NCBI RefSeq assembly: GCF_030758295.1
Contig: NZ_CP132335.1
Coordinates: 248,001-312,000 of the forward strand
From: Pararhizobium sp. IMCC21322
GTDB lineage: Bacteria > Pseudomonadota > Alphaproteobacteria > Rhizobiales > GCA-2746425
Reading direction: 5' to 3'
Length of the DNA: 64,000 nucleotides
Positions 1 through 64,000 of this stretch are shown here, piece by piece. Made by a program: the position numbers and the translations under genes. Every line of letters starts with the position of its first letter. Positions within the stretch are counted from its first letter, which is position 1. The notes beneath the pieces were generated by a model. It made no database searches and had not been told where the DNA came from. It saw only the letters and a list, made by a program, of their open reading frames with translations.

Positions 1-320
1 TCAAAGTGCGGAATATAGGTTTTCAATCACTCAATGAGACAATCGACACGACCACGGCCAATGGTGAACTGATATTCCACCTGTTTGCGTCTATGGCGCA
101 ATTTGAACGCTCCCTGATAGTCGAACGCACCCAAGCAGGACTTGTGGCTGCAAAAAAACGCGGCGTGCGCCTAGGGCGACCTTCTGCGCTCACTGCGGCA
201 CAAATTAAACACGCTCGCAAATTGATTGAATCAGGCGAACGTCCATCTGCCGTAGCAGAAACTTTAGAAGTTGATAGATCAACGCTCTATAGATATCTAA
301 AAGGGGAGGTCAGCGCATGA
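1..320 (+). CDS. Serine recombinase (resolvase/invertase family), C-terminal part, cut by window edge
   Basis: The reading frame is open to the left edge, so only the last ~105 residues are present; the family is usually ~180-200 aa. What remains matches the end of the resolvase catalytic domain: the IDTTTANG segment, then the long E helix (LIFHLFASMAQFERSLI, with ERTQAGL after it), and the basic KKRGVRLGRPS linker. A helix-turn-helix of Hin/Tn3-resolvase type follows (about the last 45 residues, with STLYRYLK as recognition helix). The catalytic serine would lie left of the window and cannot be checked. The stop codon overlaps the ATG of the next gene (ATGA), so the two are probably translationally coupled. 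Base composition is lower in GC than the core genes to the right, suggesting transferred DNA. Confidence 0.85.
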   Translation, partial: KVRNIGFQSLNETIDTTTANGELIFHLFASMAQFERSLIVERTQAGLVAAKKRGVRLGRPSALTAAQIKHARKLIESGERPSAVAETLEVDRSTLYRYLKGEVSA

Positions 321-889
321 GATATCGACTTGAAGGCAATTGGAAAAAGGGGCTTGCATTCGATCTACACACCCTTGCAAGCACTTACCTCGGCACTGAT
401 GAATTCGGACATGATAGATGGGACACAACCCGCAGTGAAATGGGCGAATTGGTCTACCAGTTAAAATACCAAAACGATAAATCTGTAGTACCAAAGATTA
501 TCGAACTTTTGAAACCCATCGGCAAAATCGAACAGTTCGATGCAATTATCCCCGTACCGTCATCAAAAGATCGCCCTTAGCAACCTGTAGACGAAATAGC
601 TAAAGCTTTGGGGGAACAGAGAAGTGTTCCTGTACTTCAAGGCTACCTAAAAAAAGAAACAGGCATAGAACTAAAAGGCATTGATGATCCTGATGAACGA
701 AAAGAGGCTTTGATGAATTCAATTTCAATACAGGGTGATACCGACATTTCAGGAAATCGTGTACTATTGATAGATGACCTCTATCGATCCGGTGCTACAC
801 TGGAAGCATGCTGCCATGTACTTACAGAACAATCAAAAGTCGAATTTGTTTCTGTCTTAACAATGACTAAATCAAGGAGCAAAAGATGA
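317..889 (+). pseudogene. ComF-like phosphoribosyltransferase interrupted by an in-frame TAG
   Basis: Two open segments in the same frame (317-577 and 581-889) read as one ~190-residue type I phosphoribosyltransferase separated only by a TAG at 578-580. The first part ends with the IPVPSSKDRP signature typical of ComF-like proteins; the second continues with QPVDEIAKAL and then the PRPP-binding loop VLLIDDLYRSGATL (about 757-798). No frameshift is needed. One base change from CAG, AAG or another sense codon would explain the stop. It starts inside the recombinase stop (ATGA) and ends inside the start of the SLOG gene (ATGA). Either it is a recent nonsense mutant or sequencing error, or the two halves are made separately by restart. 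Unlike the genomic comF at 11458 it lacks the N-terminal zinc-ribbon part. Confidence 0.75.
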
Positions 890-1446
890 CCATCGTTTTT
901 CTATCTGGTTCGCGAAAAATCAATCGAATCAACGACACTGTCAGAAGTCGAGTTCAAAACATGATTGACCAAAATTTTCAGATTGTGGTCGGTGATGCAA
1001 ATGGTGCAGACAAAGCTCTTCAGGTATTTCTGGATCAAAACCACTATCGGAACGTCACGGTTTTTTGTGCAGGAACCACCTGCCGAAATAATGTCGGTGA
1101 TTGGCAAACAGATCAAGTTCTGGTCGATAAAAAATTAAGTGGTAGAGATTTCTACACCGAAAAGGACAAAAAAATGGCGGCGGTTGCTGACTATGGGTTT
1201 GTGCTGTGGGACGGGAAAAGTGCCGGATCAATCAACAATGTTTTTGAACTTCTAAAGCGCGGTAAGAAAGTAGTGGTCTACCTCTCCCCAAAGAAGGAGT
1301 TTTTGACCATCACAGAACCACATGATGTTGATTCACTTCTACAGAACTGTGACAGTGCCGATTATTTATCGCTCAATAAGAAAATCAATATGCGCCGACA
1401 TATGGACGATTTACACTCAACTTCGCAAGGTTCATTCAGCATTTGA
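886..1446 (+). CDS. SLOG-superfamily nucleotide-sensing/processing protein
   Basis: A 186-residue Rossmann-like protein. Visible motifs fit the SLOG (SMF/DprA-LOG) superfamily, YspA-like branch: an N-terminal strand with FLSGSRKI, then VGDANGADKALQ (a glycine/acid motif after strand 2), then ADYGFVLWDGKSAGSINNVFELLKRGKKV, which is the usual second nucleotide-binding segment. The last ~45 residues are a poorly conserved tail. SLOG proteins bind or cleave nucleotides and nucleotide-derived ligands and are often found in conflict systems; a role here is inference. It overlaps the upstream phosphoribosyltransferase by 4 nt (ATGA) and is the last gene of the recombinase-PRTase-SLOG run. No substrate can be named from the sequence. 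Confidence 0.7.
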   Translation: MTIVFLSGSRKINRINDTVRSRVQNMIDQNFQIVVGDANGADKALQVFLDQNHYRNVTVFCAGTTCRNNVGDWQTDQVLVDKKLSGRDFYTEKDKKMAAVADYGFVLWDGKSAGSINNVFELLKRGKKVVVYLSPKKEFLTITEPHDVDSLLQNCDSADYLSLNKKINMRRHMDDLHSTSQGSFSI

Positions 1447-1589
1447 CACGCCAGTAATCAGAACAGATTTTCGTCGCCGTTTGGCCTCTAAAAAGTTCCA
1501 TAATGAACGTTATGCGCCACTGGGCATATTTTAAGTCCCTCAAAACAGACATGAAACTGTATGCTTACAAGCAAAAAGGTGCCGCACAC

Positions 1590-2699
1590 CTAATCCGCCA
1601 GCTTCCCCGCAAACTCCTCAAACGATCCGCCACCACCCTTGCGGTGGAAATACAGCCTTTGCGCCAGCGCTCGCAGGGGCGGGGTGCCGATGAGCAAATT
1701 ATACATCCAGTTTGGCGGGCCATAGCTCAGCGCGCTGCGGAGGGCGGATTTGATGCGGAAGCGCGGCAGATCACTATCGATGATTTGTTCCGGCGGCGGG
1801 CCTGCATTCAGCAGATGGTCGGCAATGGCGTGGGCGGAGCGGCGGCCGAATTCGAAGGAGAGTTTGATGCCGCCTGCTGTCAGCGGCGAGACAAGGCCGG
1901 CGGAATCCCCCATCAGCATCACACCATCAGTGGCGTAAGGGCGCACCAGCCCGCCGCAGGGGATGACGCCTGAACGACGTTCGACAATCTCGGCCTTTGA
2001 ATATTTGAACCGCGCTTCCGTCTGGTCGATGAAGCGCTGCAGCGCAGGTTTGGCGTCGCCTTTGGTGGCGAGGCCAATCTGCGTTACTTTTGGCCCCGGC
2101 GCGGCCCAGGCGATGTAGCCCGGCGCGATGCTGGAGTCCAAAAAGCAGTGCAGAAAGCGCGGATCGAAACTGTCGAGGCCAGCATATTCCGCCTCGACCC
2201 CGATTAGAAATTTAGTGTTTTTGGCAAGGCCAAAAGCGTCTGCCACCTGGGATTTGGCCCCATCGCAGCCCAGCAGATAGCGCGCTGTGATCGCTGGCTG
2301 CTCCAGATGCACCAGACCGCCCTCATAGCGCCCTGTCGTAAAGCGGGTATCGCAGAGGATTTTAACGCCAGCACGAATGGCCTCATCTGCCAGCCAGCGC
2401 ATCAAGGCCGCGGTATCGGTGGTCAGGAACGCGTAGCCAGGGGCAAACAAATCCATATGTTTGGTAGAGGGGGCATAGAGCCGTATGCCATGCACGCGCC
2501 GCGTCACAGTATGTGGAATATCCACCGTTTCGGCCGCTTCGCGCACCACAATTCCGGTGGTGTGAATGCGCGCACCCGGGTCCTTCTTGGCTTCAATCAC
2601 CACCACTTTCAGCCCGCGCAAAGCGGCTGAGCGGGCAGCTGTCAGCCCGGCAAAACTGGCACCCACAATGGCCAGATCATAATCGGCGACCACACTCAT
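1590..2699 (-). CDS. FAD-dependent geranylgeranyl-reductase-family oxidoreductase
   Basis: 369 residues. The N-terminal DLAIVGASFAGLTAA is a Rossmann dinucleotide fold for FAD, residue E36 (VVVIEAK) would bind the ribose, and YLLGCDGAKSQVA near 165-178 and GVMLMGDSAGLVSPLTAGGIKLSFEFG near 270 are the second and third FAD contacts of the group that contains geranylgeranyl reductases, PobA and UbiH. The GDSAG..SPLTAGGI form is closest to the geranylgeranyl reductase family, which reduces isoprenoid double bonds; the actual substrate is unknown. Its start overlaps the stop of the CorC-like gene by 4 nt (both on the minus strand), so it is probably the second gene of that operon. Confidence 0.75.
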   Translation of the reverse strand: MSVVADYDLAIVGASFAGLTAARSAALRGLKVVVIEAKKDPGARIHTTGIVVREAAETVDIPHTVTRRVHGIRLYAPSTKHMDLFAPGYAFLTTDTAALMRWLADEAIRAGVKILCDTRFTTGRYEGGLVHLEQPAITARYLLGCDGAKSQVADAFGLAKNTKFLIGVEAEYAGLDSFDPRFLHCFLDSSIAPGYIAWAAPGPKVTQIGLATKGDAKPALQRFIDQTEARFKYSKAEIVERRSGVIPCGGLVRPYATDGVMLMGDSAGLVSPLTAGGIKLSFEFGRRSAHAIADHLLNAGPPPEQIIDSDLPRFRIKSALRSALSYGPPNWMYNLLIGTPPLRALAQRLYFHRKGGGGSFEEFAGKLAD

Positions 2700-3988
2700 G
2701 AAGCAGCTTTCAGGGCCCCGGCATCTTTGGAGAGCGGGGTTATTCTAAGCGAGGTAATGCGGTTTCTTTGCCGGCGTAATATACGGAAACGAAAGCCGTA
2801 AAACGTAAAGGCCTGCCCCGGTTCCGGAATGGTTTGCACCGCATGAATGACAAGACCGGCAATGGTCGTTGCCTCTTCATCCGGCAGCGACCAGTCCATG
2901 GCGCGGTTCAAATCGCGCACCGGCACCGTGCCTTCCACATTCACCGAACCATCGGGTTGCGGAACCACACCCTGAATCTCCAAATCATGCTCGTCGGCAA
3001 TTTCCCCGACAATTTCCTCCAGAATATCTTCCAGCGTTACCAGACCCTGCACTTCGCCATACTCATCCACCACCAGTGCAAAATGCACCTTGCGTTTCAA
3101 AAAGGCGTTGAGCTGTGCCTTGAGGCTGGTCGTATCCGGTACAAACCAGGGTTTTGTGGCAATCTCGGTGATGTCCAGCTTTTCCACATTACCACTTTGC
3201 GCCTGCAGCGAGCGCAGCAGATCCTTGGCATGCAGCACGCCGACAATATTATCCGGATCACCGCGCCAGATGGGAATGCGCGTATAGGGGCTGGCCAGCG
3301 CCATATCCACCAAAGCGGATGGGCTTTCATCCGCGTTCAGCACCATCATGCCGGTGCGGTGAACCATGATGTCGGAGACTTCCAGCTCATTCAGATCCAG
3401 CAGACCACCAATACGGTCGCGATCATCCTTCACCAGACCACCTTCTGAATGCTGCAGATCAACGGTGCCACGCAGTTCTTCATGGGCGGACAGAATATCC
3501 TGATCGCCGATATTGGCGCCAAATCTGTTGAGAACCAGTTTCACAAACGCTTCAATGGCAATCACCACCGGGCTGAAGACAGCAACGATAACGCGAACAA
3601 CCGGAGAAACCGTCAGCGCAAAGCGGTCAGGGTTGGAAATCGCCAGCGTCTTGGGCATGACCTCGGCAAACACCAGCACAACGGCTGTCATGACCAGGGT
3701 GGCATAGACCACACCGGTGTCGCCAAACAGGGTGATGAACAGGCTGGTTGCCAGAGCCGAGGCCAGAATATTGACCAGATTATTGCCCAGCAGCAACGCC
3801 CCGATCAGCCGTTCACGTGTCTGAATCAAGCGTTGAACAATCGCGGCTCGTTCATCGCCGGCTTTTTCAAAAGCGTGCATCCGCGCCCGCGAAGCAGCGG
3901 TCAACGCCGTTTCAGAGCCTGAAAAGAACGCCGAGACAATGATCAGCACCATGATGGCAAGGATCGTCAACCAAAGGGCAGAGGTCAT
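2696..3988 (-). CDS. CorC/HlyC-CNNM family membrane protein (putative divalent-cation transporter)
   Basis: About 430 residues from the ATG at 3988. An upstream in-frame codon at 4039 would add 17 residues before MTSALWLTIL and is less likely, since the membrane domain begins directly at MTSALW and a GGAG lies 12 nt before 3988. Domains in order: CNNM/DUF21 transmembrane domain (residues ~1-185, with the SAFFSGSETALTAASR signature), two CBS domains (~205-325), and a CorC_HlyC C-terminal domain (~340-420). Proteins of this architecture act in Mg2+ or Co2+ efflux or homeostasis; the old name hemolysin is misleading. It sits downstream of aroB on the same strand, an order common in Rhizobiales. 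Confidence 0.85.
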   Translation of the reverse strand: MTSALWLTILAIMVLIIVSAFFSGSETALTAASRARMHAFEKAGDERAAIVQRLIQTRERLIGALLLGNNLVNILASALATSLFITLFGDTGVVYATLVMTAVVLVFAEVMPKTLAISNPDRFALTVSPVVRVIVAVFSPVVIAIEAFVKLVLNRFGANIGDQDILSAHEELRGTVDLQHSEGGLVKDDRDRIGGLLDLNELEVSDIMVHRTGMMVLNADESPSALVDMALASPYTRIPIWRGDPDNIVGVLHAKDLLRSLQAQSGNVEKLDITEIATKPWFVPDTTSLKAQLNAFLKRKVHFALVVDEYGEVQGLVTLEDILEEIVGEIADEHDLEIQGVVPQPDGSVNVEGTVPVRDLNRAMDWSLPDEEATTIAGLVIHAVQTIPEPGQAFTFYGFRFRILRRQRNRITSLRITPLSKDAGALKAAS

Positions 3989-4123
3989 AGGGGTTCGGGT
4001 CTCCAGTAAAAAAACATGTGGCAAGAAATTGTGTCGCAAGAAAGCATGCGAGTATCAGACATATAGAGCGTATTCGGTGCATATAGAAGGTGTTCCGCCA
4101 TCGGTGGTTACCACCATGCAGAA

Positions 4124-5257
4124 TTAGCCATCAAGCGTTTGGCGCAGAAAATCCTCAACGGCGCTGGGTGGCACGTCATTGGAGACAAATGCTTCGCCAA
4201 TGCCGCGTGTCAGAATAAAGGTCAAAGCGCCTCTTTGGACCTTCTTGTCCTGACCAATAAAGCGCAGCAGGGTTGGTGCATCCAATTTGTCGCCGGCAAT
4301 TTCAGCCACCGATGTCGGCAGGCCAACGGCCTTCAGATGCGCCACCACCCGGGCGCCATCATCAGGCGAGCACAAATTCATATAGGCTGAAAATTGATGG
4401 GCCAGCACCATGCCGATCGCCACACCTTCACCGTGAACCAACCGGTTCGAATAGCCGGTGGCGCCTTCCAGCGCATGGCCGAATGTATGGCCAAGATTGA
4501 GCAAAGCACGTTTGCCATGTTCCTGCTCATCTTCACTGACAATGCGCGCTTTGGCGCGGCAGGAACTGGCAATGGCATGAATGCGGGCTGACACATCGCC
4601 TTCTGTGAGCATCGCCGCATGATTCTGCTCCAGCCAGACAAAGAAATCTGGGTCATCAATCAGCCCGTATTTGGCCACTTCCGCATAGCCTGCCCGCAAT
4701 TCGCGCGGCGACAATGTGTTCAGCGTGTCTGTATCGGCCAGCACCAGACCGGGCTGATAAAACGCTCCGATCAGATTCTTGCCATGGGCAGAATTGATAC
4801 CGGTCTTGCCACCAACCGAACTGTCGACCTGCGCCAAAAGTGATGTCGGCACCTGAACAAAGCCGATGCCCCGGCGCACGGACGCGGCCACATAGCCCGT
4901 CAGATCACCAACAACGCCGCCACCAAGCGCAATCAGCACATCGCCGCGTTCCAGCCTTTCGCCCACCACATCTTCCACCAGCGCTTCAAACACAGTCAGG
5001 CATTTGGAAGCTTCACCGGCTGCAATTTCAAAAAATACCGGCTCAATTCCAGCCTGTTTCAAGCTGGCTTCAACCCGGGCGCGATAAAGCGGCGCAACAG
5101 TGCTGTCAGACACAATGCCGGCCCGCACAGCCCCATAACGCGCCACAATCTCATTGCCCAGATTGTCCATAAGCCGGGACCCAATGAGAATATCATAAGA
5201 GCGCGCACCCAGTTCCACCCGCACCTGTGTCGGGTCCGTCTCAACAAATTCACTCAT
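4124..5257 (-). CDS. aroB: 3-dehydroquinate synthase
   Basis: Second step of the shikimate pathway: converts DAHP to 3-dehydroquinate using NAD and a divalent metal. About 377 residues from the ATG at 5257. The strongest signature is the NAD/substrate stretch GGGVVGDLTGYVAA followed by QVPTSLLAQVDSSVGGKTGIN; metal ligands are expected in EVAKYGLI, GHTFGHALE and the HGEGVAIGM segment, all present. An upstream in-frame start at 5302 lies inside aroK and adds 15 residues foreign to the family, so MSEFV is preferred. The chosen start overlaps the aroK stop by 8 nt, indicating translational coupling in an aroK-aroB pair. Confidence 0.93.
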   Translation of the reverse strand: MSEFVETDPTQVRVELGARSYDILIGSRLMDNLGNEIVARYGAVRAGIVSDSTVAPLYRARVEASLKQAGIEPVFFEIAAGEASKCLTVFEALVEDVVGERLERGDVLIALGGGVVGDLTGYVAASVRRGIGFVQVPTSLLAQVDSSVGGKTGINSAHGKNLIGAFYQPGLVLADTDTLNTLSPRELRAGYAEVAKYGLIDDPDFFVWLEQNHAAMLTEGDVSARIHAIASSCRAKARIVSEDEQEHGKRALLNLGHTFGHALEGATGYSNRLVHGEGVAIGMVLAHQFSAYMNLCSPDDGARVVAHLKAVGLPTSVAEIAGDKLDAPTLLRFIGQDKKVQRGALTFILTRGIGEAFVSNDVPPSAVEDFLRQTLDG

Positions 5258-5858
5258 GTTTTGTCCCCATGGCCTGTTTGCCATCATCGGCCATATAGGC
5301 ATTCAAAGCGGCCAGAATATCATCCACAACAACCTCATGGGGCACATCGCGGGAGGTGATGGTAATATCAGCCAGCGCATAGACCGGGTTGCGTTCCTCC
5401 AGCAAATCCGCCAGCACCTTTTCAGGGTTGGGCTGCTGCAACAGGGGCCGCGTTGGCTTGCGTTTGACCCGCCCGATCAGAACCGACAATTCCGCATTCA
5501 GCCAGATGGAGATGCCTTTGTCGGCAATGTCCGACCGGGTCTCATCATTCATGAAAGCCCCGCCGCCAGTGGCCAGAACCTGCGGCCCTTCGGCCAGAAG
5601 GCGCTGAATGACCCGCTTTTCACCATCGCGGAAATGGGCTTCACCATAGGTCTCGAAAATTTCCACTATGCTGCGATTCGCCGCTTCCTCAATCTGTTTG
5701 TCTGCATCAACAAAGGGCAAATCCAGTGCGTTCGCCAGGCGGCGGCCAACGCTGCTTTTGCCAACGCCCATCATGCCCACCAGGACCAGACTTCTGGACC
5801 CCAAAAACTGTTTCAGTTGAGCGCGATCCGCAAAGGTTTGGTACTGTGAAACGGCCAT
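5250..5858 (-). CDS. aroK: Shikimate kinase
   Basis: Phosphorylates shikimate with ATP. About 202 residues from the ATG at 5858 (MAVSQYQTF); a TTG at 5915 would give 19 more residues and is unlikely. Motifs: Walker A GMMGVGKSSVGRR, shikimate-binding DADKQIEE, FRDGE, and the LATGGGAFM loop. The ~25-residue N-terminal extension before the P-loop and a short tail are usual in rhizobial AroK. It overlaps aroB by 8 nt and is divergent from the small membrane gene at 6007 and xerD. Confidence 0.92.
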   Translation of the reverse strand: MAVSQYQTFADRAQLKQFLGSRSLVLVGMMGVGKSSVGRRLANALDLPFVDADKQIEEAANRSIVEIFETYGEAHFRDGEKRVIQRLLAEGPQVLATGGGAFMNDETRSDIADKGISIWLNAELSVLIGRVKRKPTRPLLQQPNPEKVLADLLEERNPVYALADITITSRDVPHEVVVDDILAALNAYMADDGKQAMGTKHE

Positions 5859-6006
5859 GTCAGGCAAACATCCGAATATAAAAATTGCACGCGGATCGGT
5901 GCTTGCGCTTGCCAAACCCGCTTTGGGTGATGAATAAACCTGTTTATCAGATCAACGCAACGCCGTTTGCGGCAAATATCTGAAGTTTTGGGAGCCGAAC
6001 CAGCCT

Positions 6007-6147
6007 ATGCGAAGCCTGATTATCCTGTTGATTTGTGTCGGCCTCATTGGGGCAGCAGGTTATGGCACGCTGTTCTATCTGGCCAATCTGGAACCGCGCA
6101 CACGGGTTATCGAAGAACCGGTTGACCCCGACCTGCTGAACCGTTGA
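6007..6147 (+). CDS. Small single-pass membrane protein upstream of xerD
   Basis: A 46-codon ORF not easily noticed by length. It begins ATG at 6007 and ends TGA at 6145-6147, 10 nt before the xerD start. The product has a hydrophobic segment (residues 3-27, with LIILLICVGLIGAAGYG) followed by a short charged tail, RTRVIEEPVDPDLLNR. A similar tiny membrane protein is, as far as I recall, found at this aroK-xerD junction in other Rhizobiales, which supports it being real. Function unknown. The tight spacing suggests co-transcription with xerD from the divergent aroK/xerD promoter region. Confidence 0.6.
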   Translation: MRSLIILLICVGLIGAAGYGTLFYLANLEPRTRVIEEPVDPDLLNR

Positions 6148-6157
6148 CCCTGCGCCC

Positions 6158-7174
6158 GTGTCGATGCAGACAGATCCCGTTCTGATCGATTTCTTCCTGG
6201 AGATGATGGTTGGAGAGCGCAACGCTGCCGACAATACAATTCAATCCTATCGGCGCGATCTGGAAAATGCAGCCTCACAGCTGCGGCGCAAGAAGCGGAC
6301 CCTGGGCAGCGCCCGTATCGAAGATGTCGAACACTATCTGGAAAGCCTGTCGCTGGACGGCTTGGCCGCAACCACTATTGCCAGACATTTATCTGCGCTG
6401 AAGCAGTTTTTCCGCTTTCTCAACACCGAAAGCCTGAGGGAAGATAATCCGACACTTAACATCGAGACACCCAAAACCCGAAAGCCGCTCCCAAAAACCC
6501 TGGAAGGGTTCGAAGTGGATCGCATGCTGTCCACTGCCCTTGCTGAGGCGCAACATGCCGATGAAGCCGCACAGAGCGATCCAAAGGCTGCAGGAAAACC
6601 ACCACGCCGCGATGCACCGCTCCTGGCCTGGCGGCTCTATGCGCAATTGGAAGTGCTCTATGCCACCGGGCTGCGCGTTTCCGAACTGGTGTCCCTGCCC
6701 AAAACCGCAGCCAATACCAAAGGCCCTTTCATAATGGTGCGTGGCAAGGGCAACAAGGAACGGCTTGTGCCGCTCACACCCCAGGCCAAAACGTCCATGG
6801 AAACCTATCTGCAAAGGCTGGCTGCCTATCAAAAGACCATGGGGCGCGAGAGCAAAAGCCCGTATCTGTTTCCTGCCGGCAGCAAGACCGGGCATATGAC
6901 CCGGCAGAACTTTGCAGTGGATTTGAAACAGCTGGCACAAAGAGCCGGGATCAAAAACACGGTTTCCCCGCACATCATGCGCCACGCCTTTGCCAGCCAT
7001 CTGCTGCAGAACGGGGCTGATCTGCGCGCCCTGCAAACCCTTCTGGGCCACAGCGATATTTCGACCACGCAAATCTATACCCATATACAGACCGATCATC
7101 TGCGCGAAACGCTGGAAGCCCTGCATCCTTTGTCAAAACAAGGCAGACAAACTGACCCGGACGCGGAAAATTAA
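6158..7174 (+). CDS. xerD: Site-specific tyrosine recombinase XerD
   Basis: Resolves chromosome dimers at dif together with XerC and FtsK. 338 residues from GTG at 6158 (an ATG two codons on, at 6164, is an alternative). N-terminal SAM-like core-binding domain (residues ~8-95: FFLEMMVGERNAADNTIQSY...LSALKQFFRFL) and C-terminal catalytic domain with the R-K-H-R-H-Y set: R in ATGLRVSEL, K in GKGNKERLVP, HIMRHAFASH, LLGHSDIS, and Y in TQIYTHI. It is longer than the usual ~300 residues because of an insert of ~20-25 hydrophilic residues (EAQHADEAAQSDPKAAGK) between the two domains. XerC is not in the window; assignment to XerD rests on gene context and the RGKGNKER form. Confidence 0.9.
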   Translation: MSMQTDPVLIDFFLEMMVGERNAADNTIQSYRRDLENAASQLRRKKRTLGSARIEDVEHYLESLSLDGLAATTIARHLSALKQFFRFLNTESLREDNPTLNIETPKTRKPLPKTLEGFEVDRMLSTALAEAQHADEAAQSDPKAAGKPPRRDAPLLAWRLYAQLEVLYATGLRVSELVSLPKTAANTKGPFIMVRGKGNKERLVPLTPQAKTSMETYLQRLAAYQKTMGRESKSPYLFPAGSKTGHMTRQNFAVDLKQLAQRAGIKNTVSPHIMRHAFASHLLQNGADLRALQTLLGHSDISTTQIYTHIQTDHLRETLEALHPLSKQGRQTDPDAEN

Positions 7175-7237
7175 ACGACTTTGCTTGCAATGCACAACAG
7201 CCGATGAAATAAGCTGAAGGTAACAATTGAGGCACTG

Positions 7238-8191
7238 ATGTACAGCTATCTGGAATTTGAAAAGCCCGTCGCGGACCTGGAAGGTAAAATCCAGGAATTG
7301 CGCGCAATGTCATCTGAAGAAGACGGCGTCGGCACTAGCGATGAAGTGTCACGGCTTGAAAAACGGGCCTCTGATGCTCTGCGGGAAATCTACGCCAATC
7401 TGACCCCATGGCAGAAGACCCAGGTTGCGCGTCATCCCGACCGGCCCCATTGCCTGCAATACGTCTCCAAATTGATTGAAGACTTCACCCCTTTGGCGGG
7501 CGACCGCTCCTTTGGCGAAGATCACGCCATCATTGCCGGTCTTGGCCGCTTCAACGGCGAAGCTGTTGCCATTATCGGTCAGGAAAAGGGCGAAGATACG
7601 CAGGACCGCATCAAACGCAATTTCGGCATGGCTCGTCCCGAAGGCTACCGCAAGGCTGTCCGGATTGTAGAAATGGCAGATCGTTTTGGCCTGCCCATTA
7701 TCTCTCTGGTGGACACAGCCGGTGCCTATCCCGGTATTGGCGCGGAAGAGCGCGGACAGGCCGAAGCCATTGCCCGCTCTACAGATGCCTTTCTCGGCGT
7801 CGGCGTTCCCACTGTGTCAGTAATTATCGGCGAAGGCGGCTCCGGCGGAGCCATTGCCATTGCCGCAGCCAACAAGGTTTTCATGCTGGAACACGCCATT
7901 TACAGCGTGATTTCCCCGGAAGGCGCAGCGTCGATCCTGTGGCGTGATTCCGCACGGGCCAAAGAAGCCGCGACAGCCATGAAAATCACCGCTCAGGACC
8001 TCCTGAGATTTGGTGTGATCGAAGGCATTATCAAAGAACCCATGGGCGGCGCTCACCGGGCCGTCGATGATGTCATCAACATGACAGGCCAGCGGATTGA
8101 CGCCGCCATGCAAGAAATGGCCGGCCAGGACGCAGCCTCTCTGCGCCATGCCCGCCGCGAAAAATTTCTTGAAATTGGACGCTCTCTATAA
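7238..8191 (+). CDS. accA: Acetyl-CoA carboxylase carboxyltransferase subunit alpha
   Basis: Catalyses carboxyl transfer from carboxybiotin to acetyl-CoA with AccD, giving malonyl-CoA for fatty acid synthesis. 317 residues, the normal length. Recognisable segments are YLEFEKPVADLEGKI at the N-terminus, HPDRPHCLQYV, GHxx-type DHAIIAGLGRFNG, and the oxyanion-hole region VGVPTVSVIIGEGGSGGAIAI followed by MLEHAIYSVISPEGAASILW. It lies 63 nt after xerD on the same strand and converges on ruvC. Confidence 0.95.
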   Translation: MYSYLEFEKPVADLEGKIQELRAMSSEEDGVGTSDEVSRLEKRASDALREIYANLTPWQKTQVARHPDRPHCLQYVSKLIEDFTPLAGDRSFGEDHAIIAGLGRFNGEAVAIIGQEKGEDTQDRIKRNFGMARPEGYRKAVRIVEMADRFGLPIISLVDTAGAYPGIGAEERGQAEAIARSTDAFLGVGVPTVSVIIGEGGSGGAIAIAAANKVFMLEHAIYSVISPEGAASILWRDSARAKEAATAMKITAQDLLRFGVIEGIIKEPMGGAHRAVDDVINMTGQRIDAAMQEMAGQDAASLRHARREKFLEIGRSL

Positions 8192-8207
8192 GAGCACCGA
8201 ACCCGCC

Positions 8208-8711
8208 TCAAGCAGCCGGAATGCGGGACATGGCGCCACGGTGATGGGCATGGCAGATGGCGATGGCCAGCGCGTCAGCTGCATCATCTGAGTCAAACAC
8301 CGCCTTCGGCAGCAAAATTTTCACCATCATGCGGATTTGGCCCTTGTCACCATGGCCAGCACCGACGACGGTTTTCTTCACCTGATTGGGCGCATATTCG
8401 GCAACATTCAACCCAGCCAGCGCGGGAACCACCATGGCAATTCCCCTAGCCTGTCCCAGCTTCAGGGTCGATTTGGGATCCTTGTTGACAAAGGTTGCCT
8501 CCACGGCAGCTTCGTCCGGCTTATGTGAGCTGAGAATACCGTCGAGCCCGCGATAGAGCTGTTCCAGCCGCACGGCCAAATCCGCCTTGTCGGCAGATTT
8601 GATTGTCCCGGAAGCGATAAACCGCAGCGAACTGCCCTCGCTCTCAATCACGCCCCACCCTGTGCGGCGCAGCCCCGGGTCAATGCCAATAATACGAACA
8701 CAATGGGTCAA
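8208..8711 (-). CDS. ruvC: Crossover junction endodeoxyribonuclease RuvC
   Basis: Holliday junction resolvase acting with RuvAB. 167 residues, standard. The RNase H fold acidic residues are all visible: D in [14 protein letters not shown] in [14 protein letters not shown], and the D-D pair in [18 protein letters not shown]. ruvA and ruvB would normally follow, but here accA converges 16 nt away, so the gene is separated from ruvAB. It is preceded on the same strand by yebC (52-nt gap), the common yebC-ruvC order. Confidence 0.94.
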
Positions 8712-8763
8712 GCTGTTGCCTTTGGCATCAAATGGCAGGTGTTAAAAGTTCGCAACGGTCCGT

Positions 8764-9513
8764 TTATTCAGCCGCCAGTTTTTCCATGATTTCATCGTCA
8801 ATTTCGAAATTGGAATAAACATTCTGCACGTCATCATCATCTTCCAGAATGTTGATGAGCTTCATCAAAGTCCCGGCCTTGTCTTCCTCAACCGGAGTGC
8901 CGGTTTGCGGCTTGAAGGTTGGATTGACCGAAGCGCCTTCGCCAAGTGCGGTTTCAAGAGCGGTGGACACTTCGTTGATGTCTTCAAAGCCGCACAAAAT
9001 TGTATGGCCATCCTCATCTGATTGCACATCTTCGGCACCCGCCTCAATGGCAGCGTCCATCACGGCATCAGCATCACCAGCCTCGACCGGAAATATGATC
9101 TCGCCAACCCGGTCAAACATGAAGCCGACCGAGCCTGTTTCACCCAGTGATCCGCCGAATTTGGTAAAGGCTGCACGCACATTACTGGCTGTTCGGTTGC
9201 GATTATCGGTCAGCGCTTCCACGATGATTGCAACACCGCCGGGGCCATACCCCTCATAGCGAATCTCATCATAGGTTTCCGCGTCGCCGCCTTCCGCCTT
9301 TTTGATGGCCCGCTCGATATTATCTTTCGGCATGGACAGCGCTTTGGCGTTTTGAATGGCCAGGCGCAGGCGTGGATTGCCATCCGGATCGCCACCGCCC
9401 ATTTTAGCCGCAACCGTGACTTCCTTGGATAATTTGGAGAAGGCCTTGGAGCGTTTTTTATCCTGCGCACCCTTGCGGTGCATGATGTTCTTGAATTTGG
9501 AATGGCCTGCCAT
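8764..9513 (-). CDS. yebC: YebC/PmpR family regulatory protein
   Basis: 249 residues with the conserved start [21 protein letters not shown] and the middle segment [28 protein letters not shown], followed by [28 protein letters not shown]. The family is known as DNA-binding regulators and, more recently, as factors that relieve ribosome stalling at proline runs. It stands immediately upstream of ruvC in the same direction, probably co-transcribed. Confidence 0.93.
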
Positions 9514-9645
9514 GAGATTACCTGAATGGGATTATCTGGTTGGAACGAGGGTTTGAACTCAAATCAGAGATCAAACTGTTGCGAGGCTTATAAACTTGCT
9601 TGTGCGGAAAATCCAGCACCGCTACCGCTTGATCCGCTTCTTGCA

Positions 9646-10476
9646 TCAATCCTGCTCAACCCAGAATGATGGAATATGCTCCTGCAAACGCCCGCCAAGC
9701 CGCACGGGCTCGATCTTCTGCGCAAGCCCCGTATCATCATCCACCAGCACGGCAACACCGCTCAGGGTCGCCTCACCCAATGCAGGCTGAAACCGCCCGG
9801 TGGAAATTGCGTTCGTCATGCGCTGCAGTGGTTCAGCATGATCCATACCAATGATGGAGTTATAATCGCCACTCATGCCCGCATCGGTCATGAAGCCCGT
9901 GCCACCGTCCAGAATCTGATGATCCGCCGTCGGCGCGTGGGTGTGGGTGCCAACCACCAGCGAGGCCTGACCATCTACAAAATGGCCCATAATCTGTTTT
10001 TCACTGGTGGCTTCAGCGTGAAAATCAATCAACACGGCATCGGAAACCTTGCCCAACGGTGCTGCATCCAGCTCACGCTGAACCGCTTGAAACGGGTCAT
10101 CCAGCGGGTTCATGAAGACCCGCCCCATGGCATTCATCACCAGCACCTGCGCCCCGTTTCGTGCAGTGAACAGCCCGGCGCCCTTGCCGGGCGTGCCAAT
10201 TGGATAATTCAGTGGTCGCAGAAAATTGTCATAGCGGGCGCAAAACACCAGTGCTTCGCGCTGATCCCAGACATGATTGCCGGTTGTAACCACATCGGCT
10301 CCCGCATCGATCAGATCAATGAAAATCTCTTCGGAAATGCCAAATCCGCCAGCAGCGTTCTCACCATTGACGACCACAAAATCCAGCGCGTAGTCAGAAA
10401 CCAGATCCGGCAGTCGTTCCTGCACAATTGTGCGGCCAGCGCGGCCCACGACATCTCCTACGAATAGAAGCCTCAT
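9646..10476 (-). CDS. YmdB-like metallophosphoesterase (TIGR00282 family)
   Basis: 276 residues. Dinuclear-metal phosphoesterase motifs: FVGDVVGRAGR (D8), VVNGENAAGG (N/E ligands), DVVTTGNHVWDQRE, DFHAEATSEK and VVGTHTHAPTAD. Members such as Bacillus YmdB hydrolyse 2',3'-cyclic nucleotides. The start overlaps the stop of the 5-formyltetrahydrofolate cyclo-ligase gene by 4 nt (ATGA), so the two form a translationally coupled pair behind the 6S RNA. Confidence 0.88.
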   Translation of the reverse strand: MRLLFVGDVVGRAGRTIVQERLPDLVSDYALDFVVVNGENAAGGFGISEEIFIDLIDAGADVVTTGNHVWDQREALVFCARYDNFLRPLNYPIGTPGKGAGLFTARNGAQVLVMNAMGRVFMNPLDDPFQAVQRELDAAPLGKVSDAVLIDFHAEATSEKQIMGHFVDGQASLVVGTHTHAPTADHQILDGGTGFMTDAGMSGDYNSIIGMDHAEPLQRMTNAISTGRFQPALGEATLSGVAVLVDDDTGLAQKIEPVRLGGRLQEHIPSFWVEQD

Positions 10477-11090
10477 GCGTTCACATCCATCGCGTTCATA
10501 ATTCCATTTTCTGTAACAATTGCCGCCAGCGGCATATCATGCGGTTCAGCTGGCACCTGCGGCACATTTTGCGCGGCAAAGCCGATCCCGATGGTGATGG
10601 GTGTCAGAGACTTTTGCAGCAAGCGCTCTATCGCTCGATCGTAATGACCGGCTCCATAACCGATGCGCGCGCCTTTTGTATCAAATCCTGCAAGCGGCAT
10701 CAGCAAGAGTGTCGGATCAACAGTTTCAGCGTCTGCCGCTGGCCCTGTTGTTCCAAAGCCGGCAGACTGCAAAACATCGCCGGATCGAAAACGTCGGAAT
10801 ACAATTTCAGTTTTGCTCAAAACCACGGGCAATGAAATCAGGGCTCCAGCGCTTTCGAGTTGCGGTATCAAATCTGATAAATCAACTTCGGAGCGGATCG
10901 GAAGATAGGCCGAAATCTCAAGCCCCTTCATCTCAACGCCCTTTAACAGCGCGTGATTTGAAAAAAAATCCATCACATGACGGCAGATCTGCCGCGATGC
11001 CTTTTCACGAAATTCTGGTGACAGGGCGTTGCGCCGATCCAGACACATGGCGCGCATGGCGGATTTATCGAGAGCCTGAGAATTGTCCAA
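10473..11090 (-). CDS. 5-formyltetrahydrofolate cyclo-ligase
   Basis: Converts 5-formyl-THF to 5,10-methenyl-THF using ATP (YgfA/FAU1 family). About 205 residues from a TTG at 11090; ATGs at 11057 and 11048 are alternatives. A longer open frame back to 11255 exists but crosses the 6S RNA gene and is not credible. Motifs: RAMCLDRRNALSP (folate-ligase N-terminal helix), SAYLPIRSEVDLSDLI, LPVV, and the ATP/metal loop LLLMPLAGFDTKGARIGYGAGHYDRAIE. The 6S RNA-ygfA arrangement is conserved across many proteobacteria. Confidence 0.87.
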   Translation of the reverse strand: MDNSQALDKSAMRAMCLDRRNALSPEFREKASRQICRHVMDFFSNHALLKGVEMKGLEISAYLPIRSEVDLSDLIPQLESAGALISLPVVLSKTEIVFRRFRSGDVLQSAGFGTTGPAADAETVDPTLLLMPLAGFDTKGARIGYGAGHYDRAIERLLQKSLTPITIGIGFAAQNVPQVPAEPHDMPLAAIVTENGIMNAMDVNA

Positions 11091-11114
11091 GAAGTCCGTC
11101 CATGGGTAACAAGC

Positions 11115-11270
11115 GAAGCCGCGGCGACCGTGATGCGGTGAACAATCCTGAGAACCTACTTTGTAGGTGGGCACCGTGTGGCCCGGCCCACGAGCCAGGT
11201 CAGGAACAGCTCCCGTTTGGATTGATAAGGCCCCAGGGATAAGTCGTGCAATCACGAGAAGCGCAGCTTC
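11115..11270 (-). ncRNA. ssrS: 6S RNA
   Basis: Global regulator that sequesters housekeeping RNA polymerase by mimicking an open promoter. Read on the minus strand, the ends pair: GAAGCTGCG (11270-11262) with CGCGGCTTC (11123-11115), eight Watson-Crick pairs plus one G-T, closing a ~156-nt RNA, the normal 6S size. Between them are alphaproteobacterial 6S landmarks I recognise: CCCTGGGGCC, GGGAGCTGTTCC, GGGCCGGGCC, CCCACCTACAAAGTAGG (itself a hairpin), and GTTCACCGCATCACGG near the 3' side. The position directly upstream of the 5-FCL gene is the classical one. Ends are set by the terminal helix and could be off by several bases. Confidence 0.88.
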
Positions 11271-11276
11271 CTGACC

Positions 11277-11305
11277 TATATAGGATGGAAGGCGGGCAAG
11301 ATAAA
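11277..11305 (-). promoter_or_regulatory. Likely promoter of 6S RNA
   Basis: On the minus strand a TATATA hexamer (11277-11282) lies about 7 nt before the predicted 6S 5' end, and TTTATC (11305-11300) sits 17 nt further upstream as a weak -35. Position relative to the RNA end is the main support. Confidence 0.5.
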
Positions 11306-11457
11306 GCCCGCCCGGCCCTGAGGGCGTAAATAAGCTCTGGTGATCGAATCTGGAGACTGGCTTTGGGTGCCGCTCTTTGGGTCAGTGGCTTTGGGTGACT
11401 GGCTTTTCGGCAATATCAATCCTAAACTCCGGGCGCTACATAACGCGATCACGGAAA

Positions 11458-12300
11458 ATGAACCCGATACCAGATCTGATCAGCCGTTCCCTGCCCGCAA
11501 CTCTGTCCCGAATTGCCAGATTTACGGGCCGCTTTGCGCTGGATCTTGCCATTCCACCGGCCTGCCTGTCCTGCGACGAAACGGTGCTGGAGCCCGGGGC
11601 ATTGTGCCCGTCCTGCTGGAACCAGTTGCGGTTCATAGCCAAACCCTGTTGTGCGGTGCTGGGCACGCCTTTTTCATATGATCTGGGACCGGGGATTGTC
11701 AGCGCCCAGGCCATCGCCAGCCCGCCACCCTATGAAATGGCCCGTGCCGCGGTTCTTTATGATGAAATCGCCCGCAAGCTGGTTGCCAGGTTGAAATACG
11801 AAGACCGACCGGACCTTGCCTCGGTCCTGGGCCGATGGATGGTCCGCGCTGCACGGGAGGCAGATGCTGACTTTCTGTCCGGCAACCCGATCATTGTTCC
11901 GGTTCCGCTGCACCGCTGGCGTTTGCTGCGTCGACGCTACAATCAGGCAGCCTTGCTGGCGCGAGATGTCTCAAACCGGCTGCAACTGGACTTTCAGCCA
12001 TTGGCACTTGACCGCATCCGCAAAACAGAGCGGCAGGTTGGATTGTCCCGCAACGAACGCGCCAATAATGTGCGCGGCGCTTTTCGGGCAACGCCCACAG
12101 GCGCCATGCAGATGTCCGGGCGCACAATTCTGCTGATTGACGATGTCCTGACCACCGGCGCCACTGTGGAAGCGGCCACGCGCGCCTGCCTGCGCGCAGG
12201 GGCTGCACATGTACGGGTTCTGACATTCGCACTTGTGTCCGATCCAATAGGATCGGAAGCGGAAGGTCTGTTGTCGGATACAGACCCGATTGATCTCTGA
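11458..12300 (+). CDS. comF: ComF family phosphoribosyltransferase-like protein
   Basis: About 280 residues from the ATG at 11458; an upstream TTG at 11377 would add 27 unrelated residues. The N-terminal part has a zinc-ribbon-like set, PPACLSCDE...GALCPSCW and KPCCAVLG. The C-terminal part has the type I PRTase fold with IIVPVPLHRWRLLRRRYNQ, a conserved ComF block, and the PRPP loop ILLIDDVLTTGATV. ComF proteins help transformation in some bacteria, possibly as PriA-associated ssDNA proteins; here the gene is divergent from 6S RNA/5-FCL, a usual rhizobial place, and followed by grxC. Confidence 0.88.
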   Translation: MNPIPDLISRSLPATLSRIARFTGRFALDLAIPPACLSCDETVLEPGALCPSCWNQLRFIAKPCCAVLGTPFSYDLGPGIVSAQAIASPPPYEMARAAVLYDEIARKLVARLKYEDRPDLASVLGRWMVRAAREADADFLSGNPIIVPVPLHRWRLLRRRYNQAALLARDVSNRLQLDFQPLALDRIRKTERQVGLSRNERANNVRGAFRATPTGAMQMSGRTILLIDDVLTTGATVEAATRACLRAGAAHVRVLTFALVSDPIGSEAEGLLSDTDPIDL

Positions 12301-12408
12301 GGTTTCGATGCCTACCTGTTGCAACACGGCTTGTGAAAAAGACCGGTGCGCGCCTATATACCAGTGTACGCCAGAACATAAGCCACCCTGCAGCACAAAA
12401 GGACTGCC

Positions 12409-12669
12409 ATGACGAATGTGACCATCTATACCCGCGCCATGTGCGGTTATTGCTCTGCCGCCAAATCCCTGCTGGATCGCAAGAGCGTTGCCTATAAGGA
12501 GCATGATGCGACCTTTGATCAGGCCTTGCGCAGGGAAATGATGCAGCGTGCCAATGGCGCCTCCACTTTTCCGCAGATTTTCATTGGGGACATCCATGTT
12601 GGTGGCTTCGATCAGATCAACGCGCTGGAACGTGCTGGAAAACTTGATCAACTTCTGAACGCTGCATAA
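12409..12669 (+). CDS. grxC: Glutaredoxin 3
   Basis: 86-residue thioredoxin-fold disulfide reductase. It has the dithiol active site C-G-Y-C at residues 12-15 (TRAMCGYCSAAK), the cis-proline TFPQIFI, and the glutathione-binding GGFDQINAL. The stop lies only 2 nt before the GTG of the amidase gene, so they are co-transcribed, a sensible pairing since that enzyme family repairs a glutathione by-product. Confidence 0.94.
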   Translation: MTNVTIYTRAMCGYCSAAKSLLDRKSVAYKEHDATFDQALRREMMQRANGASTFPQIFIGDIHVGGFDQINALERAGKLDQLLNAA

Positions 12670-12671
12670 GG

Positions 12672-13589
12672 GTGAAAACCGTGTCGCAGAACAGCTTCAA
12701 GGCAGCCTGCATTCAGATGAACTCCGGAACATCTGTTTCAGACAATATGGCAGCAGCCACAGAGTTGATACGCGCGGCTGCGGCCCGGGGTGCGCATTAC
12801 ATCCAGACACCGGAAATGACGACAATTGTGCAGCAGAAACGCTCTGCACTGCTAGAGGCCATTGCACCTGAACAGAACAATCCATCTGTAACTGCATTTG
12901 CCAAACTGGCTGGCGAATTGAAAATCTGGCTCCACATCGGTTCCATGGCGGTAGCCCTGCCGAAATCCGATGGCGGGCCAACCATTGCCAACCGGGCCTT
13001 CCTGTTTCAGCCCGATGGCAATATTGCTGCCAGCTATGACAAAATCCATATGTTCGATGTGGATCTCGACAGTGGCGAAAGCTGGCGTGAATCCAGGGCT
13101 TATCGCGCCGGTAGCGAGGCGGTTCTTGTAGAGATCACATCGATTCCGGGCCAGATGCGGGATCAAATACAAGTTCAGACATCGGTCAAACTCGGCCTTT
13201 CGATCTGTTATGATCTGCGTTTTGCAGCGCTGTTTCGCACTTACGCACAGGCCGGTGCGATTGTGCTTGGAGCCCCGTCAGCCTTTACCCGGCAAACAGG
13301 CGCGGCCCATTGGCGTGTGCTACAGCGCGCGCGCGCCATTGAAAACGGTGCGTTTATGATATCGGCCGCACAGGTCGGCACACATCAGGATGGCCGCGAA
13401 ACCTACGGCCATTCCGTAATCATAGACCCCTGGGGCACCGTTCTGGCAGAAGCTGATGGTGAAAACCCTGGCTTCATTACAGCCGATATTGACCCTGATC
13501 TGGCAAAAGCTGCGCGCCGCAAAATCCCGGCTTTGACCAATGATCAGCCTGCTATACTGCGCCTGACAACACAAAGCGCTGCGGCATGA
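12672..13589 (+). CDS. Carbon-nitrogen hydrolase, Nit1/Nit2-like (putative deaminated-glutathione amidase)
   Basis: 305 residues from GTG. The nitrilase-superfamily triad is present: E in the TPEMTT segment (~residue 47), K in SYDKIHMFDVDL, and C in GLSICYDLRFAALFR. The CYDLRF form and the neighbour grxC point to the Nit branch, whose members hydrolyse deaminated glutathione; omega-amidase activity is the alternative. An extra ~10 residues before the catalytic cysteine (QMRDQIQVQTSVKL) form a modest insert. It overlaps the DUF1178 gene by 4 nt (ATGA). Confidence 0.85.
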   Translation: MKTVSQNSFKAACIQMNSGTSVSDNMAAATELIRAAAARGAHYIQTPEMTTIVQQKRSALLEAIAPEQNNPSVTAFAKLAGELKIWLHIGSMAVALPKSDGGPTIANRAFLFQPDGNIAASYDKIHMFDVDLDSGESWRESRAYRAGSEAVLVEITSIPGQMRDQIQVQTSVKLGLSICYDLRFAALFRTYAQAGAIVLGAPSAFTRQTGAAHWRVLQRARAIENGAFMISAAQVGTHQDGRETYGHSVIIDPWGTVLAEADGENPGFITADIDPDLAKAARRKIPALTNDQPAILRLTTQSAAA

Positions 13590-14203
13590 TCCGTTTTTCA
13601 CTCCAATGCAGCGATACCCACCGCTTTGACGGATGGTTCCGGTCGGGCGATGATTTTCTGACACAACAGAAGCGCGGCTTGCTGGCCTGTCCCGAATGCG
13701 GATCGACCAGCGTTGAAAAAGCTCTGATGACGCCGTCCGTTCCCAAGAAGTCCAACCAGACGATGGAGGGCATGGTCGAGCAAGCTGACAGCGAGCTACA
13801 AGCAAGCGCTGCACCAGCAGCGCAGCCGGCACCCGGATCAGCTCCAAAATCAGCGCGCGAATCGGCATCAGAAGTGACCCCTGCGCCCTCGCAGAACGCG
13901 CCTCAATCGCTTCAGTCGCCCCAAGCGCTCCAATCGCAATCGACGCCACCCAATCCGCTCGCCAACCTGCCGCCTGAATTAAGGGAGAAGGTCATGACCG
14001 CCGTCAAGGAATGGCGCGACTCCGTAATTGCAAATTCAGAACATGTCGGCCCGCGCTTTGCAGACGAGGCCCGCAAAATCCACTTCAACGAAGCCGATGA
14101 ACGCCCCATCTATGGGGAAGCCTCTGCCGATGAAGTGCAGGAATTGCTGGAAGATGGCATCCCTTGCGCGCCCTTGCCGGTTCTGCCAGAGGACCACAAT
14201 TAG
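13586..14203 (+). CDS. DUF1178 family protein
   Basis: 205 residues. The first 50 residues are a zinc-finger-like module, MIRFSLQCSDTHRFDGWF and CPECGSTSVEKALMTPSV, diagnostic of DUF1178. A low-complexity Ala/Pro/Gln/Ser linker (~60-125) follows, then a conserved C-terminal block with NLPPELREKVMTAVKEW, HVGPRFADEARKIH and YGEASADEVQELLEDGI. Function unknown. It is translationally coupled to the amidase and forms the end of the comF-grxC-nit-DUF1178 cluster, an order found in other Rhizobiales. Confidence 0.88.
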   Translation: MIRFSLQCSDTHRFDGWFRSGDDFLTQQKRGLLACPECGSTSVEKALMTPSVPKKSNQTMEGMVEQADSELQASAAPAAQPAPGSAPKSARESASEVTPAPSQNAPQSLQSPQALQSQSTPPNPLANLPPELREKVMTAVKEWRDSVIANSEHVGPRFADEARKIHFNEADERPIYGEASADEVQELLEDGIPCAPLPVLPEDHN

Positions 14204-14471
14204 GTGACGCCGCCGGAAGCGCCTCGGATATCAGCGCCCCACAATTAAGAATCATTCGCATTTAGTGCTATTTTGACCATTTATCCGGCCAAAAACAGGA
14301 CAATTTCGAAATCTGCTTTTGCTTGGCCACAAATTCGCGCTATTCCTTGTGGATTGACAAAATTCGTCCAATGCAAGATTCGCAAATCCCGGCCTGGTTA
14401 AGGGTCGATCCGGCCAGGGCGAACAGAACAGACTGGTGGCTGGGCAGTGTCTGACGGAGTACGATCTATTT

Positions 14472-15482
14472 ATGGCGCGTGACTACGATCCTTATCGGCT
14501 TTCATCGCCGCAGGTATTTCTTTGGCGTATGATCATATTTCTGATCATCGTTGGTTTTATTGCCTTGGTCCTCTATCAACAGATCATCACTGCTTTTGTC
14601 AGCAATCCCGGGCTGAACGGGCTCATCCTTGCGGTTCTCATTATCGGTATTCTTCTGTCGTTGCGGCAGGTCCTGTTGCTGTTTCGCGAAGTGCAATGGG
14701 TCAACGGATTCCGGCGATCCGATCCCAACATTGAATATGCAAGGCCCCCCATTTTATTGGCGCCAATGGCTGCCATGCTGGGAGACCGTCTGGGTGCGAT
14801 GGCTATCAGCCAGCAAACCATGCGGTCAGTGCTGGAATCGATTGGCGTTCGGCTCGACGAATCGCGCGAGATTTTACGATATCTCACAGGTCTTCTTGTG
14901 TTCCTTGGTCTGCTTGGTACCTTTTGGGGCCTGCTGCGCACCGTTGGCTCGGTTGGCGATACAATTCAGTCGCTGAATGTAGGCTCGGGTGACGCAGGCG
15001 TTATTTTTGAAGATCTGAAAACCGGCCTGGAAGCGCCGCTGTCCGGCATGGGCACGGCCTTTTCATCATCCCTGTTCGGTCTGGCTGGGTCCCTTATTCT
15101 GGGCTTTCTGGATTTGCAGGCGGGTCAGGCGCAAACCCGCTTTTACACCGATCTGGAAGATTGGTTGTCAACGGTCGCCGAACTTGAAGATTCAATTGGT
15201 GAAGGCGAAGGCACCAATTCTCTGGTGCTGGATGATTTGCGCCTTGCAATCGACAAGCTGAGCCGGTCCATGGCTCAAAATAACAGCAGCGGTAACGCGG
15301 CTCAGCCGACGAGCGTGGCAATGGCAAGTCTGGCCGAGGGAATTCAGGGTCTGGTGCAGCACATGCGATCTGAACAGCAGGTGGTGCGCAGTTGGGTGGA
15401 GTCCCAGTCTGAACAACAAAATCAGGTCAAGCGTCTGCTCGAGGCACTTGTACAACGAGACCGCAATACAGGCGGCAATTAG
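14472..15482 (+). CDS. MotA/TolQ/ExbB-like membrane protein
   Basis: About 336 residues from the ATG at 14472 (a GTG 12 codons earlier is less likely). Two N-terminal membrane segments (~16-42 and ~48-70) and two more around 135-160 and 190-215, the latter with LLGTFWGLLRTVG and GLEAPLSGMGTAFSSSLFGLAGSL, which are the MotA/TolQ proton-channel helices. A soluble C-terminal part (~220-336) is predicted helical. Together with the next gene it would form an ion-driven stator-like complex that pushes on peptidoglycan. A TTGACA hexamer at 14354-14359 is a candidate -35, but a good -10 is not obvious. It is not the flagellar motA, which has a different layout. Confidence 0.8.
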   Translation: MARDYDPYRLSSPQVFLWRMIIFLIIVGFIALVLYQQIITAFVSNPGLNGLILAVLIIGILLSLRQVLLLFREVQWVNGFRRSDPNIEYARPPILLAPMAAMLGDRLGAMAISQQTMRSVLESIGVRLDESREILRYLTGLLVFLGLLGTFWGLLRTVGSVGDTIQSLNVGSGDAGVIFEDLKTGLEAPLSGMGTAFSSSLFGLAGSLILGFLDLQAGQAQTRFYTDLEDWLSTVAELEDSIGEGEGTNSLVLDDLRLAIDKLSRSMAQNNSSGNAAQPTSVAMASLAEGIQGLVQHMRSEQQVVRSWVESQSEQQNQVKRLLEALVQRDRNTGGN

Positions 15483-15495
15483 GGTTTAAACCAGA

Positions 15496-16524
15496 ATGGC
15501 GCTGGCACGAGCAAGACGGCGGGAAACGCGCGGAGATTATTGGCCAGGCTTTGTCGATGCCATGGCCTCGCTTTTGCTCGTCATGATTTTCCTGCTGTCG
15601 CTGTTCATGCTGGCACAGTTTTTCCTCAGTCAGGAAATTTCGGGCCGTGATACGTTGCTCAGCCGCCTGCAGTCCCAGATTTCCGAACTGACCGAATTGC
15701 TGGCACTGGAACGCACGGGCCAGAATGATCTGCGGCAAAGCCTGTCTTTGATGGAATCCAACCTGTCGGAGGCGGAAGAGGAACGGCGACGTTTGCAGCA
15801 ATTGCTCAGCAGCCAGTCCGGGGCAACCGCTGAACGGGATTCAGCACTGGATCAGGCCACTGCGGATCTGAATGAGGAACGCAGGCTCAGCGCCCGGGCT
15901 CGGTCTCAGGTCGATCTTTTGAACCAGCAGCTTGCAGCCCTACGCCGCCAGATTGCCTCTTTGGAAACGGCCCTCGATGCCTCTGAGGATCGCGACCGGG
16001 AAAGCCAGACAAGAATCGCCGATCTTGGCAGCCGCCTGAATGTCGCTCTGGCCCAACGGGTGCAGGAATTGTCGCGTTATCGGTCCGACTTTTTTGGCCG
16101 CCTGCGCGAAATTCTCAGCGACCGGTCTGATATCCGCGTCGTTGGTGACCGGTTTGTATTCCAGTCAGAAGTTCTGTTTGCCTCTGGTGCCAATGAATTG
16201 TCACCTGTAGGTGTGGAAGAAATGCGCAAACTGGCCGATGCCATTATCCAGTTGAGCGCTCAGATTCCCGATGAGATCAACTGGGTCCTCCGGGTTGATG
16301 GCCATACCGATGCAAGACCGGTCAGCGGCGAGCGCTTTGACAGCAACTGGGAGCTTTCATCGGCCCGGTCTATTTCGGTCGTTGAATTTCTGGCGTCGCA
16401 AGGTGTCCCGCCCAACAGATTGCTGGCCGCCGGTTTTGGCGAGTTCCAGCCTATCGATCCCGGCGATTCGCCGGAGGCATTGGCACGAAACCGACGTATT
16501 GAGCTGAAACTGACGGAGCGCTGA
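15496..16524 (+). CDS. MotB/OmpA-like peptidoglycan-binding membrane protein
   Basis: 342 residues. One membrane helix near the N-terminus (~18-43) carries an acidic residue at its start (PGFVDAMAS, D21), the position of the proton-accepting Asp in MotB. A long charged helical region (~55-190, many E/R/L/Q heptads) is probably a coiled coil. The C-terminal OmpA domain (~215-342) has LRVDGHTDARP and the ARNRRIELKL end that bind peptidoglycan. The gene starts 13 nt after the MotA-like gene; the pair and the following small gene make an operon conserved in Rhizobiales. Confidence 0.85.
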   Translation: MALARARRRETRGDYWPGFVDAMASLLLVMIFLLSLFMLAQFFLSQEISGRDTLLSRLQSQISELTELLALERTGQNDLRQSLSLMESNLSEAEEERRRLQQLLSSQSGATAERDSALDQATADLNEERRLSARARSQVDLLNQQLAALRRQIASLETALDASEDRDRESQTRIADLGSRLNVALAQRVQELSRYRSDFFGRLREILSDRSDIRVVGDRFVFQSEVLFASGANELSPVGVEEMRKLADAIIQLSAQIPDEINWVLRVDGHTDARPVSGERFDSNWELSSARSISVVEFLASQGVPPNRLLAAGFGEFQPIDPGDSPEALARNRRIELKLTER

Positions 16525-16525
16525 T

Positions 16526-16981
16526 GTGTCTCAGTTACCCGTGTCACACGATGCCGGGCGCAAGGCCGGACCGGTCATTCTTCGCTTTGCTCTGCTGCTT
16601 GCCGTTTTAAGCCCTGCCATATTATTCGGCACGGCCACCTATGTGCTCTATCAGGCTGAGAAGGTGGCCCATGGAAAACCCTTCTGCGTGCAATATGCAA
16701 ATCAGACAGGCGGAGGGCGCTACACGCCAGTCCGGTCTTTATGGCAGCTTACCTTCGTTGCCATGCATGCACGCTATCTTGGTCTTGGGGGATCGGATTC
16801 AGATCAATTCTCGCTGCCCGGCGTTCTTGTAATAGATCAGGCAGAGCGCGCAGATTTGTGGCGTTGGTCCTGGAGCAGTCTTGGCTGGCACAAGCTCACT
16901 GAGGGTATCCGGCAGGGCCTGCGTCTTGAACCCGTCTGTACGCCACATGTCAATTACGGCGACGATCTGCCGGTTGTCTGA
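16526..16981 (+). CDS. Hypothetical membrane-anchored protein, third gene of the MotA/OmpA operon
   Basis: 151 residues from a GTG directly after the preceding TGA (16522-16524). One N-terminal hydrophobic segment (~14-38, ILRFALLLAVLSPAILFG) followed by a ~110-residue extracytoplasmic part rich in W and aromatic residues. An ATG two bases earlier is in another frame and gives only a short ORF, supporting the GTG. No family recognised; context suggests an accessory of the stator-like pair. Confidence 0.65.
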   Translation: MSQLPVSHDAGRKAGPVILRFALLLAVLSPAILFGTATYVLYQAEKVAHGKPFCVQYANQTGGGRYTPVRSLWQLTFVAMHARYLGLGGSDSDQFSLPGVLVIDQAERADLWRWSWSSLGWHKLTEGIRQGLRLEPVCTPHVNYGDDLPVV

Positions 16982-16990
16982 AATCAGACC

Positions 16991-18829
16991 CTATTCCGCA
17001 GCCGTACGAACCTGAAATTGTAAATCCGCAAGACGCGCATACAGCCCGCCCTGCTTTTGCAGAGATTGATGCGTGCCGCTTTCCACAATACGTCCCGCTT
17101 CCATAACCAGAATGCGGTCAGCTTTCAGAATTGTGGCCAACCGATGCGCGATGACCAGCGTTGTGCGGCCTTCCATCAACTGCTCCAGCGCATGCTGAAC
17201 CAGTGTTTCGCTCTCCGCATCCAGTGAACTGGTGGCCTCATCCAGCAACAGCACAGGGGCGTCTTTCAGGATAGCGCGAGCAATCGCAATGCGCTGGCGC
17301 TGGCCGCCCGACAGGGTAATGCCGCGCTCACCCACGACCGAATCATAACCGCCAGCCATCTTGATGATAAATTCATCGGCCCGTGCAGCTTTGGCCGCAG
17401 CTTCAATGTCATCCCGTCCGGCCTGCGGGTTGCCAAGGCCAATATTCTCGGCAATGGAAGCGCCAAATATCACGGTTTCCTGCGGGACAATCGACAGATG
17501 TTTCCGCAACTCCTCCGGTTCAAGCCTTCGGATTTCCGTTCCATCCAGCAATACCGCGCCACCGGTCGTATCGTAAGCCCGGGTCAGCAGGGAAAACAGG
17601 GTCGACTTGCCTGCACCGGACGGTCCGACAAGCGCAACCGTTTCGCCCGGAGCAATATCAATCGTGACATTGTGCAAAATCGGCGCATTTGGCACACCGG
17701 GATAGGAAAAAGAGACATCCTGAAAAGATACAGCGCCCGTTATCTTGTCCAAAGTGGCGGGATTGGCAGGTGCTGCAATAACCCGGTCAATGGCCAACAA
17801 TTCTCCGAGGCGCTCAGCCGCACCGGCCGCCTGAGCCACCTCGCCCCATACCTGGGACAGAGCCCCCAAAGAACCGGCTGCAAACACTGAATACAGCACG
17901 AATTGCGACAAGGACCCTGGCGAGATGTTGCCAGCCAGCATATCGAGCGAGCCATACCACAACACTGCAACCACACTGGCAAACACCGTAAAGATTGCAA
18001 ATGCTGTCAATGCGGCGCGCGCGCCGACAGCTGCGCGGGCGGCGTCAAACGCCTCGTCAACAGCACCGGCAAAGCGCGCTGAAGCGCTTTTTTCAGCGGT
18101 AAAATTCTGCAACGTACGCACCGCGCCAATGGCTTCAGAGGCATAGGCAGTTGCATCGGCCAGTGTATCCTGCGCCGCACGGGACCGTTTGCGCACGTTC
18201 CGCCCGAAAGCCACCATTGGCAGCACGACCAACGGGATAGCAGCCAGCACCAGAAGAGACAGTTTCGGGCTGGTAATGACCATCATCACAACCGCGCCGA
18301 TAAACAAAAACAGATTGCGCAGGGCGATGGATATGCTCGATCCCACGACAGATTTGATCTGCGTCGTGTCAGCGGTCAGCCGTGAAATAATTTCCCCGGA
18401 TTTGGCCCCATCAAAGAACGCTGCGTGCAAACGCATGACATGGGCAAACACGTCGCGCCTGATATCGCTGACAACCCGTTCGCCAAGCCAGGACACGAAG
18501 TAGAAGCGGGCAGCACTGGCAGCAGCCAGAAATCCGACCAGAACAACCAACATTGCGAAATACTGATCAATCAAGGTGTTGTTTTCCGGGTCAAACCCGA
18601 AATCGATCATGCGCCGCACAGCCATGGGAACCGCCAGCGTCGCGGCGGCGGCAGCCGTCAGGGCCACTACAGCCATGGCCACACGCTTGCGATAGGTTTT
18701 CAGATAAGGCCAAACCATAGCAAGAGAGCCGACCCGGCCCTTGGCCTCAGCCTGTAGTTCAAGCGTCTTGGTGGTCCCAGCCGGGACCTCTGCCCCTTGG
18801 GCAATTGTAGGTGTTGTCTGATCGTTCAT
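16991..18829 (-). CDS. ABC exporter, fused permease/ATPase (MsbA-like)
   Basis: 612 residues. Type I exporter with six membrane helices (~45-330) and an ATP-binding domain (~365-600) holding Walker A GPSGAGKST, signature LSGGQRQR, Walker B VLLLDEATSSLD and the H-switch IAHRL. Typical rhizobial annotations are ABCB-type lipid or drug exporter; the substrate cannot be told from sequence. It converges on the hypothetical gene at 16981 and is divergent from rpmE, with the 321-nt region between them holding the rpmE leader. Confidence 0.85.
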   Translation of the reverse strand: MNDQTTPTIAQGAEVPAGTTKTLELQAEAKGRVGSLAMVWPYLKTYRKRVAMAVVALTAAAAATLAVPMAVRRMIDFGFDPENNTLIDQYFAMLVVLVGFLAAASAARFYFVSWLGERVVSDIRRDVFAHVMRLHAAFFDGAKSGEIISRLTADTTQIKSVVGSSISIALRNLFLFIGAVVMMVITSPKLSLLVLAAIPLVVLPMVAFGRNVRKRSRAAQDTLADATAYASEAIGAVRTLQNFTAEKSASARFAGAVDEAFDAARAAVGARAALTAFAIFTVFASVVAVLWYGSLDMLAGNISPGSLSQFVLYSVFAAGSLGALSQVWGEVAQAAGAAERLGELLAIDRVIAAPANPATLDKITGAVSFQDVSFSYPGVPNAPILHNVTIDIAPGETVALVGPSGAGKSTLFSLLTRAYDTTGGAVLLDGTEIRRLEPEELRKHLSIVPQETVIFGASIAENIGLGNPQAGRDDIEAAAKAARADEFIIKMAGGYDSVVGERGITLSGGQRQRIAIARAILKDAPVLLLDEATSSLDAESETLVQHALEQLMEGRTTLVIAHRLATILKADRILVMEAGRIVESGTHQSLQKQGGLYARLADLQFQVRTAAE

Positions 18830-18992
18830 CGCGGCTCATTCAACAGGTGAAATAGGTAACGCCTTTTCCAACGAATGGCAGTCAATGGCAAGCACAACCC
18901 ACTTGAGAGTGAGATTTGGACCACATTAAGAGCCAAAATACGCAATCACAGACGTTAAAAGAATGAACTGCGCAGATTCTCGTCATTTCAGC

Positions 18993-19022
18993 TTGCGAAA
19001 GACCACCACATTGGCCTATAGG
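18993..19022 (+). promoter_or_regulatory. Candidate rpmE promoter
   Basis: TTGCGA (18993-18998) and TATAGG (19017-19022) with an 18-nt spacer, on the plus strand, give a predicted start near 19029, about 120 nt before the rpmE ATG. The rest of 18830-18992 shows no gene or clear signal. Confidence 0.5.
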
Positions 19023-19040
19023 AACGGCGAGTTTACACGG

Positions 19041-19064
19041 ATCGGGCGTCATGCCCGGTTTTTT
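19041..19064 (+). promoter_or_regulatory. Terminator-like hairpin in the rpmE leader
   Basis: CGGGC (19043-19047) and GCCCG (19053-19057) with a GTCAT loop, extended by T-G and A-T pairs, followed by six T. This has the form of an intrinsic terminator, yet it lies between the candidate promoter and the rpmE start. It could be an attenuator or the end of a short transcript. Confidence 0.5.
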
Positions 19065-19150
19065 GTTTGCGGTATGCTGTGAAAGCAGCGATGCCTGCCC
19101 TTGAGACACGTCTTCGGGATACCCCTGGACACCATTGGAGTTTGAAGCTC

Positions 19151-19375
19151 ATGAAAGCTGATATACATCCCGACTACCACACGATTAACGTTGTGATGAC
19201 TGACGGAACTGAATACACAACCCGCTCCACCTGGGGCGCAGAAGGCGACACCATGCGCCTTGATATCGACCCGACATCCCATCCGGCCTGGACCGGTGGT
19301 GGTCAGCAACTGCTTGACCGCGGTGGACGTCTGTCCCGCTTCAACAACAAATTTGCCGGTTTCATCGGGAAATAA
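19151..19375 (+). CDS. rpmE: 50S ribosomal protein L31
   Basis: 74 residues from ATG 19151; the longer open frame to 19067 only adds unrelated leader sequence. [10 protein letters not shown] and the C-terminal half ([27 protein letters not shown]) are diagnostic of L31. It lacks the CxxC pairs of the zinc-binding C+ type. It is monocistronic: its own leader with a hairpin and a strong terminator 33 nt downstream. Confidence 0.95.
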
Positions 19376-19407
19376 GTACTGCCAATTCTGGTTTGCAGAA
19401 TTTAAGA

Positions 19408-19444
19408 ACCCGCTCGGGACTTTTGGTCCCGGCGGGTTTTTTCA
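19408..19444 (+). terminator. Rho-independent terminator of rpmE
   Basis: An 11-bp GC-rich stem with one bulged T (CCCGC..CGGGAC pairing GTCCC..GCGGG), a TTTTG-type loop and a run of six T. It lies directly after rpmE on the plus strand. Confidence 0.85.
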
Positions 19445-19504
19445 TGGCCTGGACATTCCGTCAGCGTAAGTCCAGGGCGTAAGCTCTGGACGCGATAATT
19501 GATG

Positions 19505-20056
19505 TCAGAGATCGTCCTGTGTCTTGAAGGCAGCGCTCAAGCGGGCCATCTGATCGGCCAGCGCGTCTTTGGGGCCGGACTGGGGTACAGGTGGCGGGGC
19601 GCCAAACGACTCGCCGCCCAGCCCAACGTCCAGATGCCGAACCCGTTCCTCCAGACGTGCGGAACGATCAATCAGATCCTTCAATTGATCCGGCAGTTCT
19701 TCCCAGCCAGATCCTGTGCGAGACGGCTGAAGACCGCCAAGGCGCACTTTTGCTTTCTCATCCCGGCCTTGCCCATCTGTCATTTCGCCATCATTGACGG
19801 CTCGCTGCAGCAGCAGCCAGGACGCAATTTGCATCAACCGGGTTGTCAGACGCATGGATTCGCTGGCATAGGCAACCGAACCAAGCCGCGACAGGGCCTT
19901 TGATTCATCACGTCCGGGACCATCCAGATAGGAAGCTGTCTCCTCGATCAGGCGCATACCATTATTGAACAGGGCCAAAAAGCCGTCCCGCTCCGCTAGG
20001 CGGTGCGCAATGGCTATAGCGTTGCCCGCATGTGGCGTCTGGTTGTTGCGCGTCAT
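19505..20056 (-). CDS. DUF1465/RcdA family protein
   Basis: 183 residues, mostly helical: a conserved helical bundle (residues ~12-110: IAIAHRLAERDGFLALFNNGMRLIEETASYLDG...SMRLTTRLMQIASWLLLQRAV) and a polar tail. This is the DUF1465 family, to which the Caulobacter adaptor RcdA belongs; RcdA helps ClpXP degrade the cell-cycle regulator CtrA. Its position beside rpmE matches other alphaproteobacteria. Two features upstream deserve note: a perfect 18-bp palindrome 41 nt before the start and a CtrA-type box about 127 nt before it, both listed separately. The adaptor role in this organism is inference. Confidence 0.8.
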   Translation of the reverse strand: MTRNNQTPHAGNAIAIAHRLAERDGFLALFNNGMRLIEETASYLDGPGRDESKALSRLGSVAYASESMRLTTRLMQIASWLLLQRAVNDGEMTDGQGRDEKAKVRLGGLQPSRTGSGWEELPDQLKDLIDRSARLEERVRHLDVGLGGESFGAPPPVPQSGPKDALADQMARLSAAFKTQDDL

Positions 20057-20096
20057 GATCTGGTGCTCACGTGTGGTGGATTCGACCCGGAACCCA

Positions 20097-20114
20097 CTAT
20101 CATGATCATGATAG
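20097..20114. promoter_or_regulatory. Perfect 18-bp palindrome upstream of the rcdA-like gene
   Basis: CTATCATGATCATGATAG is its own reverse complement. It lies 41-58 nt before the start codon at 20056, a suitable place for an operator. No regulator can be assigned. Confidence 0.4.
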
Positions 20115-20182
20115 GCAGATAAGTGTCAAAAAGGAACTATGAGGCGAGCGGACCCGCCATGCAAGCTGCCGATCCGATAGAG

Positions 20183-20197
20183 TTAATTCTTCGTTAA
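20183..20197. promoter_or_regulatory. CtrA-type binding site upstream of the rcdA-like gene
   Basis: TTAA (20183-20186), seven bases, TTAA (20194-20197): the full TTAA-N7-TTAA consensus of the alphaproteobacterial cell-cycle regulator CtrA. It is about 130 nt from the rcdA start. Confidence 0.55.
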
Positions 20198-20286
20198 TAT
20201 CCACATGCACGCCTGAAGTGCTGCATTTCACCACCCGGAGTGTGACCCGAATCTGGCCCGAATCTGACCAAATTCTGAATTGAACA

Positions 20287-20394
20287 CAAAAAAAGAGCCG
20301 CGGGAGGGAGCGGCTCTGTAAGTCTAACAGGGAGGCGTCCAATCAGATGGGGGAGTGACCATCTGACAGTTCGGAATGTACCGAACACACTTTA
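20287..20394 (-). ncRNA. Candidate trans-acting small RNA with C-rich anti-SD-like loops
   Basis: On the minus strand, after a promoter-like pair, come three hairpins: (1) GTTCGG/CCGAAC at 20386-20369; (2) CAGATGG/CCATCTG at 20365-20344 with loop TCACTCCC; (3) AGAGCCGC/GCGGCTCT at 20317-20294 with loop TCCCTCCC followed by seven T, a classical terminator. The linker between 2 and 3 holds GCCTCCC. Pyrimidine-rich UCCC loops are the hallmark of the rhizobial AbcR (alpha-r15) and alpha-r14 small RNAs that mask ribosome binding sites of transporter mRNAs. No ORF fits. The family assignment is inference; the predicted length is ~108 nt. An alternative reading is an untranslated trailer/terminator of pobA, 230 nt upstream. 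Confidence 0.6.
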
Positions 20395-20400
20395 AGGTAG

Positions 20401-20430
20401 AGAATAAAGGTTAATGTTTACTTAACGCAA
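20401..20430 (-). promoter_or_regulatory. Candidate small RNA promoter with an embedded CtrA-type box
   Basis: On the minus strand TTGCGT (20430-20425) and TATTCT (20406-20401) are separated by 18 nt. The spacer and the end of the -35 contain TTAA-N7-TTAA (20411-20425). The overlap places a CtrA dimer on the promoter itself. Confidence 0.5.
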
Positions 20431-20544
20431 CAAATTTTTTTGAATCAAGCCGATTAAGGAACTGTCAACCATAGGCGCCGGTCAGATAAAGCTGGCCAAG
20501 ACCCGAGGCCTCATCTGAGTGTTATTCCGGTTAAAATAGCCGGT

Positions 20545-21717
20545 TCAAAATGGAAGGCCGACATAGTTTTCAGCGATGGCAGCCTGTTGCGCTTTGGAAC
20601 GGCTCATATAGTCAAGTTGCGCATCCTGCAGGCGATCATCGAAACTGTCAGGCCCTTCAAAATTATGCAGCATCCTTGTCATAAACCAGGAAAAGCGGGT
20701 GGCTTTCCAGACCCGGGCCAAGGCCTTTTGGGAATAGGCGTCAAGCCCGGTTTCAGAGCCCGATTTATAGAAATCAATCACAGCATTGCTGAGATAGAAA
20801 ATATCTGAAGCGGCCAGATTCAGCCCTTTTGCACCTGTCGGAGGCACAATATGAGCTGCATCCCCGGCCAGAAACAGACGCCCATGGCGCATTGGCTCGG
20901 AAATGAATGCCCGCAGGGGTGCCATGTTTTTTTGAAGAGATGGCCCGGTGTCCAGCTGATCTGCAATCGAAGCGGGCAGACGCGCGCTTAACTCACTCCA
21001 AAACCGGTCGTCCGACCAGTCTTCGAGCGTATCCGTTACCGGGCACTGAATGTAATAGCGGCTGAGCGTGTCAGAGCGCATGGAGCAAAGCGCGAAACCG
21101 GCCTGAGACCTGGAATAGATGATTTCTTCGCCAGCCGGACGTGTTTCCGACAGGACACCGATCCAGGCAAAAGGACAGACTTTTTCGTATTCAATGCGAA
21201 AAGTGTCCGGGATCGAGCGACGACAGACACCGTGAAACCCGTCACATCCAGCGACAAAATCACAGTCAATGCGCTGCGTTTCACCATTGTGCAAAAATGT
21301 GACGAAGGGCGCTTCACCATCCAGATTATTCAGCTCAACATCGTCAACTTCATGAAGTATTGTGCCATTCAACCGGTCACGTGCTTCATGAAGATCCCGC
21401 GTCAAATCGGTCTGACCATACACCAGAACCGTCTTTCCGCCCGTCAGACCTTCCAGATCAATCCGCGCAGTCCGGCCACCAAAGGCCATCAAAAATCCGT
21501 TATGGGTTTTCCCAAGTCGGTCCATTTGCGCGCCTGCATCTGCGGCACGCATAAGATCGCAGGTCCCTTGTTCCAGCACGCCTGCGCGAATTCTGGACAG
21601 CACATAAGCTCTGCTTTTGCGCTCAAGAACAATGCTGTCCACACCCGCCAGATGCAACAACTGCGACAGCAACAAACCCGAAGGCCCACCGCCAATGATG
21701 ACGACCTGCGTCCTCAC
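20545..21717 (-). CDS. pobA: 4-hydroxybenzoate 3-monooxygenase
   Basis: Flavoprotein that hydroxylates 4-hydroxybenzoate to protocatechuate with NADPH and O2. 390 residues, the family length. FAD motifs: VVIIGGGPSGLLLSQLL near the N-terminus, DFVAGCDGFHGVCR (~160), and LFLAGDAAHIVPPTGAKGLNLA (~285-306), the GD motif with the PobA-type PPTGAKGLN loop. The start is GTG at 21717 behind a GGGGGAAA ribosome site. A 13-bp inverted repeat AGTTGCTTCAACT (21741-21753) sits 24-36 nt before the start and may be an operator. No pobR-like regulator or protocatechuate genes are nearby. Confidence 0.92.
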   Translation of the reverse strand: MRTQVVIIGGGPSGLLLSQLLHLAGVDSIVLERKSRAYVLSRIRAGVLEQGTCDLMRAADAGAQMDRLGKTHNGFLMAFGGRTARIDLEGLTGGKTVLVYGQTDLTRDLHEARDRLNGTILHEVDDVELNNLDGEAPFVTFLHNGETQRIDCDFVAGCDGFHGVCRRSIPDTFRIEYEKVCPFAWIGVLSETRPAGEEIIYSRSQAGFALCSMRSDTLSRYYIQCPVTDTLEDWSDDRFWSELSARLPASIADQLDTGPSLQKNMAPLRAFISEPMRHGRLFLAGDAAHIVPPTGAKGLNLAASDIFYLSNAVIDFYKSGSETGLDAYSQKALARVWKATRFSWFMTRMLHNFEGPDSFDDRLQDAQLDYMSRSKAQQAAIAENYVGLPF

Positions 21718-21855
21718 ACTTTCCCCCTTGCAGCTTGTTGAGTTGCTTCAACTGCAAAACTGGATGCAACCAGCATTCCAGACCTTAGACGCTATCAGCC
21801 TGTGGGGGAAGTCTACCGGCAAGTAGGAGTGGGGCTCGGGCGCTGGGCTCTGGCT

Positions 21856-23328
21856 TCAGAACAAATCTTCAGCGGTAGAGAGGAAGCACCCGGAATTGAA
21901 GCCCATAGCCGGATTAAAGACGGCAACTTTTGATGTATTATCCAGCAACATCGCCCGCAGCGTCAGAGGCGGCGGGCCAGCTTGCGCGCACCAGGCCCTA
22001 TCAACACGGCCTTCGGCAATATGCGCCGGCGAACACACCACGGGGTCAATCGACACGCCATTCATCAAAGACAGGTTGGGATGGTTTTCAAAGCGGCGCG
22101 CATAGGCAGGCAACCATCCAAATCCGTAGGTAAATTTCTCTATCGCCGCACTGCTGGGCGTCATCGGTGCATCAGCATTTTCACTGGCATATTTCAGCAC
22201 ATGCTTGCTCCAATTGGACCAGCCACGCAGCATATATGTAATGGCCCTGTGCAAATCCTGCCCCTTTGGCCATGTCACTTCATACAGATCGAAATCCTGA
22301 GATTTGGCAATTTCGGCTATTGCAAACAGATAGGACAATTGCAGTCCCGAATAATGCAGCGCAAGAGACCCGCGTTTGGTCGCCGTAGGAAAGCTGCCAT
22401 CTGGCCTTTGGCTCAACAAAGCAGCCTCAAATTGCGGAAAGCCGCGCTCAAACAGCTCCACATCGCCAATGAACGCACCCAGTGTCATGCTTGGCAAAAC
22501 AGCTGCAAGCGCCTGGTGCCGGGCCAGCGTATTATCCGCATCCCCCACCAGCGTATTTTTGTCAGAGATGAAATGGTACTGATTGACCCGCCCATACAGC
22601 CAGTCAAGAAAAGGCGCGAGTTCTTCCAGTGGAGGGTTCTGGGTTTCAACCAGAACAGCGGTGGCCATCACCATTGGCTGCAGAACCGTATTGGCAAGAT
22701 AGGCCGTGCGGTTGAACTTTTCGGAATTTTCAACCTTCTTGGCGGCAGTGCTGAGACCGTCCGCCGCCGGCCATTTCTTCAAATACGACCACAAGACTTC
22801 GCACTGGGCGGTATCGCCAGCAATACAATTTGCTGATGCAACTGACACGCCTTCGGCGATCTTCCAGGACCAGTTTTCGCTCCCGATTGGTGAAGGCCCG
22901 GCAAAGGAGACATCTGTTTCGGAAAAACGCGTAACAGGCGTCCAGTTAGCACCAACCGAGCGCAGGTTCAGCCTGTTGTTGCAGTACCGCTCGCGGACGA
23001 GGCCACGTTTCTGAAGAAAGGCTGCACGGTTGTCCAACCCTTCCAGAACGCGCCCCGGATACGGCAAAGTCTGTCCGGCGGCAACTGATCGGTGAAGGCT
23101 GTAGAGAGATGAACCGGTTACATCTTCCATTTCAGGAAGGTTAAGTGTGGCGCGGTATTCGTTCAGCGCCTTACGGGTTCGCCGACCCCAGGAACCGTCA
23201 GCGGTTCCCGGATCATATCCCAATTCCTGAAGAGCTTCCTGAACATAGGCGACAGTCTCATTGGACTGGGCATGGACACCAGAAACACAAAAATAGAACG
23301 CCACCAGAAAAAGAGTAATTTTACGCAA
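21856..23328 (-). CDS. Secreted peptidoglycan-binding-like / alginate-lyase-like protein
   Basis: About 490 residues from a TTG at 23328 that places a clean signal peptide (RKITLFLVAFYFCVSGVHA) at the N-terminus; the ATG at 23373 would put 15 odd residues first. Domain 1 (~25-75) is a PG_binding_1-like repeat: VQEALQELGYDPGTADGSWGRRTRKALNEYR. Domain 2 (~150-400) resembles the alpha/alpha-barrel alginate lyase family, with WSWKIAEGVSVA, FNRTAYLANTVLQP and LALHYSGLQLSYLF. Catalytic residues cannot be confirmed by eye. It could degrade uronate polysaccharide or act on the cell's own envelope polymer. A CtrA-type box lies 38-52 nt before the start. Confidence 0.65.
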   Translation of the reverse strand: MRKITLFLVAFYFCVSGVHAQSNETVAYVQEALQELGYDPGTADGSWGRRTRKALNEYRATLNLPEMEDVTGSSLYSLHRSVAAGQTLPYPGRVLEGLDNRAAFLQKRGLVRERYCNNRLNLRSVGANWTPVTRFSETDVSFAGPSPIGSENWSWKIAEGVSVASANCIAGDTAQCEVLWSYLKKWPAADGLSTAAKKVENSEKFNRTAYLANTVLQPMVMATAVLVETQNPPLEELAPFLDWLYGRVNQYHFISDKNTLVGDADNTLARHQALAAVLPSMTLGAFIGDVELFERGFPQFEAALLSQRPDGSFPTATKRGSLALHYSGLQLSYLFAIAEIAKSQDFDLYEVTWPKGQDLHRAITYMLRGWSNWSKHVLKYASENADAPMTPSSAAIEKFTYGFGWLPAYARRFENHPNLSLMNGVSIDPVVCSPAHIAEGRVDRAWCAQAGPPPLTLRAMLLDNTSKVAVFNPAMGFNSGCFLSTAEDLF

Positions 23329-23365
23329 CTTGAAACCCTTGCCTATGCACCCCCTGCACTGCCTG

Positions 23366-23380
23366 TTAACCATAGATTAA
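23366..23380. promoter_or_regulatory. CtrA-type binding site upstream of the alginate-lyase-like gene
   Basis: TTAACCATAGATTAA: TTAA-N7-TTAA, and the first half reads TTAACCAT, the extended CtrA half-site. It ends 52 nt before the TTG start on the minus strand. Confidence 0.55.
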
Positions 23381-23620
23381 CACTAATCCATGACGCATGG
23401 TCAACCGGCTGCACAACATATCCAGACAATTCAGCCCATTGTGCTGCGACATTTGGAATCAGACACCACTTAAGGCTTCATATGACAGATTTCACGTGGT
23501 TTTTCTGGACATTTGTCCCCGACTGATTTCAACATGGATGTGAACCGATAACGACCCAAGCCCGAAGCCGCGTGAACGCCAAAAGATAAAAATAGATATA
23601 AAGAGACATACAGAACCATC

Positions 23621-24493
23621 ATGGCAGCAGAACCAGTACAGCACGCACAGAAGCCGCAGGACCCTTGTATCATCTGTGTTGCAATTACCGGTTCGGTGAC
23701 GGGCAAACACCACAATCCAGCCGTACCGCTTTCGATATCTGAACAGATCGAAAGCACACACGAAGCCTTTGAAGCGGGCGCATCAATCGTCCATTGCCAT
23801 GTGCGGGATGATGATGGCGCGCCGACATCCGATCCCCAGAGATTTGCCCTGTTACAACAGGGCCTGCTGAAACATTGCCCCGGCCTCATCATCCAGTTTT
23901 CCACAGGCGGTCGCTCCGGAGCCGGGCGTGAACGAGGCGGCATGTTGCCGCTGCGGCCCGACATGGCGTCCCTGACCGTCGGCTCGAACAATTTCCCCAC
24001 CCGCATCTATGAAAACAGCCCGGATCTGGTGGATTGGCTAAGCCTTGAAATGCTGGCTCACGATATTCGCCCAGAGGTCGAGATCTTTGATCTCTCTCAC
24101 ATATTCAAGGCGGCGGAAATGCAGGCTGCGGGCCGGTTTAACGGCCCGCCCCATGTGCAATTCGTTATGGGGGTGAAAAACGCCATGCCCCTGGACCGGG
24201 ACGTGTTTGATTTCTACCTGGAAACCACTAGACGTTTATTGCCTGATGCCACGTGGTGCGGAGCAGGCATTGGACGGGACCAGAGTGTCATGAATGAATG
24301 GTGCGTTGCCGCAGGCGGTCACGCCCGCACCGGGCTTGAAGATAATGTTCGCATGGACAAAACCACTTTGGCCCCGTCCAACGCCGCACTGGTTCGCCGA
24401 CTTGTTGAAATCTGCCACGCCCATAATCGCGCGCCGGCAACCCCTGCCGAAGCCCGTACTTTGTTACATTTGCCGGAGAGAAAAGCTGCATGA
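23621..24493 (+). CDS. BKACE (beta-keto acid cleavage enzyme, DUF849)
   Basis: 290 residues. Zn-dependent TIM barrel that condenses a beta-keto acid with acetyl-CoA and cleaves it (3-keto-5-aminohexanoate cleavage enzyme is the founding member). The metal site H-C-H is seen in SIVHCHVRDDDG (~residues 46-57), with QFSTGGRSGAGRERGG and EIFDLSHIFKA further on and the C-terminal VRMDKTTLAPSNAALV in the usual place. It overlaps the dipeptidase gene by 4 nt (ATGA), so both belong to one operon leading into the ABC transporter genes. Its natural keto acid cannot be told from sequence. Confidence 0.88.
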   Translation: MAAEPVQHAQKPQDPCIICVAITGSVTGKHHNPAVPLSISEQIESTHEAFEAGASIVHCHVRDDDGAPTSDPQRFALLQQGLLKHCPGLIIQFSTGGRSGAGRERGGMLPLRPDMASLTVGSNNFPTRIYENSPDLVDWLSLEMLAHDIRPEVEIFDLSHIFKAAEMQAAGRFNGPPHVQFVMGVKNAMPLDRDVFDFYLETTRRLLPDATWCGAGIGRDQSVMNEWCVAAGGHARTGLEDNVRMDKTTLAPSNAALVRRLVEICHAHNRAPATPAEARTLLHLPERKAA

Positions 24494-25551
24494 TCGACCA
24501 AACCAAACCACCTGTGTTCGATGGTCACAACGATGTTCTGACAAAGCTTCTGCGCAAGGGACAGGCTGATCCGGAGCGTCATTTCATCAATGGCGATGCC
24601 GGCCACATTGATCTGCCCAGAGCAAGGCTTGGTGGTTTTTCCGGTGGCTTTTTTGCCATCTGGGTTCCCTCCCCGGCCGACAAGGCATTCCGCTATGAAC
24701 AAATGGCGAAGCCAAGCTATGACATTGAATTGCCACCTGCTTTGGGGCAGCCGGAAGCCCTCAAAATTGCCCTTGCAGAAGCGGCCAGCCTGCTGCGCCT
24801 GGAACAGCTCGGCGCGCTCAAAATCTGTAAAACCGCCACCGAATTGCGGCAAACCATCGAAGCTGGAAAGATCGCTGCAATTTTTCATCTGGAAGGTGCC
24901 GAGGCCATTGACCCGGACTTTACAGCGCTTGATGTGTTCTACGCAGCGGGGCTGCGCTCTCTGGGGCCGGTCTGGAGCCGTCCAACCATCTTTGCCCATG
25001 GTGTTCCGTTTCGCTACCCAAGTGATCCGGACATCGGAGACGGCCTGACTGATATCGGCAAGGACCTGATCCGCGCCTGCAATGCCAAGAAGATCATGAT
25101 TGATCTGTCGCACCTCAATGAAAAGGGTTTTTGGGATGTCGCCGAGCTGAGCAATGCCCCGCTTGTGGCCACCCATTCCAACGCCCATGCCATCTGTCCC
25201 ACAGCACGCAATCTGACAGACCGGCAATTGGCAACCATTCGCGAAAGCGATGGCATGGTCGGTCTCAATTTTGCAGTCGCCTTTCTGCGTGAAGACGGCC
25301 GGATGTCACCCGATACGCCTGTTGAAATCATGCTGCGCCATATCGATCACCTGATGGAGCAAGCAGGCGAAGACCGGGTTGGATTTGGCTCCGATTTCGA
25401 TGGCGCCATTGTCCCCAAATCCATCGGCGATGTGACCGGACTGCCCGTTTTGCGCAAGGCCATGCGCGCCCATGGCTACGGCGAAGAGCTGATGGAAAAG
25501 CTGTGTTACAAAAACTGGCTGCGCGTTTTGGAGAAAACCTGGGGTCAATGA
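24490..25551 (+). CDS. Membrane-dipeptidase-type (M19) dipeptidase
   Basis: 353 residues. Dizinc amidohydrolase with all ligands in place: HxD in FDGHNDVLTKL, the bridging Glu in AIFHLEGAEAI, His in APLVATHSNAHAICP, a second His region RHIDHLMEQ, and GFGSDFDGAIVPK. M19 enzymes hydrolyse dipeptides, often with a D-residue at the C-terminal side. Without signal peptide, so cytoplasmic. It is coupled to the BKACE gene and upstream of a peptide-type importer and a DadA-like oxidase, which fits intracellular breakdown of imported dipeptides. Confidence 0.88.
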   Translation: MIDQTKPPVFDGHNDVLTKLLRKGQADPERHFINGDAGHIDLPRARLGGFSGGFFAIWVPSPADKAFRYEQMAKPSYDIELPPALGQPEALKIALAEAASLLRLEQLGALKICKTATELRQTIEAGKIAAIFHLEGAEAIDPDFTALDVFYAAGLRSLGPVWSRPTIFAHGVPFRYPSDPDIGDGLTDIGKDLIRACNAKKIMIDLSHLNEKGFWDVAELSNAPLVATHSNAHAICPTARNLTDRQLATIRESDGMVGLNFAVAFLREDGRMSPDTPVEIMLRHIDHLMEQAGEDRVGFGSDFDGAIVPKSIGDVTGLPVLRKAMRAHGYGEELMEKLCYKNWLRVLEKTWGQ

Positions 25552-25619
25552 AGCAGATTGGCCGCCCGCGTAGCTGAATTCTGTTGCCAGAGACCGTCAA
25601 AAAATTCGGCCCGCGGTCT

Positions 25620-25754
25620 ATGGATTCTCGGAACAAGTCCGAGAAAGACGGGGTTTGCAGGGGTGGATCGAAAATGCACTCCCGGGCAACAGGCCACCTC
25701 TCCAACGTTAAACAGCCCACCGCCGTCTTTCTCGGACTTGTTCCGAGAATCCAT
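25620..25754. repeat. Long palindromic intergenic repeat, copy 1
   Basis: Two perfect 32-bp inverted arms (25620-25651 and 25723-25754) separated by 71 nt. Each arm is itself a hairpin with stem TTCTCGGA / TCCGAGAA and a 5-nt loop. Translated, the arms give the familiar false peptides MDSRNKSEKDG and VFLGLVPRIH that litter alphaproteobacterial databases, so this is a dispersed intergenic element rather than a gene. A related copy is at 41480. Confidence 0.85.
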
Positions 25755-25877
25755 TCGCCTGACCCATTTCAAAATCCTGAATCTGCATTCAAAATATGAC
25801 CCTAACGAATTGTAAATTCGCTGACGGCTATGCCGTCATGGGTGTGGCTGGCGTAAAAATATTGATTTAGGCGCTTG

Positions 25878-25967
25878 TTGCGTGAAGACGGGCAGGTATC
25901 CGGTGATCCACTCATTGAAACCATACTTCGCCACATCGATCATCTGCGGAAGCAACCGGGTGATTGA
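25878..25967 (+). pseudogene. Decayed fragment of an M19 dipeptidase
   Basis: 30 codons ending at TGA 25965 read LREDGQVSGDP then LIETILRHIDHLRKQPGD, closely matching LREDGRMSPDTPVEIMLRHIDHLMEQAGED of the intact gene upstream. Upstream (~25810-25877) weaker similarity is broken by stops, and downstream EAIKPLSRI resembles the following GAIVPKSIG after a small deletion. It is a remnant of a second dipeptidase copy. The rest of 25552-26103 holds the long palindromic repeat and otherwise nothing recognisable. Confidence 0.7.
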
Positions 25968-26103
25968 TGAGAAGCCATCAAACCATTAAGCCGGATAAGC
26001 ACAAACCGGTTCTAGTTTAACCTTGCATAATGGCAGAAATTAGCGTGGGATGATCGCTTGGGCGGGCATCACTCGCTCACCCCATTTCTGTAAGGAGAGT
26101 TCT

Positions 26104-27705
26104 ATGAACCTGATTAAAACACTGGTTGCCGGTGTTGCGCTTGGCGCAGTTGCGTCAACTGCAGTGATACCGGCTTTTGCCGATACGCCGCCGAACATGC
26201 TGATTATCGCCAACCGGATTGATGATATCACGACGCTCGATCCACAAGAGAGCTTCGAGTTTGCCGGATCAGATGTGCTGCGCAATATCTATGGCCGTCT
26301 CGTCAATTTCGACCCTGCAGATCTTGCAGCGGGCTATCAGCCTGACCTGGCCGAAAGCTGGGAAGTTTCTGAAGACGGTAAGACAATTACCTTCACGATG
26401 CGCGATGGCGTGACTTTCCATTCTGGAAATGCTGTCACTGCAAAAGACGCCGAATTCAGCCTGCGTCGTGCGGTTACGCTCAACAAGACTCCAAGCTTCA
26501 TTCTCACTCAGTTTGGCTTCACACCGGAAAACGTCGGTGAAACCATCGTTGCAACCGATGACAAAACTCTGACAATCACAACCGACAAGCGCTATGCAAC
26601 GTCATTTGTCCTCAACTGCCTGACAGCTACAATCGGTGGCATTGTCGACAGTAAGACTGTCATGGAAAATGAAGTCGATGGCGATCTGGGCAATGAATGG
26701 CTGAAAACCAATACAGCTGGTTCCGGCCCTTACAAGGATGTTACCTGGAAGGCCAATGAATCAGTCACCATGCTGGCAAATCCGGACTATTATGGCGGCG
26801 CGCCTGCCATGGCCCGCGTCATTGTTCGCCACGTTCAGGAAAGCGCGACACAGCGTCTGCTGCTGGAACGCGGTGATATTGATGTTGCCCGTAACCTGAA
26901 CCCGGAAGATGTGGCTGGTATTTCAGACGCTGAAGGCATTACCGTCGACAGTGAACTGCGTGGCCGGTTGATGTATTTCTCACTCAACCAGAAGAACGAA
27001 GCGCTCTCCAACCCGAAAGTCATCGAAGCCACTAAATATCTGGTGGATTACGAAGGCATGCGCGACAGCTTCCTGAAAGGTCAGTACACCATTCAGCAGG
27101 CGTTCCTGCCACAGACCTATCTTGGCGCAATCGATGATCTGCCATACAGCCTGGACATCGAAAAAGCCAAAGCCTTGATGATGGAAGCCGGTTACGGCGA
27201 CGGCATTGAAATCGAAGTGGGTGTTCGTGAAGCGCAGGAGCGTATTGAAATCGCTCAGGCCCTGCAGAACAATTTTGCCCAGGCCGGTATCAAGCTCAAC
27301 ATCACGGTCGGAACGGCCAAACAGATCCTGGCCCGTTATCGTGCACGTGAACTGGATATGTATCTGGGTGCCTGGGGACCGGATTATCCCGATCCACACA
27401 CAAATGCAGCGACCTTTGCAATGAACCCGGATAATTCTGACGAAGCAGGCAACACTGGTTTCCTGGCTTGGCGGAACGCATGGGATATCCCGGAAATGAC
27501 TGAAAAGACTGCTGCAGCTGTTGTCGAGAATGACCGCGACAAACGCGCTGCAATGTATCAGGAAATCCAGCGCGAACATCAGGCGACATCACCTTTTGGC
27601 GTCATGTTCCAGAAAATCGAGCAGACTGCACGCAAAGACAACGTTCAGGGCTTCTCAATCGGAGCGGCTATTACCGCTGCAGCCTACTGGAAAGTATCCA
27701 AGTAA
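26104..27705 (+). CDS. Peptide-type ABC transporter substrate-binding protein (SBP_bac_5)
   Basis: 533 residues from ATG 26104 with AAGGAG 6-7 nt upstream; the frame also extends back to 26050, but the signal peptide begins at MNLIKTLVAGVALGAVAS and ends near AFADTPP. The mature part has the family-5 core: RIDDITTLDPQESFEF, a central PDLAESWEVSEDGKTITFTMRDGVTFHSG, and DMYLGAWGPDYPDPH near the C-terminus. It delivers oligo- or dipeptide-like solutes to the permeases encoded downstream. A stop-to-start gap of 12 nt separates it from the first permease. Confidence 0.92.
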   Translation: MNLIKTLVAGVALGAVASTAVIPAFADTPPNMLIIANRIDDITTLDPQESFEFAGSDVLRNIYGRLVNFDPADLAAGYQPDLAESWEVSEDGKTITFTMRDGVTFHSGNAVTAKDAEFSLRRAVTLNKTPSFILTQFGFTPENVGETIVATDDKTLTITTDKRYATSFVLNCLTATIGGIVDSKTVMENEVDGDLGNEWLKTNTAGSGPYKDVTWKANESVTMLANPDYYGGAPAMARVIVRHVQESATQRLLLERGDIDVARNLNPEDVAGISDAEGITVDSELRGRLMYFSLNQKNEALSNPKVIEATKYLVDYEGMRDSFLKGQYTIQQAFLPQTYLGAIDDLPYSLDIEKAKALMMEAGYGDGIEIEVGVREAQERIEIAQALQNNFAQAGIKLNITVGTAKQILARYRARELDMYLGAWGPDYPDPHTNAATFAMNPDNSDEAGNTGFLAWRNAWDIPEMTEKTAAAVVENDRDKRAAMYQEIQREHQATSPFGVMFQKIEQTARKDNVQGFSIGAAITAAAYWKVSK

Positions 27706-27717
27706 GGGTTCGCCGAA

Positions 27718-28773
27718 ATGGCAATTAACGACACAGGGAAAGGGCGCCAGATGGTGCCCTTTCCACCCATTCTGATCAGCATCGCCAAAATACTGCTGAC
27801 CATTCTGGTCACCATGCTTGGCCTCATTTTTATCACCTTTATCATTGGCCGGATCATGCCGGTGGATCCGGTTCTTGCCATTGTCGGCGAGCGGGCTGCA
27901 AAAGATGTTTATGACGCCGCTTACATTAAGCTTGGCCTCGACAAGCCACTGCTGGTGCAGTTCTGGTATTATTTGAGAGATGTCTTCACGGGCGATTTTG
28001 GAAAATCCCTGCTCACCGCAAGACCGGTTGCGGATGATATTATCCGCGTCTTTCCAGCGACACTCGAACTGGCAACAATTGGCACGATTTTCGGCGTTGT
28101 GCTGGGTGTGCCACTGGGCGTCGTCGCCGCCGTTCGTCGTGGCACCTGGATTGATCAGGTTGCCCGCGTCGTGGCACTGGTTGGTTATTCCATGCCCATC
28201 TTCTGGCTTGGCCTGATGGGTCTTTTGATCTTTTACGGCATTCTGGGCTGGGTTGGTGGACCAGGACGCTTGGACTTTTTCTATGACGGCGTTGTCCCGA
28301 CCAGAACCGGCATGATCCTTATTGACAGTGCCATTGCCGGTGACATGACCATATTCTGGAATGCGGTTTCCCACATTATTCTGCCCGCTTCGCTGCTGGG
28401 TTATTATTCGCTGGCCTATATCAGCCGCATGACCCGCAGTTTCATGCTGGAACAACTCTCAGCCGAATATGTCACCACCGCACGGGTCAAGGGCATGTCG
28501 GAGCGGCAGGTCATCTGGGGTCACGCTTTCAAGAATATCCGCGTTCAGCTGATTACCGTGATTGCCCTGTCCTATGCAGGCCTCCTCGAGGGTTCGGTGC
28601 TGACCGAAATCATCTTCTCCTGGCCGGGCATTGGATCCTACATCACCACCGCACTTTTATCGGCAGACATGAATGCCGTCATTGGCGGCACCGTTGTTGT
28701 CGGGCTTGTCTTCGTGCTGTTCAATGTTTTATCGGACCTGCTTTATCAGGTCTTTGATCCCAGAGCGAAATAG
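27718..28773 (+). CDS. Peptide-type ABC transporter permease, DppB/OppB class
   Basis: 351 residues with six membrane helices. The C-terminal half has the permease EAA loop, YVTTARVKGMSERQVIWGHAFKN, and VLTEIIFSWPGIGSYI, conserved in DppB/OppB proteins. The N-terminal ~25 residues before the first helix are longer than usual (MAINDTGKGRQMVPFPP). It pairs with the next permease to form the channel. Confidence 0.92.
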   Translation: MAINDTGKGRQMVPFPPILISIAKILLTILVTMLGLIFITFIIGRIMPVDPVLAIVGERAAKDVYDAAYIKLGLDKPLLVQFWYYLRDVFTGDFGKSLLTARPVADDIIRVFPATLELATIGTIFGVVLGVPLGVVAAVRRGTWIDQVARVVALVGYSMPIFWLGLMGLLIFYGILGWVGGPGRLDFFYDGVVPTRTGMILIDSAIAGDMTIFWNAVSHIILPASLLGYYSLAYISRMTRSFMLEQLSAEYVTTARVKGMSERQVIWGHAFKNIRVQLITVIALSYAGLLEGSVLTEIIFSWPGIGSYITTALLSADMNAVIGGTVVVGLVFVLFNVLSDLLYQVFDPRAK

Positions 28774-28780
28774 GCACGCA

Positions 28781-29719
28781 ATGTCACAAACAGATCTCGC
28801 TGCTTCTTCGCAAAACACCGGCTGGCGTGCCTGGCTGCTCAGCGACACACCCACATCCAGACGCCATGCCAAGCTGGCATCCCTGTATCAGAGCTGGTTG
28901 CAGTTTCGCGGCAATCCAATGGCCATGTTCGGCCTGATGATTCTTATTGGTCTTGTGCTGATGGCGACCTTTGCGCCGCTGATTTCACCTTATGATCCAT
29001 TCGTTCAGGAATTGGGCAACCGGCTGCAGCCGCCGGGTGCTGAAGGCCATATTCTGGGCACCGATTCCCTTGGGCGTGATCTGCTGAGCCGCATCATCTA
29101 TGGTGCACGGATCACCCTCTACATCGTGACACTGGTGGCCATCATCGCGCCTTTGGTGGGCCTTTTGGTCGGCACTGTTGCCGGTTACACAGGCGGATTT
29201 ATTGACGTTGTGCTGATGCGCCTCACCGACATATTTCTGGCCTTCCCGCGTCTGGTTCTGGCGCTGGCCTTTGTTGCCGCACTTGGTGCGGGGATTGAAA
29301 ACGCCGTTCTTGCCATTTCCCTGACAGCATGGCCGCCCTATGCGCGCATCGCGCGGGCAGAAACCCTGACCATTCGAAATTCCGACTATATTCATGCGGT
29401 GCGCCTGCAGGGGGCAGGGACGTTCCGCATCATCACCAAACACATATGGCCGCTCTGCATTTCATCGCTCATTATCCGCGTGACTCTGGATATGGCCGGC
29501 ATCATTCTGGTGGCAGCCGGACTTGGCTTCCTGGGCCTTGGGGCGCAGCCACCTTCTCCCGAATGGGGCGCTATGGTGTCTGACGGACGCAAATTCATTC
29601 TCGATCACTGGTGGGTGGCAACCATCCCCGGTCTCGCCATCTTCATCGTCAGTCTGGCCTTCAACCTTCTGGGTGATGGTCTGCGTGATGTTCTGGATCC
29701 CAAGGAGAGCGGCGAATGA
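28781..29719 (+). CDS. Peptide-type ABC transporter permease, DppC/OppC class
   Basis: About 312 residues from ATG 28781, 7 nt after the preceding stop; the upstream extension of the frame overlaps the other permease and is not used. Features: N-terminal cytoplasmic leader, then NPMAMFGLMILIGLVLMATF, LGTDSLGRDLLSRIIYGARITL (the DppC signature), and the EAA loop YIHAVRLQGAGTFRII. It overlaps the ATPase gene by 4 nt (ATGA). Confidence 0.92.
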   Translation: MSQTDLAASSQNTGWRAWLLSDTPTSRRHAKLASLYQSWLQFRGNPMAMFGLMILIGLVLMATFAPLISPYDPFVQELGNRLQPPGAEGHILGTDSLGRDLLSRIIYGARITLYIVTLVAIIAPLVGLLVGTVAGYTGGFIDVVLMRLTDIFLAFPRLVLALAFVAALGAGIENAVLAISLTAWPPYARIARAETLTIRNSDYIHAVRLQGAGTFRIITKHIWPLCISSLIIRVTLDMAGIILVAAGLGFLGLGAQPPSPEWGAMVSDGRKFILDHWWVATIPGLAIFIVSLAFNLLGDGLRDVLDPKESGE

Positions 29720-30588
29720 GCGACCCGTCCAAGCCGAACCTTCTGGAAGTCGAGGATCTGTGGGTCCGCTTTCCAACCCGCAGCGGCGTCTTTGACGCTG
29801 TGCGTGGCATCTCCTTTTCGCTCGGCAAAGAACGTCTGGGCATTGTCGGGGAAAGCGGCTCTGGCAAATCCATGACCGGTCGCGCCATTCTGCGGCTTAT
29901 CCGCAAGCCGGGCCGTGTTGAGGCCAAGCGCATTGCACTGGAAGGACAGGACCTCATGTCCCTGTCTGAAAAGGAAATGCGCGCCGTGCGCGGCTATCAG
30001 ATTTCCATGATCATGCAGGACCCCAAATTCTCGCTGAACCCGGTGCTGAAAGTGGGAAAGCAAATCATGGAAGCCTATCAGGTCCACACAAAGGGCAGCG
30101 CCGCTGAAGCACGTCAGAAGACACTGGATATGCTGGAGGCTGTTGCCATTCGTGATCCGGAACGCGTCTTCAATGCCTATCCGCACGAAATGTCCGGCGG
30201 CATGGGCCAGCGCGTCATGATTGCCATGATGATGATCCCCGATCCCAAAATCCTGATTGCCGATGAACCAACCTCGGCCCTTGATGTTTCGGTGCAGACA
30301 CAGGTTCTGGACATTATGGACAAGCTGGTCCGCGACCGCGGCATGGGCCTCATCTTCATCAGCCACGATCTCAATCTGGTTGCCTCATTCTGCGACCGGG
30401 CGCTGATCATGTATGGCGGACGCGTTGTGGAAGTCTGCGACGCAGACAAATTGCACGAGGCAAAACACCCCTATACGCGCGGCCTGCTAAATTCGCTGCC
30501 CCAGCTGGATAAGCCCCGTGAAAAACTGGAAGTCCTGAAACGTGACCCGGCCTGGCGGGACGAACCAAGCGTCAGTGGTATGTTATGA
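29716..30588 (+). CDS. Peptide-type ABC transporter ATP-binding protein, DppD/OppD class
   Basis: 290 residues. Walker A GESGSGKSMTG, Q-loop IMQDPKFSLNPVL, signature MSGGMGQRV (a variant of LSGGQ with M for Q, common in this group), Walker B ILIADEPTSALDVS and H-loop FISHDLNLV. The C-terminal extension with LPQLDKPREKLEVL is the oligopeptide transporter domain. Overlaps both neighbours by 4 nt. Confidence 0.92.
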   Translation: MSDPSKPNLLEVEDLWVRFPTRSGVFDAVRGISFSLGKERLGIVGESGSGKSMTGRAILRLIRKPGRVEAKRIALEGQDLMSLSEKEMRAVRGYQISMIMQDPKFSLNPVLKVGKQIMEAYQVHTKGSAAEARQKTLDMLEAVAIRDPERVFNAYPHEMSGGMGQRVMIAMMMIPDPKILIADEPTSALDVSVQTQVLDIMDKLVRDRGMGLIFISHDLNLVASFCDRALIMYGGRVVEVCDADKLHEAKHPYTRGLLNSLPQLDKPREKLEVLKRDPAWRDEPSVSGML

Positions 30589-31352
30589 GCGGGATCATTC
30601 TGAAAAATTTGGATGTCTGGTTCGGTCAGGGCGTAAATCGCGTTGATGCGGTGAAGAACGCCAATTTCGCAGTTCCGCTTGGCGAAAGCTTTGGGCTGGT
30701 CGGCGAATCCGGCTCCGGTAAATCCACGATCCTGCGTGCCATTACCGGACTTGCAGAAACCTGGAGCGGCGCTATCACCATTGATGGCAAGGCACTGGGT
30801 CCAACGCGCGACAGCGAGTTTTACAAAACGGTTCAGATGGTGTTTCAGGATCCTTACGCATCCCTGCATCCACGCCACACTGTCGATCAGGTGTTGAGCG
30901 AAACCCTGTCACTGCATGGCTTCGACAATGTTGAAGAGCGCATTGAAAAATTGTTGCTTGATGTCGGGCTTGGCCCCTCATTCCGCTTCCGCTATCCCCA
31001 TCAATTATCAGGTGGTCAGCGCCAACGCTTGGCCATTGCCCGTGCTTTGGCACCGGAGCCGCGCATTTTGCTTTTGGACGAACCAACATCTGCATTGGAC
31101 GTGTCGGTTCAGGCTGAAATTCTCAATCTGCTCACCGATCTGCGGGCCAGGCGCGGCCTGACCTTTCTGATGGTCAGCCACGATCTGTCCGTTGTCAGCC
31201 ATATGTGCAGTCGCATGGCGGTTATGCAACACGGCTATATCGTCGAAATTCTATCGGTGGAAGATATGCGAGCGCAAAATGCGAGCCACGAATACACCCA
31301 GCACCTGCTGGCAAGCTCGTTGGGTTTCACACCGTCTGAGGCAGCGCAGTAA
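30585..31352 (+). CDS. Peptide-type ABC transporter ATP-binding protein, DppF/OppF class
   Basis: 255 residues. Walker A GESGSGKSTILR, Q-loop MVFQDPYASLHPRHT, signature LSGGQRQRLAIARAL, Walker B ILLLDEPTSALDVS, H-loop MVSHDLSVVSHM. Second ATPase of the importer; coupled to the preceding gene (ATGA) and 2 nt before the oxidoreductase. Confidence 0.92.
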   Translation: MSGIILKNLDVWFGQGVNRVDAVKNANFAVPLGESFGLVGESGSGKSTILRAITGLAETWSGAITIDGKALGPTRDSEFYKTVQMVFQDPYASLHPRHTVDQVLSETLSLHGFDNVEERIEKLLLDVGLGPSFRFRYPHQLSGGQRQRLAIARALAPEPRILLLDEPTSALDVSVQAEILNLLTDLRARRGLTFLMVSHDLSVVSHMCSRMAVMQHGYIVEILSVEDMRAQNASHEYTQHLLASSLGFTPSEAAQ

Positions 31353-31354
31353 TC

Positions 31355-32602
31355 ATGCGAAAGGCTGAGGTTCTGGTCCTGGGTGCCGGTATTGTCGGCG
31401 TTTCAACGGCGCTGGAGCTGCAACGGCGCGGCATCGGCACAATCCTGATCGACGTCCAGCAGCCCGGCTTGGGTGCATCCTTCGGCAATAGCGGCGTTAT
31501 TCAACGCGAAGCGGTGCTGCCCTATGCCATGCCCCGCAACGCCCTCACGCTGATCAGCACTATTATGGGCCGCAACACCGCAGCGCGCCTGCATTGGCCT
31601 TCCATACCCGCAATGCTGCCTTTTCTGGCCCGCTACTGGTGGCATTCCTCAAAGACACGCCATCATGCTTTGGCCAATCCCTACGCAACGCTGATTGAAC
31701 GCTGCATGGTTACCTATGAGCGGGCCATGGAGGGCACGGATGCAAAGAAGCTGATGTCACCGGATGGCATTCTGGATGGTTACCGGTCCAGACGGGCTTT
31801 TGAAGCTGCGCGCCGTGAAGCGGATTTGATGGCCGAGCGCTTCAATCTGCCCCTGACCCATCTGGAAGGGACAGAGGCCATTCGGCAAGTCCTGCCCCAC
31901 ATCGCCCCGGAATTTTGCGCTGTCACTCAGTATTATCAATCGGTGATCATCAGTGATCCCCATGCATTGCTGATAAAACTGTTCAAGAAATTCAAAAAGC
32001 TGGGCGGGCAATTTGCATTGGCGGATGCCATGGATCTGACCCGGACCCAGACCGGCTATAGCGTCCCCGGCAAGGCCCGTCCTCTGGAAGGCACCCATGT
32101 GGTCAATGCGCTTGGGGCACATGCTGCATTGCTCAGCGCAAAGTTCGGCCTGAAACTACCGATAGGTCTCAAACGCGGTTATCACATCCACTTTGAACCA
32201 GACCCCGACGCACCATTTACCGCCACATTGGCGGATCAGGACTATGGTTATGTCCTGACGCCCAAAGCTGCCGGCATACGGCTCACAACCGGTGCGGAGT
32301 TTGCGTCACTTACCACCCCGCCTTCACCGGTTCAGGTCGAGCAGACCGAACCGATTGCACGGAAACTGCACCCTTTGGGCCGCCGACTGGAAACCACGCC
32401 CTGGATGGGCAATCGCCCCTGCATGCCGGATATGATGCCTGTCATTGGGCAAATGCCCGACCAGAAAAACCACTGGTGCGCCTTTGGCCATGGCCATCAG
32501 GGCCTGACGCTGGGTCCCGTCACAGCGGATATCATCGCAGACGCGATTGAAGGCAAATCCCCGAAACTCAATCTGGAACCGTTTTCACCCAATCGCTTTT
32601 GA
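31355..32602 (+). CDS. FAD-dependent oxidoreductase, DadA-like (putative D-amino acid dehydrogenase)
   Basis: 415 residues of the DAO family. The FAD motif VLVLGAGIVGVSTALELQRRG at the N-terminus is followed by GLGASFGNSGVIQ, a typical DadA-like loop. The C-terminal end has a second FAD contact, WCAFGHGHQGLTLGPVTADIIADAI. DadA oxidises D-amino acids to keto acids in the membrane respiratory chain; sarcosine or hydroxyproline oxidation are alternatives. Ending an operon of dipeptidase and peptide importer, it suggests release and oxidation of a D-residue. Confidence 0.82.
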   Translation: MRKAEVLVLGAGIVGVSTALELQRRGIGTILIDVQQPGLGASFGNSGVIQREAVLPYAMPRNALTLISTIMGRNTAARLHWPSIPAMLPFLARYWWHSSKTRHHALANPYATLIERCMVTYERAMEGTDAKKLMSPDGILDGYRSRRAFEAARREADLMAERFNLPLTHLEGTEAIRQVLPHIAPEFCAVTQYYQSVIISDPHALLIKLFKKFKKLGGQFALADAMDLTRTQTGYSVPGKARPLEGTHVVNALGAHAALLSAKFGLKLPIGLKRGYHIHFEPDPDAPFTATLADQDYGYVLTPKAAGIRLTTGAEFASLTTPPSPVQVEQTEPIARKLHPLGRRLETTPWMGNRPCMPDMMPVIGQMPDQKNHWCAFGHGHQGLTLGPVTADIIADAIEGKSPKLNLEPFSPNRF

Positions 32603-32608
32603 GCCGCT

Positions 32609-33184
32609 TTAATGCCCATGCAACGTGCCTTTTGCCATGGCCAGATGATGCGGCTGGTGGTGCGCACCGGTCGCCATAAGACCAAAAAAGCCAAGGGCGC
32701 TGACCATCTCCAGATCATCCTTGTTTTCTGGCGTCACAATGAGAAGTGCCCCGTCATCTGTTGTGCGAGCAGAGACGGCCCAACGCGCCATTTTGTCCAG
32801 CTCGCTTGCATGCGCGGGAACCATCGCCTGAATGGCCCGTAGGGTTTTCCCCTCGCCTCGAATGGAGAACTCCACCCGATCAGACTGCATCACTTGTTCA
32901 GCTTCTGCCTCCAGCGTCAGTTCACTCATATCCACCAGATGCGCCCGCAAGGCAGATATATTGACCTTTGACCAGTCAGTCTGGGGATCATCTGACAGCA
33001 GCGCCACGATTTCCGCAATCGCGACAAAAGCCGACTGCCCACCTTCGCTCGGCAGGTTAGAGGCTGTGGCCCTAAGGTCGGCATGGTCGGCATGATCCTG
33101 GTGACTGTCCATGGATAATGCCAGTCCGCCCGTGACCAGCATCAAGGCACCTGCTGCGGCGATACCGATAAACTTCCAGCGCAT
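32609..33184 (-). CDS. Exported His-rich protein of unknown function
   Basis: 191 residues with an N-terminal signal/anchor segment (MRWKFIGIAAAGALMLVTGGLALS). Two histidine-rich stretches flank a charged helical core: SHQDHADHADL just after the signal and AHHQPHHLAMAKGTLHGH at the C-terminus, which suggests binding of a transition metal. No family recognised. The stop lies 7 nt from the end of the converging oxidoreductase. It is divergent from a Crp/Fnr gene, with a palindrome in the shared promoter, so it is likely a target of that regulator. Confidence 0.7.
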   Translation of the reverse strand: MRWKFIGIAAAGALMLVTGGLALSMDSHQDHADHADLRATASNLPSEGGQSAFVAIAEIVALLSDDPQTDWSKVNISALRAHLVDMSELTLEAEAEQVMQSDRVEFSIRGEGKTLRAIQAMVPAHASELDKMARWAVSARTTDDGALLIVTPENKDDLEMVSALGFFGLMATGAHHQPHHLAMAKGTLHGH

Positions 33185-33247
33185 GATGTATTCCTTTTGA
33201 AGAGGGGTTCATTATTTGTGTCAGCATAGAGCGGTTCGATTTGCCTC

Positions 33248-33267
33248 CATATGATTTCAATCATATG
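33248..33267. promoter_or_regulatory. 20-bp palindromic operator, Crp/Fnr-type
   Basis: CATATGATTTCAATCATATG: perfect 9-bp arms around TC. The core TGAT-N4-ATCA has the spacing of FNR-type sites (TTGAT-N4-ATCAA). It is 8 nt before the Crp/Fnr ATG and centred ~73 nt before the divergent gene, a placement consistent with autorepression plus control of the neighbour. Confidence 0.65.
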
Positions 33268-33275
33268 ATGGAAGG

Positions 33276-33866
33276 ATGTTACCCATCCCTTTCAACACGC
33301 TTCCTCAAATCGCCCTGAAGCCTAAAGCCCTGCAAAAGGGCGAATTATTGTTTCGCCAGTCGGACCCGCCTGAATTCCTCTATTTCCTGCGCTCCGGACA
33401 CATTCAATTGCTGCGTCATACAGAAGCTGGAGACGGGCTGGTCATTCACAACGCCCATGCCGGTCAGACCTTTGCAGAAGCCTCTTTGTTTTCCAGCAAC
33501 TACCATTGTGATGCTGTCGCCTGCGAGGCCAGTGAACTGATCGCAATGAGTAAAACGCAGATCCTCAAAACCATGCGGCAGAACTCCCTGTTTGCTTTCG
33601 CCCTCTCCGCCCGTTTTGCCGGAGAGATACAGGCCCATCGCCGCCGGCTGGAATTGCTTTCCATTAAAAATGCGCCACAGCGCGTTTATGCCGCCCTTGC
33701 AGATGGGCTGCTCACGGGCAGTGTGACGGCGATGGCGGCTGAAATCGGCCTCACCCATGAAGCCACCTATCGGGCCCTGTCTCAATTGACGAAAGAGGGC
33801 AGGCTGGTCAAAACCGGGCGCGGCAGATATCACGTGTCTTCAACGCAGATCTCAACCACAGGATAA
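33276..33866 (+). CDS. Crp/Fnr family transcriptional regulator
   Basis: 196 residues. N-terminal cyclic-nucleotide-binding-type beta barrel (~18-115: KGELLFRQSDPPEFLYFLRSGHIQLLRH and GQTFAEASLF), a dimer helix (~125-145) and a C-terminal winged HTH (~150-190: GSVTAMAAEIGLTHEATYRALSQLTKEGRLVKTGRGRY). It lacks the N-terminal cysteines of FNR and the exact cAMP-binding RxS pattern, so the ligand is unknown. The only Shine-Dalgarno-like GGAAGG abuts the ATG, so leaderless or weak initiation is possible. It ends 4 nt before the epimerase gene. Confidence 0.85.
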   Translation: MLPIPFNTLPQIALKPKALQKGELLFRQSDPPEFLYFLRSGHIQLLRHTEAGDGLVIHNAHAGQTFAEASLFSSNYHCDAVACEASELIAMSKTQILKTMRQNSLFAFALSARFAGEIQAHRRRLELLSIKNAPQRVYAALADGLLTGSVTAMAAEIGLTHEATYRALSQLTKEGRLVKTGRGRYHVSSTQISTTG

Positions 33867-33870
33867 CACC

Positions 33871-34761
33871 ATGACGGCCAAACGAATTCTCTTCACTGGC
33901 GGCTCCGGCAAGGCCGGCAAGCATGTCGTGCCCTATCTGCTGGATCAGGGCCACCAGGTGCTCAACGTCGATCTGAAACCGCTGGATCATCCCGGCGTTG
34001 ATAATCTGATCGCCGACATCACCCAATCCGGCGAGATGTTCAACGCCATGACCTCCTATGCCAATTTTAGTGAATTGAAGCCGGGAACAGGTGTTCCAAA
34101 ATTTGATGCGGTGGTTCATTTTGCAGCGGTTCCGCGCATTCTGATCAATCCTGATAATGAGACATTTCGCGTCAACACCATCGGCACCTACAACGTCATT
34201 GAAGCTGCCGTAAAACTCGGCATTCCCAAAATTGTCATCGCCTCATCAGAAACTACCTATGGCATCTGCTTTGCTGATGGCGAGGTTGATCTGGATTATC
34301 TGCCGGTGGATGAAGACTATACGGTCAATCCCATGGACAGTTATGGCCTGTCCAAAGTGGTCAATGAAGACACCGCCCGCGCCTTTCAACGCCGTTCCGG
34401 CTTCGACATATATGCCCTGCGCATCGGCAATGTGATTGAGCCCCATGAATATGATCGCTTCCCCGGCTTCTTTGAAAATCCGATCCAGCGTCGCCGCAAT
34501 ATTTTTTGCTATATTGATGCACGTGATCTGGGCCAGATTGTTGATCTTTGCCTTGCGAAAGACGGTCTTGGTTATCAGGTCTTCAATGCGGGCAACAACA
34601 ACAATTCAGTTGATATTCCAAGCCCGGAAATCGCCAAACGTTTCTTCCCGAATGTGCCTTTGACCCATGAACTGGAAGATGAGGAAGCGCTTTATTCAAA
34701 CCGCAAGATCCGGGACATGCTTGGCTTCAAGGAACAGCACAATTGGCGCAAATATGTCTGA
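33871..34761 (+). CDS. NAD-dependent epimerase/dehydratase (extended SDR)
   Basis: 296 residues. NAD motif LFTGGSGKAGKHV at the N-terminus; VVHFAAVPR, then catalytic S-S-E with Y-x-x-x-K as SYGLSK (~residues 158-163). The C-terminal part gives the SDR-extended fold with GYQVFNAGNNN. Substrate class is sugar-nucleotide or related hydroxy compound; not resolvable. Only 4 nt after the Crp/Fnr gene, hence likely the same transcript. Confidence 0.82.
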   Translation: MTAKRILFTGGSGKAGKHVVPYLLDQGHQVLNVDLKPLDHPGVDNLIADITQSGEMFNAMTSYANFSELKPGTGVPKFDAVVHFAAVPRILINPDNETFRVNTIGTYNVIEAAVKLGIPKIVIASSETTYGICFADGEVDLDYLPVDEDYTVNPMDSYGLSKVVNEDTARAFQRRSGFDIYALRIGNVIEPHEYDRFPGFFENPIQRRRNIFCYIDARDLGQIVDLCLAKDGLGYQVFNAGNNNNSVDIPSPEIAKRFFPNVPLTHELEDEEALYSNRKIRDMLGFKEQHNWRKYV

Positions 34762-34819
34762 TGTCCCGCTCCACCGGCACCATCTGTGCAAAATGCAAGA
34801 ATGATTCCATAGTGAGGTC

Positions 34820-36685
34820 ATGACGCAAACAGCTAAATCCAGGCTCTTTGGCCTTTGGCTTGCACTGGCCGTACTTCTGTCAATAGCCATTGGCAGTGCC
34901 GGATTTTCGCTTGTGGAACGCAGTTTTCAAATCCGGTCCGCCGAGCAGGCTCAGGGCACTTTGCGCCTGACCGTGGCGGGCCTGCGCGGCGCATTGAACC
35001 GTTATGAGCCATTGCCGTCTCTGATCGCTGAAAAGCCATCTATCAAAGCGCTGCTTAGCGACACAACCAATCCGGATCTGGCGAGTTCGGTCAATCTGGA
35101 ATTGAAACAGATCGCCGAAGATGTGGGGGCATCCGATATCTATGTCATTGACGCGAACGGCTACACTTGGGCTGCCAGCAATTTTGACCAGACCCACTCC
35201 TTTGTGGGCCTCAGCTACGTCTATCGACCTTACTTTCAGCAAGCCATTGAAGGCGGTCTCGGCCGGTTCTTTGCTCTCGGCACGGCCTCACTGAAACGCG
35301 GCTATTATTTTTCAGCCCCGATCAGGCTGCAGGGTCAGATAGCAGGGGTGGTTACGGTCAAGATTTCAGTCGATGCGCTGGAAGCGGATTGGCGGGGCGC
35401 TGACAGTGAAATTCTGGTGACCGACCAGTTTGGCATTATTTTCATGTCCAGCCGATCAGACTGGCATTTTCAAAGTCTGCAGCCCTTGCAACCGGCAACC
35501 CTTGATGAAATCAAGGCGTTCCGGCAATACCCCATCGATCAGCTTGGCCTTCTGAATTTGCAACGCAAGCCGATTGGTAATCAGGGTGCGGAACGTTTCA
35601 CCATCGGTGTCGGGGGAACAGAAAAACACTTTGTCGCCAATGCCATGGCCATACCGGAGGCGGGTTGGAACGTCCATATTCTGACCCCCACAGCCGCCGC
35701 GCGTACCCAGGCCATAACCGTCATTGTCATTGCCGTTCTTGTGCTGCTGCTGACGATCCTGGTCACGGCCTTCCTGCTGCTTCGGCGCGCGCGTATGGTG
35801 GAGCGCATTGCAGCCCAGCATGCCGCTCAGGAATTGCTGGAAAACCGGGTTGCCGAGCGGACTGTTGACCTCAATCAGGCCAATACCCAATTGCTGCAGG
35901 AAATTGAGGAACGCAAACAGGCCGAACGGCAATTGCGCAAAACCCAGTCGGAGCTGGTACAGGCCGGCAAACTGGCTGCTTTGGGACAGATGTCAGCAGC
36001 GCTTTCCCACGAATTCAATCAGCCTCTGGCCGCTGTCAAAACCTATGCCGATAATGCGGCCACCTATCTGGATCGCAACCGGATTGATGAGGCCCGCGAT
36101 AATGTGGGCCGCATCTCACAAATGGCCGACCGTATGGCCGCCATCAGCAAGCATCTGCGCAATTTTGCTAGACGCCCACAGGAAAAGATCGGGCCTGTGC
36201 CGCTACTGCCGATCATCAGTGATGCGCTGGCTATTCTGTCTGCAAAACTGCGCGACCGGAATGCAAACATCGTCTTCGACCCGCCGCTCAAAGACATCTG
36301 GATCATGGGCGGGCGCGTGCGCCTGCAGCAGGTGCTTGTAAATCTCATCTCCAATGCGCTGGATGCCAGTACGCTGGATAACCCTGCGCATAACGGTCGC
36401 GAACCCGATATTCATCTGACTATCGAGACAACATCTGACCGGGTGCGCATTAAAGTCCGCGATCACGGATCAGGACTGGCGGCTGAGACGAAAAGCCAGA
36501 TTTTCGACCCTTTCTATACCACCAAGGGTCCGGGCGAGGGCCTTGGATTGGGACTGTCCATTTCCTACAACATCATCCGGGATTTCGGCGGACGTCTGCT
36601 GGCCGAAAATCATCCCGATGGAGGAGCAATCTTCACCATTGATCTGGCAGCGGCAGACCAGTTGACGGAAGAGGCTGCAGAATGA
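34820..36685 (+). CDS. dctB: C4-dicarboxylate transport sensor histidine kinase DctB
   Basis: 621 residues. N-terminal membrane helix (~8-28), a large periplasmic double-PDC/dCache sensor (~35-290), a second helix (~297-317), a linker coiled coil (~325-380), the HisKA domain with phospho-acceptor H397 in ALSHEFNQPLAAVKTY, and HATPase_c with NLISNALDAS, KVRDHGSGL and GEGLGLGLSIS. The layout is that of DctB, which senses C4-dicarboxylates. It overlaps dctD by 4 nt (ATGA) and lies upstream of a TRAP system, so a dicarboxylate ligand is likely but not proven. Confidence 0.9.
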   Translation: MTQTAKSRLFGLWLALAVLLSIAIGSAGFSLVERSFQIRSAEQAQGTLRLTVAGLRGALNRYEPLPSLIAEKPSIKALLSDTTNPDLASSVNLELKQIAEDVGASDIYVIDANGYTWAASNFDQTHSFVGLSYVYRPYFQQAIEGGLGRFFALGTASLKRGYYFSAPIRLQGQIAGVVTVKISVDALEADWRGADSEILVTDQFGIIFMSSRSDWHFQSLQPLQPATLDEIKAFRQYPIDQLGLLNLQRKPIGNQGAERFTIGVGGTEKHFVANAMAIPEAGWNVHILTPTAAARTQAITVIVIAVLVLLLTILVTAFLLLRRARMVERIAAQHAAQELLENRVAERTVDLNQANTQLLQEIEERKQAERQLRKTQSELVQAGKLAALGQMSAALSHEFNQPLAAVKTYADNAATYLDRNRIDEARDNVGRISQMADRMAAISKHLRNFARRPQEKIGPVPLLPIISDALAILSAKLRDRNANIVFDPPLKDIWIMGGRVRLQQVLVNLISNALDASTLDNPAHNGREPDIHLTIETTSDRVRIKVRDHGSGLAAETKSQIFDPFYTTKGPGEGLGLGLSISYNIIRDFGGRLLAENHPDGGAIFTIDLAAADQLTEEAAE

Positions 36686-38040
36686 ATGAGCCAACCATTC
36701 TGTTTGTTGATGATGAGGAGCATTTGCGGCTTGCCGCCAAACAGACGCTGGAACTGGCAGACCTGAAGGTCACCTGCCTTCCAGAAGCGACCCTTGCACT
36801 GGATCTGCTCGACCGCAGCTTTCCCGGCATTTTGATGTCCGACATCCGCATGCCCAAAATGGATGGGCTGACACTCATGCAGCGCGCCCTTGAGATTGAT
36901 GCCGAACTGCCGATCGTTCTGATTACCGGTCATGGTGATGTGGCATTGGCCGTGGATACCATGCGCCGGGGTGCTTATGATTTTATCGAAAAACCCTTTG
37001 CGGCAAATCATCTGGTCGAAGTGGCGCGCCGCGCCCTCGACAAGCGCCGCCTGACGCTGGAAAACCGGCATTTACGGTCCGCTGTCGGCGGGCGCGACCG
37101 CCTGGAAGCGCGCTTGATGGGCCGTACCAAAACCATGGTCCAACTGCGCCAGCAAATCAGGGCGGTTGCGCAAACCGACGCGGACGTTCTTCTGATAGGC
37201 GCGACCGGCACCGGCAAGGAAGTGGCTGCCCGCGCCCTGCACGCCATCAGCGAGCGGGCCGATGCGCCTTTTGTGGCCATAAATTGCGCCGCCCTTCCCG
37301 CCGATCTGATTGAAAGCGAATTATTCGGCCATGAAGCCGGGGCTTTTCCCGGTGCAACTCGGTCGCGCTATGGCAAATTTGAACATGCCAGAGGCGGCAC
37401 GATTTTTCTGGACGAGATTGAAAGCATGCCCATGACGCTCCAGGTCAAGCTACTGCGCGTGGTGCAGGATCGCAGCATCATGCGCCTTGGCTCCAACGAC
37501 CCGGTTCCGCTGAATGTGCGCTTTATTGCAGCCAGCAAGCTCGATCTGGAAAGTGAGGCCGAAGCGGGCCGCTTCCGCAGCGATCTGCTCTATCGTCTCA
37601 ATGTGGTCACCCTGCGTATGCCAAAACTGGCAGAACGACGGGAAGATATCCCTCCGCTCTTTACGCAATTGGTGAGCGAGGCTGCGGCGCGCTACAAAAG
37701 CACGCCACCACCCATTCCGTCCTTTCTGCTTGTCTCGGTCGCAGAGCGGGACTGGCCGGGAAATGTGCGTGAGTTGCGCAATGCGGCAGACAGATACGCG
37801 CTTGGCCTTGATCTTGATTTTGTGCAAACCGTGCCAGACCAGACCAAAACCCTATCAGATCGAGTTTCCAGCTTTGAACGCAACGCCATCGCCACTGCGC
37901 TCACAACCCACCATGGCCGCCTGAAGGAAACCTATGAAGCGCTGGGCCTATCGCGAAAATCACTCTATGAGAAAATGCAGAAATACAATCTGAGCCGGGA
38001 AGATTTTGGCGTGGCGAGCAATGAGAACTCGCCAGAGTAG
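36682..38040 (+). CDS. dctD: Sigma-54-dependent response regulator DctD
   Basis: 452 residues. Receiver domain with phospho-acceptor D54 in MSDIRMPKMDG and K near 104 (EKPFAA); AAA+ domain with Walker A GATGTGKEVA, Walker B GGTIFLDEIE and R-finger region; C-terminal Fis-type HTH (RLKETYEALGLSRKSLYEKM). The sigma-54-contact loop reads G-A-F-P-G-A (residues 220-225) instead of GAFTGA. It would activate transporter genes from a -24/-12 promoter; no convincing site was seen before dctP. Confidence 0.9.
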   Translation: MNEPTILFVDDEEHLRLAAKQTLELADLKVTCLPEATLALDLLDRSFPGILMSDIRMPKMDGLTLMQRALEIDAELPIVLITGHGDVALAVDTMRRGAYDFIEKPFAANHLVEVARRALDKRRLTLENRHLRSAVGGRDRLEARLMGRTKTMVQLRQQIRAVAQTDADVLLIGATGTGKEVAARALHAISERADAPFVAINCAALPADLIESELFGHEAGAFPGATRSRYGKFEHARGGTIFLDEIESMPMTLQVKLLRVVQDRSIMRLGSNDPVPLNVRFIAASKLDLESEAEAGRFRSDLLYRLNVVTLRMPKLAERREDIPPLFTQLVSEAAARYKSTPPPIPSFLLVSVAERDWPGNVRELRNAADRYALGLDLDFVQTVPDQTKTLSDRVSSFERNAIATALTTHHGRLKETYEALGLSRKSLYEKMQKYNLSREDFGVASNENSPE

Positions 38041-38045
38041 CGCCA

Positions 38046-38098
38046 ATGGGTGGAAAAGCGGATAGGTTGAAGCCTCTAATGTACCCTTTTCCACCCAT
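38046..38098. repeat. Inverted repeat after dctD
   Basis: Perfect 13-bp arms ATGGGTGGAAAAG (38046-38058) and CTTTTCCACCCAT (38086-38098) with a 27-nt loop. No T-run follows. It begins 6 nt after the dctD stop; it could act as a transcript end or mRNA-stability structure. The remaining 38099-38290 shows no gene. Confidence 0.5.
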
Positions 38099-38290
38099 GG
38101 CGTCCCGAAACCGAAAGAAAACATCGGTTTTCACTTCTTTTGATCTTGAAGCCATCACCCAAAACCTGTGCAAAGCCGCCAGCACATATTCCAAAAGTCG
38201 TTAAGGCATGGCGCAAAGCCAAATTGTGCTTCTGTGAGATTTCAGCTTCTGGAATGTGTCTGACAGATTCAAACGCTAGGGAGGATATTC

Positions 38291-39295
38291 ATGCGTTTCC
38301 TGAAAACCGCAGCGGCTGCCGCTGCAATCATGGCTGTTGCCACAACCGGTGCACTGGCCAGCTGTGAAGATGGCGAAATCGTCATCAAGTTCAGCCACGT
38401 CACCAACACTGACAAACACCCCAAAGGCATCGCCGCCACTTTGTTGGCCGAGCGTGTCAATGCCGAGATGAACGGCAAGGCCTGCATGGAAGTCTTTCCA
38501 AGCTCGACCCTTTACACCGATGAAAAAGTTCTGGAAGCCATGCTCCAGGGCGATGTTCAACTAGCCGCACCATCGCTGTCGCTGTTTGAAAAATTCACCA
38601 AGAAATACCGCATCTTCGATCTGCCTTTCATGTTCAAGAACATCAATGCAGTGGATGAGTTCCAAAACTCTGAAACCGGTAAGGCCATGAAAAATGACAT
38701 GCAGCGCCGTGGCCTGCAGGGTCTGGAATTCTGGCATAATGGCATGAAGCAGATGTCTGCCAACAAGCCTTTGATCCTGCCAACCGATGCAGAAGGCCTG
38801 AAATTCCGCGTCCAGCCATCTGACGTGCTTGTTGCACAGATGGAAGCTATTGGCGGTAGCCCGCAAAAAATGGCGTTTGCCGAAGTTTATGGCGCTCTGC
38901 AGCAAGGTGTTGTCGACGGCCAGGAAAACACCTGGTCCAACATTTTCGGTCGCAAGTTCTTTGAAGTTCAGGACGGCATTACAGAAACCAATCACGGCAT
39001 CATCGACTATATGGTTGTGGCCAGTGTCGATTGGCTCGACGGTTTGGACGCCGATATCCGGGACCAGTTCCTGACCATCCTGAATGAGGTCACCGTGCTT
39101 CGGAACTCTGAATCCACCGCTGTCAACGAAGGGGCCAAACAGTCCATCATCACGGCTGGTGGCGAAGTGCGCCAGTTGGATGCTGATCAGCGTGCAGCCT
39201 GGGTTGAAGCCATGAAGCCGGTGTGGACGCAGTTTGAAGGTGATGTCGGCGCCGAGGCGATTGCCGCGGCACAAGCCATCAACGAAAACCACTAA
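38291..39295 (+). CDS. dctP: TRAP transporter solute-binding protein DctP
   Basis: 334 residues. Signal peptide RFLKTAAAAAAIMAVATTGALAS, then DctP-family features: IKFSHVTNTDKHPKGIAA, FEKFTKKYRIFDLPFMFKN, KFRVQPSDVLVAQMEAIGGSPQKMAFAEVYGALQQGVVDGQENTW with the conserved R that binds a carboxylate. Periplasmic, captures an organic acid for DctQM. GGGAGG stands 8 nt before the ATG. Its stop is followed within 10 nt by a strong hairpin. Confidence 0.93.
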   Translation: MRFLKTAAAAAAIMAVATTGALASCEDGEIVIKFSHVTNTDKHPKGIAATLLAERVNAEMNGKACMEVFPSSTLYTDEKVLEAMLQGDVQLAAPSLSLFEKFTKKYRIFDLPFMFKNINAVDEFQNSETGKAMKNDMQRRGLQGLEFWHNGMKQMSANKPLILPTDAEGLKFRVQPSDVLVAQMEAIGGSPQKMAFAEVYGALQQGVVDGQENTWSNIFGRKFFEVQDGITETNHGIIDYMVVASVDWLDGLDADIRDQFLTILNEVTVLRNSESTAVNEGAKQSIITAGGEVRQLDADQRAAWVEAMKPVWTQFEGDVGAEAIAAAQAINENH

Positions 39296-39304
39296 CAAAC
39301 ACGA

Positions 39305-39330
39305 TCGGGCGGTGTTTTGGCACCGCCCGA
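39305..39330 (+). promoter_or_regulatory. Intercistronic hairpin between dctP and dctQ
   Basis: 10-bp stem TCGGGCGGTG / CACCGCCCGA with a TTTTGG loop and no T-run after it. A structure here can protect the upstream dctP mRNA or reduce read-through. Confidence 0.65.
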
Positions 39331-39373
39331 AATTCCTGAATGAATGTCTGAATGCATGTCTGGGGAGGCACAG

Positions 39374-40042
39374 ATGCAAGCCAAGGGAAGACGCATAACG
39401 GATGCAATTGAGGAAACTTTGATTGCAGCCATTTTAGGCGTTATGACGCTCATCACCTTTGCCAATGTGCTGGTGCGCTATGCGCTGAACTCCAACATCT
39501 TGTGGGCACTTGAGGCGACTGTTTTTCTGTTTGGCTGGCTCGTGCTTCTGGGTGCTTCCTACGCCGTCAAAAAGAACATCCATCTGGGTGTCGATGTCAT
39601 CATCAACATGCTGGCCCCAAAGACACAACGCGTGCTGGGCCTCATCTCTGTCAGTCTATGCATCATTTTTGCCGCCCTGCTGCTGAAGGGCAGTTGGGAT
39701 TATTGGGCGAATTTCGCCAATCTGCCGCAGACAACAGGCCGCTGGTTCCCAACCGGATTTGAAACCGAATTTCGTGGCCGCGCCTGGTATGAGGTCGGTG
39801 ATGTGCCGATGCCCGAATGGTTGCGCTGGATGGAGGACGTCTTCAATGAAGGCGAAGAATACGAAAAAATTCCCAAACTCATTCCCTATTTCGTCATGCC
39901 CTTATCCATGGCGCTGCTGCTGTACCGTTTTCTGCAGGCCGCTTTGCGCATCTGGAGCGGAAAATCCGACCGGCTGATCGCCTCGCATGAGGCAGAGGAC
40001 GACATTGAAGAAGCCGCAGCCCGGATTGAGAGTGCGAAATAA
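39374..40042 (+). CDS. dctQ: TRAP transporter small permease DctQ
   Basis: About 222 residues from ATG 39374 (GGGGAGG 7 nt upstream); an ATG-like start 10 codons before lacks this. Four membrane helices; LITFANVLVRYALNSNILWALEATVFLFGWLVLLGASYAVKKNIHLGVD is the DctQ signature. Longer than the ~170-aa average because of a ~50-residue loop (GRWFPTGFETEFRGRAWYEV...EGEEYEKIP) before the last helix. Its stop shares one base with the dctM start (TAATG). Confidence 0.9.
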   Translation: MQAKGRRITDAIEETLIAAILGVMTLITFANVLVRYALNSNILWALEATVFLFGWLVLLGASYAVKKNIHLGVDVIINMLAPKTQRVLGLISVSLCIIFAALLLKGSWDYWANFANLPQTTGRWFPTGFETEFRGRAWYEVGDVPMPEWLRWMEDVFNEGEEYEKIPKLIPYFVMPLSMALLLYRFLQAALRIWSGKSDRLIASHEAEDDIEEAAARIESAK

Positions 40043-41436
40043 TGGACGTCATCTTTCTCTTTGTCATGGTCATCGGCCTGCTGTTGATCGGCGTTCCCAT
40101 TGCCGTCTCGCTGGGTCTTTCCTCAATCCTGTTCCTGCTGCTGTTTTCCGATACGTCGCTTGCCTCGGTCGCACAAACCCTGTTTTCCGCCTTTGAAGGC
40201 CACTTCACCCTTCTGGCGATTCCGTTTTTCATTCTCGCTTCATCCTTCATGTCCACCGGCGGCGTGGCCCAACGGATCATTCGCTTTTCAATTGCCTGTG
40301 TGGGCCATTTCCGGGGCGGTCTTGCCATTGCCGGTGTCTTTGCCTGCATGATGTTTGCCGCCCTTTCCGGCTCATCACCAGCCACCGTTGTCGCCATCGG
40401 TTCCATCGTCATCGCTGCCATGCGTCAGGCTGGTTACACCAAGGAATTTGCTGCAGGCGTTATCTGTAATGCAGGCACATTGGGCATTCTCATCCCGCCA
40501 TCCATCGTCATGGTGGTGTATGCTGCAGCGGTTGATGTCTCTGTCGGGCGCATGTTCCTGGCGGGCGTTATTCCCGGCATTCTGGCAGGCCTGTTCCTGA
40601 TGATTACGATCTACGTCATTGCCACATACAAAAAAATGCCGAAAGGCACCTGGGCCGGTTGGCGTGAAATCTGGGCCTCCTTCCGCGATGCGGTCTGGGG
40701 CCTGATGCTGATTGTCATCATCATGGTTGGCATTTATGGCATTCCCGGCGTCACATCGGCCATCTTCACCCCGACAGAAGCCGCCGCTGTTGCCTCGGTC
40801 TATGCCTTTATCGTTGCCGTCTTCGTCTATCGCGACATGGGCCCATTGGCCGAACGCGATGGCCAGGAAAAGAAGAACCTGCTGCAAAAGCCGACGGCCC
40901 TGATCACTGCCTTCTTCCACAAGGACACCAAGCACACTTTGTTTGAAGCCGGTCGTCTGACCATCGTCCTGATGTTCGTCATTGCCAATGCGCTGATCCT
41001 GAAACACGTCCTCACCGACGAGCAGGTGCCGCAGCACATTGCCGGTGTCATGCTGGATGCGGGTCTGGGACCCATTGCCTTCCTGATCGTCGTCAACATA
41101 ATCCTGCTGATCGGCGGTCAGTTCATGGAGCCATCAGGCCTGCTGGTCATCGTCGCCCCACTGGTGTTCCCGATTGCCATGGAACTTGGCATTGACCCGA
41201 TCCATCTCGGCATCATCATGGTGGTCAACATGGAAATCGGCATGATCACACCGCCGGTTGGCCTCAATCTGTTTGTCACCTCAGGCGTTGCCCGAATGCC
41301 CATGATGGCCGTCGTCCGCGCAGCCCTGCCGTTCCTGGCCGTGCTGTTCGTCTTCCTGATTCTGGTCACCTATGTGCCAATCATATCAACCTGGCTGCCA
41401 ACCCTGCTGATGGGGCCGGAACTGATATTGAACTAG
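40042..41436 (+). CDS. dctM: TRAP transporter large permease DctM
   Basis: 464 residues with ~12 membrane helices. Conserved: LLIGVPIAVSLGLSS, FILASSFMSTGGVAQRII, ALSGSSPATVVAIGSI, GTLGILIPPSIVMVVYA, and near the end MEIGMITPPVGLNLFV. A ~40-residue hydrophilic stretch in the middle (RDMGPLAERDGQEKKNLLQKP) is an insert versus the shortest family members. Forms the ion-coupled channel with DctQ. Confidence 0.93.
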   Translation: MDVIFLFVMVIGLLLIGVPIAVSLGLSSILFLLLFSDTSLASVAQTLFSAFEGHFTLLAIPFFILASSFMSTGGVAQRIIRFSIACVGHFRGGLAIAGVFACMMFAALSGSSPATVVAIGSIVIAAMRQAGYTKEFAAGVICNAGTLGILIPPSIVMVVYAAAVDVSVGRMFLAGVIPGILAGLFLMITIYVIATYKKMPKGTWAGWREIWASFRDAVWGLMLIVIIMVGIYGIPGVTSAIFTPTEAAAVASVYAFIVAVFVYRDMGPLAERDGQEKKNLLQKPTALITAFFHKDTKHTLFEAGRLTIVLMFVIANALILKHVLTDEQVPQHIAGVMLDAGLGPIAFLIVVNIILLIGGQFMEPSGLLVIVAPLVFPIAMELGIDPIHLGIIMVVNMEIGMITPPVGLNLFVTSGVARMPMMAVVRAALPFLAVLFVFLILVTYVPIISTWLPTLLMGPELILN

Positions 41437-41479
41437 GGAGCAGGAAAAAGCGGTTCATTGCCGTTTAAAATTGTCGTTG

Positions 41480-41586
41480 CTGGATCCTCGGAATAAATCC
41501 GAGGACGACGGGACCTGCTTGTCAATAAAACTGAATTTACGTCCACATCCGATGCCGTCATTCTCGGATTTATTCCGAGAATCCAG
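41480..41586. repeat. Long palindromic intergenic repeat, copy 2
   Basis: Inverted 32-bp arms (41480-41511 and 41555-41586) with three mismatches and a 43-nt spacer. Each arm again folds on itself (TCGGA-ATAAA-TCCGA core). The layout and flanks match the 25620 copy: CTGGATTCTCGGA versus ATGGATTCTCGGA, and CCGTCWTTCTCGGA. The inner loop differs (ATAAA here, ACAAG there). Confidence 0.85.
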
Positions 41587-41621
41587 TGGTCAAGGCGCTT
41601 GGATCGGGCGAACTCATCCGG

Positions 41622-41788
41622 TCAAATACACCGCCCGCCATACACACGCCGGTCAACATGCTGGCTTCGTCTGAGCGCAGAAAGCAAGACACCCGCGCCC
41701 ATATATATCTTCCGGCGTTTAGAAGAGAGCGAGGGGGATGGTGGCAAGAAATTTGACGGGGATTTCCGGGGTATCATCACCCATGAAG
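41622..41788 (-). pseudogene. Decayed 3' end of an SDR gene
   Basis: On the minus strand the segment reads MGDDTPEIPVKFLATIPLAL, F, stop, TPED, matching MGEDTPEIRAKFLATIPLGR and FSTPED of the intact SDR at 42956. A TCA-to-TAA change creates the stop, followed by frameshifts and a ~10-nt deletion; the last bases (GGCGGGCGGTGTATTTGA) again match the SDR end. Similarity stops abruptly at ~41788. The rest of 41437-41880 holds the long palindromic repeat and otherwise unassigned sequence. Confidence 0.8.
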
Positions 41789-41880
41789 TTTTCTCAACTG
41801 ATTGGCATGATCCGCTTCAACCCAACTACCAGTCCCGCCAATGGGCCCGGAGCTCATAATTCACAATCTTAATGCGCTTT

Positions 41881-42843
41881 TTAGAGAAAATCATCATAAT
41901 TATTGTATATCTCAAGAATAATATTGTAATCCTCTTCTTTTATGAGACTCTTTATTTCCTCTGAATTTACTGCAAAAATGTATAAATCGACATCCGTATA
42001 AAATTCATTATTGCTGATATATGAAATGTAGCTGAAACATTTATCAAATATACTAAAATTATGTATATTTGCATTACCCAAATGGCCACCATAACCGCAT
42101 TTTCTATCCAATATACCAATTGTACGTAACACTAATATTTGTTGCCATATATCGATATTTTCGCAATCAAAAATAGATCCAAATTTATTTGGACCCAATT
42201 TAAGAAACGCGTATTTAGCTGAAAATTCATCATCAATACTGCATATATCAAAAGATTTCTGAACACATATATCATCACAATACGGCGATAATTCAGATAT
42301 ATTCATTGCTCTTACATCTTTATATTTATATATATTACTCAAATTTACGCCATATTCACCAAAATTAATTTCCAAATTTGATAATAAATATGGAATGAGA
42401 ATAGAAGAGATATCATCAACATTCTGATACTCTCTTTCAATAAGATTTTTTAAAGAATTAATGAATATTTCCATATCCATATCATCACTTATTTCTATAT
42501 TAATTGCATAGGAACCTATTAGGTTAAAAATTTCCTTTATATCGTCATGTTCTGAGTAAGCGATTGCATCATCAAAACCATCAAATATAAACATAGGATA
42601 ATATTTTTTATCAAATGTTAAATCAGAGTTAAATATTTTTAAAAGACAGGATCGAGACATTGCTCGCTTCAATTCTCCGAGCAACTCCCTTTTTTTTATA
42701 TGCTCATGAACACCTTTGAAATCTCCTGTTTCACAGGACAGAACCGATCTGGATACATGCTCATCGGCGGCACTGAGGTTTGAGGCTGCCAAAAATATCA
42801 TTGATAATGAAATTAGCATCACAATTGTTTTAATATTGACCAT
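41881..42843 (-). CDS. AT-rich orphan gene for an exported protein
   Basis: About 320 residues from ATG 42843 with GGAAGGGA ~6 nt upstream; a TTG at 42858 is an alternative. The signal peptide (MVNIKTIVMLISLSMIFLAASNLSAAD) is clear. The mature part is acidic, rich in I, N, D, Y and has about nine cysteines, including PYCDDIC and SFDICSI, suggesting disulfides in the periplasm. No family recognised. Base composition is strikingly AT-rich, with runs of AT, against GC-rich neighbours, so recent transfer is likely. It stands between the intact SDR gene and the decayed copy of the SDR end. Confidence 0.75.
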   Translation of the reverse strand: MVNIKTIVMLISLSMIFLAASNLSAADEHVSRSVLSCETGDFKGVHEHIKKRELLGELKRAMSRSCLLKIFNSDLTFDKKYYPMFIFDGFDDAIAYSEHDDIKEIFNLIGSYAINIEISDDMDMEIFINSLKNLIEREYQNVDDISSILIPYLLSNLEINFGEYGVNLSNIYKYKDVRAMNISELSPYCDDICVQKSFDICSIDDEFSAKYAFLKLGPNKFGSIFDCENIDIWQQILVLRTIGILDRKCGYGGHLGNANIHNFSIFDKCFSYISYISNNEFYTDVDLYIFAVNSEEIKSLIKEEDYNIILEIYNNYDDFL

Positions 42844-42955
42844 GGCAATCCCTTCCAATTTTTAATATTGATCTATACAACTATTTATATTGGATAGATT
42901 ATTTATACAAATTAAACTGAGATATCTTCGCTATAAACTGCTTTGCTTATTCTGT

Positions 42956-43702
42956 TCAGATACACCGCCCGCCATCCACTTCCATACACACGCCCGTCAC
43001 CATGCTGGCTTCATCGGAGCACAGGAAGCAGGACACCGCTCCCATATCTTCCGGTGTGGAAAACCGGCCAAGGGGAATGGTCGCCAGGAATTTGGCGCGG
43101 ATTTCTGGCGTGTCTTCACCCATGAAGGATTTCAACAATGGGGTTTCACCGGCCACCGGGTTGATGGCATTGACGCGAATGCCCGCAGGGGCCAGCTCGA
43201 CCGCCATGGTGCGTGTGGCAGTGATCATCCAGCCCTTGCTGCAATTATACCAATTCAGGTTCGGGCGCGGGCTGACACCGGCTGTAGAGGCCACATTGAG
43301 AATAGCGCCTGTGGACCGGTTTTTCATATGGGGCACAAGGTATTTAGCCGTCAAATAAACCGATTTGACATTGACTGCCAAAACCCTGTCGAAATCCTCT
43401 TCACTGACATCTTCCATAGGTGCCGGGAGATGGGTGATTCCGGCATTATTGACCAGAATATCGACACCACCAAAGGCTTCTATCGCAGCGTCTGCCATAG
43501 CTTTCACCTGATCGGACCGGGTCAGATCAACATGGAAAGACATAGCCTGATCGCCCAATTCATTCGCCGTGGCTTTTGCACCCGCCGCATTGATATCCGC
43601 GACCATCACCCGCGCACCCTCAGTGATGAATTTGCGCACAATGCCTGCACCAAAGCCGGACGCTCCGCCTGTCACAATGGCTGTTTTGCCCTCTAAGCGC
43701 AT
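42956..43702 (-). CDS. SDR family oxidoreductase
   Basis: 248 residues, classical SDR. Cofactor motif TGGASGFGAGI (residues 11-21), D at VADINAAG (NAD preference), NNAG at ~88, catalytic S in VASTAG, Y-x-x-x-K as YNCSK (~152-156), and C-terminal VTGVCMEVDGGRCI. Last gene of the ALDH-ABC-peptidase operon. Glucose- or hydroxyacyl-type alcohol substrate is likely but unresolved. A decayed duplicate of its 3' end lies at 41622. Confidence 0.88.
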   Translation of the reverse strand: MRLEGKTAIVTGGASGFGAGIVRKFITEGARVMVADINAAGAKATANELGDQAMSFHVDLTRSDQVKAMADAAIEAFGGVDILVNNAGITHLPAPMEDVSEEDFDRVLAVNVKSVYLTAKYLVPHMKNRSTGAILNVASTAGVSPRPNLNWYNCSKGWMITATRTMAVELAPAGIRVNAINPVAGETPLLKSFMGEDTPEIRAKFLATIPLGRFSTPEDMGAVSCFLCSDEASMVTGVCMEVDGGRCI

Positions 43703-43714
43703 GATTCTCTCCTG

Positions 43715-45172
43715 TTATCCGTGAAAGGCTGCAACGGTTTTCAACCTGGAAAACCCGTAAAGCGCCTCAAACCCTTTTTCCCGGCCATGACCTGATTTGC
43801 CAACTCCGCCAAAAGGCAGTTCCACACCGCCGCCCGCACCGTAATTATTGATAAACACCTGTCCGGAATGGATAGCCTTTGCAGTGCGCATCTGTCGCGC
43901 TCCGTCGCGGGTCCAGACCGAGGCAACCAGGCCGAAATCCGTGCCATTGGCAATGGCAATGGCCTCTTCCTCATCGTCAAATGGAATGATGACCTGCACC
44001 GGCCCGAAAATCTCGCTTTGCGCCAACACATGCTCCGGCGTGACGGCTGCAAACAGGACGGGTGCAACATAGTGGCCATTGTCAGGCGCATCCCCGACAA
44101 TGCTGCCGGTAGCCACCTGTTCCAGATCACTGCCATTTGCCAAAAATCCGGTAACAATCTCTTTCTGACGTGCCGAGATCAGCGGCCCGATATCCAGATC
44201 AGACAGCGCAGGCCCCACCTGCAGCGCGCCATAGCGCGCGGCCATAGCTGCCACCACACGGTCATACTGACCGCGCTGCACCAGAATACGCGAAGAGGCA
44301 GAGCAGGTCTGCCCGGCATTTTGAATGCCGGCATTCACAAGGAATGGCAGCGCCGCATCCAGATCCGCATCATCAAACACCAGCTGAGGCGATTTCCCGC
44401 CGAGCTCCAGTGTCACAGGCACACAATTTGGCGCAGCCGCGCTTTGAATCATGGATCCCACGGCAACAGAGCCGGTAAAGGAAATATGGTGAACACCCTT
44501 ATGCGCTGCCAGCGCCGCACCGGCCTCTTCCCCAAGGCCGGGCACCACATTCAACGCGCCTGCGGGCAGACCCGCCTCATGCGCCAAATCCGCAAAGGCC
44601 AAGGCGGTCAGGCAGGCTTCTTCAGCCGGCTTAAGAACGGCGGCGTTGCCCATAGCCAGCGCCGCCCCAACCGAGCGTCCGATAATCTGCATCGGGTAAT
44701 TCCAGGGCACAATATGGCCCGTCACACCATGCGGCTCACGCAGGGAATAGACGGTGTAGCCATCGAGATACGGGATCGTTGTGCCGTGTATCTTGTCGGC
44801 CGCTCCGCCGTAAAACTCCATATAGCGCGCCAGTGCCAGCACATCAGCGCGTGCCTGTTTCAAGGGTTTTCCGACATCCAGCGCTTCCAGCTCGGCCAGT
44901 TCATCTGTCCGGTCAAGGATGAGATAGCCCAGCCGCGTCAGAACACGTCCGCGCTCCGGTGCTGTCATCCGCCCCCATTCACCCGCGCTGGCGTTGCTGG
45001 CCGCTGCAACAGCTGCATCAATATCTTCCTCATTGCCGCGCGCAATCTCGCACAAGATTTCGCCATTGGACGGGTTTGCAAGTGGCAGCAATCCACCTTG
45101 AACAGGCGGAACCCAGCGCCCCCCGATAAAGCAGAGCGATGGATCAAACCAAAGGTCTTGAAGGCCTGTCAT
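43715..45172 (-). CDS. NAD(P)-dependent aldehyde dehydrogenase
   Basis: 485 residues. ALDH motifs: WNYPMQIIGRSVGAAL (~150), ELGGKSPQLVFDDAD with catalytic Glu, NAGQTCSASSRILV with the catalytic Cys, and EIFGPVQVIIPF and GRE near the end. It overlaps the fused ABC ATPase gene by 4 nt and is followed by the SDR 12 nt on, so alcohol and aldehyde oxidation steps are encoded together. Confidence 0.92.
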   Translation of the reverse strand: MTGLQDLWFDPSLCFIGGRWVPPVQGGLLPLANPSNGEILCEIARGNEEDIDAAVAAASNASAGEWGRMTAPERGRVLTRLGYLILDRTDELAELEALDVGKPLKQARADVLALARYMEFYGGAADKIHGTTIPYLDGYTVYSLREPHGVTGHIVPWNYPMQIIGRSVGAALAMGNAAVLKPAEEACLTALAFADLAHEAGLPAGALNVVPGLGEEAGAALAAHKGVHHISFTGSVAVGSMIQSAAAPNCVPVTLELGGKSPQLVFDDADLDAALPFLVNAGIQNAGQTCSASSRILVQRGQYDRVVAAMAARYGALQVGPALSDLDIGPLISARQKEIVTGFLANGSDLEQVATGSIVGDAPDNGHYVAPVLFAAVTPEHVLAQSEIFGPVQVIIPFDDEEEAIAIANGTDFGLVASVWTRDGARQMRTAKAIHSGQVFINNYGAGGGVELPFGGVGKSGHGREKGFEALYGFSRLKTVAAFHG

Positions 45173-46806
45173 ATGGAAACCTCGTTCTGCGTTGCCAATT
45201 CGGCTGGTAGTTCGGCCGGCAGTTGGGAAAGCCGTGGCGCGGCTTCAATCAGTGATTTTGTGTAAGCATGTTGCGGATTGTCAAAAACAGCATCGGTTTG
45301 GCCTTCTTCCACAATCTGCCCTTCCTTCATGACCAGAACCCGGTCGGTAATAGAGCGCACCACAGACAGATCATGAGAGATAAACAGATAGGTCAGGCCA
45401 AACCGGTCTGACAGATCTGCCAGAAGGTCCAGAATCTGCGCCCGGATCGAAACATCCAGCGCCGAGACCGCCTCATCCAGCACAATCAGCTTTGGCTTGA
45501 TAATCAGCGCGCGGGCAATGGCAATACGCTGACGCTGACCGCCGGAAAATTCGTGAATATATTTCCGCCCGTCCGAACCCTCCAGGCCCACGCTTTCCAG
45601 CGCTTCTGCTATGGCCTCTGCCCGTACCACACCACTTGGCTGCCTATCCAGAAGATGAAACGGTTCCGACACCAGCCGCGCAACCCTGTGCCGTGGGTTG
45701 AAAGAACCATAAGGGTCCTGAAACACCACCTGCATTTTTCGCCGCACAGAACGTTGCACCTGATGGCCGGAAAAAACCGGTGTGCCCTCGATCAGAATTT
45801 CACCTTCCTGAACCTCTTCAAGGCCCAGAATCGCACGGGTCAATGTCGACTTGCCACACCCGCTTTCCCCCACCAGACCAAGGCTTTCACCCTGTTGGAT
45901 CGAGAAACTGACATCATTCACCGCGCGGAATATAGGCGGCGATGCCAACAGGGATGTGCGCGGCAGAACATAATCCCGCGAGACATGGCTGACCTTCAGC
46001 AACGGTGCAGCTTCCGCATCGCTGTCCGCCTCCCTGTCCGGCACATGTGACGAGGCTTCGAACAGCGCTTTGGTATAAGGATGCTTCATCGACTGAAACA
46101 GGGTTTTTGCTGGTCCGGTTTCAACCACCTCACCAGACTTCATGATAACAATATCATCTGCCAGATCAGACACCACGGCCAGATCATGGGTGATCATCAT
46201 CAGCGCCATATTGTCTTCGCGCACCAGCCGCTGCAGAAGTTTCAATATCTGCGCCTGTGTGGTGACATCCAGCGCCGTGGTCGGCTCATCAGCAATCAGC
46301 ACCTTGGGGCGCAGGGCAATCGCCATGGCAATCACCACGCGCTGACGCTGCCCGCCGGATAATTCATGCGGATAGCGCGACAGCGGAAAGCGGTCCGCCG
46401 GCAGCTCCACCCGGTCCAGCGTTTCGCGGGCAATGCGCAAGGATTCAGCGCGTGAAGCCTGCCGGTGAATGCGCACCGTTTCAGCCACCTGATCGCCGAT
46501 GCTTTTGACCGGGTTCAGCGCTGTCATCGGCTCCTGAAACACCATGCCCAGCTCATCACCGCGCAACGAACACATCTGTTCTTCAGACAGGCTGAGAAGA
46601 TTATCGCCATTTAACGAAATGGCCCCATCTGTCCGCGACCCTTCCGGCAATAATTGCATCACCGAATAGGCCGTCATGGATTTTCCAGACCCGGATTCGC
46701 CAATCACCCCGACTATCTGACCTGCATCCAGATCAAACGAGATATCACGCAGAATGGGTGTTCCATGAATGGCAAGGCTGAGGTGATCGATCTGCAAAAG
46801 GCTCAT
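45169..46806 (-). CDS. Fused peptide-type ABC transporter ATP-binding protein (two ATPase domains)
   Basis: 545 residues with two ABC domains in one chain, as in YejF/GsiA. Domain 1 (~1-260): Walker A GESGSGKSM, LSGGQRQRVVIAMAI, VLIADEPTTALDVT. Domain 2 (~275-535): GESGCGKSTLTR, FSGGQRQRIAIARAL, LIVLDEAVSALDVS (E-A-V in place of the usual E-P-T). The fusion replaces the separate DppD and DppF seen in the 29716 operon. Start and stop overlap neighbouring genes by 4 nt. Confidence 0.92.
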   Translation of the reverse strand: MSLLQIDHLSLAIHGTPILRDISFDLDAGQIVGVIGESGSGKSMTAYSVMQLLPEGSRTDGAISLNGDNLLSLSEEQMCSLRGDELGMVFQEPMTALNPVKSIGDQVAETVRIHRQASRAESLRIARETLDRVELPADRFPLSRYPHELSGGQRQRVVIAMAIALRPKVLIADEPTTALDVTTQAQILKLLQRLVREDNMALMMITHDLAVVSDLADDIVIMKSGEVVETGPAKTLFQSMKHPYTKALFEASSHVPDREADSDAEAAPLLKVSHVSRDYVLPRTSLLASPPIFRAVNDVSFSIQQGESLGLVGESGCGKSTLTRAILGLEEVQEGEILIEGTPVFSGHQVQRSVRRKMQVVFQDPYGSFNPRHRVARLVSEPFHLLDRQPSGVVRAEAIAEALESVGLEGSDGRKYIHEFSGGQRQRIAIARALIIKPKLIVLDEAVSALDVSIRAQILDLLADLSDRFGLTYLFISHDLSVVRSITDRVLVMKEGQIVEEGQTDAVFDNPQHAYTKSLIEAAPRLSQLPAELPAELATQNEVSI

Positions 46807-47672
46807 CGGCGTGCATTCCGCAGGCGAGGGTCCAGCAGATCGCGCAGCCCGTCCCCCATCAAATTGAGGCCCAGAACCGTCAGCAAAATGGCAAAGCCGG
46901 GAAACAGCGCCATATGCGGGGCCAGCGTAATCAGGGTCTGACTATCTGCCAGCATACGGCCCCAGCTTGGAATCGGTGGCTGTGCGCCAAGCCCCACATA
47001 ACTGAGGCCCGCTTCGGCCAGAATGCCGAGCGAAAACTGGATCGTGCCCTGAACAATCAGCAAATTCATGATATTCGGCAAAATATGCTCAATGGAAATG
47101 CGCAAGACGCCCTTACCGGCAACCCGCGCTGACAGCACATAATCCCGCGTCCAAAGTGACAGGGCCGAACCGCGAGACAGCCGGGCAAAAACCGGAATAT
47201 TGAAAATACCAATGGCAATGATTGCGTTCACCGCACTGGGGCCAAAAACGGCGGTTATCATGATGGCAATCAACAGCGCGGGAAACGCAAACACCAGATC
47301 ATTGCCGCGCATGATCACCTCATCCACCCAGCCGCCACCGCGTGCAGCAGAGGCCAGACCCAGCGGCACGCCCAGCAAAATGCCAATGCCCACAGCTATC
47401 AGTGCCACGGCAATAGAGGTTCTGGCTCCAACCATGATCATGGAGAAGATATCGCGGCCAAAATGATCCGTGCCGAACCAGTGTACCGCATCGGGTGATT
47501 TCAGCTTATTGGGAATATTCAGCGCTTCCGCGTCAAATGGCGTCCACACATAGGACACCAGCGCCGCGCCGATAAACACCGCGCTCAGCACCAGACCAAT
47601 GATCAGACTGCGGGACCGCAGTACCTGCCGCAGAACGCTCGCATCATTCGGGGAGATATCAGAAGCCGCCAT
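46803..47672 (-). CDS. Peptide-type ABC transporter permease, DppC class
   Basis: 289 residues, six helices. Signature HWFGTDHFGRDIFSMIMVGARTSIAVAL, EAA loop DYVLSARVAGKGVLRI, and GLSYVGLGAQPPIPSWGRML near the C-terminus. Its ATG shares a base with the preceding permease stop at 47672. Confidence 0.92.
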   Translation of the reverse strand: MAASDISPNDASVLRQVLRSRSLIIGLVLSAVFIGAALVSYVWTPFDAEALNIPNKLKSPDAVHWFGTDHFGRDIFSMIMVGARTSIAVALIAVGIGILLGVPLGLASAARGGGWVDEVIMRGNDLVFAFPALLIAIMITAVFGPSAVNAIIAIGIFNIPVFARLSRGSALSLWTRDYVLSARVAGKGVLRISIEHILPNIMNLLIVQGTIQFSLGILAEAGLSYVGLGAQPPIPSWGRMLADSQTLITLAPHMALFPGFAILLTVLGLNLMGDGLRDLLDPRLRNARR

Positions 47673-48619
47673 CAGCTGCGCCTCCGCAAGCGCGGATCAA
47701 CCAGCGCATAAGTAATGTCGACCGAGAAATTGACAATGACCACGGCGAAAACCAGCAACATCACAACGCTTTCCACCACAATCAGATCGCGCTGGGATAT
47801 GCTCTGAAACACCAGACGCCCCAGTCCCGGTAGAAAAAACACATTTTCAATGATGATCGCGCCAGCCAGCAGAAAGGAAAACTGCAATCCGATAATGGTC
47901 AGAACCGGGATCATGGCATTGCGCAAAGCATGCCGCCACAGCGCCTGACGCCGCGTCAGACCCTTGGCCCGCGCGCTGCGGACAAAATCCTCACCCAGCG
48001 TATCCAGCAGCGCTGAACGCATCACCCGTGCCAAAATGGATGCCTGCGGCAAGGCCAGCGAAATAGCCGGTAAAGTCAACGCTTTCACCGCCAGCCAGAA
48101 GCCCCCATCCCAACCGGGAAAGCCGCCGGCGGAAAACCAGCGCAGATTGATGGCGAACACCAATACCATCAGCATCGCAAACCAGAAATTGGGAATGGCG
48201 ACGCCCAGTTGCGTAATCCCCATGACCAGCGTATCGGCCACGGAGCCGCGCTTGCTGGCGGCCAGTATACCGGCTGGAAAGGCAATCAGCGTGGACAGCA
48301 AAAGCGCATAAAGCGCCAACGGCAGGGAAATCCACATGCGGTCGCCAATCATATCCGCGACAGGCGTGCGATAGGTATAGGATGTGCCGAAATCGCCCGT
48401 CAGCATGCCACTGACCCAGTTCACGTAACGCTGAAACGCCGAGACGTTGAGGCCAAGCTCATCACGAAGCGCCGCAATCGTATCGGGCTGCGCATTAATG
48501 CCCAGCATGTAGGAAGCCGGATCGCCGGGAACCACTTCGATGGCGACGAAAATAACCATGCTGGCGACCAAAAGGCTGACGCTTAAAGACAACAACCGTT
48601 TCAGCGTGTAGCGCAGCAT
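47672..48619 (-). CDS. Peptide-type ABC transporter permease, DppB class
   Basis: 315 residues, six helices. N-terminal MLRYTLKRLLSLSVSLLVASMVIF with EVVPGDPASYMLG (the DppB start pattern), EAA loop DFVRSARAKGLTRRQALWRHALRN, and ENVFFLPGLGRLVFQSISQRD. It starts 85 nt after the binding-protein gene; a strong hairpin lies in that gap. Confidence 0.92.
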   Translation of the reverse strand: MLRYTLKRLLSLSVSLLVASMVIFVAIEVVPGDPASYMLGINAQPDTIAALRDELGLNVSAFQRYVNWVSGMLTGDFGTSYTYRTPVADMIGDRMWISLPLALYALLLSTLIAFPAGILAASKRGSVADTLVMGITQLGVAIPNFWFAMLMVLVFAINLRWFSAGGFPGWDGGFWLAVKALTLPAISLALPQASILARVMRSALLDTLGEDFVRSARAKGLTRRQALWRHALRNAMIPVLTIIGLQFSFLLAGAIIIENVFFLPGLGRLVFQSISQRDLIVVESVVMLLVFAVVIVNFSVDITYALVDPRLRRRS

Positions 48620-48646
48620 TCAATAGGGTTCCGCTCAACAATGTTA

Positions 48647-48683
48647 GCACGACATCCCGGCCACAAAAGCCGGGACGCCGTGC
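48647..48683 (-). promoter_or_regulatory. Intercistronic hairpin between binding protein and permease genes
   Basis: 14-bp stem (arms 48683-48670 and 48660-48647 on the minus strand, two G-U pairs) with a 9-nt loop. No T-run follows. It sits between the stop at 48705 and the permease start at 48619. Confidence 0.65.
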
Positions 48684-48704
48684 AATTTTCTAGTCGGTCC
48701 GGCT

Positions 48705-50192
48705 TCAGTCAGTCCATGAGACGCCTGTCAGATCAACGGCCTGTGTCGGCGCATTGGCCCACAGACCTTCAATCATGGTATTGGCAACACCTGTATTGGC
48801 CAGCTGAAACAGATATCCATTGACATAATCTTCAGAAATCATGGTCTGTGCGGCCTGCAGAATGGTGGTCCGCTCTGCCGGGTCTGTCGACGCATTGAGA
48901 TCGGCCATCAGCGCCTGGAATTCCGGCTTGCCATACTGGAAGTAATAATCCTCACGGCCATAAATTCCAATATCCATCGGCTCGGTATGAGACACGATGC
49001 TGAGACCAAAATCCTTGCCCCGGAACACCTGCTCCAGCCACTGCGCCCATTCCAGATTGCTGATTTCAACTGTAATGCCGACAGCTTTCAACTGGGAGGC
49101 AATAATCTCGCCGCCGCGCCGCGCATAAGACGGCGGTGGCAATTTCAGCGTCGTCGTAAAGCCATCTGCAAGACCCGCCTCCGCCAAAAGTGCTTTGGAC
49201 TTCTCCGGATCATAGGCAGAATTTGCGGTCAGATCGAGATAGGCCGGATTGTGAGGTGCAAAATGGGTGCCAATCGGCGTGCCGTAACCAAACATTGCAC
49301 CGTCAATAATCGCCTGACGATCAATTGCATGGGCAACCGCTTCGCGCACTTTCACATTGTCAAATGGCGGTAGCTTGTTGTTGATCGCCAGAATGGTCTC
49401 GCCTTCGGTTGACCCGACCAGAACCTTGAAACGGGGGTCAGCGTCAAACTGCGGCAGGTTTTCAGGGGCCGGAAACGCCATGAAGGCATTAACATCTTCT
49501 GCCATCACGGCTGCAAAAGCGGCTGTTGGGTCAGAGATGAATTTGAACGTTGCTTTTTCAAGGCTGACGGCTTCACCCCAATAATTGGGATTCTTAGCCA
49601 GCTCAATACGATCACCTTGCACCCAGTTCGACAGAACAAAAGGTCCGGTGCCCACCGGCTTGGTTTTGATGTCGGCAATGCTTTCCGGAGCCACGATCAC
49701 CGCATCGCCCCAGGCCATGTTGAACAGGAAACTGCCGTTTTGCTTCGACAAAGTCACCTTGACGTTCATCGGGTCCATCACCTCAACCGAGGCGATATCT
49801 GCAAACAGCGGCTTCTGGGCGTTGGTGCTGTCTTCGGCACGGGCGCGATCAAGCGAGAATTTCACATCCTCAGCATCCATCGCGCTGCCATCATGAAAGG
49901 TGACGCCCTCATTCAGCTGAAAAATGTAGCTCAGCCCGTCGTCGGAAATTTCCCAGGATTTGGCCAGACCCGGAACAATAGAGCCATCCGAAGCAAAGCG
50001 GGTCAGTCCCTCAAACACATTGGAATAAACCACCTGATCAATGGCGCCGGCGGCAGCACCCGTTGGATCCAGATGCGGCGGCTCCAATTGCAGCCCAACC
50101 ACAATGTCGGTTTTGGCGGCCTGTGCGGCCCCGCCGGTGAGGGCAAATGCCAATGCGGCTGCAACCGCAAAACCTGTCTTTCCATAAATCAT
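48705..50192 (-). CDS. Peptide-type ABC transporter substrate-binding protein (SBP_bac_5)
   Basis: 495 residues. Signal peptide (GFAVAAALAFALTGGAAQA), then LEPPHLDPTGAAAGA and LAKSWEISDDGLSYIFQLNEGVTFHDG, the family-5 hallmark, and an EDYYFQYG segment near 400. Uptake of an oligopeptide or glutathione-like solute is suggested by the permease family; with the M20 peptidase upstream, an amide-containing compound. It follows the M20 gene after 18 nt. Confidence 0.9.
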   Translation of the reverse strand: MIYGKTGFAVAAALAFALTGGAAQAAKTDIVVGLQLEPPHLDPTGAAAGAIDQVVYSNVFEGLTRFASDGSIVPGLAKSWEISDDGLSYIFQLNEGVTFHDGSAMDAEDVKFSLDRARAEDSTNAQKPLFADIASVEVMDPMNVKVTLSKQNGSFLFNMAWGDAVIVAPESIADIKTKPVGTGPFVLSNWVQGDRIELAKNPNYWGEAVSLEKATFKFISDPTAAFAAVMAEDVNAFMAFPAPENLPQFDADPRFKVLVGSTEGETILAINNKLPPFDNVKVREAVAHAIDRQAIIDGAMFGYGTPIGTHFAPHNPAYLDLTANSAYDPEKSKALLAEAGLADGFTTTLKLPPPSYARRGGEIIASQLKAVGITVEISNLEWAQWLEQVFRGKDFGLSIVSHTEPMDIGIYGREDYYFQYGKPEFQALMADLNASTDPAERTTILQAAQTMISEDYVNGYLFQLANTGVANTMIEGLWANAPTQAVDLTGVSWTD

Positions 50193-50210
50193 GTAAAGTA
50201 CCTTCCCTGA

Positions 50211-51503
50211 TCAGTCATCACGATCTGTCAAAAGCGCCAGAAGTGTGCGTCCCATCACTTTCGCAGAGTCAATCATATCATCCACCCCGACATATTCGTC
50301 GGGCTTATGTGCCAAATCCAGAATACCGGGACCATAGGCAATGCAGTTTTTCAGCCGTCCAATACGGTCAATATGCTTCTGGTCGTAGGTTCCCGGTGAC
50401 ACCACATATTGCGGCGCTACTCCTAGCACCTCTTCAATCGCCCTTGAAACTGTTTTTACAATGGGTGCATCGCGATCCGTCATGCTGGGCAGAACCTGAT
50501 GCATGTCTGTGATGTCATATCTGAACCTGTCGCGCCTGGCTTTCACCCGCTCCAGAACATCGCTGATTTCCTGTTTGACGTCTTCAATGGTCTCTTCAAC
50601 CAGAAACCGTCGGTCAATCACCATGCGGCAGCTATCAGGCACGCAGGCAGAGGGCCAACCGGTAAAATCGGCGGGCGGTTCAGACTGTCCGCCATGCAGT
50701 GAATTGATGTTCAGCGTCGATTGTTTGGCCTGTTCCGGCACCACCGGCATGGCCGTGCGCTTGTGCGCGAGGGCCGGAAACAGGCTGGTTTCCATCTCAT
50801 CCAGCACCGCTCCCATATGGCGCACTGCGCAATCTCCCAGAAATGGCATGGAGCCATGGGCAATTTCGCCATGGGTCTCGATTTCCGCCCACCAGACCCC
50901 GCGATGGCCCAGACAGACCCGATCCTTGTTCAGGGGTTCCGGAATAATCACGTGCTGGACGCGCTCTGGAGAGAAAAAACCCTTTTCCGCCAGATAGGCG
51001 ACCCCGCCATAGCCACCGGTTTCCTCATCCGCTGTGCCGGATATCTCAATGGCGCCGGAAAACTGCGGGCATACTTCCAGAAAGGCCTCAGCGGCAATGA
51101 TCGAGGCGGCCATGCCACCCTTCATGTCGCAGGCACCACGGCCATATATTTTACCGTCGTCCAAAGTTGCGGCAAACGGGTCAAAGCTCCAGCCACGGCC
51201 CACTTCCACCACATCGATATGGGAGTTGAAATGCACGCATTCCCCGGGGCGGTGTCCCGCACGGCGGGCAACCACATTCCAGCGTGGATATCTGTCACTG
51301 TCACCCGGCGTGCCTTCTGCCCGGATCAGTTCTATCTCAAACCCGCTGGCGCGCAGCCGAACGGCCAGATATTCACAAATCTCCAGATAATTATCGCCCG
51401 GCGGATTAAGCGTTGGCATGCGGATCAGATCCTGCGTCAGCGCAATCAGATCATCCCGGCGCGCCTCAATCAAGGCGCTCAGTTCCTCTGCAATATCCGC
51501 CAT
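50211..51503 (-). CDS. M20 family metallopeptidase (ArgE/DapE-type)
   Basis: About 430 residues. The frame is open to 51626, but GGAGG lies 7 nt before the ATG at 51503 and the N-terminal region upstream runs through the operator, so this start (or 51509) is preferred. Zinc ligands: FNSHIDVVEVG (HxD), GRGACDMKGG (D), GTADEETGGYGG (E-E), and AHKPDEYVGVDD near the end (H). Family members hydrolyse N-acyl amino acids or peptides. First gene of the minus-strand operon, divergent from a PAS-LuxR regulator. Confidence 0.85.
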   Translation of the reverse strand: MADIAEELSALIEARRDDLIALTQDLIRMPTLNPPGDNYLEICEYLAVRLRASGFEIELIRAEGTPGDSDRYPRWNVVARRAGHRPGECVHFNSHIDVVEVGRGWSFDPFAATLDDGKIYGRGACDMKGGMAASIIAAEAFLEVCPQFSGAIEISGTADEETGGYGGVAYLAEKGFFSPERVQHVIIPEPLNKDRVCLGHRGVWWAEIETHGEIAHGSMPFLGDCAVRHMGAVLDEMETSLFPALAHKRTAMPVVPEQAKQSTLNINSLHGGQSEPPADFTGWPSACVPDSCRMVIDRRFLVEETIEDVKQEISDVLERVKARRDRFRYDITDMHQVLPSMTDRDAPIVKTVSRAIEEVLGVAPQYVVSPGTYDQKHIDRIGRLKNCIAYGPGILDLAHKPDEYVGVDDMIDSAKVMGRTLLALLTDRDD

Positions 51504-51545
51504 TTGCATCCCTCCATCCAGAGGACCACTATCAGCAGATTTCCC

Positions 51546-51563
51546 TACGGTATCAATACCGTA
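51546..51563. promoter_or_regulatory. 18-bp palindromic operator in the M20/LuxR divergent promoter
   Basis: TACGGTAT-CA-ATACCGTA: 8-bp perfect arms. It lies ~43 nt before the M20 start and ~56 nt before the LuxR gene, well placed to serve both. The likely binder is the divergent PAS-LuxR protein. Confidence 0.6.
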
Positions 51564-51599
51564 TAAACACGGATAGTCTGATAGAAAGGTGCAATATCC

Positions 51600-51635
51600 A
51601 TGACTACGAACATGACCTATGACCATGACCTATGA
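51600..51635 (+). CDS. Possible 11-codon upstream ORF overlapping the LuxR start
   Basis: ATG at 51600 opens MTTNMTYDHDL and stops with TGA at 51633-51635, after the LuxR ATGs at 51619 and 51625. An AAAGG stands ~10 nt before it. The overlap could couple or compete with initiation of the regulator. The region also holds a direct repeat CATGACCTATGA (51611-51622 and 51624-51635). Confidence 0.3.
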   Translation: MTTNMTYDHDL

Positions 51636-52173
51636 ATTGGCCATGCTCGCCTTTGACGAAGCACCCATCGGGATTGTCCTGACAGAGCGCCGCATTATCA
51701 AAAGCTGCAACGTCACCTTTGCGGCGCTGTTTGGCTATGACAGATCTGAATTGATCAACCAGTCTTTCCGCATGCTCTATTCCACGCGCAAGGAATTTGA
51801 TGCCATTCGCGACATCGGCCTTAAACCCTTGCAGGAAAAAGGCATCTATTCAGACGAACGCATTATGAAACGACGCGACGGAACGCCCTTCTGGTGCCGC
51901 TTCCGCGCCCATACGCTGACCCGAGACGACCCGCTGCAACGCACTGTCCTGAGCTTTGCAAAAATTTCGGATACCGTGCCAAAGAGCCAACTGACGCCAA
52001 GAGAACGCCAGATCGTCCTGCAACTCAGCAAGGGCCAGACCAGCAAGGACATCGCCCGCATTCTGAACCTGTCCCCCCGCACCATCGAAGACGTTCGCAG
52101 CCGTCTCCTGAAAAAATTCGGCGTCAGAAACGCCGCCGAACTTCTGGCCCACATGACCGGGCTGGATGTTTGA
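51619..52173 (+). CDS. PAS-LuxR transcriptional regulator
   Basis: 184 residues. PAS domain (~5-115: APIGIVLTERRIIKSCNVTFAALFGYDRSELINQSFRML, with RRDGTPFWCRF) and LuxR HTH (~125-180: LTPRERQIVLQLSKGQTSKDIARILNLSPRTIEDVRSRLLKKF). One-component sensor; the ligand may be the compound taken up by the divergent operon. ATGs at 51619 and 51625 are both possible starts. Confidence 0.85.
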   Translation: MTMTYELAMLAFDEAPIGIVLTERRIIKSCNVTFAALFGYDRSELINQSFRMLYSTRKEFDAIRDIGLKPLQEKGIYSDERIMKRRDGTPFWCRFRAHTLTRDDPLQRTVLSFAKISDTVPKSQLTPRERQIVLQLSKGQTSKDIARILNLSPRTIEDVRSRLLKKFGVRNAAELLAHMTGLDV

Positions 52174-52567
52174 ATGGGAGCACATTCGGCAAGCGCCATC
52201 AGGCGCCACTTGATCTTCGGGAGAACAGCTCAGAAAGATGCTCAGAGGCCCTTCCCACGACCAAACCAGTTTAAAAAAGCCCTTAGCAGCTATCCGGTAT
52301 TCTCGGAGCCATATTAGCGAGTTCTTAATGAGCGCTACTTATGATTGCGGTCCAACGCATATGAAAGCGAACACTTTGGCGGTGGCCTGGCAATTCGACC
52401 TGGCCCGACATCCAGTCATCACACCGCGACGAGGTCAAATACAAGTCATTGGGGAGGGCCATGCCCGGAAATATGTCTCAAAACCAGGGTCAGGAACCAT
52501 GTGGCATACATTCAATGCCATTTTGCAGGGGCATGGCCTCACGCAATCCTGTTGAGGGGTTGAAACC
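52174..52567. other. Intergenic region without recognised gene
   Basis: 394 nt between the LuxR gene and the GGDEF/EAL gene. An open frame of 105 codons (52238-52555) has no family features and no good ribosome site; taken as chance. No repeat or terminator stands out. Confidence 0.5.
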
Positions 52568-54775
52568 GTGATTGACCCGGATTCCAGGGCACAGCCGTAT
52601 TCTTCCAGGGCCCAGCCAGATGCAATGGCAAAGAAAGACCACCAGTCAATTAGGTCACGATTTGCCCACATGAATTTCGACGACTTGCCCCAAATGCAGG
52701 CCATCGTTGAACTTGCAGTCAACAGCCTTGGATGCCCGAGTGCCATGCTGTCGATGATAGAAGATAATCAGCATCGGGTCATCACCTCCTTTGGATTGAT
52801 GGCTGACGATATTGCAACAGCCAAAAGCTGCGCAAGCCAGGTCACCGATGACAGCCAGCTGTTCATAGTTGAAGATGCATCCTCCGATGAAGGCTTCTGT
52901 AAACATGCGCTCCATGACAACCATTCAGACATATGCTTTTACGTGGGACTACCGCTATTCATAGACAAATCAGGCATGTTGGGTGTCCTGTCTGTTTTCG
53001 ACAGCAGGCCACGTACCCTTTCTGACTCTGAACGCCATGGGCTTTTCAATCTTCAACTGATCGTCAACTCCCTGCTGGCCAGTTATGAAGCAAATCGAAT
53101 TGCGCAGGAAATTCAGGATGAGTTGCACATTACGCTGGAAAATATGGACCAGGGCGTGACCGTCTTCGATGCGGACGCCAATATGATTTTGTGGAACCAG
53201 AGATACATAGATATCTTCGAAAAATCGCCGGACGATATCTACAAGGGCGTATCGCTTCGAAAACTGATTGAAGTCCAGGATCTGCAAAATGGCTTTGAGG
53301 GCTTTGACGGCGGTTACGACCAGATGCTCGCCGAATTGCGCGCGGGACTGGCGAAGGGAGAAATCGTACCCGGTGGCGTGCGTCTCAACAGTGGTCGCAT
53401 CATCTCATCCATTCATGCCGCCATGCCGAATGGTGGCTGGGTCGCAACCCATTCCGACATCACCGAGCGCGTGCGTGCGCAAGAGAAAATTGAGCATGCA
53501 TCACTCCATGACAGTCTGACGGGACTGGGCAATCGGGCCAAGTTCGCAAGCGAGTTTGAAACCAGGGCAGCCGACACATCAAAGCGAATGGCCGTCATGC
53601 TGATCGATATTGACGAGTTCAAGCAGGTCAATGACAATTTCGGCCATGGTGCCGGTGACGCTGTGATTGTGAGTGTCGCTGACCGGCTGATGGGCTGCGT
53701 GCGCAGCGACGATGTCGTGGTGCGCCTGGGCGGGGATGAATTCGCTGTACTGCTTCAGATTGATCAGGATTGCGATGACGACATAGTCATCTCAATCGCC
53801 CGAGATGTGGTCGAGCTTATGCGCAAAGAGTTGCTATATCGGAAAAGCATTATCAATTTCAGTGTCAGCGTAGGCTGCTGTGAAGCCAGATCGCAGACAA
53901 CAGGTTTGGAAGAAATACTGACCCGGGCCGACTTTGCACTTTACAAGGCCAAAGCAAATGGCCGTTCCAGATTTCAGATGTTCAATCGCAGGATTGAAGA
54001 GGAACTCTCCCGCACCAGGCGTATACAAACAATCGTTCGCAGCGCCGACTCCACTGATAATCTCACGCTGAACTATCAGCCGATTGTATGTCTGAACCGC
54101 CAGCAGGACTATGGTTTTGAGGCTCTCATTCGCTGGAACGGTGATTCCGATGATCGTATTTCTCCGCAGGATATTATTCTGGCAACCGAGAAGGACGGGT
54201 TCATCGGGCATGTCGGTAACTGGGTTCTCAACAAGGCCATGCAACAGGCCGGCCAATGGGATGAAGCCATTCATTTGTCCGTCAACGTCTCACCGAAACA
54301 ATTGGGCCAGGGCGATTTTGTAGACCAGGTCCGCAGGGCGCTGAAGCGCTGGAAGTTCGCGCCCGAACGTCTTGAACTGGAAGTGACTGAAACCGCACTT
54401 TTGCAGGATCGGGCATCGATCGCCGAATTGCATGAGATCAAGAGGCTCGGGGTACGCATCGCGCTTGATGATTTTGGCACGGGCTATTCATCACTCTTGC
54501 ATCTGCAACTGTTTCCATTCGACAAGCTGAAAATTGATCGCTCCTTTGTTGATCGGGCCGATACTGACAAGCTTTCAAACGCGATTGTTCGGTCCATTGT
54601 GCACCTCGCTGAGGAATTGAACATTCAAACCGTTGCCGAGGGCATCGAAACCAGCGAACAACTCTCTTTGATGACGTCAATTGGCTGCACGATGGGTCAG
54701 GGTTATTTGTTGGGCAGGCCCATGTCGAGCGAACAAGCCCAACAACGGATTCACGCAATGAGCCTCGTTGCCTGA
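52568..54775 (+). CDS. GAF-PAS-GGDEF-EAL cyclic-di-GMP enzyme
   Basis: 735 residues from GTG 52568 (ATG at 52625 is an alternative). Domains: GAF (~40-185), PAS (~195-305), diguanylate cyclase (~315-475) and EAL phosphodiesterase (~490-735). The active-site GGDEF is intact (residues 388-392), with an inhibitory RxxD (R379-D382) five residues before it. EAL is intact too (518-520), together with NVSPKQL, LEVTE, DDFGTGYSSL, KIDRSF and VAEGIET. Both activities may therefore be present; net activity is unclear. No membrane segment, so a cytoplasmic sensor. Alone between two unrelated clusters. Confidence 0.93.
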   Translation: MIDPDSRAQPYSSRAQPDAMAKKDHQSIRSRFAHMNFDDLPQMQAIVELAVNSLGCPSAMLSMIEDNQHRVITSFGLMADDIATAKSCASQVTDDSQLFIVEDASSDEGFCKHALHDNHSDICFYVGLPLFIDKSGMLGVLSVFDSRPRTLSDSERHGLFNLQLIVNSLLASYEANRIAQEIQDELHITLENMDQGVTVFDADANMILWNQRYIDIFEKSPDDIYKGVSLRKLIEVQDLQNGFEGFDGGYDQMLAELRAGLAKGEIVPGGVRLNSGRIISSIHAAMPNGGWVATHSDITERVRAQEKIEHASLHDSLTGLGNRAKFASEFETRAADTSKRMAVMLIDIDEFKQVNDNFGHGAGDAVIVSVADRLMGCVRSDDVVVRLGGDEFAVLLQIDQDCDDDIVISIARDVVELMRKELLYRKSIINFSVSVGCCEARSQTTGLEEILTRADFALYKAKANGRSRFQMFNRRIEEELSRTRRIQTIVRSADSTDNLTLNYQPIVCLNRQQDYGFEALIRWNGDSDDRISPQDIILATEKDGFIGHVGNWVLNKAMQQAGQWDEAIHLSVNVSPKQLGQGDFVDQVRRALKRWKFAPERLELEVTETALLQDRASIAELHEIKRLGVRIALDDFGTGYSSLLHLQLFPFDKLKIDRSFVDRADTDKLSNAIVRSIVHLAEELNIQTVAEGIETSEQLSLMTSIGCTMGQGYLLGRPMSSEQAQQRIHAMSLVA

Positions 54776-54818
54776 TTGCCTGTTGCTGGAGAAGTCCGGG
54801 CTCTGAATGTAATCGGCT

Positions 54819-56201
54819 CTAGGACGGCAGACCACAGTGATCGCCCATTTTCAGCTGCCAGTTCTCCATTGCCCCTAAAAGTCGATCACGTGTGGCATGG
54901 TGTGCCGGCATAAAGGCAAGATTGATCAGCTCGTCAGGATCGGTTTGAAGATCGAACAACTGTAACAAGTCTGATCCGGGCGTCGGGCTGTTACTGGTCG
55001 AGGCGCGATGTTTCGTGTCCTTGTAATAACGAATAAGCTTGTAGCGATCATCACGAATCATACGTTGTGATTCACGGTAAACCGCGCCGAAATATTGACG
55101 TCCGGATCCAACCGTCTGGTCATCGTCCTGCCCCACAAGATTGGCGCCACCGCATTCGGGAGCAACGTCAAGTCCGGCAAGGGAAAGCACTGTCGCATGG
55201 GTATCGCCATGCCACACAAGATCATCTGATTGCTTGCCTTCCGGAATCTGTGGTCCGGCGAATATCAGCGGAATATGAAGACTGTGCTCATACAGATTTT
55301 GTTTGCCCATCAGACCGTGATTGCCCAACCCAAGCCCATGATCTGCTGTGTAGATAATAATGGTATTTTCAAGCAGACCCTTGTCTTCGGTCGCTTTGAT
55401 GATGTGGCCGATAGCGTCATCCATATGTGCAATCATGCCATAATAGTCTGCAATATGTTGCCGAATGGCGTCCGGCGAGCGCGGAAATTTCTCCAGCATT
55501 TCGTCACGGATAAGCGCTTCACCATTGTCGAACGGATGGACCGGCATGTAGGATTTTGGCAAGGTGACACCTGAAGGATCAACCGCCCAGTTTTTGGGTG
55601 GGGTCCTGGGATCATGCGGTGCCGTGAACGCAATATAGAGGAAAAATGGTTCATCACGGTCGGCTGTTTCAATAAAGTCCAATGCGGCATCTTTGAATAT
55701 GTCGGTTGAATATCCGGTTACCTTACGCGCACGGTCTTCGGCATAAATTCCACTTGGATCATGATCCTGCAGGACCATTTCTTCGTGTTCAGACATCCCG
55801 TCAAAAAGGATTTTGTCTGCTGTTGAAAAACTGCGTGCAAAAGATTGTTTGTCATTGTGCCATTTGCCGATGGAATGGGTTTTGTAGCCCGCTTCGCGCA
55901 ATAATTGCGGCATGGTGGGGATACTGGGTGGGATAATTGCGCCAACACTGAAGTCGTCAGCACAGCGATTATCAGGCGGCGTTAAATCAAAGACGCTTCG
56001 ACCGGTCATGACAGTTGCGCGCGAGGGCGTACAGACAGCAGCATTGAAACCACCCTGGCAATGCGCACCACGAAAATCAGTGCCGCGTTTTGCCAATGCG
56101 TCCAAATTGGGTGTCGAGACTTCATCGCAGCCATGCGCGCCGATTGAACTGGAGCGATGGTCATCTGCAATAATAAAAATGAAGTTTGGTTTCGTTCCCA
56201 T
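54819..56201 (-). CDS. Type I sulfatase
   Basis: 460 residues. The formylglycine site reads C-T-P-S-R-A (AVCTPSRATVMTGR, ~residues 57-70), preceded by metal ligands in FIIADDHRSSSIG and followed by KWHND, HD in TAPHDPR, and TADHGLGLGNHG. An anaerobic-type or FGE modification would be needed for activity. No clear signal peptide, so a cytoplasmic sulfatase that acts after import. Last gene of the ABC operon, 3 nt from the ATPase gene. Confidence 0.9.
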   Translation of the reverse strand: MGTKPNFIFIIADDHRSSSIGAHGCDEVSTPNLDALAKRGTDFRGAHCQGGFNAAVCTPSRATVMTGRSVFDLTPPDNRCADDFSVGAIIPPSIPTMPQLLREAGYKTHSIGKWHNDKQSFARSFSTADKILFDGMSEHEEMVLQDHDPSGIYAEDRARKVTGYSTDIFKDAALDFIETADRDEPFFLYIAFTAPHDPRTPPKNWAVDPSGVTLPKSYMPVHPFDNGEALIRDEMLEKFPRSPDAIRQHIADYYGMIAHMDDAIGHIIKATEDKGLLENTIIIYTADHGLGLGNHGLMGKQNLYEHSLHIPLIFAGPQIPEGKQSDDLVWHGDTHATVLSLAGLDVAPECGGANLVGQDDDQTVGSGRQYFGAVYRESQRMIRDDRYKLIRYYKDTKHRASTSNSPTPGSDLLQLFDLQTDPDELINLAFMPAHHATRDRLLGAMENWQLKMGDHCGLPS

Positions 56202-56204
56202 CGT

Positions 56205-57317
56205 CTATCCTTTGCTCGGTGTTTTCGCAGGCGGTACGATGCGCTCACCAGTGTCAGGTGAGAAAAAGTGAAGCGCGTCAACGCTTTCAATATCAATGGA
56301 AACTCTGTCACCGGTGTTGAACTCGACGCTGCCCTTTTCGCGCAGAATTATCGGCGTGCCATCACCCAAACGGCCATGAATGACGCTCTCATCTCCAAGA
56401 TATTCGACAATTGAAACTTCGATTTGACCAATACCCTTGCCTTTGTCTGCAAGCATCAGAGATTCTGGACGTACGCCTAATGTGGTCGCACCGGATGCAA
56501 TCTGGCCGAGGCCTGTAACCGATAGGTCTGCAGATTCAAACGTTGCATCACGTATGGTGCCCGGGACGAAATTCATTTTTGGTGAGCCAATGAAACCCGC
56601 CACAAACGCATTCTTCGGCTCGTTATACAATTCCTTGGGGGTGCCCATCTGCTGTATTTCACCGGCATTGAGAATGATGATCTGATCAGCCAGAGTCATC
56701 GCTTCCACCTGGTCGTGCGTGACGTAAATCATGGTTGCAGCGAGCCGTTGGTGGAGCTCAGCCAGTTCAACGCGGGTTTCGGCACGCAACGCCGCATCAA
56801 GATTTGAAAGCGGCTCATCAAACAGAAACACTTTGGGCTTTCGGACAATCGCGCGGCCAATCGCTACACGCTGTCTCTGCCCGCCAGAGAGTTGCTTGGG
56901 GAGCCTTTCGAGGAGTTCCTCCAATTGCAGGGCGCGGGCGGCCTCCGCCACACGGCTTTCAATCTCCGCCTTTGGCCGTTTTGCGATTTTGAGTGAAAAC
57001 GCCATGTTTTCACGGACCGTTTTATGCGGATACAGCGCATAGGATTGAAACACCATTGCAAGGCCCCGTTCGCCTGCGGACGCTTCAGTCACGTCTTCGC
57101 TGTCCAGCCATATCTCGCCGTCAGTTGTTGCCTCCAGGCCTGCAATCAAGCGCAAAAGCGTAGACTTTCCGCAACCTGATGGGCCGACAATTGCGACGAA
57201 AGCACCATGCGGCACAGAAAAACTGAGGCCCTGCAGGGCGACAAAACTGTCGAAACGCTTTTCCACGTTTTTCAGCTCAAGGGCAGGATATTTGCTAGTC
57301 AATATCGCGGTTTCCAT
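56205..57317 (-). CDS. Sugar ABC transporter ATP-binding protein (UgpC/MalK class)
   Basis: 370 residues. Walker A GPSGCGKST, Q-loop VFQSYALYPHKTV, LSGGQRQRVAIGRAIV, Walker B VFLFDEPLSNLDA, H-loop YVTHDQVEA, and a C-terminal TOBE/regulatory region (~240-370). MalK-type ATPases serve CUT1 sugar importers. Located 3 nt from both neighbours in the operon. Confidence 0.92.
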   Translation of the reverse strand: METAILTSKYPALELKNVEKRFDSFVALQGLSFSVPHGAFVAIVGPSGCGKSTLLRLIAGLEATTDGEIWLDSEDVTEASAGERGLAMVFQSYALYPHKTVRENMAFSLKIAKRPKAEIESRVAEAARALQLEELLERLPKQLSGGQRQRVAIGRAIVRKPKVFLFDEPLSNLDAALRAETRVELAELHQRLAATMIYVTHDQVEAMTLADQIIILNAGEIQQMGTPKELYNEPKNAFVAGFIGSPKMNFVPGTIRDATFESADLSVTGLGQIASGATTLGVRPESLMLADKGKGIGQIEVSIVEYLGDESVIHGRLGDGTPIILREKGSVEFNTGDRVSIDIESVDALHFFSPDTGERIVPPAKTPSKG

Positions 57318-57320
57318 TTT

Positions 57321-58199
57321 TTAGCCTTTGACCGAACCAGCAGACAGACCAGCCACAAGGCGGGACTGAACCGGCAGGAATAATAATAATGCGGGCAAAG
57401 TTGTGAGTGCAGAGGCAGCCATCACGGCACCCCAATCAACGGTTTCTTCGCCAAAGAACAGTGCCAGACCGAGCGGGAGTGTTTTCAGTGACGTTTTTGT
57501 CAGCAGCGCAATAGCCAGCAGAAATTCTGTCCACATCAGGAGAAATGAATAGGTTGCGGTGGCGACGATACCCGGAGCGAGCAGCGGCAGAATGATGTGG
57601 CGCAGCGTTTGAAAACGCGAGCATCCATCCATCAAAGCCGCTTCATCAAGGTCTCTGGGCAGGGCTTCCAGATAGCCAACCATGAGGTAGATCGAAAACG
57701 GAAGGGTGATCGTGACGTAGCAAAACATCAGGGCGAAGTGATTGTTGATCAGATCAAGTTTGGCAAACATGATGAACAATGGGGTCATCATTACGATCCA
57801 CGGAAAGGTCTGGGTCAGCACAAGAAAGCCGAACAGCCACTTTTTATAGGCAAAACGATAGCGCGATAAAACGTAGGACGCGCAGACCGCAACACTGGTG
57901 GAAATAATGACCGAAATGCCACAGATAAACAGACTGTTGAACATGAAGCGGCCGAAGTCATTCTTCCAAACATTTCTATAGTTTTCAAACGTGAAAACAA
58001 GGCCTTGCGTGCCAGTACCGATCAATGAGGCACTGGGTTTGAATGACGCCCAATAAATCCACACCACAGGCGAGGCAAAAAAGAAAATGAGCAAGGCTGC
58101 AAAGACGAGTGCTGCTGATGTTTTGACAGGGCTGTGCTTGCGGGTCAGGCCACGCTTGCGTCGTTTCACGGTCGACCGGTTTATTGCGACATCGGTCAC
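57321..58199 (-). CDS. Sugar ABC transporter permease, MalG class
   Basis: 292 residues, six helices. The EAA loop LEALPRDLDEAALMDGCSRFQTLRHIILPLLAPG is diagnostic. The N-terminal ~30 residues are basic (INRSTVKRRKRGLTRKH). Overlaps the MalF-type gene by 4 nt. Confidence 0.92.
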   Translation of the reverse strand: MTDVAINRSTVKRRKRGLTRKHSPVKTSAALVFAALLIFFFASPVVWIYWASFKPSASLIGTGTQGLVFTFENYRNVWKNDFGRFMFNSLFICGISVIISTSVAVCASYVLSRYRFAYKKWLFGFLVLTQTFPWIVMMTPLFIMFAKLDLINNHFALMFCYVTITLPFSIYLMVGYLEALPRDLDEAALMDGCSRFQTLRHIILPLLAPGIVATATYSFLLMWTEFLLAIALLTKTSLKTLPLGLALFFGEETVDWGAVMAASALTTLPALLLFLPVQSRLVAGLSAGSVKG

Positions 58200-59110
58200 A
58201 TCAGCCCTCCAAATCTTTTTGTGACAACATATCGGAAGTAGATGATGCCAAATACCAATGCGAGCGCGGCCATGAATGTGCCAATTGCTGATGACAGGCC
58301 AAGCTTGAAGTTCACGAATGCCTGGAGATAAACTTCCGTTGCCAGAACATTTGAAAATGTGCCGGGTCCAGCACTTGTAGACATCCAGACATAGATGAAA
58401 TTGTTGAACGTCCAGATGGTTGTGAGGAGTCCCAGCACGGCCAGAGCCGGCAGGGCATGGGGGAACGTCACATGCCAGAATTTTATCCAGCTATTGGCCC
58501 CGTCAATGTCTGCTGCTTCATACAGATCGCGCGGCACGGTTTGTAGCGCTGCGGCCATTGTCAGCACGATAATGGGCAGGCCATTCCACACAATGATCGT
58601 GATGACGGAAGGCCAGACATAAGATGGATCTCCGAGAAAAATGATGGGTTGGTCAATAAACCCCCACTCAACCAGCTTGTTATTGATGGCGCCGGTGCGT
58701 CCATCGAAAATCTGCTTCCACACTGTGACGGCCACAATATCGGGTGTCGCCCATGGCAGAAGCGCGGCCATACGAAGCGGAACTGTCAGGCGCAAACGGC
58801 GCACAAGCTGGGATTCAATGAAGAGCGCGATCGCAAAGCCCAGAACCAGCCGAATGCTGACCGAAACAAATGTCAGCCAGAACAACGTATTGAAGACGAC
58901 TTTCTTGAAATCGGAATCATTAAATAGGTCGATGTAATTTTCCAGGCCAACCCACTTGCCACCATCGCGCAGACCCAGAAGACTGAGGTCTGTAAAGCTG
59001 TTTTTGATGTTGTAGATTGTGGGCCAGAGGAAAAATGCTGCTGTCATGCCGAACGCTGGCAACAGCATCAGCAAGACAAATTTTCGCTGATCCTTGGAAT
59101 AGCTGAGCAT
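58196..59110 (-). CDS. Sugar ABC transporter permease, MalF class
   Basis: 304 residues, six helices. EAA loop LQTVPRDLYEAADIDGANSWIKFWHVTFPHALP. N-terminal MLSYSKDQRKFVLLMLLPAFGMTAAFF. Its start lies 63 nt after the binding-protein gene; a hairpin occupies that gap. Confidence 0.92.
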   Translation of the reverse strand: MLSYSKDQRKFVLLMLLPAFGMTAAFFLWPTIYNIKNSFTDLSLLGLRDGGKWVGLENYIDLFNDSDFKKVVFNTLFWLTFVSVSIRLVLGFAIALFIESQLVRRLRLTVPLRMAALLPWATPDIVAVTVWKQIFDGRTGAINNKLVEWGFIDQPIIFLGDPSYVWPSVITIIVWNGLPIIVLTMAAALQTVPRDLYEAADIDGANSWIKFWHVTFPHALPALAVLGLLTTIWTFNNFIYVWMSTSAGPGTFSNVLATEVYLQAFVNFKLGLSSAIGTFMAALALVFGIIYFRYVVTKRFGGLM

Positions 59111-59130
59111 ATATTCCTCGTGGATAAGGG

Positions 59131-59154
59131 CAGGCCAGCCAATTGGCTGGCCTG
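59131..59154 (-). promoter_or_regulatory. Intercistronic hairpin between sugar-binding protein and permease genes
   Basis: A perfect 24-nt palindrome (12-bp arms, CAGGCCAGCCAA and its complement) in the 63-nt gap. No T-run follows. Confidence 0.65.
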
Positions 59155-59173
59155 ATTTGGATAACCGGTTTGA

Positions 59174-60445
59174 TTAATCGTCCAGCATGTCGTTGATCGT
59201 ATCAATCAATGACTGGGCAGCTTCTTCGGGTGTTTTATCACCGACCAGAATTGCGCCGAACTCTCGACCCGCTTCGCTCCACATGGTTCCGATAGGCGTC
59301 TTGCCATTGGCGTACGCACCCCAAGTCCGGGCATTCGGCAATTGCATGCCATACCCTTCAAGTCCCGCCGGATATTCCAGAGCAGCAAGAGCAGACTTGC
59401 TTGCCGGGAACTGTGCCGTCAGAAAGTCGGAGAAAAACTCGTTGGAAATCAAAAACTGAATGAACTTGTAAGACTCATCAGCATATTCGGTATTGGCATT
59501 GATGCCGAGCATACGTCCGCCCATATGGCTCACACCACCAACTGAACCCGCTGGAATACCGCTCGAAGCAAAAGGCACATCATTCGATCCGCTTTTCTCC
59601 TTATAAGCCGCAATCACGGCTTTCGCGACATTTGGCGGCACTATTGCGAAGGCTTGATCGCCTTCAACCATAGGCGCCAGTGAGCCTATATCTGCCAGGC
59701 CACCCAATGCGATGTTGGACTGCGGGTTACCGCCTTCACCCATAAAGTCTGCAAAGAATTTGAAGCTGTTGGCAAGAGATGCTGTATCGACACCAACCCG
59801 AAAACCGCCATTGCCATCTTCTTCAACCAATGCATGACCGTTCGACCACAAGTGATAGTTCAGCAAAAACCAGGCTGTATTTGTCGCACCGCTACCAGCG
59901 GGAAAGCCGAAGCCGACTTTATCGGTCTTTTCTGTCACCATGCGGCTTGCTGCCTGCAGATCATCCCAGGTCTTTGGAACCTCAACGCCCGCTTCCTCCA
60001 GGACTGCAGGCGTATAGATCAGCGTCCACGTATCGGCGGTCCAGGGAAGGCCGAATATGTTGCCATCCGCGTCGCGCGCCAGATCAGTCGCGATGAAGTT
60101 CTCAAAGCCTGACCCTGCACCATTTTTTTCGATCAGATCATTCAATGGCAGCAATGCACCGGCACTGCCCATTTCCAATGGCCAGACGAAAGCAATGTGG
60201 ACGATATCAGGACCTGTGCCCACGGCAGCTTCACGCAGGAATTGTGTCCGTGAATCGCCCCAGGATATACGCTCCAGTTCGACATTGATGTCCGGGTTTT
60301 CCGCCTCAAAGGCTTCAATCGCGGCCTCGATGACCTCTGGGTCAGGGTCATTATATCTGAAACTAATCGTTGTTTCTGCAAATGCCGGAAGCGCAATAAA
60401 GGCGCTGCAACCAATCAGCAGAGCCGTTTTAAACATGTTTTGCAT
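59174..60445 (-). CDS. Sugar ABC transporter substrate-binding protein (SBP_bac_1)
   Basis: About 423 residues from ATG 60445 with GGAGGAA 6 nt upstream; the frame is open to 60568 but would cross the operator. Signal peptide MFKTALLIGCSAFIALPAFAE, then ISFRYNDPDPEVIEAAIEAFEAENPDINVELERISWGD, and the family-1 motif FVWPLEMGSAGALLPLNDLIEKNG. Binds a sugar or a sulfated sugar delivered to the permeases. Confidence 0.9.
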   Translation of the reverse strand: MQNMFKTALLIGCSAFIALPAFAETTISFRYNDPDPEVIEAAIEAFEAENPDINVELERISWGDSRTQFLREAAVGTGPDIVHIAFVWPLEMGSAGALLPLNDLIEKNGAGSGFENFIATDLARDADGNIFGLPWTADTWTLIYTPAVLEEAGVEVPKTWDDLQAASRMVTEKTDKVGFGFPAGSGATNTAWFLLNYHLWSNGHALVEEDGNGGFRVGVDTASLANSFKFFADFMGEGGNPQSNIALGGLADIGSLAPMVEGDQAFAIVPPNVAKAVIAAYKEKSGSNDVPFASSGIPAGSVGGVSHMGGRMLGINANTEYADESYKFIQFLISNEFFSDFLTAQFPASKSALAALEYPAGLEGYGMQLPNARTWGAYANGKTPIGTMWSEAGREFGAILVGDKTPEEAAQSLIDTINDMLDD

Positions 60446-60483
60446 TTCTGTTTCCTCCAATGAAACGCTGGTCGTCAAACCAT

Positions 60484-60503
60484 TTATCGAACCGGTTCGA
60501 TAA
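60484..60503. promoter_or_regulatory. LacI-type operator O1
   Basis: TTATCGAACCGGTTCGATAA, a perfect 20-bp palindrome with the central C-G typical of LacI/GalR sites. It lies 39 nt before the binding-protein start. Confidence 0.8.
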
Positions 60504-60579
60504 TTAAGGTAGCGTGTTTTCCCTGAATTTGTCAACATAAGCCAGCTATCGGTTTGTATCTGGAACAATTGTCATTCTA

Positions 60580-60599
60580 TTATCGAACCGATTTTATAA
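60580..60599. promoter_or_regulatory. LacI-type operator O2
   Basis: TTATCGAACCGATTTTATAA: the left half is identical to O1, the right half has four mismatches. It lies 18 nt before the lacI start and 96 bp centre to centre from O1. Confidence 0.7.
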
Positions 60600-60616
60600 A
60601 GTGTAGGGAATCCAGA

Positions 60617-61648
60617 GTGGCTATCATTTCAAGTCGCGCAACAGCAGCTGACATTGCAAAAAGTGCTGGCGTTGCGAAATCGACCGTGTCACTTGCGTTC
60701 AGTGCGCCAGAGCGCGTTTCAGCCAAGACCCGTGAGCGCATCCTTAATGCCGCCGCGGCCGCCGGTTACACGCCAAATCCGGTTGCTCAAAGCCTCAAAA
60801 CGGGGCGCAACAATATTGTTGGCATCATTTTAGCCGATCTGACGAACCCGCATGGTGGAGCCGTTTTGGGACAGGCTCAACAAACGGCGAATGACATAGG
60901 TTATATGGCCATGACCGCGACAGCTTCGCATGATCCCAAGCGAGACCTGGAGTTCGTTCGTAAATTTGAGCAATTAAACATCCGCGCCGCAATTATCATG
61001 CCTTCTGGTTCGGGTCATGAATATGTCAAAGCCCTCGCAACCAGCTCAATTCGCTTTGTCACCTACGGTCATAAACTCTCGGGTCTGGCGTGCGATCATG
61101 TTGGATTGGACAATCGTCTGGGAATGGAATTACTGGTCCGACATTTGGTGGAACTTGGCCATCGGCGGATTGGCCATGTCGCAGGCAACCAACGCCAATG
61201 GAGCGGCACTGAAAGACTCGACGGGCTGCGTGAGAGCCTGTCAGAGGCCGGTTTGACACTGGAAGACAAATATCTGGGCTTTGGCGAATATGATGAGGAC
61301 GCATCTTATCGCGCAGCGCTTAAATTACTGCGCAAGAAGGATCGGCCAACCGCACTGATAACGGCGAACAATGTAACTGCAATAGGGGCCTTGCGAGCGG
61401 CGAGAGACCTGAAGCTTCGCTGCCCGGAAGACATATCCATTGCGACAATTGATGAAGTCCCCTGGAGTGAACTCATATCACCCACCCTGACCCACGCTGC
61501 CCAACCAATCGGAGACATGGCAGCGTGCGCTGCAACCTGGTTGATCGAAAGACTGGAAGGTCAAAACAAAACCGAATTGCCTCGCTTCATTGAATTTCCA
61601 CCAAAGTTGATTGTCGGCCAATCAACTGCATCAATCGATGGACATTGA
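60617..61648 (+). CDS. LacI family transcriptional regulator
   Basis: About 343 residues from GTG 60617 (AGGGAA nearby); the frame is open to 60554, but that would put operator O2 inside the gene. HTH (~8-30: ATAADIAKSAGVAKSTVSLAFSAPERVSAKT) and hinge AAAAAGYTPNPVAQSLKTGRNN, then a periplasmic-binding-like sensor domain. It is divergent from the sulfatase/ABC operon and is the obvious regulator of it. Confidence 0.9.
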   Translation: MAIISSRATAADIAKSAGVAKSTVSLAFSAPERVSAKTRERILNAAAAAGYTPNPVAQSLKTGRNNIVGIILADLTNPHGGAVLGQAQQTANDIGYMAMTATASHDPKRDLEFVRKFEQLNIRAAIIMPSGSGHEYVKALATSSIRFVTYGHKLSGLACDHVGLDNRLGMELLVRHLVELGHRRIGHVAGNQRQWSGTERLDGLRESLSEAGLTLEDKYLGFGEYDEDASYRAALKLLRKKDRPTALITANNVTAIGALRAARDLKLRCPEDISIATIDEVPWSELISPTLTHAAQPIGDMAACAATWLIERLEGQNKTELPRFIEFPPKLIVGQSTASIDGH

Positions 61649-61688
61649 GACTGCTCAACAGCCCTCGCCAGGCTTGGCCGACCTTCGC

Positions 61689-63017
61689 TTACAGGAAAGC
61701 TGTTGCCGTGATTGGAAACAAGGCGACCACAAGCAGAACAATCAACATCACACCGACAAATGGCAGCGTCGCTGCAAAAATCTGCTCAACGGAGACATTC
61801 GGATCATCAAGCGTATTGTGCACGGTAAACACCGATATCCCGAAGGGCGGTGTCAGCAAACCAATCTCGACGGCAAGGACCGTGATGATTCCAAAGTGGC
61901 TCAGATCAATGCCCATGCCCTGCGCGATCGGGGCCGCAATCGGCACCATGATCAGCAGGATTGATGTGCTGTCGAGGATCATGCCCATCAGCAGGATGAT
62001 CACCGCATAAAGCAACAGGAACTGCATCGGTCCAAACCCGGAGCCCTGCACAAGGTCTGCAATCGCATTCGGCAGCCCGGCAATCGACAACATGCGCGAA
62101 TAGAAGCTGGCCGCGATCAGCAGCAACAGGATCGATACAGAGATAATCGCCGTTTGCTTCATCACCTCCCACAGGCGCTTCCGATCCAGAGACCTGCGCG
62201 ACAGGGCCACGATCAGCGCACCAAACGCGCCAATGCCACCTGCCTCGGTTGGGGTGAAGTATCCGGTATAAAGCCCGCCCAGCACCAAAACGACCAGCAA
62301 AGCAATCGGCACCAGCTTGCCCAACATTGTGAGCAGCGGCATTGGTTCGATATCAATGTCCTGCCGCCGTGCCTTGGAAACGTCAGGATCCGTCAGCACA
62401 AAGCGCGGGAATACAATGGTGATGCCAATCAACATCGCGACGAACCCGCCAGCAAGCAACAGCCCTGGCACGATGCCAGCCAGGAACATGCCGCCGATCG
62501 AGACCTCAGCCAGAACGCCGTAGATGATCAGCAACAGGCTTGGAGGAATCAACATGCCCAGAACTGACGACCCGGCCACAGTCCCGGCGGAGAACGCCGG
62601 GCGATATCCATGGCGCGTCATTTCCGGCACAGCGACCCGCGTGAAGACAGCAGCCGAGGCAATGGACACGCCTGTAACCGCCGCAAAGATTGTGTTGGCC
62701 GCAACCGTGGCAACGCCAAGTCCGCAGATCATTCGGCGCAACAGCTGTTCCGCTACCTCGAACGTATCGCGCCCCACATTGGAGACGCTCACCAGAAGCC
62801 CCATGAGAACAAACAGCGGGATTGTCGCAAAGAGGTAATCAGCAATCCCACTATAGGCGGTCAGTTCCAGCATCTTGAACGCCAGATCGACATTGTCGCG
62901 AATGATCCAGATACCGACAAACGCCACGGAAATAAGCGCATAGGCGATCTGCATACCTATCAGGACCAGCCCGACAAGAACGACAATCAGAATGAAACCG
63001 ATGGCAAGGGTGGTCAT
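61689..63017 (-). CDS. TRAP transporter large permease (DctM class)
   Basis: 442 residues, ~12 helices. LLVSVSNVGRDTFEVAEQLL, SSVLGMLIPPSLLLIIYGVLAEVSIGGMFLAG, and ILLMGMILDSTSILLIMVPIAAP and VEIGLLTPPFGISVF are family signatures. Second TRAP system in the window; its start overlaps the stop of the small permease by 4 nt. Confidence 0.92.
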   Translation of the reverse strand: MTTLAIGFILIVVLVGLVLIGMQIAYALISVAFVGIWIIRDNVDLAFKMLELTAYSGIADYLFATIPLFVLMGLLVSVSNVGRDTFEVAEQLLRRMICGLGVATVAANTIFAAVTGVSIASAAVFTRVAVPEMTRHGYRPAFSAGTVAGSSVLGMLIPPSLLLIIYGVLAEVSIGGMFLAGIVPGLLLAGGFVAMLIGITIVFPRFVLTDPDVSKARRQDIDIEPMPLLTMLGKLVPIALLVVLVLGGLYTGYFTPTEAGGIGAFGALIVALSRRSLDRKRLWEVMKQTAIISVSILLLLIAASFYSRMLSIAGLPNAIADLVQGSGFGPMQFLLLYAVIILLMGMILDSTSILLIMVPIAAPIAQGMGIDLSHFGIITVLAVEIGLLTPPFGISVFTVHNTLDDPNVSVEQIFAATLPFVGVMLIVLLVVALFPITATAFL

Positions 63018-63580
63018 GTGGCATTGCTCCGAAGACTGCGCACTTCATCGGTCATGCGATAGAGCGCCGAAAGCGACGCCACAGCGGAACCGAGCACTGT
63101 GATGGCTCGGAAGGGAAAGGTGGGGATGGTGAAAACGCCTTGCACGCCAAAGAATTCAGCGCCGGTCCAGGCATCCATCATCTTGGGCCAGGAGGCCCAG
63201 AAGATCAGGCCAAACACGATCGCCCCGGTCAGGGCAAAAAACACCTCAAGCCAGCACACCGCGTTGGGCGAAGCCCGCTGCAACCTGCGCACCAGAAAAT
63301 CCGCCCGTGTCAGCCGCTTCTGCTGAATCGCCGCAGCCACCTGCAGGAATACGATGGCCACCACTGTGCGGGCAGCAATCTCGGACACACCCGTGATGGG
63401 TGAGTCAAAGAAATTGCGGCCCAGAACATCGGCCACAACCAGCGCCATCAGTCCGCCGATACACAGCGTTCCAACCGAGAACATGATCGCCGCCACACTG
63501 CCCAGAATGGCCCCCACCGGGGCCTCGGCAAAGCTGGGGACAAATCGGTCCTGTTCGTTGCTGGGATAGTGCTTGCTCAT
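63014..63580 (-). CDS. TRAP transporter small permease (DctQ class)
   Basis: About 188 residues from ATG 63580; a TTG at 63613 would start inside the intercistronic hairpin. Four helices; GVSEIAARTVVAIVFLQVAAAIQQKRLTRADFLV is the DctQ signature. Order on the minus strand is P-Q-M, as in dctPQM. Confidence 0.85.
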   Translation of the reverse strand: MSKHYPSNEQDRFVPSFAEAPVGAILGSVAAIMFSVGTLCIGGLMALVVADVLGRNFFDSPITGVSEIAARTVVAIVFLQVAAAIQQKRLTRADFLVRRLQRASPNAVCWLEVFFALTGAIVFGLIFWASWPKMMDAWTGAEFFGVQGVFTIPTFPFRAITVLGSAVASLSALYRMTDEVRSLRSNAT

Positions 63581-63611
63581 ATCAACAGGCTCATGGCTTT
63601 CTTCAAAGGGC

Positions 63612-63647
63612 AAAAGGCTCCGGTCGCAGTTTGAGCGACCGGAAGCC
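63612..63647 (-). promoter_or_regulatory. Intercistronic hairpin between TRAP binding protein and small permease genes
   Basis: 12-bp stem with one bulged base (inner stem CCGGTCGC / GCGACCGG at 63620-63642) and TTTT at its 3' side on the minus strand. It resembles a weak terminator placed directly after the binding-protein gene. Confidence 0.65.
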
Positions 63648-63666
63648 CATTGTTCAAGATCGAAAT

Positions 63667-64000
63667 TTAGCGACCTTCATCCCAGTTGCGCAATGGAGTG
63701 GCACCCCGCTCACGCAGCGCATCGAAATAGGCCTTCAGAACCACTTTGCCGGCGTCGCCTGTTTGCTCAAGCCATGGCGCTACGATGTCGGGAAGACCCT
63801 CGACCCACGCGGTTTTCTCAGCCTCGGGCAATTCGTGAACCGTCAATCCTGCGGCCTGCATTTCGGTCATCGCACGTTCTGCCAGATCAGACACATAATC
63901 ACCATGTGCAGCCGACGTGGCTTTGGCCGCATCGCGAAACGCCTGCTGGACAGGTTCCGGCAGTCCGTTGAAGAAGTCTTCATTGGCAGCAATCCCGCCA
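63667..64000 (-). CDS. TRAP transporter solute-binding protein (DctP class), C-terminal part, cut by window end
   Basis: The frame is open from 64000 to TAA at 63667, giving the last ~110 residues: ANEDFFNGLPEPVQQAFRDA, SDLAERAMTEMQAAG and AKTAW-like TAWVEGLPDIV, as in the final helices of DctP proteins. The binding site and signal peptide lie beyond the window. Confidence 0.85.
   Translation of the reverse strand, partial: GGIAANEDFFNGLPEPVQQAFRDAAKATSAAHGDYVSDLAERAMTEMQAAGLTVHELPEAEKTAWVEGLPDIVAPWLEQTGDAGKVVLKAYFDALRERGATPLRNWDEGR

Follow-up and report, generated by a model that had tools for sequence, protein, structure and literature searches.

The segment upstream of rcdA in the genome of Pararhizobium sp. 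IMCC21322 raises the question whether a small RNA (sRNA) is encoded there as a unit of its own, and whether this RNA belongs to the regulatory circuit of CtrA. Within the 64,000-nucleotide stretch analysed as a whole (the window), a first-pass annotation had proposed a compact minus-strand unit with a promoter, an embedded perfect TTAA-N7-TTAA box, three hairpins, of which two loops are C-rich like the linker, and a T7 terminator. Apart from a consensus promoter, all of these elements are present. Reading the minus strand from 20425 to 20288, they follow each other in the order CtrA-type box, -10-like hexamer, stem-loop 1 (SL1), stem-loop 2 (SL2), linker and terminator. The box TTAAGTAAACATTAA (20411-20425) can be read directly from the sequence, agrees with TTAA-N7-TTAA at 8/8 bases and is kept in homologs. 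Located 11 nt 3' of it, the hexamer TACCTT (20394-20399) is a putative -10 element, assigned from the TAWWWT-like hexamer which is conserved at the same spacing across the family. Counted from the 5' end at about 20387 that this hexamer predicts, the RNA (20288-20387) would be a short sRNA as first proposed, with a length of about 100 nt and not about 108 nt. SL1 GTTCGGTACATTCCGAAC (20369-20386) is followed by SL2 CAGATGGTCACTCCCCCATCTG (20344-20365) with the C-rich loop UCACUCCC, by the linker GGACGCCTCCCTGTTAGACTTAC, written also GGACGCCUCCCUGUUAGACUUAC (20318-20340), which contains GCCUCCC and the anti-Shine-Dalgarno core CCUCCC, and by an intrinsic terminator (20288-20317) with the hairpin at 20294-20317 and the T-run at 20288-20293. 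The terminator loop is UCCCUCCC, given also as TCCCTCCC, and the T-run of seven consists of the last U of the stem and six more.

A scan of 19900-20900 recovered the terminator, and the consensus scan of the same region revealed no sigma-70-type promoter at the sRNA; the sole promoter-like site precedes rcdA. The promoter of the sRNA is suggested by the alignment, in which the box occupies the -35 position and the -10 candidate TACCTT lies downstream. A perfect 18-nt palindrome CTATCATGATCATGATAG at 20097-20114 (minus strand) overlaps a TTGACA-type promoter match before rcdA and is possibly an operator. The upstream neighbour on the same strand is a pobA-like FAD monooxygenase (20545-21717; Pfam FAD_binding_3), the name pobA being that of the first-pass annotation. 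The main context had been missed: the gene directly downstream of the sRNA on the minus strand (19505-20056, 183 aa) is a DUF1465 gene (PF07323, 174 bits) which matches RcdA (PDB 3ctw) with an E value of 2.1e-33. RcdA is an adaptor of CtrA proteolysis (regulator of CtrA degradation).

The segment 20285-20397 folds with -38.2 kcal/mol, compared with -22.6 +/- 3.0 in 200 shuffled sequences, none of which was as good (0/200; z -5.1). In an alignment of 69 homologs the three hairpins have standard pairs in 96.6% of cells, and 15 of the 19 pairs show changes on both sides. The number of cells changed on both sides is 58, against 9.9 in shuffles (0/500 as high) and 5-16 in slid controls. Helix 1 (SL1) shows both-sided changes in 5/6 pairs, helices 2 and 3 covary in SL2, and helix 4, the terminator, is paired in 99.2% of its cells. 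The covariation supports all three hairpins. The most conserved stretch of the family is the linker core GACGCCUCCCUGU, which is invariant or nearly so in the 69 sequences. C-rich anti-Shine-Dalgarno elements had been predicted and are present; the linker does not form the loop of a hairpin, being unpaired over most of its length and lacking a fixed pairing partner. The C-rich SL2 loop and terminator loop are a genus-specific form; within the window genus UCACUCCC is kept in 5/5 of the members read and the terminator-loop motif UCCCUCC in 4/5.

Using cmscan, the window RNA scored 46.8 bits (E 4.4e-8) with RF02356 (BjrC1505), which is 3.2 bits short of the gathering cut-off of 50, and an ortholog of the same genus reached 50.6 bits, above the cut-off. 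Because its own score lies under the cut-off, the RNA is, by sequence comparison, a homolog of RF02356 and not a formal member. The homology is full-length, with the linker GACGCCUCCCUGUUA, SL2 and the terminator all conserved at the same locus, and members above the cut-off also sit before rcdA; the window copy differs in the SL2 loop (UCACUCCC) and the terminator loop (UCCCUCCC). RF02356 matched in 85 of the 101 genomes of the order, 72 of them above the cut-off, with a single copy in the window genome, and a search of 14 control genomes gave no match. Two RNA matches each were observed in the genomes G021, G028, G052 and G099, and the second copy of G099 lacks the box. The consensus of RF02356 begins 5' of the predicted transcript and includes a TTTA-N7-TTAA box as RNA; model positions 1-40 seem to be promoter DNA and not transcript, and several of the 5' pairs are non-standard in the window copy. 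A contig titled Bacillus subtilis SK6B4 (L138, 7353-7453) carries the sRNA with 72.8 bits, which is the score of the Pseudochrobactrum copy (L118), and is probably a contamination or mislabelled. The Rfam scores for ncS54, SorX and SorY were weak and all below cut-off. EcpR1 of Sinorhizobium meliloti is another sRNA of the Rhizobiales with a link to the cell cycle; its loop motif UCCGCCGCAUCU occurs neither in the RNA nor on either strand of the window, and its neighbours are divK-pleD and rpmG (PMC4414408).

For the analysis of the box 86 of the 89 RF02356 rows were used (all except G091, G098 and the second row for G052), and rows at contig edges were dropped, two from the overall count and three from the fixed-position set. 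Among the resulting 84 homologs within the order the best match to TTAA-N7-TTAA was 8/8 in 40, 7/8 in 40 and lower in 4. At a fixed position, where the box begins 93 to 76 nt 5' of the linker, at least 7/8 bases were found in 74/83 homologs, compared with 0-5/83 in 13 windows further upstream; 200 dinucleotide-shuffled sets averaged 3.1 and never exceeded 11. Varying the spacer gave 76 matches for a spacer of 7 and 8-24 for the others. The RF02356 model spans the box region, so that the count of 84 homologs could be biased if taken alone. Since this could affect the sample, a second model (R1) was restricted to the RNA, with the box excluded, and used to search 240 genomes of the class. R1 matched with E <= 0.01 in 69/240 genomes, many of the weaker matches being possibly due to chance, and 30 loci were listed, 27 of them of other orders. 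Among these listed matches of other orders, 21/27 loci have a box of at least 7/8 in the region 50-20 nt upstream of the RNA, compared with 4/366 over 14 control windows; some of the 6/27 listed loci without the box may be unrelated CCUCCC sRNAs. The suhB sRNAs encoded by these genomes served as a control for specificity, and 0/30 had the box within 110 nt upstream. Judged from these counts, the CtrA-type box is a trait of the sRNA family, within the order and beyond.

The genome of the window (5.25 Mb) contains 37 TTAA-N7-TTAA sites compared with 132 of the form AATT-N7-AATT. With just 37 such sites in 5.25 Mb a perfect box at the sRNA is not commonplace, and the scarcity may reflect avoidance outside functional sites. 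Four of the 37 sites are located in the window, at 20183, 20411, 23366 and 42618.

In Caulobacter, TTAA-N7-TTAA is the full CtrA palindrome, and full sites with the 5' end near -35, or at -39 in the case of ctrA P2, activate in the predivisional cell (PMC4287350). At the sRNA, the inferred start places the 5' end of the box near -38. The window genome encodes CtrA (421 bits), and CtrA was identified with E <= 1e-100 in 55/61 genomes of the order. We infer that CtrA binds the box, activates the promoter and brings about transcription of the sRNA.

The gene rcdA is located downstream of the sRNA, on the same strand, in 78/86 loci of the order, with an estimated gap of 105-442 nt in all of the 78 loci except one (about 1.2 kb). 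The remaining 8/86 loci have no adjoining rcdA, and two of their genomes have no rcdA match at all; the box is retained with the RNA in 7/8 of them. Among the listed loci of other orders rcdA lies downstream in the same orientation in 12/27, and no rcdA was present within about 1.5 kb in 15/27; the box is found in 11/15 of these latter loci. As most of the loci without an adjoining rcdA keep the box, the sRNA seems to exist independently of that gene. Looking from the side of rcdA, which was found in 93/101 genomes of the order, the sRNA precedes the gene in 80 genomes according to the model and as a diverged copy in 6; it is located elsewhere in 3, and none was present in the stretch read in 4. 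The six diverged copies were first judged by eye and all later matched by R1, with weak scores for G034 (26.5 bits) and G076 (25.6 bits). Genomes with rcdA have the sRNA in 89/93 cases versus 2/8 without rcdA (Fisher p 4e-6, a guide value as the genomes are related). Before rcdA the window carries a second TTAA-N7-TTAA box (20183-20197, minus strand), placed between the sRNA terminator and the gene and weakly conserved: a box before rcdA was rejected as a conserved element, with at least 7/8 in just 17/78 loci and 8/8 in 4/78. On the other side of the sRNA, DUF1192 is the upstream gene in 57/86 loci of the order and in 13/27 of the listed loci of other orders; the pobA-like gene takes this place in just 4 of 86 loci, all of the window genus.

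Several named relatives carry the sRNA upstream of rcdA, with R1 scores of 43.0 bits in S. meliloti (L186, 1704-1808), 42.8 in Sinorhizobium sp. K101 (L187), 44.3 in Shinella sp. (L188) and 49.3 in Methylobacterium bullatum (L189). R1 found no match at the Sphingomonas rcdA locus (L190) or at the diverged DUF1465 gene of a Rhizobium leguminosarum plasmid (L191). Inspected by eye, S. meliloti and Shinella each show a perfect box in front of the RNA plus another one in front of rcdA, and Methylobacterium shows a 7/8 box in front of the RNA. The record CP090106.1, labelled S. meliloti pSymB, has 3.7 Mb, carries the rcdA homolog and rpmE and looks like a mislabelled chromosome. For S. meliloti, CtrA motifs have been reported 5' of an rcdA start site (PMC3616915) and a CtrA ChIP signal has been described at the rcdA promoter region, with rcdA expression unchanged on CtrA depletion (PMC4433202); agrobacterial rcdA is reported to have several start sites, with a CtrA site predicted upstream of the gene (PMC10469942). 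The S. meliloti and agrobacterial data fit a separate RNA promoter without proving one. The oddity of S. meliloti, a bound rcdA promoter and no response of rcdA (PMC4433202), may mean that the bound target is the RNA; the second box before rcdA is an alternative, and since it precedes the gene there, and in Shinella as well, the ChIP signal is not assignable to the RNA.

Transporter mRNAs are the target class of AbcR RNAs, and the first-pass annotation had proposed an AbcR-like damping of such mRNAs. To our knowledge, AbcR has not been linked to CtrA. The genes following GGGAGG sites encode periplasmic solute-binding proteins in 52/134 cases among the matches read, versus 3/33 following AGGAGA control sites (50 read, 17 short ones dropped; Fisher p 0.0008). 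A longer pattern, AACAGGGAGG-N3-10-ATG, matched in 68/101 genomes; 90 matches were read, of which 64 have an ORF of at least 80 aa and 26 shorter ones were dropped, and 25/64 of the genes look like solute-binding proteins. With the scrambled control ACAAGGGAGG the number was 27/70 (90 read, 20 short ones dropped). The four extending bases add nothing (25/64 versus 27/70), and an sRNA-specific pairing with binding-protein mRNAs was rejected; as this class turns up just as often behind a scrambled GGGAGG site, it is favoured through the Shine-Dalgarno core alone. The class counts were obtained by reading the N-termini and are backed by Pfam tallies. When 18 of the 52 counted genes were checked singly, 18/18 matched a binding-protein family, L472 with 25.1 bits under the cut-off of 27, and two doubtful, uncounted genes gave no such match. 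Within the window, GGGAGG-type sites precede a TRAP-binding-protein-like gene (38291, plus strand) and the next gene (39374, plus strand). The proposed AbcR-like action on transporter mRNAs is plausible by way of the Shine-Dalgarno core, and the targets named here are candidates.

Genes of the CtrA circuit were compared in the same respect. Using the linker alone and 55 nt around each start, the duplex energy was -14.9 for 77 rcdA start regions (with starts guessed by script, a few of which look wrong) versus -14.4 shuffled, -14.3 for 28 ctrA regions versus -15.5, and -13.3 for 27 gcrA regions versus -13.9. As these energies are no better than those of the shuffles, ctrA, gcrA and rcdA do not stand out as preferred targets of the linker in the 55 nt compared.

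The computations establish an RNA-like structure with covariation, the homology, the family-wide box and the linkage to rcdA and DUF1192, and we consider it likely that the locus encodes a stand-alone, CtrA-activated and trans-acting sRNA of the RF02356 kind which pairs with G-rich ribosome-binding sites. The sRNA would be driven by its own promoter, in which the full CtrA palindrome replaces the -35 element, and phosphorylated CtrA would activate it in the late part of the cell cycle. Shortly before rcdA, the sRNA's own terminator would end the transcript. The exposed C-rich stretches, namely the SL2 loop, the invariant linker GACGCCUCCCUGUUA and the genus-specific terminator loop, would then pair with G-rich ribosome-binding sites and block translation of a set of mRNAs, with those of periplasmic solute-binding proteins as the likeliest class. 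Together with the adjoining rcdA, the sRNA would form part of a CtrA feedback neighbourhood.

A different reading takes the same transcript as a cis-acting leader: CtrA would drive a transcript starting at the box, and the terminator and hairpins would act as an attenuator which sets the level of rcdA mRNA. The position of rcdA on the same strand in 78/86 loci of the order and in 12/27 of those listed for other orders speaks for a leader, as do the several start sites and the predicted CtrA site upstream of agrobacterial rcdA (PMC10469942), but rcdA is missing from the stretch read at 8/86 and, among the matches listed, 15/27 loci, where the box is mostly kept (7/8 and, for the listed loci, 11/15). 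Moreover, pairing in the terminator is almost complete (99.2% of cells), conservation is highest in a linker that has no constant pairing partner, and in S. meliloti CtrA binds the rcdA promoter region and yet its depletion leaves rcdA unchanged (PMC4433202). We therefore regard a leader as unlikely. The simplest reading, a mere terminator of the upstream gene with transcripts arising from read-through, could appeal to the fact that this gene (pobA-like here, DUF1192 elsewhere) is on the same strand; as structure, linker and box are conserved although the upstream gene changes, and two hairpins before the terminator covary, we give it almost no credit.

Known RNAs also come into question as relatives. 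Membership in AbcR (alpha-r14, RF02344), which the first-pass annotation had in mind, did not hold: the covariance search with this model gave 25.4 bits versus a cut-off of 58.8, and that with alpha-r15, which we take to be RF00519 (suhB/mmgR), gave 23.2 versus 41. The C-rich anti-Shine-Dalgarno elements are common to both AbcR1 and the window RNA, transporter mRNAs are possible targets, and many of them match the Shine-Dalgarno core; nevertheless these weak matches lie far under both cut-offs, the genome has a separate suhB gene with 68.3 bits, and suhB genes have no box (0/30). An AbcR or suhB/mmgR RNA is thus refuted as a matter of membership and very improbable as an explanation, and a shared regulon would still allow an AbcR- or suhB-like way of working. 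Another candidate is CcnA of Caulobacter crescentus, an ncRNA for which activation by CtrA is presumed and which pairs through a C-rich loop; the window RNA could be its Rhizobiales counterpart, by descent or by function, and feed back on ctrA and gcrA translation. S. meliloti, which is named in PMC8959179, does have a member of the sRNA family. However, the start regions of ctrA and gcrA show no energetic preference for the linker (linker alone, 55 nt around the start), RF02356 has no match in the 14 control genomes, Caulobacter vibrioides among them, and CcnA sits at the replication origin (PMC8959179). Putative CcnA homologs are listed in other families there, so that another RNA may hold this place. 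Compared by description, and with ctrA/gcrA pairing unsupported for the linker, a counterpart of CcnA is a quite improbable reading.

Coming back to a CtrA-activated, trans-acting sRNA, the first-pass annotation had regarded cell-cycle control of such an RNA as new. CtrA-linked ncRNAs have been published: besides CcnA (PMC8959179), six ncRNAs with CtrA motifs were counted in Caulobacter (PMC4287350). A CtrA site before rcdA is already published as well; that it fronts an sRNA was not found in print, as far as we searched. In the literature on CtrA, sRNAs and rcdA, with subscription papers mostly outside the coverage, we found no report of the present RNA, and under the same coverage no described function for the named family RF02356/BjrC1505; the name BjrC1505 appears there a single time, in the table of one paper, and RF02356 in none. 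New, as far as the searches go, is that the box is a family-wide feature which extends past the order, and that the RNA is linked to rcdA and DUF1192. Such a box, retained by one sRNA family throughout an order and into others, with rcdA adjoining, would place the RNA in the core circuit and not among local add-ons; it points to a possible RNA branch of bacterial cell-cycle control and gives BjrC1505, a family known by name only, a likely regulator and a neighbourhood. A further RNA gene of the window, located at 11112-11272 on the minus strand, is that of 6S RNA (RF00013, 63.2 bits).
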